Positions 1-33,125 of a stretch of 33,125 nucleotides of DNA are shown in pieces; within the stretch, counting starts at the first letter, position 1; each line of letters begins with the position of its first letter. A model generated the notes under the pieces. That model made no database searches and had not been told where the DNA came from. It saw only the letters and a list, made by a program, of their open reading frames with translations. The stretch is from Candidatus Methylomirabilota bacterium (lineage in GTDB: Bacteria; Methylomirabilota; Methylomirabilia; Rokubacteriales; CSP1-6). The stretch covers positions 1 to 33,125 of the forward strand of contig DASYVT010000031.1 in NCBI GenBank assembly GCA_035936835.1, in the 5' to 3' direction. A program made the position numbers and the translations under genes.

Positions 1-626
1 TCCGGGAGCCCGGCGGCGCGGGCGACGGCGACGTCGGTGTGGATCGGGTTCCAGATGCGCGCGCACTCCGTGTAGACGTGGGCGAGCCCGGCAGGCACCG
101 CCACGGGCAGCTCGACGGCGCCTGCCGGCATCTCGAGTCCGTCCCGCACTTCAGGTCGAAAGCCGGAGTCCTCTCCCTCGAACCCAACGTCGCGATAGAC
201 ACTCCCGTAGTCCGTGGTGCTGACGGGTCGGCCCTCGGCGTCGACGGTCTCCTGGCGGACGGTCATGAGCGTGCCCGCGCGCCGGTGCGCGAGCCCCGTC
301 ACACGCGCGCTGGTGGAGAGCGTGTCCCCCGCGCGCGGCGGGCGATGCAGGGTGAGGTCGTGGGTGGCGTGGACACTGCGGATCGCGAACTCCTCCTGGG
401 TAGCCCGCTCGCGGAGAGCCAGCATCGCCGGCCACTCGTAGCAGACGGGGAAGAGCGGGTGGGCGGCCGGCCCACCGGGCGCCAGCGTGTCGTAATAGCG
501 CGCGTCCGTCTCGCCGAGGGCGGCGGCGTAGGCCATAAGCCAGCGCGCGTCAATGTCGTGAGCGATGGGGCCCACGGTGACACCGACGATGTCGCGCGAG
601 AGCGCGAGCGATCTCGCCATGGTCAT
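1..626 (-). CDS. MaoC-like (hot-dog fold) dehydratase, C-terminus cut off by the window edge
   Basis: The frame is open from an ATG at 626 down to base 1, so only the first ~208 residues are present. Two hot-dog-like halves are visible. The second contains the MaoC-type stretch HVYTECARIWNPIHTDVAVA near the edge, with the Asn-x-x-His-x-Asp pattern of the hydratase active site. The likely role is hydration/dehydration of an enoyl-CoA or 3-hydroxyacyl-CoA in the cytoplasm. The start overlaps the stop of the upstream CoA-transferase as ATGA, so the two are probably co-translated. That pairing suggests activation of an acid to its CoA ester followed by hydration. The substrate cannot be read from the sequence. 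Confidence 0.85.
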   Translation of the reverse strand, partial: MTMARSLALSRDIVGVTVGPIAHDIDARWLMAYAAALGETDARYYDTLAPGGPAAHPLFPVCYEWPAMLALRERATQEEFAIRSVHATHDLTLHRPPRAGDTLSTSARVTGLAHRRAGTLMTVRQETVDAEGRPVSTTDYGSVYRDVGFEGEDSGFRPEVRDGLEMPAGAVELPVAVPAGLAHVYTECARIWNPIHTDVAVARAAGLP

Positions 627-1819
627 CGCGCCTGTGCCGTGGCGCCCGAGGCGAGCATGCCGTCGATCTCGGGCTGGCTGAACCCGGCCTCGCGCAGCAC
701 CTCGACGCTGTGCTCGCCCAAGCGCGGCTGGAGGCGCCGGATCTCGCCGGGCGTCCGGCTGTACGTCGTGGGGATGTCGGGCATGCGCAGCGTGCCCTCG
801 CTCGGATGCTCGACGACCTTCCAGAAGCCGGTTGCCTCGAGCTGCGGGTCGGTCAGGAGCGACTCGAGCGTGTTCACGACGGTCGCCGGCACGCTCGCGC
901 GCTCGAGCGCCTGGAGCCACTCGGCCGAGGTGCGCGTGGCGACGATCTTGCCCAGCTCCTCGTAGAGCACCTCGATGTTCGCCAGCCGGGACTCCAGTGT
1001 CGTGAAGCGCGGGTCGTCCTGCAGCTCGGGGCGGCCCGCGATCTGGAAGAACGTCCTCCAGTGCGCGTCGGTGTAGGGCACCACGGCGAGATGGCCGTCC
1101 TTCGTTTGGAACGGGCGCCGCCAGCGGCTGAGGATGCGCTTGTAGCCCGCGCTCTCGATTGGCGGGATGAACGTCTCGCCGTAGAGATGCTCGACCATGA
1201 CGTACGCGGCGACGGTCTCCATCATCGGCACCTCGATCGCCTGCCCCAGGCCGGAGCGCTCGCGCTCGAACAGGCCCGCCAGGACCGAGGAGAGCACGGC
1301 GAGCGAGCTGGTCTTGTCGGCGACGATCGTCGGGACGTAGCGCGGCTCGCCCGCGATGGAAGCCTGGAGCGACGCGAGGCCGGCGGCCGCCTGGATGACG
1401 TCGTCGTAGGCGGGCTTGTTGCCGTACGGGCCGCGCGCCCTGAAGCCGTACGTCGCGCAGTAGACGAGCCGCGGATTGACGGCCCGGAACGTTTCGTAGT
1501 CGAGGCCGAGGCGCGCCGCCGGCTCGGGGCGGAAGTTGTGCAGCATCGCGTCCGCCGTGGACGCGAGCCGCAGCAGCGCGGCGCGGCCGGCGTCCTGCTT
1601 GAGGTCGAGGACGAGGCTGCGCTTGTTGCGGTTGCAGGCGAGGAAGAACGCCGCCATGCCCGGGTGGCGCGCCGGTCCCAGCCGGCGGGTCGTGTCGCCC
1701 TCGGGCGGCTCGACCTTGATGACATCGGCGCCCAGGTCGCCCAGCGTCTGGGTCGCCCACGGGCCCAGCACGACCGTGGTGACATCGAGAACGCGAACGC
1801 CTGCGAGAGGTCCTGGCAT
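623..1819 (-). CDS. CaiB/BaiF (family III) CoA-transferase
   Basis: A 398-residue protein of normal length for family III CoA-transferases, which move CoA between acyl-CoA and a free carboxylate. Family landmarks are the N-terminal GVRVLDVTTVVLGPWATQTL, then GADVIKVEPPEGD at ~30-42, NKRSLVLDLK at ~65-74, and a candidate catalytic aspartate at Asp168 (IVADKTSS). The frame is open upstream to 1930, but ATG 1819 is preferred. It begins with the family's MPGPLAGVRVLD opening and has an AAGGA ribosome-binding site about 6 nt upstream. The gene is followed immediately by the MaoC-like gene (ATGA overlap). The substrate is unknown. Confidence 0.92.
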   Translation of the reverse strand: MPGPLAGVRVLDVTTVVLGPWATQTLGDLGADVIKVEPPEGDTTRRLGPARHPGMAAFFLACNRNKRSLVLDLKQDAGRAALLRLASTADAMLHNFRPEPAARLGLDYETFRAVNPRLVYCATYGFRARGPYGNKPAYDDVIQAAAGLASLQASIAGEPRYVPTIVADKTSSLAVLSSVLAGLFERERSGLGQAIEVPMMETVAAYVMVEHLYGETFIPPIESAGYKRILSRWRRPFQTKDGHLAVVPYTDAHWRTFFQIAGRPELQDDPRFTTLESRLANIEVLYEELGKIVATRTSAEWLQALERASVPATVVNTLESLLTDPQLEATGFWKVVEHPSEGTLRMPDIPTTYSRTPGEIRRLQPRLGEHSVEVLREAGFSQPEIDGMLASGATAQAR

Positions 1820-1938
1820 GGAAGTCCTTAGGAACTGCTGGGTGAGCTTAGACGAAGCCGGCCCGCCGTGTCCATCCGAAATCACTTCGCCTCCCGGTTC
1901 CGTCATGTGCGCCCGCGGAGATGCTACCATCTGGCGCT

Positions 1939-3186
1939 GTGCCGCCCGACCTCCGCGAGGCGCCCGCGCCGCCGCGCCGATGGCTCCTCCTCGCGCTATT
2001 GACCGTGGCGTACGGGATGGGCGCCTTCGGCATTCTCGGTGTCTCGCCGCTCTTGCCGAGCCTCGTCGAGGGCTTCCGTCTCACGCGGCTCGACGTCGCG
2101 TTCGTCGTGCCATCCGTCTACCTCGGCGGCCTGCTCTTCTCGCTCCCGGCGGGGCACCTGGCCGATCGCTGGGGCGTGCGACCGACCCTCCTCGGCGGCC
2201 TCGCTCTGGGCGCTCTTGGCCTCGCGCTGGCCGCGGCGGCGCCGCGCTTCGGGGTGTACCTCGCCTGTATCTTCCTGGCCGGCGTCGGTTGGAGTGTCGT
2301 CAACCCGGTGCTGGGCAAGGCCATCCTCGATCTCTTCCCGGCGAATGAGCGCGGCGTCGCGATGGGGATCAAGCAGATGGGGCTGACGGTGGGCGGCGTC
2401 ATCTCCGCGCTCGTGCTGCCGCCCATCGCCGTCGCCTTCGGCTGGCGCGCGGCCGTCGTTGCCTGCGCAATCGTGATGGGCGCGCCCGCGCTTGCGAGCT
2501 GGCGGGCGCTCGCGTCCCTGGCCGTCGCGCACCCGGGAGCGGGCGGCGAATCGAGCGCGGCGCCGGCGGGTAATTGGTGGTGGCTCGGGCGGCCCGCGCT
2601 GCTGATGCTGTTCGGCGCCGGCGTCGCGCTCGGGATGGTGCAATCGGCGGTCCTGAGCTACCTGCCGCTGTACGGCGTGGAGGTGCTGGGCTTCACGGCG
2701 ATCGCGGCAGGCGCGCTCGTGGCGGCGGCGCAGGCGGGCGGCGCCGCGGCGCGCCTGGGGCTGGGCGCGGCGAGCGACCGGTGGCTGGGCGGGCGCCGGC
2801 CGCCGTGGCTCGTGCTCTCCTCGGTGATCGCCGCCGTCATCTTCACCTCGTACGCCGTGGCGCCCATGCCCCGGCCGGCGGTGGCGCTCGCGCTGGCGTT
2901 TGCGGCGGGCGTCGGCGCGCACGGATGGGTGGGCATCTACTTCATCGCGAGCGCCGAGGCCGGGGGGCCGCGCCAGTCGGGCCTGCTCAGCGGCGTGGCC
3001 TTCACGGCGATCGTGGTGGGCCTCATGCTGGGGGCGCCGCTCTTCGGCGTGGTCCTGCAGGCGCGCGACTCCTACGGGGCGGCGTGGGCGGTCTTCGCCG
3101 CGCTCTGTGCCCTCGTGGCCCTGCTCATGGCGCTGGCGGGCGGCGCGATCCATCGCGAGTGCGAGCGCGCGAGGGGCGGCGCCTGA
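1939..3186 (+). CDS. MFS transporter
   Basis: About 415 residues, almost entirely hydrophobic segments separated by short loops, consistent with 12 transmembrane helices. The MFS motif A is clear between helices 2 and 3 (GHLADRWGVRPT), and a weaker copy follows helix 8 (RLGLGAASDRWLGGRRPP). It is probably a proton-coupled symporter or efflux pump in the inner membrane; the substrate cannot be predicted. An in-frame ATG lies at 1921, but a -10-like TACCAT at 1925-1930 falls inside that extension. GTG 1939 sits 8 nt after it, so I favour GTG 1939. The gene is divergent from the CoA-transferase. Confidence 0.88.
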   Translation: MPPDLREAPAPPRRWLLLALLTVAYGMGAFGILGVSPLLPSLVEGFRLTRLDVAFVVPSVYLGGLLFSLPAGHLADRWGVRPTLLGGLALGALGLALAAAAPRFGVYLACIFLAGVGWSVVNPVLGKAILDLFPANERGVAMGIKQMGLTVGGVISALVLPPIAVAFGWRAAVVACAIVMGAPALASWRALASLAVAHPGAGGESSAAPAGNWWWLGRPALLMLFGAGVALGMVQSAVLSYLPLYGVEVLGFTAIAAGALVAAAQAGGAAARLGLGAASDRWLGGRRPPWLVLSSVIAAVIFTSYAVAPMPRPAVALALAFAAGVGAHGWVGIYFIASAEAGGPRQSGLLSGVAFTAIVVGLMLGAPLFGVVLQARDSYGAAWAVFAALCALVALLMALAGGAIHRECERARGGA

Positions 3187-3210
3187 TCTCCCGCCGTGTC
3201 CAGCGGCCGC

Positions 3211-3238
3211 TTGCGCCGGAACACAGTTAGGCTACAAT
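3211..3238 (+). promoter_or_regulatory. Sigma-70-type promoter for the lipoprotein gene
   Basis: TTGCGC at 3211-3216 and TACAAT at 3233-3238 are separated by 16 nt. They lie in the gap between the MFS gene and the lipoprotein gene. Predicted transcription starts near 3245 and leaves a ~53-nt leader with an AGGAGG-type ribosome-binding site before the ATG at 3298. Confidence 0.5.
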
Positions 3239-3297
3239 CCGTTGGTCTCCAGCCGGCCGCGCGACGCGCGCCCATCCGGAGCCAGGAGGAACGTCTG

Positions 3298-3768
3298 ATG
3301 TCCAGGTCATTGACGGAGTGCGTGGCGATTCTGATGCTCGTCGTCGCGGCGACCGGCTGCGCGACGATCGAGGACAACCCGAAGGCGTCGATCGGCGCAT
3401 TTGGCGGCGCCGCGTTCGGCGGCCTGATCGCCGCGGCGGCCGGCGGCGGGGGCCTCGCCATCGCGGGCTCGGTACTCGGCGGGGCGCTGCTGGGCGCCTT
3501 CGCGGGCAACATGCTCGACCAGCGTGACAAGCGGCTGGCGGCCGAGACGCAGCAGCGGGCCCTCGAATCGGCGCCGACAGGCAAGCCCGTCGCGTGGACC
3601 AACCCGGACACCGGGCACTCCGGCACCGTGACGCCGGTGCGGACCTACCAGTCGGGCGGCTCCTACTGCCGCGAGTTCCAGAATAAAGTGACCATCGGCG
3701 GCAAGGACGAGAAGGCCTACGGCACGGCCTGCCGCCAGCCCGACGGCAGCTGGAAGGTACAGGGTTGA
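3298..3768 (+). CDS. Glycine-zipper outer-membrane lipoprotein (17 kDa surface antigen-like)
   Basis: A 156-residue protein. A lipoprotein signal peptide ends at Cys21 (VVAATG-C). A Gly/Ala-rich hydrophobic glycine-zipper segment follows at ~30-75 (GAFGGAAFGGLIAAAAGGGG), then a polar C-terminal domain with PVAWTNPDTGHSGTVTPVRTY and a paired-cysteine tail (YCREFQ...TACRQPDGSWK). This arrangement is typical of the Rickettsia 17-kDa antigen/SlyB-like family of envelope lipoproteins, thought to have structural roles. The frame is open upstream to 3196, but ATG 3298 gives a clean signal peptide and a good AGGAGG site. The stop overlaps the next gene's start (TGATG). Confidence 0.85.
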   Translation: MSRSLTECVAILMLVVAATGCATIEDNPKASIGAFGGAAFGGLIAAAAGGGGLAIAGSVLGGALLGAFAGNMLDQRDKRLAAETQQRALESAPTGKPVAWTNPDTGHSGTVTPVRTYQSGGSYCREFQNKVTIGGKDEKAYGTACRQPDGSWKVQG

Positions 3769-4172
3769 TGATGCGCACCCCATTCCGCTACGTCGCAGCT
3801 GTCTCGGTGCTGGGCCTGCTCCTGCTTGGCGGCCCGGCGATGGCCCAGACCCGCCCGGCCCCGGACACCAAGACCTGGGTCAAGGACCACGACAGGAACG
3901 GCGACGGCAAAATCGACCGGGAAGAGTTCCACCAAGCCGCGGTCGAGGCCTTCTTCTTCCGGGACAAGAACAAGAGCGGCTACCTGACGATCGAGGAGCT
4001 CAAGGAGGTCAGCCCCGAGGCCCTCAAGGCCGTGAAGCGCAAGGTCGACGGGCAGATCAGCCTGCATGAGTACATCAACGCGCTCTTCAAGGATTTCGAC
4101 GCTGCGGACATCGACAAGGACGGCCTGCTGACGGTTGAGGAGATCGACATCTACATGAGCCGCGCGAAGTAA
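3768..4172 (+). CDS. Exported EF-hand calcium-binding protein
   Basis: About 134 residues with a signal peptide ending near PAMAQ. Three canonical 12-residue EF-hand loops are visible: DRNGDGKIDREE, DKNKSGYLTIEE and DIDKDGLLTVEE. A fourth, degenerate loop (KRKVDGQISLHE) lacks the first acidic ligand, giving two EF-hand pairs in total. It probably binds calcium in the periplasm; the target is unknown. The start is one base inside the lipoprotein stop (TGATG), so the two are translationally coupled and may act together in the envelope. Confidence 0.88.
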   Translation: MMRTPFRYVAAVSVLGLLLLGGPAMAQTRPAPDTKTWVKDHDRNGDGKIDREEFHQAAVEAFFFRDKNKSGYLTIEELKEVSPEALKAVKRKVDGQISLHEYINALFKDFDAADIDKDGLLTVEEIDIYMSRAK

Positions 4173-4182
4173 GGGGCGGCCG

Positions 4183-5637
4183 ATGCTCGCCACGCCGTTC
4201 CGCTCGGCGAAGGAGCTGGCGGCCGAGATCCGCCGGAAGAAGATCGGCTGCCTCGAGCTGCTGGATCTCTACCTCTCGCGCGTCGAGAAGCACAACCCGG
4301 CGCTCAACGCGATCATCGCGATGGACGTCGAGAATGCGCGCAAGCGAGCGCGGGCCGCCGACCGAGCGCTCGCGCGCAAGCAGGTGTGGGGGCCGCTCCA
4401 CGGCGTGCCGATGACGATCAAGGAGTCGTACGATGTCGTCGGCATGCCGACCACGCGGGGCGTGCCCGAGCTGAAGGACAACTTCCCACCGCGCAACGCC
4501 CTCGCGGTAGACCGCCTGCTCGGCGCCGGCGTTGTGCTCTTCGGCAAGACGAACGTGCCGATCTACCTCGCCGACTACCAGAGCTACAACGCCATCTACG
4601 GCACGACGAATAACCCGTGGGATCTCTCCCGGGCGCCCGGCGGCTCGTCGGGCGGCTCGGCGGCGGCGCTCGCCGCGGGGCTGACCGGCATCGAGGCGGG
4701 CAGCGACATCGGTTCGTCCATCCGGAACCCCGCCCACTACTGCGGCGTCTACGGCCACAAGCCGACATTCGGCATCGTCCCGCCGCGGGGCCAGGCGCTG
4801 CCGGGGCGGCTCGCGCAGGGCGACATTACCGTCATCGGCCCGCTGGGGCGGAGCGCCGAGGACCTCGAAGTCGGGCTCGCGGTCATGGCGGGGCCCGACG
4901 AGTTCGACGCCGCCGGGTACAGGCTCGCGCTGCCGTCGCCCAGGCGGAAGGCGCTGCGCGACTTCAAGGTGGCCGTCATGCTGACCGATCCCAACTCTGA
5001 AGTCGATGCTGAAGTGCAGGAGAGGGTGCAGGCGGTCGCCGAGTTCCTTGCCAAGAAGCGCGCGAAGGTCAACGGCACGGCGCGGCCCGACATCGACACG
5101 GGTGAGGCCCAGCGCGTCTACGTCCACCTGCTCCGCGCGGCGACGTCCGGCCGCCAGACGCAGGAGGAGTTCGACAAGAACCTCCAGACGGTGCGCGGCT
5201 TGAGCGCGAACGACGCGAGCTACTACGCGCGCATGCTCCGCGGCAACACCACCTCGCACCGCGACTGGCTCGCGGCCAACGAGGCGCGCCACCAGATGCG
5301 CTGGAAATGGGCCGAGTTCTTCAAGGAGTACGACCTGCTCCTCTGCCCCGCGGCGGCGTCGGCGGCCTTCCCGCACGACCAGCAAGGCGAACGCTGGGAG
5401 CGGACCATCGAGGTCAACGGCCACCGCGTGCCGACGACCGACCAGCTCTTCTGGGCAGGTTACTCGGGTATGGCGTATCTGCCGTCCACGGTGGCGCCGG
5501 CCGGCTTCACCAAGTCCGGACTGCCGGTCGGCGTGCAGATCATTGGCCCGCAGTACGGCGACCGCACGTGCATCCAGATGGCGCGGCTCCTCGAGCGCGA
5601 GTACCAGGGCTTCGTTCCCCCACCGAACTACCCATGA
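4183..5637 (+). CDS. Amidase (amidase-signature family)
   Basis: A 484-residue enzyme of the amidase-signature family, which hydrolyses amides through a Ser-cisSer-Lys triad. The triad can be placed at Lys80 (MTIKES), cis-Ser155 (PGGSSGGSA) and nucleophile Ser179 ([12 protein letters not shown]). The spacings of 75 and 24 residues match fatty-acid amide hydrolase. There is no signal peptide, so it is cytoplasmic. Members range from general acylamidases to GatA. With no gatB/gatC nearby and an aldo/keto reductase coupled downstream, a catabolic amidase is more likely than a tRNA amidotransferase subunit. The stop overlaps the next start (ATGA). Confidence 0.93.
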
Positions 5638-6638
5638 GCGAAGATCGTCCAATGGAGCATCGCACCCTCGGCAAGAGCGGTCTCCGTGTCTCGGCCATCG
5701 GCCTCGGCCTGTTGTCCATGTCCGGCACCTACGGCAAGAGCGACGACGAGCAGTCGATCGGTGTCATCCACGCCGCCCTCGACCGCGGCGTCGACTTCCT
5801 GGACTCCTCCGACATCTACGGCTGGGGGCAGAACGAGACGCTGCTCGGTCGCGCGCTCATGGGGAGGCGGAAGGGCGTCGTCGTCGCCACCAAGTTCGGC
5901 GTTGTCCAAAGCCCCGACGGCAAGGGCAATCTCGTGGACGGCAGGCCAGGGTATGTGGCCCAAGCCTGCGACGCGAGCCTCAAGCGGCTCGGCATTGACG
6001 TCATCGATCTTTACTACCAGCATCGCGTGGACCCCAAGGTGCCCATCGAGGAGACCGTCGGCGCGATGGCGCGGCTCGTGGAGCGTGGGAAAGTCCGCGC
6101 CATCGGCTTATCGGAGGCGGCGCCCGAGACGATACGCCGGGCGCACGCCGTCTACCCGATCGCGGCCGTGCAGAGCGAGTACTCGCTGCTGTGCCGTGAC
6201 CCCGGCGAGAACACGATCGCCGCCTGCCGCGCCCTCGGCGTCTCGTACGTCGCCTACTCGCCGCTTGGGCGCGGGCTCCTCTCCGCGACGATCAAGCGCA
6301 CGGCCGACATCCCGGAGGACGACCGTCGCCGGCAGCACCCGCGCTTCCAGGACGGCAACCTCGAGCACAACATGGCGCTGGTCAGCCGCATCGCGGAGAT
6401 GGCTTCGAGCAGCGGCTGCACGCCCTCCCAGCTGGCGCTGGCGTGGGTGCTCGCGCAGGGCGAGGACATCGTGCCCATCCCCGGAACCAAGCGCCTCGAG
6501 TATCTCGAGGAGAACCTGGGCGCGCTCGCGGTGACGCTGACCCGTGACGACCTGGCGCGCCTCGACGATGCCATGCCGCGCGGCGCGGCCAAGGGCTTGC
6601 GCTATCCAGAAGCCCAGATGAAGGCCGTCCAGCTCTAG
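5634..6638 (+). CDS. Aldo/keto reductase
   Basis: A 334-residue (alpha/beta)8-barrel NAD(P)H-dependent reductase. The catalytic tetrad is visible: Asp57 and Tyr62 ([11 protein letters not shown]), Lys87 (VATKFG) and His130 (YYQHRVDP). The C-terminal cofactor-binding segment [16 protein letters not shown] is also present. The sequence resembles the AKR13-type (YakC/Tas-like) branch. The ATG at 5634 overlaps the amidase stop; a second in-frame ATG at 5652 begins the conserved core [10 protein letters not shown] and could also be used. The substrate is not predictable. Confidence 0.93.
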
Positions 6639-6654
6639 GAGGGCGATCCCGACC

Positions 6655-7518
6655 ATGGCCAAGCTGCGCGTGGTGTTGACGGGGGCGGCGGGCTACGTCG
6701 CCCAGCGCATGTTCCCCGAGCTCAGCGAGCGCTGGGACCTGGTGCCCATTGACGTCCGCCCGACCACGCGCGACGGCAAGCCGGTGCCCGGCCTCGTGGT
6801 CGCCGACCTGACCAATCCCGACCGCAGCGCGTACCGGCAGCACTTCAAGGGCGCCGACGCCGTCATCCACTGCGGCTTCGTCAGCGCCCCGGGCCTGGAC
6901 GCGACCACCTGGCAGGACAACGGCGACGCGAAGTTCTGGGCCGAGCACAAGAACGTCGCGCTCGCCTACAACGTGTACCGGACCGCGATCGAGGAGGGCG
7001 TCCGCCGCGTCGTCGTCGCCAGCTCCAACCACGCCGCCGACTATTACGAGCGGCTGATCTGGGCGGGCAAGATGGAGATGGTGACGCCGGACATGCCGCA
7101 CCGGTCGGACAACTGGTACGGCTGGGCCAAGGCCGCCTACGAGCTGCTGGGCTTCGTCTTCGCCACCGGCAAGGTGGAAGGTCGCAAGCTCGAGGTCGTG
7201 CAATGGCGCATCGGCGGCCCGCGTGACGACGACATCGACCAGGTCAAGCCGGGCGACATCAAGGTCATGCACCGCGCGCTCGGCGCCTATCTTTCGCGGC
7301 GCGACCAGCTCCAGCAGGCGATTCGCATGGTCGAGGCGGAGAACATCGCCGACGAGCACGGCGTGCCCTTCCTCGTCGTCTACGGCATCAGCGGCAACAC
7401 GCACCGCTTCTGGAGCATCGCCAACGCGCGCGAGAAGATCGGCTACGAGCCGGAAGACGACAGCCAGGTCAACTTCGCCGACAAGATCGCCGCGATCGCG
7501 CGCGCCGCCAAGCGCTAG
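6655..7518 (+). CDS. NAD-dependent epimerase/dehydratase (extended SDR)
   Basis: A 287-residue extended short-chain dehydrogenase. The N-terminal Rossmann motif is LTGAAGYVA at ~8-16, Asp33 is placed to select NAD(H), and the catalytic Tyr155-x-x-x-Lys159 is in NWYGWAK, with Ser123/Ser124 upstream. Overall it resembles uronate dehydrogenases and NAD-dependent sugar epimerases. It has a GGAGG ribosome-binding site just upstream, 16 nt after the aldo/keto reductase stop, and probably shares its transcript. A role in sugar or sugar-acid oxidation is an inference. Confidence 0.88.
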   Translation: MAKLRVVLTGAAGYVAQRMFPELSERWDLVPIDVRPTTRDGKPVPGLVVADLTNPDRSAYRQHFKGADAVIHCGFVSAPGLDATTWQDNGDAKFWAEHKNVALAYNVYRTAIEEGVRRVVVASSNHAADYYERLIWAGKMEMVTPDMPHRSDNWYGWAKAAYELLGFVFATGKVEGRKLEVVQWRIGGPRDDDIDQVKPGDIKVMHRALGAYLSRRDQLQQAIRMVEAENIADEHGVPFLVVYGISGNTHRFWSIANAREKIGYEPEDDSQVNFADKIAAIARAAKR

Positions 7519-7540
7519 CGGCCGCGCATCGGAGGGCACG

Positions 7541-8323
7541 ATGACGAGCCCGAGCCACCGCGACATGATCCTCGACCAGTTCAGCCGCCAGGCCGTGCAG
7601 TTCTCGACCGCCCCCGGGATCATGGACGAGCAGGCGCTGCGCCAGATCGTCGAGTTCACCGGCGCGGGCCCCCAGGACACCGTCCTCGACGTCGCCTGCG
7701 GCGGCGGCATCATCGTCTGCGCGCTCGCGAAAGTCGTCCGCCACGCGACGGGCATCGATCTCACGCCCGCGATGCTCGAGCGCGCGCGGGCGCTCGCCGC
7801 CGAGAAGAAGCTCACCAACGTCAGCTGGAAGCAGGGCGACGTCCTGCCGCTGCCATACGCCGACGGCTCCTTCTCCCTCGTGACCTCCCGCTTCGCCTTC
7901 CACCACTTCCTCGAGCCTGCGGCCGTGCTCGCCGAGATGAAGCGCGTGTGCGCGCCAGGCGGGAGGGTGGCCGTCATCGACACCGACGCGTCGCCCGACG
8001 TCGCCAAGGCCGCCGAGTTCAACCGGATGGAGAAGCTCCGAGACCCCTCGCACGTGCGCGCCATGCCGCTCACGGAGCTGAAGGGCCTGTTCGCCCCAGC
8101 GGGCCTGCCAGCGCCGCGCGTGAGCGGCTACCGCCTCGAGAGCGACCTGGAGAGCCTCCTCGCGCGCTCGTTCCCGCTGCCCGGCGACGCCGACAAGGTC
8201 CGCGAGATCTTCACCGCCTCGCTCAGCGACGACCGACTCGGCATCCCGCTGGCGCGCAACGGCGAGCGCCTCCGCTACGCCTACCCCGTCGCCATCCTCG
8301 TCGCCGACAAGCCCGCCGCCTAG
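7541..8323 (+). CDS. Class I SAM-dependent methyltransferase (UbiE/Methyltransf_11 type)
   Basis: A 260-residue enzyme. SAM-binding motif I is VLDVACGGGI (~48-57) and motif II contains Asp73 (GIDLTPAML). Later landmarks are GDVLPLPYADGSFSLV, FHHF and the post-motif MKRVCAPGGRVAVID. This is the standard small-molecule methyltransferase fold, close to the ubiquinone/menaquinone UbiE group, but the substrate cannot be assigned. The start is ATG 7541 with a GGAGG site. It is the last gene of the plus-strand group before the lower-density accessory region. Confidence 0.9.
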   Translation: MTSPSHRDMILDQFSRQAVQFSTAPGIMDEQALRQIVEFTGAGPQDTVLDVACGGGIIVCALAKVVRHATGIDLTPAMLERARALAAEKKLTNVSWKQGDVLPLPYADGSFSLVTSRFAFHHFLEPAAVLAEMKRVCAPGGRVAVIDTDASPDVAKAAEFNRMEKLRDPSHVRAMPLTELKGLFAPAGLPAPRVSGYRLESDLESLLARSFPLPGDADKVREIFTASLSDDRLGIPLARNGERLRYAYPVAILVADKPAA

Positions 8324-8793
8324 CGCGACCACCATATCTGCCCAGCTACACCCTTGAGGAGGTCGCGGGAATGGGTCATCCTCCAGATCGTGATTCTCGG
8401 GGCGAATGCCGACACGCAGGTTCTCAATCGGAAGCCCGCCGGCGTCCAAGACCCTGCGGATCTGATGACGACCCTTTGACCCCGCGCCGGGCCCAACACC
8501 GGATACGCAGACCTCGCATATCGAATATCCCAGGTCTGTATAGCAAGGCGCCCGGTAGCCTGTACTCGTCGGCGAAGTGCGCGTTCTTCAATCCTAATCG
8601 CGCCAGAACTATGATGCCGGGCACCGTGTTACGCTGTCGGCACGCGCTTCGTCAGCGGCGCTACGCAGTTCAGCCGAATTCTAGTTTGGCGCTCCAACAG
8701 CTAATGGGGAGGTGATCGTGTATCGGTTCGTGCCCATCCGTACGGTCTGGCGTAACCCAAGTGGTTCAACGCAGGTTCAGGAGGCGCACCCAA
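8324..8793. other. 470-bp gap with no supported gene
   Basis: The region looks lower in GC than its flanks, with none of the long overlapping GC-rich frames seen elsewhere. Minus-strand frames give protein-like short stretches (for example GGLPIENLRVGIRPENHDLE near 8390-8450, and KNAHFADEYRLPGALLYRPG near 8530-8590), but they are in broken frames and I do not recognise them. They may be relics of a degraded gene. No tRNA, repeat array or clear promoter is visible. Confidence 0.4.
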
Positions 8794-9462
8794 ATGAGGG
8801 GCGATCACGGAGTTTCACGACGACACGTTTTGGGTATGGCGATTGCCGCAGGCGGCTTCGCCGTGTCCGGTGCGGTCAGTTCGGTATTCGCCCAGGTGCT
8901 GAAACGGACTCCAGGCGAAATCCTCGGGCCCTTTTACCCCGTCCTCCGGTCGGTGGAGAAAACCGCCGATCTGACTGCCCGATCGGGCAAGCCAGGACGC
9001 GCTGCGGGCCAGGTGATCTATGCCATGGGGCGAGTCGTGAACGTCCAGGGGCAGCCAGTGAAAGGCGCGAGGGTCGAGCTTTGGCAAGCCAATACCCACG
9101 GGCGCTACACCCACCCGAGTGACACGAACCCGGCGCCCCTCGATCCCAACTTCGAGGGCTTCGCCGTTCAGGACACCGATGCCGAGGGCCGTTATCGGTT
9201 TAAGACGATCAAGCCAGGGGCGTATCCGGCTACTGCCAACTGGATGAGGCCGCCTCATCTCCACTTCGACGTGACCGGGAAGATCAACCGAGCGATCACG
9301 CAGATGTATTTCCCCGGGGAGCCGTTGAACGACAAAGATCTGCTCCTGCAGAACATCCGCGCGAACAAGGACAGCCTGATCGCGAAGGTACTGCCCCCGA
9401 CATCGGATGTTGAGCCTGATTCGCTCATCGTGGTTTGGGATATCGTGCTCGACAAGGGGTAA
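8794..9462 (+). CDS. Tat-exported intradiol ring-cleavage dioxygenase (protocatechuate 3,4-dioxygenase-like)
   Basis: A 222-residue protein with a twin-arginine signal (SRRHVLGMAIAAGG, Arg9-Arg10), followed by an intradiol dioxygenase domain. All four non-haem Fe(III) ligands of the family can be placed: Tyr105 (LWQANTHGRYTHPSD), Tyr144 (TIKPGAYPA), His155 and His157 (RPPHLHFDV). Such enzymes cleave catechols between the hydroxyls; this one would act outside the cytoplasm. ATG 8794 has an AGGAGG site; an in-frame GTG at 8761 lengthens the N-terminus without adding anything recognisable. It stands alone, with no second subunit gene. Confidence 0.9.
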   Translation: MRGDHGVSRRHVLGMAIAAGGFAVSGAVSSVFAQVLKRTPGEILGPFYPVLRSVEKTADLTARSGKPGRAAGQVIYAMGRVVNVQGQPVKGARVELWQANTHGRYTHPSDTNPAPLDPNFEGFAVQDTDAEGRYRFKTIKPGAYPATANWMRPPHLHFDVTGKINRAITQMYFPGEPLNDKDLLLQNIRANKDSLIAKVLPPTSDVEPDSLIVVWDIVLDKG

Positions 9463-9508
9463 CGTCTGCGCGCAGCTGACGCCTGGGGCGCCGAACCGTC
9501 AGTTGGAG
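9457..9508 (+). repeat. Possible degenerate attC-like hairpin after the dioxygenase gene
   Basis: GGGTAAC at 9457-9463 and GTTGGAG at 9502-9508 flank an imperfect hairpin (CTGACG 9476-9481 with CGTCAG 9497-9502, inner GCC/GGC). A separate palindrome CTGCGCGCAG lies at 9466-9475. The outer boxes match the integron attC consensus only in part. It could equally be an ordinary intergenic hairpin. Confidence 0.2.
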
Positions 9509-9566
9509 CGACGAGGGATGAGCCCCGGATCGGCCAGATCGACAGTACAACGACGGGAGGATCTGG

Positions 9567-9851
9567 ATGGCTAAGTTAGCAATCGTGGCTACCTTCGAAA
9601 TCGCGCCGGGACAGATCGACGCTTTCTTACCGCTGCTCTTGGCGCACCGAGACCGCTGTCTCAAGGATGAGCCGGGCACGCTTCGCTTCGACATCCTGCG
9701 GCCTGAGAAGAACCTCATGCTGTACGAGGTCTATGACGATGAGGCCGCTTTCCAGGCCCATTGGAACGGCCCGTCTAGTGCCCGATGTCGCGAGGAAGCC
9801 GCAGGAGTGGTGAGTAAGCTCACCTTCATCAGATGCTCGCTTCTGGATTAG
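9567..9851 (+). CDS. Antibiotic biosynthesis monooxygenase (ABM) domain protein
   Basis: A 94-residue single-domain protein of the dimeric alpha/beta-barrel ABM family (YgiN-like quinol monooxygenases). The pattern fits throughout: AIVATFEIAPGQIDAFLPLL, CLKDEPGTLRFDI, LYEVYDDEAAFQAHWNG. Members oxidise quinols or polyketide aromatics without a cofactor. The ATG has a GGGAGG site. Lying 104 bp after a ring-cleaving dioxygenase, it may act on a related aromatic compound. An attC-like site follows directly. Confidence 0.85.
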   Translation: MAKLAIVATFEIAPGQIDAFLPLLLAHRDRCLKDEPGTLRFDILRPEKNLMLYEVYDDEAAFQAHWNGPSSARCREEAAGVVSKLTFIRCSLLD

Positions 9852-9869
9852 CAGGCTCAACTGACCGCG

Positions 9870-9927
9870 CTCTAACCCCGCGCTCGAGCGGCGGCGCTTG
9901 GCGCGCCGCTCACCGCGAACGTTAGGC
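9870..9927 (+). repeat. Integron attC-like recombination site
   Basis: A 58-bp imperfect inverted repeat with the attC architecture. The R''-like box is CTCTAAC (9870-9876) and the R' box is GTTAGGC (9921-9927), the classical GTTRRRY core. Between them GAGCGGC pairs with GCCGCTC and GCGC with GCGC around a TTG loop, leaving one unpaired G on one arm, like the extrahelical base that sets attC strand polarity. It lies between two small genes and ends 22 nt before the next ATG, as in gene cassettes. No integron integrase lies in the window. Confidence 0.6.
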
Positions 9928-9949
9928 CGTCCTGCGAGGAGGAAGCGAG

Positions 9950-10339
9950 ATGTCTCAACAGCAGTCAGTTTCGGCAGAAACGGCTAAGGCCATCCTCGAT
10001 GCCTTCAATGCTCACGATCTGGACGCGATCATGCAGTTCTTTGCCGACGATTGTTCCTTGGATATGCCCCGCGGGCCCGATCCGTGGGGACAGCGCTTTG
10101 TGGGCAAGGCCGCCGTCAGAGAGGGATTAGCGACGCGCTTCAAGGGGCTCCCGGACGTGCACTATAGCGACGACCGTCATTGGATCAGTGGAAACATGGT
10201 GATTTCGGAGTGGTTACTGACGGGTACCACGCCGGATGGGGTCCCGGTCAGAGTTCGCGGATGCGATCACTACGAATTCCGAGACGCGAAGGTCGTTCGG
10301 AAGGACTCGTATTGGAAGATCGTCGAGAAGCCACGGTGA
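9950..10339 (+). CDS. SnoaL-like / NTF2-fold protein
   Basis: A 129-residue protein with the SnoaL-like pattern: AILDAFNAHDLDAIMQFFADDCSL at the N-terminus, then GKAAVREGLATRF, ISEWLLTGTTPDG and a closing HYEFRDAKVVRKDSYWKI. The fold is used by small isomerases, hydrolases and cyclases, so the reaction cannot be named. It has a GAGGAGG site and follows the attC-like site, so it may be a mobile-cassette gene. Just after its stop GTCTAAC (10346-10352) resembles another attC left box, but no matching right box is visible. Confidence 0.82.
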   Translation: MSQQQSVSAETAKAILDAFNAHDLDAIMQFFADDCSLDMPRGPDPWGQRFVGKAAVREGLATRFKGLPDVHYSDDRHWISGNMVISEWLLTGTTPDGVPVRVRGCDHYEFRDAKVVRKDSYWKIVEKPR

Positions 10340-10392
10340 GGTCGGGTCTAACTTCAGCTTGCAGCGGCCGGCGCCTCCGGGGAGTGGGATCA

Positions 10393-10474
10393 GGTCTTGC
10401 AATCCGACATCAGATCCCGGCACATGATCGCCCGCCACGGCCGGGTCTGACGAGCAATGTATGAATGCAAGACC
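10393..10474. repeat. 9-bp perfect inverted repeat in the gap before the toxin gene
   Basis: GGTCTTGCA at 10393-10401 and TGCAAGACC at 10466-10474 are exact reverse complements with 64 nt between them. They sit in the ~200-bp gap between the SnoaL-like gene and the toxin promoter. A partial direct repeat (GCCACGG followed by GGGTCTAAC or GGGTCTGAC) overlaps this gap. They may be recombination scars or an operator; the function is unknown. Confidence 0.35.
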
Positions 10475-10501
10475 GGACCCAGATCTCCGCAGCGATCGAG
10501 C

Positions 10502-10530
10502 TTGACCCGAGCAGAAAGTCTGGCTATACT
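10502..10530 (+). promoter_or_regulatory. Near-consensus sigma-70 promoter of the toxin-antitoxin pair
   Basis: TTGACC (10502-10507), a 17-nt spacer and TATACT (10525-10530) form the best promoter match in the window. The start codon at 10540 is only 9 nt after the -10 box, so transcription should begin at or within a few bases of the ATG, giving a leaderless or nearly leaderless mRNA. Confidence 0.65.
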
Positions 10531-10539
10531 CTGGCTAGA

Positions 10540-10851
10540 ATGTGGTATGAGGTCGTCTTGGCCCCTGAGGCGGCGAGAGGCTTCAGATCTCTTCCGGCCT
10601 ACCGTCGGGCTGAAGTACGGGACGCCCTCGAGCGGCACTTGCGCCACGAGCCCACCCGGGTGAGCAAGAGCCGGATCAAACGCCTGCGGGGCTTGAGTCG
10701 CCCCCAGTTTCGTCTCCGGGTTGGAGAGGTGAGGGTGTTCTATGACGTCACGCGCGAAGCGGTTGAAGTCCTCGCCATCGTCACGAAAGCTGAAGCCGCG
10801 CGTTGGCTTACCGACCGCGGGACGCCGGGTGCGCCAGGTGGCACTGGCTGA
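10540..10851 (+). CDS. Type II toxin, RelE/ParE family
   Basis: A 103-residue small basic protein with the RelE/ParE fold pattern: WYEVVLAPEAARGFRSLP, then RAEVRDALERHL, the strand KSRIKRLRGLSRPQFRLRVG, and EVRVFYDVTREAVEVLAIV. RelE-like members cleave mRNA at the ribosome; ParE-like members poison gyrase. The sequence alone does not decide between them. The start at ATG 10540 is set by the family N-terminus and the promoter just upstream. The 3' end overlaps the antitoxin gene by 23 nt, so the order is toxin first. Confidence 0.85.
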   Translation: MWYEVVLAPEAARGFRSLPAYRRAEVRDALERHLRHEPTRVSKSRIKRLRGLSRPQFRLRVGEVRVFYDVTREAVEVLAIVTKAEAARWLTDRGTPGAPGGTG

Positions 10852-11071
10852 GGTCAAGGACGACCTCTCGCGATTCCTGCGCCTGGCGGAGTCCGAGGAG
10901 ATCCTCATCACGCGCCACGGAAGGCCTGCCGGCGTCCTGATCGGATTCGAAACCGAGGATGACTGGTTCGACTATCGGTTGGAGCATCATCCGGAGTTCC
11001 TCCGGCGAGTCGTGGAAGCCCGGGCAGCCTTCAGGAGTGGACGCGGTGTCCGGCTCGAGGATCTCCCGTGA
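10829..11071 (+). CDS. Type II antitoxin, Phd/YefM family
   Basis: About 80 residues starting at GTG 10829. The Phd/YefM DNA-binding N-terminus is recognisable: VALAEVKDDLSRFLRLAESEE followed by ILITRHGRPAGVLIG. The C-terminus (WFDYRLEHHPEFLRRVVEAR) is the likely toxin-wrapping part. It would neutralise the RelE/ParE protein encoded just upstream and probably bind the promoter at 10502-10530 as an autorepressor. The frame is open further upstream inside the toxin gene, but there is no homology there. The start is inferred from family length. Confidence 0.82.
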   Translation: MRQVALAEVKDDLSRFLRLAESEEILITRHGRPAGVLIGFETEDDWFDYRLEHHPEFLRRVVEARAAFRSGRGVRLEDLP

Positions 11072-11101
11072 TGACTGACAGCGCGAGCTGGTAGGCCCGG
11101 C

Positions 11102-11875
11102 TCACTCGCCGCGGAAGACCGGCCGGCGCTTCTCCAGCATGGCGCGGCGGCCCTCGCTGGCGTCGGCGCTCTGGCGGGCGCGCGCCGACGCCTCGTCGAG
11201 GTCGGCGTGGGCGATGCCCTCGCGCAGCGACACGGAGCGGAGGATCGTCGCCTTGATTCCCGCAAGCGCCAGCGGCGCGTTGCGGGCGATGCTTTGCGCC
11301 AGCTGAGACGTCACCGATTCCAGCTCCCCCGCCGCCACGACCTGGTGGACCATGCCGATCTCCAACGCGCGCCGCGCATCTATCGGCTGGCCGGTGAAGA
11401 GAAGATGCCGCGTGTGGGCGGGCCCGATGATCTCGACCAGCTTCTGCCCGAGCGGGAAGGGGACGACGAGGCCGATCCGCGCCAGTGGCATGCCGAAGCG
11501 CGCCACTTCCGAGGCGACGCGCAGGTCGCAGTGAAGGGCCAGCTCGCAGCCGCCCGCGATGGCGTCGCCGTGGACCATGGCGATGGTCGGGTGTCTCGAG
11601 CGCTCGACGCGCTGGAGGACCTCGATGACGCCGCTCTCGGGATCACCCGGAACGCCGCGCCGCTCCTCCATCTCCTTGAGGTCCATGCCGGAGCAGAAGG
11701 CGGGGCCGCCGCCGCGGACGACCACCACGCGCACGTCGCGGTTGGCGTCCAGCTCCTCGAAGCGGGCGCGAAGCGCGGCGAGCAGCGCGGTGTTCATGGC
11801 ATTGCGCTGGCCGGGGCGGTTGAGCGTGACGGTGGCGACGCCGCCGTCCACGGCACAGAGGACCTCGTCTGACAT
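11102..11875 (-). CDS. Enoyl-CoA hydratase/isomerase (crotonase) family protein
   Basis: A 257-residue crotonase-fold protein. The oxyanion-hole segments are present (AFCSGMDL ~59-66 and AIAGGCELALHCDLR ~105-119). Glu111 matches the first catalytic glutamate of enoyl-CoA hydratase (Glu144 in the rat enzyme). The residue 20 positions later, where the second glutamate sits, is Leu131 (FGMPLARIG). It may therefore be an isomerase, thioesterase or other crotonase rather than a true hydratase. The start is ATG 11875; a longer open frame upstream overlaps the LLM gene. It follows that gene on the same strand after 10 nt. Confidence 0.9.
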   Translation of the reverse strand: MSDEVLCAVDGGVATVTLNRPGQRNAMNTALLAALRARFEELDANRDVRVVVVRGGGPAFCSGMDLKEMEERRGVPGDPESGVIEVLQRVERSRHPTIAMVHGDAIAGGCELALHCDLRVASEVARFGMPLARIGLVVPFPLGQKLVEIIGPAHTRHLLFTGQPIDARRALEIGMVHQVVAAGELESVTSQLAQSIARNAPLALAGIKATILRSVSLREGIAHADLDEASARARQSADASEGRRAMLEKRRPVFRGE

Positions 11876-11885
11876 TGCGCGTCTC

Positions 11886-12902
11886 CTAGGAGCGTGCGCC
11901 TGGCGCCAGCCCGCGCATGGCGTCGAGCACGAGCGCGCGGCGCCGAGCGGGATCGGGGTCGTTGGTCTGCAACCCCAGGAAGGCCGTGTCGATACCCTGG
12001 TCGAAATAGCGTTGCACGCGCGCGCGTATCGTAGGCAGGGGACCGCGGACGATGAGCTCGTCGACGACGGTCGACGGAATGGCCGCGACAGCGCCCTTGC
12101 GGTCCCCGGCCGCCCAGGCATCCCACATCGGCTGGAGCGCAGGCGTGCGGCCGAGCCATTCCTGGTACGCGCGATATACCGGCACGTTCAGGTACGCGGC
12201 GATGTTCCGCCTGATGACCTGGTCGGACTCGGGGCCGAGCGTGTCCAGGTTGACGAGGAGACGGGCGGTGATCTCGATGGCCTCAGGGTCGCGGCCGGCC
12301 TTCTCTGCGGCCTCGCGGACGATCGCCACTGCCTTCGGGACGTCCTCGGGCGAGTTCCAGTTGAGGATGACGCCGTCGCCGACTTCGCCGGCGACCTTGA
12401 GCATGCCGGGACGCAGCGCCGCGATGTAGATGGGCACGGGCGGGTTGGGCGGCTTCGTCAGGCGGAAGCCGTCCACCGAGATGGTCTGGCCTTTGAAGAC
12501 GACGCGCTCGCCGGCGAGCGCCACGCGGAGGAACTGCGCCATCTCGCGCACGCGCGTGGCGGGCTTGGTGAAGACGCCGCCGTTCCAGGACTCGACGATG
12601 GGCTGCGAGCCCGAGCCGATGCCGAGGACGAAGCGCCCCGGGGCGAGGTCCGCGAGCCCGGCGGCAGTGGACGCGAGCGTCGCGGGCCCTCGCGTGTAGA
12701 CGTTGGCGATCGCGATGCCGAGCCGCATGCTCGAAGTGGCGGCGCCGATCGCGGCCAGCGGCGTGAAGCCGTCCACGCCGTCCACCTCGAAGGACCACGC
12801 ATCCGTATAGCCCAGCCCCTCCGCCTCTCGGGCGATGTCGCCCAGCTCGGCGATCGAAAAGCCTTCCATCGGCACCGACAGCGACCACCGCTTTCTGGCC
12901 AT
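11886..12902 (-). CDS. LLM-class (luciferase-like) F420-dependent oxidoreductase
   Basis: A 338-residue (alpha/beta)8 luciferase-like protein. Landmarks are the N-terminal ELGDIAREAEGLGYTDAWSF, the AIANVYTRGPATLA strand-helix, the LGIGSGSQPIVESWNG segment, and VPIYIAALRPGMLKVAGEVG typical of F420-dependent (MER-like) members. It probably uses F420 or FMN to reduce or oxidise a small organic or CoA-bound substrate. The start is ATG 12902. The gene diverges from the acyl-CoA dehydrogenase genes across a 59-bp gap and is co-directional with the crotonase gene. Confidence 0.9.
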   Translation of the reverse strand: MARKRWSLSVPMEGFSIAELGDIAREAEGLGYTDAWSFEVDGVDGFTPLAAIGAATSSMRLGIAIANVYTRGPATLASTAAGLADLAPGRFVLGIGSGSQPIVESWNGGVFTKPATRVREMAQFLRVALAGERVVFKGQTISVDGFRLTKPPNPPVPIYIAALRPGMLKVAGEVGDGVILNWNSPEDVPKAVAIVREAAEKAGRDPEAIEITARLLVNLDTLGPESDQVIRRNIAAYLNVPVYRAYQEWLGRTPALQPMWDAWAAGDRKGAVAAIPSTVVDELIVRGPLPTIRARVQRYFDQGIDTAFLGLQTNDPDPARRRALVLDAMRGLAPGARS

Positions 12903-12947
12903 GGCGGGACAGTCTACCCGCTTTCGCCGCGCGCCGCTCGATGGTGA

Positions 12948-12953
12948 TAGAAT
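12948..12953 (+). promoter_or_regulatory. -10-like TAGAAT before the first acyl-CoA dehydrogenase
   Basis: TAGAAT at 12948-12953 lies 8 nt before the ATG at 12962, in the 59-bp divergent gap. No good -35 is visible at 16-18 nt. The spacing matches that of four other genes here with likely leaderless starts. Confidence 0.4.
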
Positions 12954-12961
12954 CTCGCCCC

Positions 12962-14125
12962 ATGCCATCGTTCCCAGGCTTCACGCTGCCCGACGAGCTC
13001 CGCATCCTCCGCGAGCAGATTCGCCGCTTCATCCAGGAGGAGATCATCCCGCTCGAGCAGCGGCTGGATCCCGACGCGCCCGATATCCCCGACGAAGACT
13101 TCGCGCGCCTGTCCGCCAAGACCAAGGCGGTGGGGCTCTGGGCCCTCGGCGCCAAAGAGGAGTATGGCGGGGGCGGGCTCGACACCTTCAGCATGTGCGT
13201 GGCGCTCGAGGAAATGTCCCAGCACCGCATGGGCCTCTATAACCCAGGCTGCGGCGTGTTCGGCCGCTACCCGCCGCCCGCGATCTGGGCCGGGAACAAG
13301 GCGCAGATCGAGAAGTACGCGGTGCCGGCCGTTCGCGACGGGGTGAAGACCTTCTTCGCCATCACCGAGCCGTCGGGCGGCTCCGATCCCGCGGGCGCCA
13401 TCCAGACGCGCGCAGAGAAGCGCGGCGACCGCTGGGTGCTGAACGGGCGCAAGGTGTTCATCTCGCGCGCCCACGAGGCGCCGTGGGGGATCGTGTGGGC
13501 CCGCACCGACAAGGCCAAGGGGCGCGCCGGCATCTCCTGCTTCATTCTCGAGCGCGGCACCCCCGGGTTCACCGCGCGGCCGATCCGGACGATCCGGACC
13601 TCGGCCATCCCCAACGACGTGGTCTTCGAGGACTGCGAGATCCCGTCGGGAAACCTCATCGGCCAGGAAGGGCAGGGGCTCGACCTCGCCTTCGACCTCC
13701 TCGTCAAACAGCGCTTCCCCTACGCGGCCTGCAACCTGGGCGTGGCCGTCGCCGCGCACCGGATGGCTGTGGCGCACGCCAAGCAGCGCTCGACCTTCGG
13801 TACTCCGCTCTCCCAGCGCCAGTCCATCCAGTGGATGCTGGCCGACGCCGAGGTGGAGCTTCGCGCGGCGCGCTGGCTCACCTGGGAGGGCGCGTGGAAG
13901 GCCGACCGCGGCGAGGACGCGCGCGTCGAGGCTTCGATCGCCAAGCTCTACTCGAGCGAAGTGCTCGGGCGCGTGATCGACGCCGCGGTGCAGATCCACG
14001 GCGGTTACGGCGTGTCCAAGGAGTTCCCGCTCGAGCGCTGGTACCGTGAGGCCCGCGTGCGCCGCATCGGCGAGGGCCCGTCCGAAGTGCACCGCATGGT
14101 GATCGCCCGGTCTCTCTTCCGGTAG
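12962..14125 (+). CDS. Acyl-CoA dehydrogenase
   Basis: A 387-residue flavoprotein. The FAD/substrate segment FFAITEPSGGSDPAGAIQTR (~138-157) and the FISRAHEAPWGIVWART strand are typical, as are FGTPLSQRQSIQWMLAD and the C-terminal IHGGYGVSKEFPLERWYR...IGEGPSEVHRM. Glu371 in GEGPSE occupies the classic catalytic-base position. It would form the alpha,beta double bond of an acyl-CoA and pass electrons to an electron-transfer flavoprotein. The first gene of a tight plus-strand operon; the next gene starts 11 nt after its stop. Confidence 0.94.
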   Translation: MPSFPGFTLPDELRILREQIRRFIQEEIIPLEQRLDPDAPDIPDEDFARLSAKTKAVGLWALGAKEEYGGGGLDTFSMCVALEEMSQHRMGLYNPGCGVFGRYPPPAIWAGNKAQIEKYAVPAVRDGVKTFFAITEPSGGSDPAGAIQTRAEKRGDRWVLNGRKVFISRAHEAPWGIVWARTDKAKGRAGISCFILERGTPGFTARPIRTIRTSAIPNDVVFEDCEIPSGNLIGQEGQGLDLAFDLLVKQRFPYAACNLGVAVAAHRMAVAHAKQRSTFGTPLSQRQSIQWMLADAEVELRAARWLTWEGAWKADRGEDARVEASIAKLYSSEVLGRVIDAAVQIHGGYGVSKEFPLERWYREARVRRIGEGPSEVHRMVIARSLFR

Positions 14126-14136
14126 GAGGCGGCGAA

Positions 14137-15285
14137 GTGGCCACGTTCAACTTCCAGCTGGGTGAGCTTCCGCCGGAGGCCGAGAAGGTCCGAGAGGAGA
14201 TCCGCGACTTCCTCGCCCGCACGCTCGGCGGGACGAGCGCGACCAAGCGCGCGCTCTCCTGGGGCGGCTTCGATCGCGAATTCTCGCGCAGGCTGGGCGA
14301 GGCCGGCTTTATCGGCATGACGTGGCCGAAGAAGTACGGCGGCCACGAGCGGAGCGCGCTCGAGCGCTACGTCGTCCTCGAGGAGTCGCTCGCCGCGGGC
14401 GCCCCCACTTCCGCGCACTGGGTCGCCGACAGGCAGAGCGGGCCGCTGCTGCTCCGCTTCGGGACGGAAGAGCAGCGCCAGCGCTTCCTGCCGAAGATTG
14501 CGAAGGGCGAGCTGGCCTTCGCCATCGGCATGAGCGAGCCGGACTCGGGCTCGGACCTGGCCTCGATACGGACGCGGGCCGAGCGCGTCGAGGGCGGTTA
14601 CCGCGTCAACGGCACCAAGATTTGGACGAGCAACGCCCACATCTCCGACTACGCGATCGCGCTCTTCCGCACCAAGGTCGTGCCGGACAAGAAGCACGAG
14701 GGGCTGTCGCAGTTCCTCGTGGATCTCAAGTCCGAGGGCATAGGCATCCGGCCGATCATCGACCTGGCCGGCGGGCATCATTTCAACGAGGTGCACTTCC
14801 AGAACGCCTTCGTGCCGGATGACATGCTGGTCGGCAAGGACGGCGACGGATGGACGCAGGTGACGACGGAGCTCGCCTTCGAGCGGAGCGGCCCCGAGCG
14901 GTACCTCTCCTCCATCCGGCTCATCATCGAGCTGATCCGCGAGGTGGGCGCCGAGCCCGGCGAGCGCGCGGCGGTCGTGATCGGCCGCCTGACCGCTCAC
15001 CTGGCGACGCTGCGCCAGATGTCGCTGTCGATCGCGATGATGCTCCAGGCCGGCCAGAATCCGAACCTCGAGGCCGCGGTGGTCAAGGACGTCGGCACGA
15101 GCTTCGAGCAGGAAATCCCCGAGGTGGTCCACGCGCTCCTCGGGGTCGAGCCGCGCCTGGGCTCGGGCAAGGAGTTTGAGCGCGTCTTCGGCTACCTCGT
15201 CGAACACGCGCCGTCCTTCTCGCTCCGCGGCGGCACGCGAGAGATCCTGCGCGGCATCATCGCCCGCGGCCTGGGACTCCGGTGA
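14137..15285 (+). CDS. Acyl-CoA dehydrogenase, probable large subunit of a heteromeric enzyme
   Basis: A 382-residue acyl-CoA dehydrogenase starting at GTG 14137 with a TAGGAGG site. The FAD-binding segment AIGMSEPDSGSDLASIRTRA (~129-148) and IWTSNAHISDYAIALFRTK are intact. The usual C-terminal base is missing: the motif reads RGGTREI instead of YEGTSEI. A glutamate in TELAFERSGPER (Glu249) sits where isovaleryl-CoA-dehydrogenase-type and steroid side-chain enzymes carry theirs. Its stop overlaps the start of the next, shorter dehydrogenase gene (GTGA). This arrangement is known for alpha2beta2 enzymes acting on bulky acyl-CoAs. Confidence 0.92.
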   Translation: MATFNFQLGELPPEAEKVREEIRDFLARTLGGTSATKRALSWGGFDREFSRRLGEAGFIGMTWPKKYGGHERSALERYVVLEESLAAGAPTSAHWVADRQSGPLLLRFGTEEQRQRFLPKIAKGELAFAIGMSEPDSGSDLASIRTRAERVEGGYRVNGTKIWTSNAHISDYAIALFRTKVVPDKKHEGLSQFLVDLKSEGIGIRPIIDLAGGHHFNEVHFQNAFVPDDMLVGKDGDGWTQVTTELAFERSGPERYLSSIRLIIELIREVGAEPGERAAVVIGRLTAHLATLRQMSLSIAMMLQAGQNPNLEAAVVKDVGTSFEQEIPEVVHALLGVEPRLGSGKEFERVFGYLVEHAPSFSLRGGTREILRGIIARGLGLR

Positions 15286-16349
15286 CCACCATGAACGACA
15301 CACGGACGCTACTCGCTGACACTTGCGCCCGGCTTTTTACTGACCAAGTTCCCCCCGCGCTCATCGAATCCGCCGAGAAGGGCACGTGGCCCGCCGCGCT
15401 CTGGCAGATGCTCGAGGAGAACGGGCTCACCCTTCCGCAGATCTCCGAGTCGCGCGGCGGCGCGGGCGGCGCGTGGGGCGACGCGCATGTCGTGCTCGCC
15501 GCCTGCGGCCGCTTCGCCGTGCCGCTGCCCGTAGCCGAGACGATGATCGGCGCGTGGCTTCTGTCCGAGAGCGGCCTCAACGTGCCGCTTGGGCCGCTCA
15601 CCGTCGCGCCGGTGAGGCCGGCGGAGAAGCTCGCGCTCGCTCGCGACGGGGGAAGCTGGCGGTTGAGCGGGACCGCGACGCGGGTGCCGTGGGGCGCCTC
15701 GGCCGGCCATGTGGTGGTGCTCGCCGAAGGCGATGGGAAGCCGATGGTCGCTCTCGCACAGGGGGGCATTGCCAAGGCCGAGCCCGACGTCAACCTCGCC
15801 CAAGAGCCCCGCGACACGCTTGAATGGACCGGCGCGCCCGTCCTCGCCGCGGCCGACGCGGGCGCGGGACTCCCGACCGGCGCGCTCATGCTGGCCGGTG
15901 CCATGGCGCGTTCGACGCAGATGGCAGGCGGCCTCGAATTCCTGCTCTCGCAGTCGGTCAAGTACGTGACAGAGCGGGTCCAGTTCGGCCGCCCGCTGGC
16001 ATCCTTCCAGGCGATCCAGCATCAGCTGGCGCTCCTGGCCGGCCACACCGCCGCCGCCGGCATGGCGGCGCAGCGCGCCTTCGCGGCGATGGATGAGGGC
16101 GACGCGGGGTTCGAGATCGCCGTCGCCAAGATCCGCACGGGCGAAGCATCCGGGCTCGGCGCCGGCATCGCGCACCAGTGCCACGGCGCCATCGGCTTCA
16201 CGTACGAGCACACGCTTCACTTCGTGACTCGCCGGTTATGGTCTTGGCGCGCAGAATTTGGCGCCGAGGCCTACTGGGCCGCGTCTCTCGGCCGGGAGGT
16301 CGCCGCGCGCGGCGCGGACGCCCTCTGGCCGTATCTCACGTCGCGATAA
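15282..16349 (+). CDS. Acyl-CoA dehydrogenase-like protein, probable small subunit
   Basis: A 355-residue, Ala/Gly-rich, diverged acyl-CoA dehydrogenase. The C-terminal half keeps the family pattern (YVTERVQFGRPLASFQAIQHQLA, IAHQCHGAIGFTYEHTLHFVTRRL). The middle FAD-contact segment is degenerate (GTATRVPWGASAGHVVVLA), and no EGTSE-like base motif is seen. It starts at GTG 15282 overlapping the previous stop; ATG 15291 is an alternative. As in FadE-type pairs of steroid side-chain degradation, this subunit probably pairs with the upstream protein rather than acting alone. Confidence 0.87.
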   Translation: MTTMNDTRTLLADTCARLFTDQVPPALIESAEKGTWPAALWQMLEENGLTLPQISESRGGAGGAWGDAHVVLAACGRFAVPLPVAETMIGAWLLSESGLNVPLGPLTVAPVRPAEKLALARDGGSWRLSGTATRVPWGASAGHVVVLAEGDGKPMVALAQGGIAKAEPDVNLAQEPRDTLEWTGAPVLAAADAGAGLPTGALMLAGAMARSTQMAGGLEFLLSQSVKYVTERVQFGRPLASFQAIQHQLALLAGHTAAAGMAAQRAFAAMDEGDAGFEIAVAKIRTGEASGLGAGIAHQCHGAIGFTYEHTLHFVTRRLWSWRAEFGAEAYWAASLGREVAARGADALWPYLTSR

Positions 16350-16363
16350 TCCGGGGAAAACCG

Positions 16364-17485
16364 ATGCTTCCTCTTCACGGCATCACCGTCGTCGAGATCG
16401 CGCAGAACCTGGCCGGGCCCATCGCAGCCGAGATCCTCGCGCACATGGGCGCCGACGTCATCAAGATCGAGCGGCCGGAGGGCGACGACGCACGGCGCTG
16501 GGGCCCGCCCTTCTGGAAGGGCGTGTCGCCGGGCTTTCTCGCCGTCAACGCGAACAAGCGCAGCGTCACGCTGGATCTCAAGAAGCTTTCCGATGTCGAG
16601 TGGCTCGTGGACTTCATCGGCCGGGCCGACGTCCTCGTCCAGAACCTTCGCCCCGGCTCGCTCGAGGCGCAGGGGCTGGGCGCCGCCGCGCTCACGGCCC
16701 AACACCCGCGGCTCGTGTACTGCTCGGTCTGGGCCTTCGGCGCCACGGGGCCTCTCAGGCTCAAGCCCGGCTACGAGCCCATGGTCCAGGCGTTCTCGGG
16801 GCTCATGATGATGAACGGCGACGAGGGCGGACCGCCGACACGCATCGGCACCTCCATCCTGGACTACGGCACCGGCATGTGGACCGCGATCGGCGCGCTG
16901 GCCGGGCTCCTCCAGCGCCAGCAGACGGGGCGCGGCTGTATCGTGGACGCCTCGCTCTTCGAGACCGGGCTCGCCTGGCTCAAGGGCCACTTCGCGTCCT
17001 TCCGCGCTTCGGGTGAGATACCGGAGCGTCACCGGACAGGCAGCCACCGCGTCGTGCCGTTCCAGGGTTTCGAAACGAAGACGGGGTCCCTCATCATCGC
17101 CGCGGGCAACGACCGGCTCTTCGCGAAGCTGGCGCAGGCGCTAGGCCATCCCGAGTGGGCGACGGACCCGCGCTTCGCGACCAACGCGGCGCGCGTCGCG
17201 AGCAAGTCCCTTCTCCTGCCGGAGATCGAGCGCATCCTCATGACGCGCTCCAAGGGCGAGTGGATCGACCTCCTCGAGGCGGCCGGTGTGCCCTGCGGTC
17301 CTATTCATACCTTGCCGGAAGCCCTAGCCCAGCCGCAAACCGCCGCCATCGGGATGATCCAACCCATGCCCGGCGACGACTACGAGCTGGTGGCCCTGCC
17401 GCTGTCCTTCGACGGCGCGCGACCCGGCATCCGTCGGGCCCCGCCCAAGCCGGGCGAGCACACGCGCGAGATTCGCGGCGGCTGA
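16364..17485 (+). CDS. CaiB/BaiF (family III) CoA-transferase
   Basis: A 373-residue enzyme with the family N-terminus (HGITVVEIAQNLAGPIAAEI), GADVIKIERPEGDDARRW, NKRSVTLDLKK and a candidate catalytic Asp167 (GTSILDYGTGMW). It would convert a free acid to its CoA ester by transfer from another acyl-CoA. It sits 14 nt after the acyl-CoA dehydrogenase pair, so it probably supplies or recycles their substrate. It is a second member of the family also found at 623-1819; the two differ clearly in sequence and are not a recent duplication. Confidence 0.93.
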   Translation: MLPLHGITVVEIAQNLAGPIAAEILAHMGADVIKIERPEGDDARRWGPPFWKGVSPGFLAVNANKRSVTLDLKKLSDVEWLVDFIGRADVLVQNLRPGSLEAQGLGAAALTAQHPRLVYCSVWAFGATGPLRLKPGYEPMVQAFSGLMMMNGDEGGPPTRIGTSILDYGTGMWTAIGALAGLLQRQQTGRGCIVDASLFETGLAWLKGHFASFRASGEIPERHRTGSHRVVPFQGFETKTGSLIIAAGNDRLFAKLAQALGHPEWATDPRFATNAARVASKSLLLPEIERILMTRSKGEWIDLLEAAGVPCGPIHTLPEALAQPQTAAIGMIQPMPGDDYELVALPLSFDGARPGIRRAPPKPGEHTREIRGG

Positions 17486-17488
17486 CCC

Positions 17489-17824
17489 GTGCCCCGCCCC
17501 GCCATCTTCGTCGTCAAGGCGACGATCGCGCCTTCGCTCGAGGCCGCGTTCAACGAGTGGTACAACACGCGGCGCGCGGCAGAGGCGGCGCAGGTGCCAG
17601 GTCTGCTCGCGATGCGCCGCTACGCGCCCGTCGCGCTCGACGTCGGCGCGCACCTGTGCGCCGAGCCGTGGCAGTACATGGTCGTCTACGAGTTCGAGTC
17701 CGAGGAGGCGCTGCGCGCCTTCGCGGCCTCCGACACGCTCGAGGCGATGACACAGGACTACGAGGCGCGCTTCGCGGGCGCGGGCGATCGCGCGCGATTC
17801 GCCTACCGGCAGATCTTCCCCTAG
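17489..17824 (+). CDS. EthD/dimeric alpha-beta-barrel protein
   Basis: A 111-residue protein starting at GTG 17489, three bases after the CoA-transferase stop. The pattern AIFVVKATIAPSLEAAFNEW, VPGLLAMRRYAP, YMVVYEFESEEALRAFAASD matches small dimeric alpha/beta-barrel proteins of the EthD/DUF4286 type. These often accompany catabolic operons with an auxiliary role. No catalytic residue can be named. It is the last gene of the acyl-CoA block; an IS remnant begins within 15 bp of its stop. Confidence 0.78.
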   Translation: MPRPAIFVVKATIAPSLEAAFNEWYNTRRAAEAAQVPGLLAMRRYAPVALDVGAHLCAEPWQYMVVYEFESEEALRAFAASDTLEAMTQDYEARFAGAGDRARFAYRQIFP

Positions 17825-17838
17825 TCGGCCTCCAGCGC

Positions 17839-18165
17839 GGGATGGCGGAGCAGTGGATCAAGGAGAGGAAAGAAGTCGCCAATTGAACGCGCCTCTCTTG
17901 CCACGGCTTACGGGCCAGCGCGGTGCGGTTGCTCCTCGGGGTCATCGCCTATGATGTCGGCAACCTCCTGCGTCGGCTCGCTCTCCCCCTTTCGATTCGA
18001 AGTTCGTCGCTGACGAACTTTCAGCAGCGGCTGTTCAAGACCGGCGGGCGCCTCATCCGGCATGCTCGGTACTTCGTGCTCCAGCTGGCCGAACGCCACT
18101 TGACGCGGCGCCTGTTTGAGCAGATCTTCGGGCGCATCGAGCGACTCGCGGGGCACCCCACGTGA
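17839..18165 (+). pseudogene. IS1380-family transposase C-terminal remnant with an internal stop
   Basis: In one frame the translation reads MAEQWIKERKEVAN, a stop (TGA at 17884-17886), then TRLSCHGLRASAVRLLLG, IAYDVGNLLRRLALPLSI, LFKTGGRLIRHARYFVLQLA and a C-terminus ending RLAGHPT. This is the conserved C-terminal region of IS1380-type (DDE group 1) transposases. The family normally has Trp-Thr where the stop occurs, so TGG to TGA explains it. The catalytic N-terminal two-thirds is absent. The element is dead and truncated at its left side against the EthD-like gene. Confidence 0.82.
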
Positions 18166-18492
18166 TCACGAGCCCCAGGGAGTAAAGGCGGTGAAGAGTG
18201 AGTGGCGATCCGGCCGGGGTGTCTCTGAACGGGACGGTCGGAGTGACCAACCCCGGAAACGGTCACCAGAATGACTGCCGGCGACGTGTTGGGACGTGTT
18301 GACGAGCTGACCGACGGGACGGGCAGCTCCGTGGACGCCGTCATGAGGGCGGCAATCGATCCATATCGGGAATCCCGGATAAAGACTCAACCCCAGGACC
18401 AAGTATGCTACCGTCCACGAATATCACGGGGAGCCGATTCACTGATGGAGCGCACAGGGACCAAGGAAGAAAGAGTGATTCTACCGTTCGGT
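18166..18492. other. Intergenic region downstream of the IS remnant
   Basis: No coding region is convincing here. It probably includes the remaining right end of the IS1380 copy. A CGGG-AAT-CCCG mini-hairpin near 18366-18379 (in ATCGGGAATCCCGGAT) could mark the element's end, but the other end is missing so it cannot be confirmed. No clear promoter for the following cupin gene is seen. Confidence 0.35.
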
Positions 18493-18510
18493 GGTTGCCG
18501 AAAGGCAACC
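18493..18510 (+). promoter_or_regulatory. GNRA-capped hairpin in the cupin mRNA leader
   Basis: GGTTGCC (18493-18499), GAAA (18500-18503) and GGCAACC (18504-18510) form a perfect 7-bp stem with a GAAA tetraloop. It ends directly before the GGAGG ribosome-binding site of the cupin gene. There is no T-run, so it is not an intrinsic terminator. mRNA stabilisation or translational control is possible. Confidence 0.5.
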
Positions 18511-18523
18511 GCGGAGGAACTCG

Positions 18524-18931
18524 ATGGACAAACTTAATCGAAGAACAGCTTTGACATTCGGATTGGTAGCCGCTGCGGCTGCTGTGGTAAAGCCCGCGGC
18601 GTCGCAAACCATGGACGTCGGCAAGGACACGACGGTGGCACCCGGTGTCGTGCAGCGTGTCTATGGCGAGGGAGCGGCCATGATCCCCGGTTTTAAGACT
18701 GTCTCGATGCGTGACATCATCCTGCAGCCGGGATCGAAGAGTGCCGATAACCCGATGAAGAATGCCATGGTCTGCCATATCACCGAAGGAGAGCTTCGGC
18801 TCGTGCAAGACGGCAAGACCTTTACGGCCAAAAAGAACCACGTCTGGACTTGCGATAAGGGCACAAGAGAGCAAGCGTTCAATGACGGGAAGGTGGTCGC
18901 AATTATGAGGATCACGGACCTGATGGCTTGA
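18524..18931 (+). CDS. Exported small cupin-like protein
   Basis: A 135-residue protein. The N-terminus LNRRTALTFGLVAAAAAVVK looks like a Tat-type signal (Arg-Arg then a hydrophobic stretch) ending near PAASQ. The mature part has a cupin-like profile: VSMRDIILQPGSKS, then MVCHITEGELRLVQDGKTFTAKKNHVWTCDKGTREQAF. This is the beta-barrel core, but the usual paired-histidine metal motif is not obvious. It has a GGAGG site below a stable hairpin and a terminator downstream, so it is probably a single-gene transcript. Confidence 0.75.
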   Translation: MDKLNRRTALTFGLVAAAAAVVKPAASQTMDVGKDTTVAPGVVQRVYGEGAAMIPGFKTVSMRDIILQPGSKSADNPMKNAMVCHITEGELRLVQDGKTFTAKKNHVWTCDKGTREQAFNDGKVVAIMRITDLMA

Positions 18932-18953
18932 GGCTCGCTTCTTTGTAATCAAG

Positions 18954-18985
18954 AAACGGGGAAGTCAACTCCCCCTTTCCTTGTT
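18954..18985 (+). terminator. Rho-independent terminator after the cupin gene
   Basis: GGGGA (18958-18962) pairs with TCCCC (18970-18974) around a 7-nt loop. Across a C-C mismatch AAA pairs with TTT (18976-18978), and the T-rich tail CCTTGTTT follows. It starts 23 nt after the cupin stop codon. Confidence 0.6.
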
Positions 18986-19075
18986 TAGATAAGTCCGCTC
19001 CGAGTGTGGGTGCCGGGAGCTTGGTAGGTGCGGTAGGCACCGCCAGTCGTGTGTCCCGATGAAGGGTGCGATGGA

Positions 19076-19101
19076 GCCGGGAGGGGCGAGCCCCTCCCGG
19101 C
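19076..19101. repeat. Perfect 12-bp inverted repeat (2-nt loop)
   Basis: GCCGGGAGGGGC (19076-19087), GA, GCCCCTCCCGGC (19090-19101) is a perfect, very GC-rich palindrome. A partial copy of its arm, GTGCCGGGAG, occurs at 19010-19019. It lies just downstream, in minus-strand sense, of the binding-protein fragment, where a terminator of the lost gene would be expected. Confidence 0.7.
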
Positions 19102-19152
19102 ACTCACCAACGAAAAACACGCCTGGTGCGGGCCGCACCGCGCGAATCCGAA

Positions 19153-19314
19153 GTAGGAGGCGTCGCAGAAGTACTCTCCAGCGTCGAAGCCATTGGGGTA
19201 GCCGGCCTCTGCTAAGAGCTGCAGCGCGCGGACGAGATCATAGGCGTTGGCGGGTGGCTGCCAGTAAAACTCGAACGTGCTCGGGATGATGCTCCCGGTG
19301 ACCTGGGTTAATCC
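19153..19314 (-). pseudogene. Fragment of a peptide/solute-binding protein (SBP family 5)
   Basis: The minus strand encodes about 54 residues typical of the C-terminal half of DppA-like binding proteins: GSIIPSTFEFYWQPP, then YDLVRALQLLAEAGYPNGFD and AGEYFCDASY. The classic A-K-x-L-L-A-E-A-G-Y-P-N-G motif is clear. The similarity stops abruptly on both sides, so this is a relic. It points towards, and is distinct from, the intact binding protein on the plus strand at 19413. The rest of 18932-19412 holds only the terminator, the inverted repeat and the ribosome-binding site of the next gene. Confidence 0.72.
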
Positions 19315-19412
19315 CCCTCGCTCCCCCTGCCCACCCGGGGGCGTTGACAAGGCTTCGGCCCCGGAGCAACATCCTACGCACTTGTCTCGACACCCCTTGG
19401 GGAGGTAATCGT

Positions 19413-20981
19413 ATGGCGCGTTCTGTGCCCGTCCGAAAAGCATTGGTTGCGGTGGTGGCTGTCCTGCTGGTCGCCGTTGGCGCCGCCCTCGCGGCCGACG
19501 CGCCGCGGAAAGGCGGCGTGCTTCGCGTCGGCAACCTGGGCGAGCCGCCGGCGCTCGACGCGCACTGGACCACCGCCAGTATCACCGAGACGCTGACCAA
19601 CCACATCTACGAAGGGCTCTACAGCCTCGACAGCACCAATAAGCCGATCCCGATGCTCGCCGAGGGCGTGACGGTCAGCAAGGACGGCCTCGTCTACACC
19701 TTCAAGCTCCGCCAGGGCGTCAAGTTCCACAACGGCAAGGAGATGACGTCCGAGGACGTCGTCGCCTCCCTCGCCCGCTGGGGCAAGCAGTCCGTCTACG
19801 GCAAGGCTCTCTTCGCCCAGGTGGCGGACTGGAAGGCCCTGGACAAGTACGCGGTCGAGATGCGGCTCAAGGAGAAGTCGGCCATCGTGCTGATCTCGCT
19901 CGCCGTGCCGAACAACTTCGGCGCCATCTATCCGAGGGAGATCGTCGACAAGTTCCCGCCGGAGCAGAAGGTGACCGAGTACATCGGCACGGGGCCGTTC
20001 AAGCTGGCCGAGTGGAAGCCCGACCAGTACATCCGCATGGTGCGCTTCGACGACTACAAGTCCCGCAATGAGAAGCCGAACGGCTACGGCGGGGGCAAGA
20101 CCGCCTACGTGGACGAGATCCGCTGGGTGCCGGTGCCCGAGGTCGCGACGCGCGTGGCCCAGGTGGAGACCGGCGAGCTCGACTTCGCCGACGACCTGAA
20201 CCTCGACGCCTACGACCGGCTGAAGAATAACGCCAATGCTCGCCCCATCGTCTCCAAGCCCTACTACTGGCTCGTCGCGGTCATGAACAAGAAGGAAGGC
20301 CTGATGACGAACCAGAAGCTGCGCCAGGCCTGGCAGGCCGCCATCGACATCGAGCCCATCATGAAGAACGTGGCCGGGGGCAAGGCGGTGTTCTATCGGA
20401 TGGACTCGAGTCTGGCGCCCGTTGAGATCACGGCGTGGCACACCAAGCTCACGGGACTGCCGTGGAACGAGCACAACAAGGACAAGGCGAAGCGCCTGCT
20501 CCAGGAGTCCGGCTACAAGGGCGAGCCCATCCGCTTCATGACGACGCAGGAGTACAAGTGGATGTACGACTTCGCCCTCCTGACGAAGCAACAGCTGGAG
20601 GACATCGGCTTCGTGATCGACCTGCAGGTGGTGGACTGGGCGACGCTGGTCAAGCGGCGGAACAACTCGAAGGAGTACGACGTCTTCACCACGGGCATAG
20701 GCGCCTTCTACGACCCGACGCATGCGGTCTTTCTCACGTCGAGCTGGCCCGGTTGGACCTCCGACGAGGACATCCTCAAGCTGCAGGGGGAGATGGCGCG
20801 GGAGACGGATCCCAAGAAACGTATGGCGCTCTGGGAGCAGCAGACCCGGCAGTTTTACGAGAAGGTGCCGGTCATCCGCTACGGCGACCTCTTCGGGTTG
20901 CGCGCGGTGCGGAATACGGTCAAGGACTTCAACGAGAAATCCGAGCGGATCCGCTTCTACAACGTTTGGCTGGAGAAGTAA
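19413..20981 (+). CDS. ABC transporter substrate-binding protein, family 5 (DppA/OppA-like)
   Basis: A 522-residue periplasmic binding protein. It has an N-terminal signal peptide (ALVAVVAVLLVAVGAALA), followed by GGVLRVGNLGEPPALDAHWT, then IYEGLYSLDSTNKPIPMLAEG and YTFKLRQGVKFHNGKEMTSEDVV, the family-5 signature. The length is normal. Such proteins capture peptides, nickel, sugars or other solutes; the ligand is not predictable. The start is ATG 19413 with a GGGGAGG site. It is the first gene of a transporter operon with two permeases downstream. Confidence 0.94.
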   Translation: MARSVPVRKALVAVVAVLLVAVGAALAADAPRKGGVLRVGNLGEPPALDAHWTTASITETLTNHIYEGLYSLDSTNKPIPMLAEGVTVSKDGLVYTFKLRQGVKFHNGKEMTSEDVVASLARWGKQSVYGKALFAQVADWKALDKYAVEMRLKEKSAIVLISLAVPNNFGAIYPREIVDKFPPEQKVTEYIGTGPFKLAEWKPDQYIRMVRFDDYKSRNEKPNGYGGGKTAYVDEIRWVPVPEVATRVAQVETGELDFADDLNLDAYDRLKNNANARPIVSKPYYWLVAVMNKKEGLMTNQKLRQAWQAAIDIEPIMKNVAGGKAVFYRMDSSLAPVEITAWHTKLTGLPWNEHNKDKAKRLLQESGYKGEPIRFMTTQEYKWMYDFALLTKQQLEDIGFVIDLQVVDWATLVKRRNNSKEYDVFTTGIGAFYDPTHAVFLTSSWPGWTSDEDILKLQGEMARETDPKKRMALWEQQTRQFYEKVPVIRYGDLFGLRAVRNTVKDFNEKSERIRFYNVWLEK

Positions 20982-20997
20982 GCCGGAGATGTGATGC

Positions 20998-21942
20998 GTG
21001 GGGCCCTATCTCCTGCGACGGCTGGCCGCGATCGTTCCGGTGCTCGCGGTCGTCGTCACCGTCGTCTTCCTGCTGATCCACCTGATCCCGGGTGACCCGG
21101 TCAGCGTGATGCTCGGCCCCGACGCCACGCTCAGCCAGATCGAGGCGACACGGAAGGGACTCGGGCTTGACCGTCCCATCTACGAGCAGCTCCTCGGATT
21201 TTACGCGCGGGTCCTGCGCGGCGATCTCGGCCAGTCGTACTTCCTCGACCGTCCCGTGAGCCGGGCGCTCTGGGAGCGGGCGGAGCCGACGCTGGTCCTG
21301 ATGCTCTCCGCGCTGCTGGTCGCCGTCGTCATCGGCGTGCCGTCGGGAACCATCGCGGCGGCCTACCGGGGCTCGGCCTGGGACCGCGGGCTCATGCTGG
21401 TCTCGCTGCTCGGAGTCTGCATCCCCGGCTTCTGGTTGAGCCTCAACTTCATCTACTTCTTCGCCGTGCGCCTGGGCTGGCTGCCCGCCGCGGGCTACGT
21501 CTCCGTGTTCACGGACCCCGTGGGCGCGCTCCGGTACATGGTCCTGCCCGCCTTCTCGCTCGGCTTCAACCAGTCGGCGCTGATCGCGCGCATCAGCCGC
21601 TCCTGCATGCTCGAGGTGCTCCAGCAGGACTACATCAGGACCGCGCGGGCCAAGGGGCTCTCGCATGGTGTAGTGACCTGGGTCCACGCTTTCCGCAACG
21701 CGCTCGTGCCCGTCGTCACGGTCATCGGCATCACGACCGCCGTGCTGATCGGCGGCGCCGTCGTCACGGAGATCGTCTTCAACATCCCGGGGCTGGGCCG
21801 CCTCATCATCTCGGCCATCCTCCGGCGCGACTACCCGGTGGTGCAGGGGGTCGTCCTCGTCACCGCCACGGTCTACGTGCTCATCAACCTCGGCGTCGAT
21901 CTCCTCTACGCGATCATCGACCCGCGGATCCGCTATGACTGA
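20998..21942 (+). CDS. ABC transporter permease, DppB/OppB-like
   Basis: A 314-residue membrane protein starting at GTG 20998, 16 nt after the binding-protein stop. It has the DppB architecture: first helix with RRLAAIVPVLAVVVTVVFLL, the HLIPGDPV motif, a periplasmic loop with LGLDRPIYEQ, and the EAA loop DYIRTARAKGLSHGVVTWVH that contacts the ATPase. About six transmembrane helices. It forms the translocation pore with the next gene product; the two genes overlap by 8 nt. Confidence 0.94.
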   Translation: MGPYLLRRLAAIVPVLAVVVTVVFLLIHLIPGDPVSVMLGPDATLSQIEATRKGLGLDRPIYEQLLGFYARVLRGDLGQSYFLDRPVSRALWERAEPTLVLMLSALLVAVVIGVPSGTIAAAYRGSAWDRGLMLVSLLGVCIPGFWLSLNFIYFFAVRLGWLPAAGYVSVFTDPVGALRYMVLPAFSLGFNQSALIARISRSCMLEVLQQDYIRTARAKGLSHGVVTWVHAFRNALVPVVTVIGITTAVLIGGAVVTEIVFNIPGLGRLIISAILRRDYPVVQGVVLVTATVYVLINLGVDLLYAIIDPRIRYD

Positions 21943-22825
21943 GGCGGCCGTCGACGTCCTCGGCTCTGGGGTAACGGCGGGCGCGCCGTCCACGCGGCCG
22001 CGCTGGGTCCGCCGCCTTCTGGCCAACCGCAGCGTGGTGGGCGGGGCCCTCATCCTCCTGGCCTTCGTGCTGGCGGCGCTGCTGGCGGGGGTGCTCTCGA
22101 CGCACAATCCCACGCGGCTCGAGCCGGCGGCGCGGCTCCAGCCGCCGAGCGCCCGGCACTTCCTCGGCACCGACGAGTTCGGGCGCGACGTCTGGAGCCT
22201 GGTCCTGTACGGCAGCCGCATCTCGCTCCTGGTCGGCGTGACGACCATGGTGCTGACCTCGGTCGGCGGCATCGCGGTCGGCCTGGTCGCCGGCTTCTCG
22301 CGGCGCCTCGACACGGTCGTGATGCGCGTGATGGACGGGCTCATGGCCTTCCCTGCCATCTTGTTGGCCATCGCGCTCATGGCGGTGCGCGGGCCCGGCG
22401 TGTGGAACGTGATCTTCGCGCTCTCGGTCGTCTACATGCCGCGCACGGCCATGCTCATCCGGAGCACGGTGCTGTCGATCCGCGAGCTCGACTACGTCCA
22501 GGCCGCGCGCGCGCTCGGCCGGGAGGACGCGGGCATCGCGGTGCGCCACATTCTGCCCAACTGCGTCGGCCCGCTCCTCGTCCAGGGCAGCTTCATCTTC
22601 GCCTACGCGATCCTCGCCGAGGCGATCCTGGGCTTCCTCGGCGTGGGCGTGCCGCCCTACGTGCCGTCCTGGGGCAACGTGATCGCGAGCGGCAAGAACG
22701 TGATCCGCGAGGCCTTCTGGGTCAGCCTCTTCCCGGGCGTGGCGCTCACGCTGGCCGGCCTCAGCCTCAACCTCCTCGGCGACGGCCTTCGCGATCTCCT
22801 CGACCCCCGCCTGCGGGTCCAGTGA
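21935..22825 (+). CDS. ABC transporter permease, DppC/OppC-like
   Basis: A 296-residue membrane protein with DppC landmarks: the N-terminal cytoplasmic segment then helix 1 (VVGGALILLAFVLAALLAGV), HFLGTDEFGRDVWSLVLYGSR, and the EAA loop DYVQAARALGREDAGIAVRH. It ends with the LSLNLLGDGLRDLLDPRLR tail typical of the family. It overlaps the preceding permease, and its stop overlaps the murB start (GTGA). The two ATPase genes expected after dppC are absent from this window. Confidence 0.94.
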   Translation: MTEAAVDVLGSGVTAGAPSTRPRWVRRLLANRSVVGGALILLAFVLAALLAGVLSTHNPTRLEPAARLQPPSARHFLGTDEFGRDVWSLVLYGSRISLLVGVTTMVLTSVGGIAVGLVAGFSRRLDTVVMRVMDGLMAFPAILLAIALMAVRGPGVWNVIFALSVVYMPRTAMLIRSTVLSIRELDYVQAARALGREDAGIAVRHILPNCVGPLLVQGSFIFAYAILAEAILGFLGVGVPPYVPSWGNVIASGKNVIREAFWVSLFPGVALTLAGLSLNLLGDGLRDLLDPRLRVQ

Positions 22826-23910
22826 GCCCGTCCGGCCCCTCGCACGACGAAGCGCCGCTGGCGCCTCTCGAGAATGTCCCGCTCGCGCCCCACTGCACCA
22901 TGGGCGTGGGCGGGCCCGCGCGCTTCTTCGTCGAGACCGCGGACGAGGCGGCGGTGCTGGCGGCCCTCCGCTGGGCGCAGGAGCGCGGAGTGGATCTCCA
23001 CGTGCTCGGCGGCGGCTCCAACCTCGTTGTGGCCGATACGGGAGTGGACGGACTCGTCGTGAGGGTCGCGCTGCGCGGGGTGTCGTTGCACGAGGTGGGG
23101 GGAGGAGTGGAGGTGACGGCGGCGGCGGGCGAGCCGTGGGAGGCCCTCGTCGCCCACGCCGTGGAGCGCGGCTGGGCGGGGCTCGAGTGCTTGAGCGGCA
23201 TCCCGGGGCTCGTGGGCGCGACGCCCATCCAGAACGTGGGCGCCTATGGCCAGGAGGTGTCTCAGACGGTGACCGCTCTTCGCGCCCTCGATCGCCGCAC
23301 GGGCGACTTTGTGAACCTCGCGCCCGAAGATTGCGGCTTCGGCTACCGCACGAGCCGATTCAAGAGCGGCGAGCCCGACCGCTTCATCGTGCTGAGCGTG
23401 ACCTACAGGCTGATCCCCGACGGCGCGCCGGCCGTGCGCTATGCCGACGTCGAGAGCGACCTCGCGCGGCGAGGCATCGCCAAGCCCTCGCTCGCCGACG
23501 TGAGGTCGAGCGTGCTCGCCATCCGCCGCTCCAAGTCCATGGTGCTCGACCCGGACGATCCCAACCGCCGGAGCTGCGGCTCGTTCTTCCTGAACCCGGT
23601 GGTGGACGGCGCGACGTTCGGGCGCGTGGAGAGCGCGGCGGGCGATCCCGCGATGCCGCGGTGGCGCGAGGCGGACGGGCGCGTCAAGCTCTCGGCGGCC
23701 TGGCTTATCGAACACGCGGGACTCCGCCGTGGAGACGGGCCGGGGCCTGTCGCCCTGTCCACACGCCACAGCCTCGCCATCGTCTGCCGCGAGGGCGCGC
23801 GGGCCTCCGACGTGGCCGGCTTCGCCCGCGAGATCCGCGCGCGGGTCGAAGAGCGCTTCGGCATCCGCCTCGTCCCCGAGCCCGTCTTCTGGGGCGCGCT
23901 CTCGCTGTAG
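22822..23910 (+). CDS. murB: UDP-N-acetylenolpyruvoylglucosamine reductase
   Basis: A 362-residue FAD enzyme that reduces UDP-GlcNAc-enolpyruvate to UDP-MurNAc in peptidoglycan synthesis. The FAD-binding segments LGGGSNLVV (~62-70) and GIPGLVGATPIQNVGAYGQE (~126-145) are intact. The catalytic residues can be placed at Arg176 (GYRTSRF), Ser254 (CGSFFLNP) and Glu353 (VPEPVFW). The start is GTG 22822, overlapping the permease stop. The longer open frame upstream lies inside the permease gene and is not coding. Its position in a transporter operon, away from any mur/fts cluster, is unusual. Confidence 0.93.
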   Translation: MSPSGPSHDEAPLAPLENVPLAPHCTMGVGGPARFFVETADEAAVLAALRWAQERGVDLHVLGGGSNLVVADTGVDGLVVRVALRGVSLHEVGGGVEVTAAAGEPWEALVAHAVERGWAGLECLSGIPGLVGATPIQNVGAYGQEVSQTVTALRALDRRTGDFVNLAPEDCGFGYRTSRFKSGEPDRFIVLSVTYRLIPDGAPAVRYADVESDLARRGIAKPSLADVRSSVLAIRRSKSMVLDPDDPNRRSCGSFFLNPVVDGATFGRVESAAGDPAMPRWREADGRVKLSAAWLIEHAGLRRGDGPGPVALSTRHSLAIVCREGARASDVAGFAREIRARVEERFGIRLVPEPVFWGALSL

Positions 23911-23913
23911 AAT
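23908..23913 (+). promoter_or_regulatory. -10-like TAGAAT before the oxidoreductase gene
   Basis: TAGAAT at 23908-23913 overlaps the murB stop (TAG) and lies 6 nt before the ATG at 23920. It fits the leaderless spacing seen at other genes here, but no clear -35 accompanies it. Confidence 0.3.
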
Positions 23914-23919
23914 GCCGGC

Positions 23920-24993
23920 ATGAAGCCTCGGTACCGGGCCGTGCTCGTCGGCTGCGGGGCGCGTGGACAGAGCCATGCGCTTGGCCTTCTCGCGAATCCG
24001 GACCGGTTCGAGCTGGTGGCGCTCTGCGATCGAGACGCTGAGCGCCTCGGCGCGCTCGCGCACACGCTTGGCATCACGCGCGGCTACTCCGACGCCGAGG
24101 CCATGCTCGCCGCCGAGCGCCCCGACCTGCTCTGCTTCGCCACCCCGCCCGCGGTGCGGCTCGAGCTCGTCGAGCTCGGGGTGCGGCATGACGTTCGCGC
24201 GATCGCGTTCGAGAAGCCGCTGGCGCTCTCGCTGGCCGACGCCCGGCGCATTGTCGCGCTCTGCGCGGGCGGCACGAAGGCCGTCGTCTGCCATCAGCTC
24301 AAGCACGCCGGCCATTGGCGGCGGGTAAAGCAGATCGTGGAGGAGGGCGGCATCGGGGAGATCCGGTCTTTCCACGCCACTGCCCGTCCGTCGATGCTGC
24401 GGGCGGGCACCCATGTCGTCGATGCCATGCTGTGGCTCGGCGCGGGCACGCGCGCGACGTCGGTCCTCGGCCAGGCTCATGGGCGCAAGGCCTATCTCGA
24501 GGACCATCCCTGTCCTGATCACGTCGCGGGCGTCGTCGAATTCGCGAGCGGGGCCCGCGGTCTCCTCGAGATCGGTTCTCTGGCGCCACGTCACCTCGAC
24601 GACGGCGGCTTCTGGGGCGACGTGGCCGTCACCGTCCGGGGCGCCGAGGGCTATGCGCGCGTGGTGCTGGGCGGCGGGTGGGAGGCGGTCACGCGGCGGT
24701 CCGGAGGCCTGGTTCAAACCGGGCCCGCCGACATCTCGCCGGGCGAGCCCGAGCACATGCGCCTTCTCGCCGACTGGCTGGACGATCCTCGGCGGGCGCA
24801 TCCGTCAAATCTCGTGACGAGCTACCACGGCTTCGAGATCCTGATGGGCCTCGCGCTGTCGAGCCTCGAGCGCCGCCGCGTCGATCTGCCCATCCCGGGG
24901 ACTCCGGAGGCCATCCTGGAGCGACTCAGGGATGCGCTTCCGCCCGATGTGCTTCCAGAGGACGTGCGTCCGGCCGCCCGGACTCCATCGTGA
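23920..24993 (+). CDS. Gfo/Idh/MocA-family oxidoreductase
   Basis: A 357-residue NAD(P)-dependent oxidoreductase. The N-terminal Rossmann motif is AVLVGCGARGQSHALGL (~8-24), with Asp37 (ALCDRDAERL) after beta-2. The family EKP motif is present (AFEKPLALSLADARR, ~97-111), followed by the C-terminal alpha/beta domain with HVVDAMLWLGAG. Members oxidise sugars, inositols or related alcohols. The start is 9 nt after the murB stop, and the stop overlaps the ABC ATPase start. It may share transcripts with both, or begin its own from the TAGAAT at 23908. Confidence 0.9.
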   Translation: MKPRYRAVLVGCGARGQSHALGLLANPDRFELVALCDRDAERLGALAHTLGITRGYSDAEAMLAAERPDLLCFATPPAVRLELVELGVRHDVRAIAFEKPLALSLADARRIVALCAGGTKAVVCHQLKHAGHWRRVKQIVEEGGIGEIRSFHATARPSMLRAGTHVVDAMLWLGAGTRATSVLGQAHGRKAYLEDHPCPDHVAGVVEFASGARGLLEIGSLAPRHLDDGGFWGDVAVTVRGAEGYARVVLGGGWEAVTRRSGGLVQTGPADISPGEPEHMRLLADWLDDPRRAHPSNLVTSYHGFEILMGLALSSLERRRVDLPIPGTPEAILERLRDALPPDVLPEDVRPAARTPS

Positions 24994-25754
24994 TCGCGCT
25001 CCGAGCGGTCACCAAGCGCTTTGGCGGTCGCCTCGCGCTCGACGGCGTGTCGATCGAGGTGCGTGCCGGCGCCGTCCACGTGCTCCTGGGCTCGAGTGGC
25101 TCGGGCAAATCGACGGTCCTGCGGCTCATCCTCGGTCTCGTGGAGCCGGACAGGGGCGAAGTGCTGGTGGACGGGACGCCCGTCACCGAGTCCACGCGGA
25201 CCGCGCTTGTGAGGCGCATGGGCTACGTGGTGCAAGACGGCGGGCTCTACCCGCATCTGACCGCGTACCAGAACGTGGCGCTACCGGCGGAAGCGCATGG
25301 CTGGCTGCCGGCGCGGACTCGCGCGCGCGCGGCCGAGCTGGGGGCGATGGTGGGACTCGACGAAGACAGCCTGCGCCTCTATCCGCGCGAGCTCAGCGGG
25401 GGACAGCGCCAGCGTGTCGGGCTCATGCGGGCGCTGGTGCTCGACCCGCCCGTGCTCCTCCTCGACGAGCCGCTCGGATCGCTCGACCCGATTGTCCGGG
25501 CGGAGCTCCAGAGCCAACTCGGCCGCCTCTTTGCGGCCCTGGGCAAGACCGTCGTGATGGTGACCCACGACATCCGCGAGGCGGCTCTCCTCAGTCGCAC
25601 CATCACCCTCATGACCGAAGGACGCATCGTCCAGCAGGGGGCGTTCGCCGACTTGGTCGAGCGGCCTGCCTCGCCGTTCGTGACTCAGTTCCTGACCGCC
25701 CAAACGCTGGCTCCCGGCCAAACGCTCGCCCCCGGGGAATCGGGGGCCCGATAA
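24990..25754 (+). CDS. ABC transporter ATPase, osmoprotectant/ergothioneine (OpuCA/EgtV-like) type
   Basis: A 254-residue ATPase starting at GTG 24990 overlapping the previous stop. The motifs are complete: Walker A GSSGSGKST (34-42), Q-loop Gln82, signature LSGGQRQR (135-142), Walker B VLLLDE (155-160), D-loop and His193. It lacks the C-terminal CBS domains of full-length OpuCA. The C-terminus carries a duplicated QTLAPG hexapeptide. It is followed after 3 nt by a fused binding-protein/permease of the quaternary-amine uptake family, so it powers that importer. Confidence 0.9.
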   Translation: MIALRAVTKRFGGRLALDGVSIEVRAGAVHVLLGSSGSGKSTVLRLILGLVEPDRGEVLVDGTPVTESTRTALVRRMGYVVQDGGLYPHLTAYQNVALPAEAHGWLPARTRARAAELGAMVGLDEDSLRLYPRELSGGQRQRVGLMRALVLDPPVLLLDEPLGSLDPIVRAELQSQLGRLFAALGKTVVMVTHDIREAALLSRTITLMTEGRIVQQGAFADLVERPASPFVTQFLTAQTLAPGQTLAPGESGAR

Positions 25755-25757
25755 AAC

Positions 25758-27251
25758 ATGCGGACGCTCGTCGCGGGTGTCGCGCTCTTCGCCTTGCTGC
25801 TGCACGGATCCGGCGTCAGCGCCGCGCAGGACGGAATCATCCGTGTCGGGTCGAAGTCCTTCACGGAAAGCTACATCCTCGCGGAGATCGCGGCACAGGT
25901 TATCGAGCAGGCTGGAGAGGCCCGGGTCGAACGGCGGCTCGGCCTCGGTGGCACCGGCATCACATACCGGGCCATCGCCTCGGGCGCGATTGACCTCTAT
26001 CCCGAGTACACCGGCACGCTCGCCCGCATCATCCTGAAGGACCCGGCGCTCCGCACGCCCGAGGCGATCCGAGCGCGCCTCCGGCCATCGGGGCTGACGA
26101 TGAGCGAGCCCCTCGGCTTCAACAACACGTACGCGCTCGCGGTCCGCGTCGAGCTGGCCGAGCACCTGGAGCTCCGGAGCATCGGTGACCTCGCGCGTCA
26201 CCGCGAGCTCACCGCGGCGTTCAGCTCCGGTTTTCTGGAGCGCGAGGACGGCTGGCCGGGACTCAGGCGCCACTACGGCCTGTCGCTGGCTCGCGTCCGC
26301 GTGATGGAGCACGCCCTGACGTACCGGGCGCTCGCCGGCGGCGAGGTGGATGTCATGGACGTCTTCTCGACGGACGGGCAGCTCGAGCGCCTGCGACTTC
26401 GGATCCTCCGGGACGATCGGGGCTTCTTCCCGGACTACTCGGCGGTACTGCTGGCCCGCCGGGACATGGCCGAGCGTTTCCCGCGGACGTGGGTGCGGCT
26501 CCGCCAAACCTTCGAGGGATCGCTCGACGACCGGCGCATGGCGGCACTCAACGCGATGGTGGACCTGGACGGCAAGAGCATCCCCGAGGTGGCCGCCGCG
26601 TTCGCGGGCGCGGCGCAGCCGGACGCGCAGGGCAGGCCGGGCATCGTGACGGAGCTCTACGCCCTCACGCTCGACCACCTGGTCCTCGTCCTGGTCTCCC
26701 TGGCCGCCGCCATCGTCCTGGGCATGCCGATGGGCATCGCCGCGGCGCGGTTCCGGCGGATCGGTCAGGTCGAGCTTGGCGCTATCGGCATGCTGCAGAC
26801 CGTCCCGGCCCTGGCGCTCCTCGTTTTCATGATCCCGCTCTTCGGGATCGGCAAAGGTCCCGCCCTCGTCGCCCTCTCCCTGTACGCGCTCCTCCCCATC
26901 GTGCGCAGCACCTACGCGGGGATGATCGGGATCGATCGCCATCTCCTGGAGATCGCCTTTGTGCTCGGGCTCGGGCGGCTGGCGCGCCTGGTTCGCATCG
27001 AGCTCCCGCTCGCCTCCATCAGCATCATGGCGGGGATCAAGACGTCCGCCGTCATGACGGTGGGCACGGCCACGCTTGCCGCGTTCATCGGCGGCGGCGG
27101 CTACGGAGCGCTGATCGTGCGGGGCTTGGCGCTGGATGATACCGCGACGATCCTGGCCGGGGCTGCGCCCGCCGCGGCGATGGCCGTGGCGTTTCACGTG
27201 GTCTTCGAGTTTCTGGACCGCCTCGCGGTCCCGCGCGGCCTCCGCCGCTAA
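25758..27251 (+). CDS. Fused substrate-binding protein/permease of the OpuC/EgtU family
   Basis: A 497-residue protein. Residues 1-23 are a signal peptide. Residues ~27-290 form an OpuAC/OsmX-type binding domain (RVGSKSFTESYILAEIAAQV; LGLGGTGITYRAIASGAIDL followed by YPEYTGT). Residues ~300-490 form a permease domain with about five or six helices and a coupling loop near HLLEIAFVLGLGRLARLVRI. The family imports glycine betaine, choline, carnitine or ergothioneine. In EgtU the permease comes first; here the binding domain is N-terminal. The nearby egtD and egtB make ergothioneine a plausible ligand, by inference only. Its stop overlaps the convergent phosphoribosyltransferase gene. Confidence 0.88.
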   Translation: MRTLVAGVALFALLLHGSGVSAAQDGIIRVGSKSFTESYILAEIAAQVIEQAGEARVERRLGLGGTGITYRAIASGAIDLYPEYTGTLARIILKDPALRTPEAIRARLRPSGLTMSEPLGFNNTYALAVRVELAEHLELRSIGDLARHRELTAAFSSGFLEREDGWPGLRRHYGLSLARVRVMEHALTYRALAGGEVDVMDVFSTDGQLERLRLRILRDDRGFFPDYSAVLLARRDMAERFPRTWVRLRQTFEGSLDDRRMAALNAMVDLDGKSIPEVAAAFAGAAQPDAQGRPGIVTELYALTLDHLVLVLVSLAAAIVLGMPMGIAAARFRRIGQVELGAIGMLQTVPALALLVFMIPLFGIGKGPALVALSLYALLPIVRSTYAGMIGIDRHLLEIAFVLGLGRLARLVRIELPLASISIMAGIKTSAVMTVGTATLAAFIGGGGYGALIVRGLALDDTATILAGAAPAAAMAVAFHVVFEFLDRLAVPRGLRR

Positions 27252-28072
27252 CCTCCGGAGTCGAGGAGCGCGTTGAGGCGCCGGCACGCAGCGATGACTT
27301 CGCCGTCCCTGCCCGGGAACCACGCCCGGATCCATTGCGGGCGCTCGAAGAAGGCCAGCGGAGGCCGTCCGCGGCGCCGAATACCCACCCGGAGCACGAG
27401 GCCGCTGGCATTGATGAAGCTCACGTCCTCCAGCATGCGCCCCGGCCCGGCCACGCCCACGGTGATCGGGCAGAGCTTGGCGACGGCAGCGATCGAATCC
27501 GAGACGCCGCGGAGGCAGAACACGTGGGTCCGGGGCAGAACCCCGGGCGGCAGGGTCTCGAGAACGCTTCGCAGGGTGAGACCCGAAAAGACGGTGTCGT
27601 CCACCACGGCGAGTGACTCGGAGGCATCGATGTCCGTGAGCTGGCCGGCAAGCTGGCCGGCGAGCGTGGCCGGCACGGTGCTGACGAGATGATAGTCTCC
27701 GTGCCCGTCCTCCTCTCGGGTGAGCCCGAGAGGGTGGACGCGCGGGAACCAGCCGGTCTTCGCGTGGAGCGCCTGGGCCACGCGCTCGCCGGCTCGGCCG
27801 ATGCCGAGTGCAAGATCGAATGGGGCATGCCGACCCTGGGCGATGACACGCTCGACCTGCTCGGCCAGCGTGAGGACCACGACCCGCTCGCGGTCTCTTT
27901 GGAGGAGCGCGAAGAGGGAGCGGGTGAGGGCGGCGGCGGGGGAGGCGGGACCGAGACGCTCCACCACGTCGTCGCTCAGATCGTCGTGGACGTACAGCAG
28001 TCGCGGCGTGGGCTGCGCGTAGGCCCCGTGGTCCGGGTCGTCCGCGCCGCGGGACGCGTCAGCCGGCGGCAT
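27248..28072 (-). CDS. Phosphoribosyltransferase-like protein
   Basis: About 274 residues from ATG 28072; GTG 28087 is an alternative start. A PRPP-binding-loop-like motif is clear: SLAVVDDTVFSGLTLRSVLE (~153-172), the hydrophobic-Asp-Asp-x-x-x-x-Gly-x-Thr signature of type I phosphoribosyltransferases. Upstream, FDLALGIGRAGERVAQAL matches the first strand-loop of that fold. The N-terminal ~80 residues and the Arg-rich C-terminus are not recognised. The base or acceptor is unknown. Its start overlaps the peroxiredoxin-like gene by 14 nt, so it is the third gene of an egtD operon. Confidence 0.7.
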   Translation of the reverse strand: MPPADASRGADDPDHGAYAQPTPRLLYVHDDLSDDVVERLGPASPAAALTRSLFALLQRDRERVVVLTLAEQVERVIAQGRHAPFDLALGIGRAGERVAQALHAKTGWFPRVHPLGLTREEDGHGDYHLVSTVPATLAGQLAGQLTDIDASESLAVVDDTVFSGLTLRSVLETLPPGVLPRTHVFCLRGVSDSIAAVAKLCPITVGVAGPGRMLEDVSFINASGLVLRVGIRRRGRPPLAFFERPQWIRAWFPGRDGEVIAACRRLNALLDSGG

Positions 28073-28595
28073 CCGACCCCGGCCCACGATAGACGTAGTC
28101 GCCTCGACAGCGCTCCATCATCGCGCGCATGTCCTGGCGCAGCTCCTCGAGCGTCGGCCGGCCGACATACCACCAGCCGTTGTAGATCCGATGAATCGTG
28201 AGATCAGGCAGGAGCGAGAAGGTGTACGGCAGGGCGATGAGACCGTGTCGGAATGTCGGCGGCGTCGTCTCGACGATGTCGAGGCGTGAGATGGCGCGTC
28301 GCTCGTGATCGCTCAGGAACGTGAAGGAGGCGCCGAGCCCGGCGCGGAACGCCGCCGAGACCTCGGGCGGGTCTGTCGAGACCACCGCGAGCTTGCAGTA
28401 GTTGACGGCGAGTTCGTCCTGGAGCTCGGTCAGGTGCCGCAACTGGCACCCGCACTTCGGTCACCAGTACCCGCGGTAGAAGCTCACGATGAGCGGGAAT
28501 TCGCCCGCGAGCGCGGAGAGGCGGACCGGCTCGGCTCGATGATCGGGCAGCTCGAGATCCGGGAACTGCTTGCCGACGGCCAGATGTGGGTGCAC
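28059..28595 (-). CDS. Peroxiredoxin-like selenoprotein (in-frame UGA read as Sec45)
   Basis: About 178 residues from GTG 28595, which has an AGGAGG site ~7 nt upstream. The frame reads through one TGA at 28463-28461: GEFPLIVSFYRGYW-U-PKCGCQLRHL. The AhpC/TSA peroxiredoxin-like family has Cys at that point (FYRGxWCPxC), so the TGA lies exactly at the catalytic position with resolving Cys48 (UxxC). Homology continues on both sides, including VVSTDPPEVSAAFRAGLG, FTFLSDHERRAISRLD and LPYTFSLLPDLTIHRIYNGW. A SECIS-like hairpin follows the TGA. Predicted role: cytoplasmic thiol/selenol peroxidase. The alternative is a Cys-to-stop mutation. A conventional caller would report only the part after the TGA. 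Confidence 0.8.
28431..28452 (-). promoter_or_regulatory. Bacterial SECIS-like hairpin
   Basis: Read on the minus strand, CGGGTGCC (28452-28445) pairs with GGCACCTG (28438-28431) over 8 bp, including one G-U. The 6-nt loop is AGTTGC. The loop begins 16 nt after the TGA and has G as its second base. Both features fit the bacterial SECIS pattern of a hairpin soon after UGA with a G in the first two loop bases. The GGTGC/GCACC stem also resembles that of E. coli fdhF. Confidence 0.65.
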
Positions 28596-28635
28596 GACGT
28601 ATCCTCCTCGCTTTCGGATCCCGCCAACCTCGCGG

Positions 28636-29610
28636 CTAGCCCGGAGCGGCGACCGCGAGGGCGAAGTAACTCTCCGAGTCGGTGTGCCAGGTCTCGAGGC
28701 GGAGCCCGGCGTCTTCGAGCATGGCCTGCGCGGCGGCGCGGCTGAACTTGTAGGAATTCTCCGTCCAGATGCCTTCTTCCGGCGAGACGCGAATGGTCAG
28801 CCCCAGGCGGCGGAGATGCACCTCCTGCGTCGAGTCGGGGACGAGGTGCATCTCGATGCGGGCCGCGGTCTCGTTGTAGAAGGCGACGTGCCGGAAGGCC
28901 GTGGGGAGGAAGTCGGCGTCCGTGCCGCGGTTGACGACGTTGAGGATGTTCCGGTTGAACTCCCGGGTGACGCCGCTCGCATCGTTGTATGCGGCTTCGA
29001 GCACCGTGACGTCCTTGACGAGGTCGAGGCCGACGAGGAAGCGATCCTCCCGGCTGCGGAGGAGCGCGCGCACCTGGGCGAGCAGCCGCTGCCTGCCGGG
29101 AGGGTCGAGGTTGCCGATCGTGCTGCCGAGAAAGAGCACGAGCCGGCGGCCGACCGGGGAGGGCACGTGCTCCAGGTGCCGCTCGAAGTCACCCACGAGA
29201 GCGCGCACGTCGAGGAACGGGTAGTCGGCAATGAGGCGGGCCGCGCTGGCTTGCACGGTCAGCTCGTCGACGTCGATCGGAACGTAGCGAAGGCGGTCCC
29301 GCAGGCCGTTCCGGGCATCGAGGAGCCGGCGGGTCTTCACCGCCGATCCCGGGCCGAGCTCTACGATGTCCTGGGGCTCCAGCTCGCGCATGAGCTCTGG
29401 CGCGAGCGTCTCGAGGAGCGCCGCTTCCTTCCGCGTCAGGTAGTACTCGGGAAGCTCGGTGATGCCCTCGAACAGCTTGGATCCGATGGCGTCGTAGAAG
29501 TACTTCGGGGGCAGGGTCTTGGGGCTTGCCGTGAGCCCGCGGCGCACGTCTTCCTCGAGCCTTGTGCGCCTGTCGGTTTCGTCCGTATACGCGTACGCGC
29601 GATAGCGCAT
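28636..29610 (-). CDS. egtD: L-histidine N(alpha)-methyltransferase (ergothioneine biosynthesis)
   Basis: A 324-residue enzyme, matching the mycobacterial EgtD length (~321). It trimethylates the alpha-amino group of histidine to hercynine using SAM. The SAM motif is IVELGPGSAVKT (~82-93). Histidine-pocket residues align with the known enzyme: Tyr56 (ELPEYYLTRKE), Asn167 (GSTIGNLDP), Tyr208 (AAYNDASG), Glu284 and Ser286 (TENSYKF). The frame is open upstream to 29757, but ATG 29610 starts the family-like N-terminus. It is divergent from egtB across 187 bp. The Sec-peroxiredoxin gene follows 40 nt downstream. Confidence 0.95.
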   Translation of the reverse strand: MRYRAYAYTDETDRRTRLEEDVRRGLTASPKTLPPKYFYDAIGSKLFEGITELPEYYLTRKEAALLETLAPELMRELEPQDIVELGPGSAVKTRRLLDARNGLRDRLRYVPIDVDELTVQASAARLIADYPFLDVRALVGDFERHLEHVPSPVGRRLVLFLGSTIGNLDPPGRQRLLAQVRALLRSREDRFLVGLDLVKDVTVLEAAYNDASGVTREFNRNILNVVNRGTDADFLPTAFRHVAFYNETAARIEMHLVPDSTQEVHLRRLGLTIRVSPEEGIWTENSYKFSRAAAQAMLEDAGLRLETWHTDSESYFALAVAAPG

Positions 29611-29797
29611 GGTCGTCGTTTCGAGGCACGGGGCATCGGCCACCCCAGCCGCGGCCCTCCGAGGGTAATCCGCCTCGGGCCAACCCGCAAGTCTTGCTTG
29701 AGATGTCCGAATGGGCCCGGCGCTTTCGGTCGCCGTGGAGCCCATCCCGACGTACACTTCCTGACAGTGCTCGCTAGGACCATGGGGAGGGTTCTAC

Positions 29798-31144
29798 ATG
29801 GCTGAGACGATGGGGGAGCGGCTCGCTAACGTATGGGCGCGCACGGACCGGATCTTCGAGATCCTCGCGCCCGGGGCCTTCCTCGCGCAGCCGATCGCGC
29901 TGCGCCACCCGTTCATCTTCTATGTCGGGCACCTCCCCGCCTTCGCCTGGAACCACGTGTGCGTGGGTGTCCTCGCGCGGCCCTCCTTCAACGCGGCATT
30001 CGATGAGATCTTCTCCCGCGGCATCGATCCCGATGTGGACGATCCGGGTCACTGCCACGCTCACCCGGGAATCCCGGATCGCTGGCCGACCGTGGCCGAG
30101 GTGCTCGCCTATCGTGATCGCGTCCGGGCCTCGGTGCTCGAATCCGTGGACGCGGTGACCGAGCGGGCGGGGACGCATCTCATGGCCCGGGATGGGCGCG
30201 TCTTCTCGATGGTGATCGAGCACGAGCTCATGCACCAGGAGACGCTTCTCTACATGCTCCAGGAGCTTGCCCTCGACCGGAAGGTCCGTCCCGCCTGGCT
30301 CCCGCGCGAGGTGACGGGCCGCGGCCGACGCCCGGCCACGGTGCAGGTGCCCCCGGGGACGGCGACGCTCGGCGCGGCGCTCACCGACCTGGCATTCGGC
30401 TGGGACAATGAGTTCCCTCCGGCTCAAGTCTTCGTGCCGGGCTTCCGCATCGGTGAGACGCCGGTGACGAACGGCCAGTTTCTCGCCTTCGTGGACGATG
30501 GAGGATACCGGCGGCGCGAGCTCTGGGCTGCCGATGACTGGGGGTGGAGCCGTGAGGAGACGCTCTCTCATCCGCGGGTGTGGACGAACCAGGACGGGCG
30601 GTGGCTCTACCGCGGACTCTTCGATCTCCTCCCGCTCGAGCGCGTGATGGATTGGCCCGTGTACGTCAGCCTGGCCGAGGCGCGGGCGTATGCGCGATGG
30701 CGGGGTCTGCGGCTGCCCACGGAGGCGGAGTTCCACCGGGCGGCCTTCGGCGATCCACTGGGACCCGAGCGCTCCTTTCCCTGGGGAGCAGGCGCTCCCG
30801 GCGAGCGACACGGCAACTTCGACTTTCGCCACTGGGCGCCGACGCCAGTGGGCACGTACCCCGAGGGAGCGAGCGCGTGGGGTGTCTACGACCTCGTGGG
30901 CAATGGGTGGGAATGGACCGAGACGCCGTTCGCGGGCTTCCCGGGTTTCGAGGCGTGGATCCCGGGCTATCCTGGCTACTCAGCCGATTTCTTCGACGGC
31001 AAGCACTTTGTCCTCAAGGGCGGTTCGTGGGCGACCGCCGCGGAGCTCGTACGCCGGAGCTTCCGCAACTGGTTCCAGGCGCACTATTCGTACGTCTTCG
31101 CCACGTTTCGCTGTGTCGCCGGCGCGGAGGTTCGCGCCCGCTAG
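29798..31144 (+). CDS. egtB: Ergothioneine synthase EgtB (hercynine oxygenase/C-S synthase)
   Basis: A 448-residue non-haem iron enzyme with an N-terminal DinB-like domain and a C-terminal FGE-sulfatase (formylglycine-generating-enzyme-like) domain. The three iron-binding histidines can be placed at His45 (YVGHLPAF), His142 and His146 (EHELMHQETLLYML). The FGE part shows GETPVTNGQFLAFVDDGGY, LRLPTEAEFHRAAF and LKGGSWATAAELVRRSFRNW. It couples hercynine to cysteine or gamma-glutamylcysteine with O2. With no egtA or egtC here, direct use of cysteine is possible. The start has a GGGGAGG site. Its stop overlaps the convergent DUF1499 gene. The related selenoneine synthase SenA is an alternative; no senB/senC is present. 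Confidence 0.93.
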   Translation: MAETMGERLANVWARTDRIFEILAPGAFLAQPIALRHPFIFYVGHLPAFAWNHVCVGVLARPSFNAAFDEIFSRGIDPDVDDPGHCHAHPGIPDRWPTVAEVLAYRDRVRASVLESVDAVTERAGTHLMARDGRVFSMVIEHELMHQETLLYMLQELALDRKVRPAWLPREVTGRGRRPATVQVPPGTATLGAALTDLAFGWDNEFPPAQVFVPGFRIGETPVTNGQFLAFVDDGGYRRRELWAADDWGWSREETLSHPRVWTNQDGRWLYRGLFDLLPLERVMDWPVYVSLAEARAYARWRGLRLPTEAEFHRAAFGDPLGPERSFPWGAGAPGERHGNFDFRHWAPTPVGTYPEGASAWGVYDLVGNGWEWTETPFAGFPGFEAWIPGYPGYSADFFDGKHFVLKGGSWATAAELVRRSFRNWFQAHYSYVFATFRCVAGAEVRAR

Positions 31145-31917
31145 CGGGCACCGCCCGTCGCGACGGCGGCGAGGAAGGCGCGGATGCGGCGCGCGTTGAC
31201 ACCCAGGTCGCTCCGCCCCACGCGCGAAGCCGAGCGCACGTCAATGCGGCTGCCGTTCGGCGCGGGCCTCACGCGCACGACGATGTCGTCGGTGAAGCCG
31301 AACCAGCGCGTGGTGTCGCTCGCCTCGAGCCGCCCTTCGGCGGGCACGGCCGTGACGATACGCCAGCCCATGGCGCGGGCGGCGGCTTCGACTCGGGCGA
31401 ACGCCTGCTCGGGCGGCAGCGGCAGGACGAGCGGCGCCAGATCGGGATAGCCCCGCTTCTGCTGGGCGGCGACGGCGGCGCCGCCATACGCCGCCCCGTT
31501 CTCCGACGTCGCGCGCTGCGGTTGGAGCGCGACGAATGGCGGCGGGTTGTTGGTGTCCGTCGTGATGTCGTGGATGAGCGGGGCCGCGGCCCCCGCGCGC
31601 ACCATGCCCAGCAGCGGTGCCGCGGCTGCCAGGGCCACGAGCAGCGCCAGAGCCGAGCCAGCGAGGCTGCGCCACACGCGAGCGGTGAGAGCGAGCGCGA
31701 TGGCCCAGACGGCGAGAACGGCGGCCGCGAGGCCCCCAAGCGCCGCCACCGCGAAGACACCGAGCGCCCAAGGCGTGCCCAGGAAGCCCAGGCGATGGCT
31801 GGGGCCCGACAGCGCGACGCACAATGCCGAGAGGACTGCGAGAGCGAGCGCCGCTATGGTGAGGCTCGCGGCCCGCCGCGCCCTCCGCTCCCGCCGCTCT
31901 CCGCTTCGTTCGGCCAT
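31141..31917 (-). CDS. DUF1499 membrane protein
   Basis: A 258-residue protein. Three hydrophobic helices at ~18-37, ~50-75 and ~85-108 are followed by a C-terminal DUF1499 domain recognised by PLIHDITTDTNNPPPFVALQ and later RLEASDTTRWFGFTDDIVVRV. The family function is unknown. It is convergent with egtB, sharing the stop bases CTAG, so transcripts may overlap at their 3' ends. Confidence 0.88.
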   Translation of the reverse strand: MAERSGERRERRARRAASLTIAALALAVLSALCVALSGPSHRLGFLGTPWALGVFAVAALGGLAAAVLAVWAIALALTARVWRSLAGSALALLVALAAAAPLLGMVRAGAAAPLIHDITTDTNNPPPFVALQPQRATSENGAAYGGAAVAAQQKRGYPDLAPLVLPLPPEQAFARVEAAARAMGWRIVTAVPAEGRLEASDTTRWFGFTDDIVVRVRPAPNGSRIDVRSASRVGRSDLGVNARRIRAFLAAVATGGAR

Positions 31918-31957
31918 GGCCGAGCCCTCCCTCCCGTAGGCCAGAGCATACCGCGGC

Positions 31958-31987
31958 TTGACAGCCCGCGGAGGCCGCGGCTAGAGT
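31958..31987 (+). promoter_or_regulatory. Promoter of the small lipoprotein gene
   Basis: A perfect -35 TTGACA (31958-31963) is separated by 18 nt from TAGAGT (31982-31987). The start codon at 31997 follows after only 9 nt, implying a leaderless or nearly leaderless transcript. The promoter lies in the gap divergent to the DUF1499 gene. Confidence 0.6.
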
Positions 31988-31996
31988 CGCCTGACC

Positions 31997-32182
31997 ATGG
32001 CGACGATGACGGCGCGGCTCGCGTGCGGTCTGCTCCTGCTGCTTGACTCGGGCTGCGCTGCGACGCCCAAGGGCTACACCGAGCGCGATCTCCAGGCGCG
32101 CTGCGACAACACCGGCGGGCGCTGGCATGCGGCCGTCGCGCGCGAAGGGTTCTGCGAGTACCAGTCGCCGGGAATGATCTGA
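31997..32182 (+). CDS. Small lipoprotein of unknown function
   Basis: A 61-residue protein. A short signal peptide (ARLACGLLLLLDSG) ends at a lipobox cysteine, Cys20 (LLDSG-C). The mature part of about 40 residues has two further cysteines (ARCDNTGGRWHA and EGFCEYQSPG) that could form a disulfide. I do not recognise a family. ATG 31997 is set by the promoter; ATG 32006 is an alternative. Confidence 0.7.
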   Translation: MATMTARLACGLLLLLDSGCAATPKGYTERDLQARCDNTGGRWHAAVAREGFCEYQSPGMI

Positions 32183-32204
32183 TTTCGCCCGCCGCGACCC
32201 GACC

Positions 32205-32528
32205 ATGACCGCTCCCTCCGCCGTGCCGCCCGCCGTGCCACCCGCCGTGCCGCCCGCCGTTCCGACTGTCCAGCTCGACAACGGCGCGGTCCGCGTCACC
32301 GAGTGGCGCTTCGCCCCCGGCGCCACGACCGGCCACCATCGCCACGAGTACCCGTACGTCGTCGTGCCAATGACATCGGGACGGCTCGCCATCACGGGCG
32401 CCGACGGGGTCTCGACGTCGGAGCTGGTCACGGGACAGGCCTACGCGCGCCCCGCCGGCGCCGAGCACGACGTCAAGAACGCCAACAGCTTCGAGTTCGT
32501 CTTCGTCGAGATCGAGATCCTCGGGTGA
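32205..32528 (+). CDS. Cupin-domain protein
   Basis: A 107-residue single-domain cupin. Cupin motif 1 is WRFAPGATTGHHRHEYPYVV with a likely metal-binding His cluster, and motif 2 is the SELVTGQAYARPAGAEHDV region. The N-terminus carries three VPPA repeats encoded by 12-bp DNA repeats. The substrate is unknown; many such proteins bind small ligands or act as dioxygenases or isomerases. Its stop overlaps the next start (GTGA). Confidence 0.88.
   Translation: MTAPSAVPPAVPPAVPPAVPTVQLDNGAVRVTEWRFAPGATTGHHRHEYPYVVVPMTSGRLAITGADGVSTSELVTGQAYARPAGAEHDVKNANSFEFVFVEIEILG
32222..32263 (+). repeat. 12-bp tandem repeat encoding VPPA units
   Basis: About three and a half copies of GTGCC(G/A)CCCGCC lie inside the cupin gene and encode VPPAVPPAVPPAVP. 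Copy number can change without a frameshift because the unit is a multiple of three. Confidence 0.7.
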
Positions 32529-33097
32529 GCCTGGGTCTGCTGCGGCGCCGGAGCATCGCCGCGCTCCTGCGCCGCGAGCTCGTCACGGAGGAGGACGCGG
32601 CCACCTCCGCGCTGATGGCGCGGGTGCGCGAAGCGCGGCGGCGAGGCTTCATCTCTCGCGGCGAGTTCCTCGCCATGTGCCGGTGGAAGAGCCCGCGGGC
32701 GTTGCGCCACTACCAGCGAAATGCCGCCGGGCGCGTCCGCGAGGCTTCGCGCCTCGCGCTGGCGGCTCGGAGCGAGCGGAGGCGGATGGAGCACCTGCTG
32801 GCGCTCGACGGCGTCAGCGTCCCCGTCGCCTCGGCCATCCTGACGCTCCTCGACCCGCGGCGCTACGGCGTGCTCGACATCCGCGCGTGGCAGATGCTGT
32901 ACGCGATGCACGGCGTGGACGCCAACCCGGCCGGCCGCGGCTTCACGGTCGGGCAGTGGCTCCGCTACCTCGAGACCCTCCGCTCGCACGCGCGGCGCCT
33001 GCGCGCGTCGGCCCGCGCGATCGAGTACACGCTCTTCCTCTGCCACCGGAAGCGCCAGCGGGGACGCCTCTACGATCCGCCACGGAAGCGGCGGTGA
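32525..33097 (+). CDS. Helix-hairpin-helix (DNA-glycosylase-like) protein
   Basis: A 190-residue, very basic protein starting at GTG 32525 overlapping the cupin stop. Residues ~91-118 read LLALDGVSVPVASAIL, then DPRRYGVLDIRAW. This looks like a helix-hairpin-helix followed by the strand bearing the Asp of HhH-GPD DNA glycosylases (Asp118). No catalytic lysine or iron-sulfur cysteines are seen. DNA binding is plausible from charge and motif, but the function is not established. The longer frame upstream lies inside the cupin gene. Confidence 0.7.
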   Translation: MSLGLLRRRSIAALLRRELVTEEDAATSALMARVREARRRGFISRGEFLAMCRWKSPRALRHYQRNAAGRVREASRLALAARSERRRMEHLLALDGVSVPVASAILTLLDPRRYGVLDIRAWQMLYAMHGVDANPAGRGFTVGQWLRYLETLRSHARRLRASARAIEYTLFLCHRKRQRGRLYDPPRKRR

Positions 33098-33125
33098 CGG
33101 GCCGCGTCCGGCTGTCCCAGATCCT

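Follow-up and report, generated by a model that had tools for sequence, protein, structure and literature searches.

The window analysed here is the whole of contig C31 (33,125 nucleotides, ~70% GC) of a 4.1 Mb draft genome in 236 contigs from the Rokubacteriales. Within it, a methyltransferase gene (7541..8323, + strand), conserved in congeners, and a gene on the opposite strand (11102..12121), conserved in the congeneric genomes G001 and G003, are the left and right chromosomal flanks of a variable stretch whose features all lie on the + strand. These include an intradiol dioxygenase gene of the protocatechuate 3,4-dioxygenase-like kind (8761..9462; PF00775, 4.3e-34; TIGR02422 at 160.5 bits, under its cut-off), an antibiotic biosynthesis monooxygenase (ABM) domain gene (9567..9851; PF03992), an attC-like hairpin (9870..9927) and a SnoaL-like gene (9950..10339; PF12680). 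The ABM stop codon lies 18 nt before the left box of the hairpin, R'', and the SnoaL start codon 22 nt after the right box, R'. Downstream of the SnoaL-like gene, a truncated second attC (10346..10373) carries an R'' box, GTCTAAC, and a left arm, with the right arm missing. A putative toxin (10540-10851), which gave no match in Pfam, NCBIfam or PADLOC, and a Phd-family antitoxin (10742-11071) form a pair (10540..11071) at the right edge of the array.

Integron attC sites are delimited by an R' box of consensus GTTRRRY and an R'' box of consensus RYYYAAC. From the letters of the window, the sequence-only reading had described 9870-9927 as a single attC-like hairpin with an exact GTTAGGC core box, paired arms and one unpaired G, and we found its coordinates and pairings to be exact. 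The R' box (GTTAGGC, 9921-9927) agrees fully with the consensus, while the R'' box (CTCTAAC, 9870-9876) matches it at 6 of 7 positions, the deviation being a non-purine, C, at the first base. The left arm consists of a stem segment (9879-9884), a bulged C9885, a second segment (9886-9892), a bulged G9893 (or G9894) and a third segment (9894-9897); a 3-nt terminal loop, TTG (9898-9900), leads into the right arm (9901-9917), which a spacer (9918-9920) separates from R'. GAGCGGC (9886-9892) pairs with GCCGCTC (9905-9911), and GCGC (9894-9897) with GCGC (9901-9904). Three further elements were absent from that reading: an additional stem formed by CGCG (9879-9882) with CGCG (9914-9917) and by T9884 with A9912, within which C9883 and C9913 are unpaired; a second bulge, C9885, located like G9893 on the R''-L'' arm, with 7 bp between the two; and a central spacer that is asymmetric and unpaired (CC versus AAC).

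This layout is that of the attC sites of chromosomal integrons (59-base elements), which share the R'' and R' boxes, the unpaired spacer, the two extrahelical bases of the left arm, the 3-nt terminal structure and a position between co-directional genes. The parts of PMC2727003 available to us describe an imperfect hairpin with an unpaired central spacer, extrahelical bases on the R''-L'' arm, the first and second separated by 6-8 nt, and a terminal structure of at least 3 nt. The present site differs in an R'' box that begins with C and in its short length, 58 nt, and it is known from sequence alone.

Single-strand folding was the check proposed in the sequence-only reading. In DNA folding of a 62-mer, the bottom strand reached -24.0 kcal/mol (z -3.0; 0/200 shuffles as good) and the top strand -20.8 kcal/mol (z -1.9; 7/200 shuffles as good); for a 76-mer, 2/200 shuffles folded as well on the bottom strand and 18/200 on the top strand. 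Motif searches were weak as tests against chance. A scan that combined motif and fold gave a match in 6 of 200 first-order simulated windows, compared to one match in the real window, and the bare box pattern CTAAC..CGTTAG was found four times in the genome versus seven times for its reversed control. A scanner based on box letters gave 19 strand-wise matches in six sources (106 kb) against one in the reversed sequences, but such scanners proved too strict, one version missing the window site and another all three matches that were later reported at the same locus of G001 (L048). A transcriptional terminator at 9870-9927 was rejected, no T run being present downstream, and an Rfam search of 7-12 kb yielded no family at gathering score and a single sub-threshold match, taken as chance.

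Because chance tests relying on motifs were weak, we aligned 14 other attC sites and built from them a covariance model, R1, from which 9870-9927 was left out. Eight of the training sites belong to the same genome, two to the corresponding locus of congeners, and the remaining four to named records (loci L061, L062 and L065). The training set is not fully independent of the site under study, since three of the own-genome sites (on contigs C71, C124 and C147) had been retrieved with a box pattern drawn from 9870-9927 itself and two are the congeneric sites of the same locus. Within the 14 sites, 89.4% of cells were paired (shuffle mean 72.7%) and 52 cells were changed on both sides (shuffle mean 20.1), with 0/500 shuffles as high in either case, and 13 pairs displayed a change on both sides (10.2 in shuffles; 12/500 as high). 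Overall, none of the 500 shuffles was as high on four of five measures, and 12 were on the fifth.

R1 matched 9870-9927 over its full length with 39.7 bits (E 6.3e-8 within the window), and the opposite strand scored 18.2 bits, which makes the orientation of the site clear. The next independent place in the window had an E value of 0.039. A run of R1 across 39 loci, some of them overlapping and 173 kb in all, returned five rows at E <= 0.1. These correspond to four places: 9870-9927 (on both strands) and, at the corresponding locus, two sites in G001 and a single one in G003; half of the four had served as training sites. No other match at this threshold was seen in the 39 loci. The attC-like reading of 9870-9927 is thus upheld by a model built without the site, as well as by the integrase gene and the homology break described below. 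The word 'single' is right as far as complete sites of the window are concerned, but not in view of the truncated site at 10346-10373 and of many others in the genome. Between the dioxygenase and ABM genes, no attC was found by eye or with R1, so that the two genes probably constitute one cassette.

In order to locate the cassette boundary, we relied on homologues of the SnoaL-like protein, which were detected at 79-90% identity in eight other genomes among the 60 of the order that were searched, with an additional one, cut by a contig end, at 86%. When compared to window positions 9401-11100, the locus from another genus (L172) aligns at 9921-10372 only, and that on a different contig of the congener G001 (L173) at 9920-10342 and 10350-10373. 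In these two of the nine relatives, DNA homology to the SnoaL cassette therefore starts at the GTTAG of the R' box (9920/9921); the other seven matches begin at 9938-9997, short of the box, and are silent on the boundary. The part of the attC that precedes G9921 is not shared between the window and L172 or L173, as expected for a crossover at G^TT, and the predicted crossover point of the site lies between G9921 and T9922. At the other end, the L172 match stops in the left arm of the second attC, where L172 itself has a complete R1 match (49.6 bits); after the SnoaL-like gene, the window shows GTCTAAC followed by the left arm and diverges from L172 thereafter. In L173, R1 has a complete attC match (33.9 bits) whose left arm is identical to 10350-10373 at 23/24 nt.

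In seven of the nine loci (L172, L174-L178 and L180), the SnoaL gene adjoins an R1 match on the same strand (22.3 to 49.6 bits, E <= 0.0012), some of these matches being weak, at 22-25 bits. Matches are present on both sides of the gene in three loci (L175, L176 and L178), and in L173 and L179 R1 detected no adjacent attC. Upstream of the SnoaL gene in L173 (about 1430-1485), short repeated units resembling core boxes, GTTAGACC and ATTAGACC, are found, with no full attC match adjoining the gene. Conserved surroundings with no cassette boundary, the outcome named in advance as one that would speak against an attC, were thus looked for, and the opposite was observed: homology breaks at the GTT of R' in both L172 and L173, and the congeners G001 and G003 hold other genes and other attC sites at the locus. 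As judged from these alignments, 9870-9927 is the mark of a cassette boundary. Movement of the upstream cassette is unproven, since a search of the order at E <= 1e-15 turned up no relative of the ABM gene in any of 59 other genomes.

Four congeners were compared at the chromosomal locus, of which two, G001 and G003, keep both flanks. G002 was uninformative, its contig ending 423 bases past the methyltransferase match, as was G004, in which 3.5 kb beyond the methyltransferase match bear no match to the window. Against window positions 7300-12400, G001 aligns at 7310-8680 (90.7% identity) and 10687-12400 (90.4%), with nothing in between, the stretch without match including the dioxygenase gene; G003 aligns in pieces over 7310-8393, and then from 11098 on. 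The replaced stretch of G001 carries three R1 matches (69.2, 44.5 and 19.5 bits, the last, a weak one, with E 0.013) and other genes, including a SIR2-like gene, and that of G003 has one R1 match (50.3 bits), a gene weakly similar to PIN domains and an ABC substrate-binding gene. All three genomes with both flanks therefore harbour attC at this place, and their gene content differs. On the left, homology to G001 ends at 8681..8690, where the window reads G8684 followed by TTTGGC and G001 reads C followed by TTAGCG; the position of this edge is suggestive of a cassette start, although it is not proof. On the right, the homology of G001 (L048, 5178-5564) begins inside the putative toxin gene, with the antitoxin kept, and in G003 it returns only past the toxin/antitoxin pair. 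The locus offers a natural setting in which to compare the cassettes carried at one fixed position of the chromosome.

The contig carries no intI match and hence does not hold a complete integron, which has intI and attI in cis. We searched the genome with TIGR02249, and none of the 10 matches that reached E <= 0.001 lay on C31. A full integron integrase (357 aa with the start chosen here; 460 bits versus a cut-off of 265) is encoded on contig C123, followed by at least four attC sites in the same orientation, and weaker matches fell on other contigs. In 14 control genomes, all gave a match at E 0.001, with none above the cut-off and none at E 1e-60. R1 matched at least 28 places of the genome, spread over 12 contigs, at E <= 3.5e-4, among them 9870-9927 and seven training sites; these counts are lower bounds, 150 of 9200 candidates having been scored and one training site, C71:11214-11274, being missing. 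The score of 9870-9927 is below those of 21 other places in the genome, seven of which are training sites.

The window array resembles a CALIN (cluster of attC sites lacking integron integrase) in that attC and cassettes are found on a contig without an integrase match. According to the portion of PMC9024848 consulted, IntegronFinder 2.0 by default requires at least two attC sites for a CALIN; the window has one complete and one truncated site, one short of two complete ones. At this locus, G001 carries three R1 matches, of which one is weak. The C123 integron of the same genome has integrase and array in cis, unlike the window array, but its attC sites share the arm consensus of R1, and the gene of its second cassette appears SnoaL-like by eye, with a sub-threshold TIGR02246 match only.

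Taken together, the region 9870-9927 has R' and R'' boxes with a single letter off consensus, an imperfect bulged hairpin, a covariance match and a cassette boundary. We consider it very likely, from the sequence comparisons, that it represents a genuine attC that joins an upstream dioxygenase and ABM cassette to the SnoaL cassette, within a small chromosomal array whose contig has no integrase match and whose second attC has lost its right half. The site is of a known gene-shuffling type, and what is new is this example. In integrons generally, folding of the bottom strand into a hairpin, binding by the integrase, cleavage in R' and exchange with attI or attC are established. By analogy, the bottom strand of the present site, when single-stranded, would fold into the hairpin, and an integrase encoded elsewhere in the genome would bind the R and L boxes in their paired form, along with the bulged bases. 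It would then cut the bottom strand in R' (G^TT on the top strand), and the cut end could be joined to an attI or a further attC, which would let cassettes leave or enter at 9921. With no integrase match on the contig, action in trans would be needed, and the array is probably served by an integrase located elsewhere in the genome. We infer that the site is recognized by the C123 integrase acting in trans, and it may still function.

A sizeable minority possibility is that the site is an attC by descent in a decaying array and is no longer recombined. The next attC is truncated, which suggests that the array is partly decayed; the R'' box and one stem pair deviate from consensus, the R1 score lies in the lower part of the range of the genome, and the contig is without an integrase match. 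Against such decay, the site retains an intact R' box together with its two bulges and its spacer, folding is better for the bottom strand than for the top, and the genome encodes a full integrase. Far less probable is that the array belongs to one end of the main C123 integron and was misassembled or misbinned onto C31: the genome is a draft in 236 contigs, and attC repeats complicate assembly, as noted in the consulted portion of PMC9024848, but the array is located inside one 33 kb contig and both flanks are as in G001 at ~90% identity. Finally, a chance or unrelated palindrome (a terminator or REP-like element) between the ABM and SnoaL genes is the least credible reading, since, although GC-rich hairpins are expected at ~70% GC, motif-level matches arise in simulated windows, the bare box pattern does not exceed its control and 18/200 shuffles of the 76-mer fold as well on the top strand, the R1 match, the homology break at GTT, the attC sites that congeners carry at this locus, the lack of a downstream T run and the absence of an Rfam family at gathering score in 7-12 kb all argue against it.

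For a genuine attC in this array, the comparison with congeners raises the tentative idea, which we would not favour over its opposite, that the locus between the methyltransferase gene and the gene at 11102-12121 could be a standing satellite platform for cassettes, fixed in place across the genus, with its cassettes replaced, no integrase of its own and service in trans. If true, one integrase, or a few, would serve several dispersed cassette arrays in bacteria such as these Rokubacteriales. In G001, the SIR2-like gene (L048 3247-4569; PF13289, with a weak PADLOC Aga_SIR2 match) adjoins attC matches, and it is possible that it is a defence cassette.

Cassette systems look widespread in the lineage: of 40 genomes, which include the present one and extend to other families of the class, 39 gave R1 matches at E <= 1e-4 (in a run without negative-control genomes), and an integron integrase was present in 16 at E <= 1e-60, or in 14 above the family cut-off. 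In the open-access literature searched, we found no paper dedicated, as judged by title and start of abstract, to integrons of Rokubacteria or Methylomirabilota, and none naming SnoaL together with integrons and gene cassettes, and Rokubacteria were absent among the matches listed by a wider literature search. Support for novelty is weak, since subscription papers were mostly outside the scope of these searches. The present site is an attC confirmed from raw sequence in a Rokubacteriales lineage whose integrons seem little described.

Among the best 80 of 556 loci in named genomes, from which near-identical records may be absent, the closest relatives of the C123 integrase are those of Candidatus Rokubacteria GWC2_70_16 (79% identity) and of an Acidobacteria bin (also 79%, but along a shorter alignment), and that of a Rokuibacteriota bin comes next (73%). 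In the C123 integron (L009 9394-15102 of genome G000), the integrase is co-directional with the array and the 3' end of intI adjoins the cassettes, and intI and attC are likewise on the same strand in L061, from GWC2_70_16. Inverted integrases are described, in the part of PMC8352920 seen, as a sub-clade of the soil/freshwater clade. The contig behind L062 (QHWF01000814.1), labelled Acidobacteria gp6, encodes an integrase 79% identical to that of C123 and has attC sites that fit the same alignment; it was possibly misbinned or transferred.
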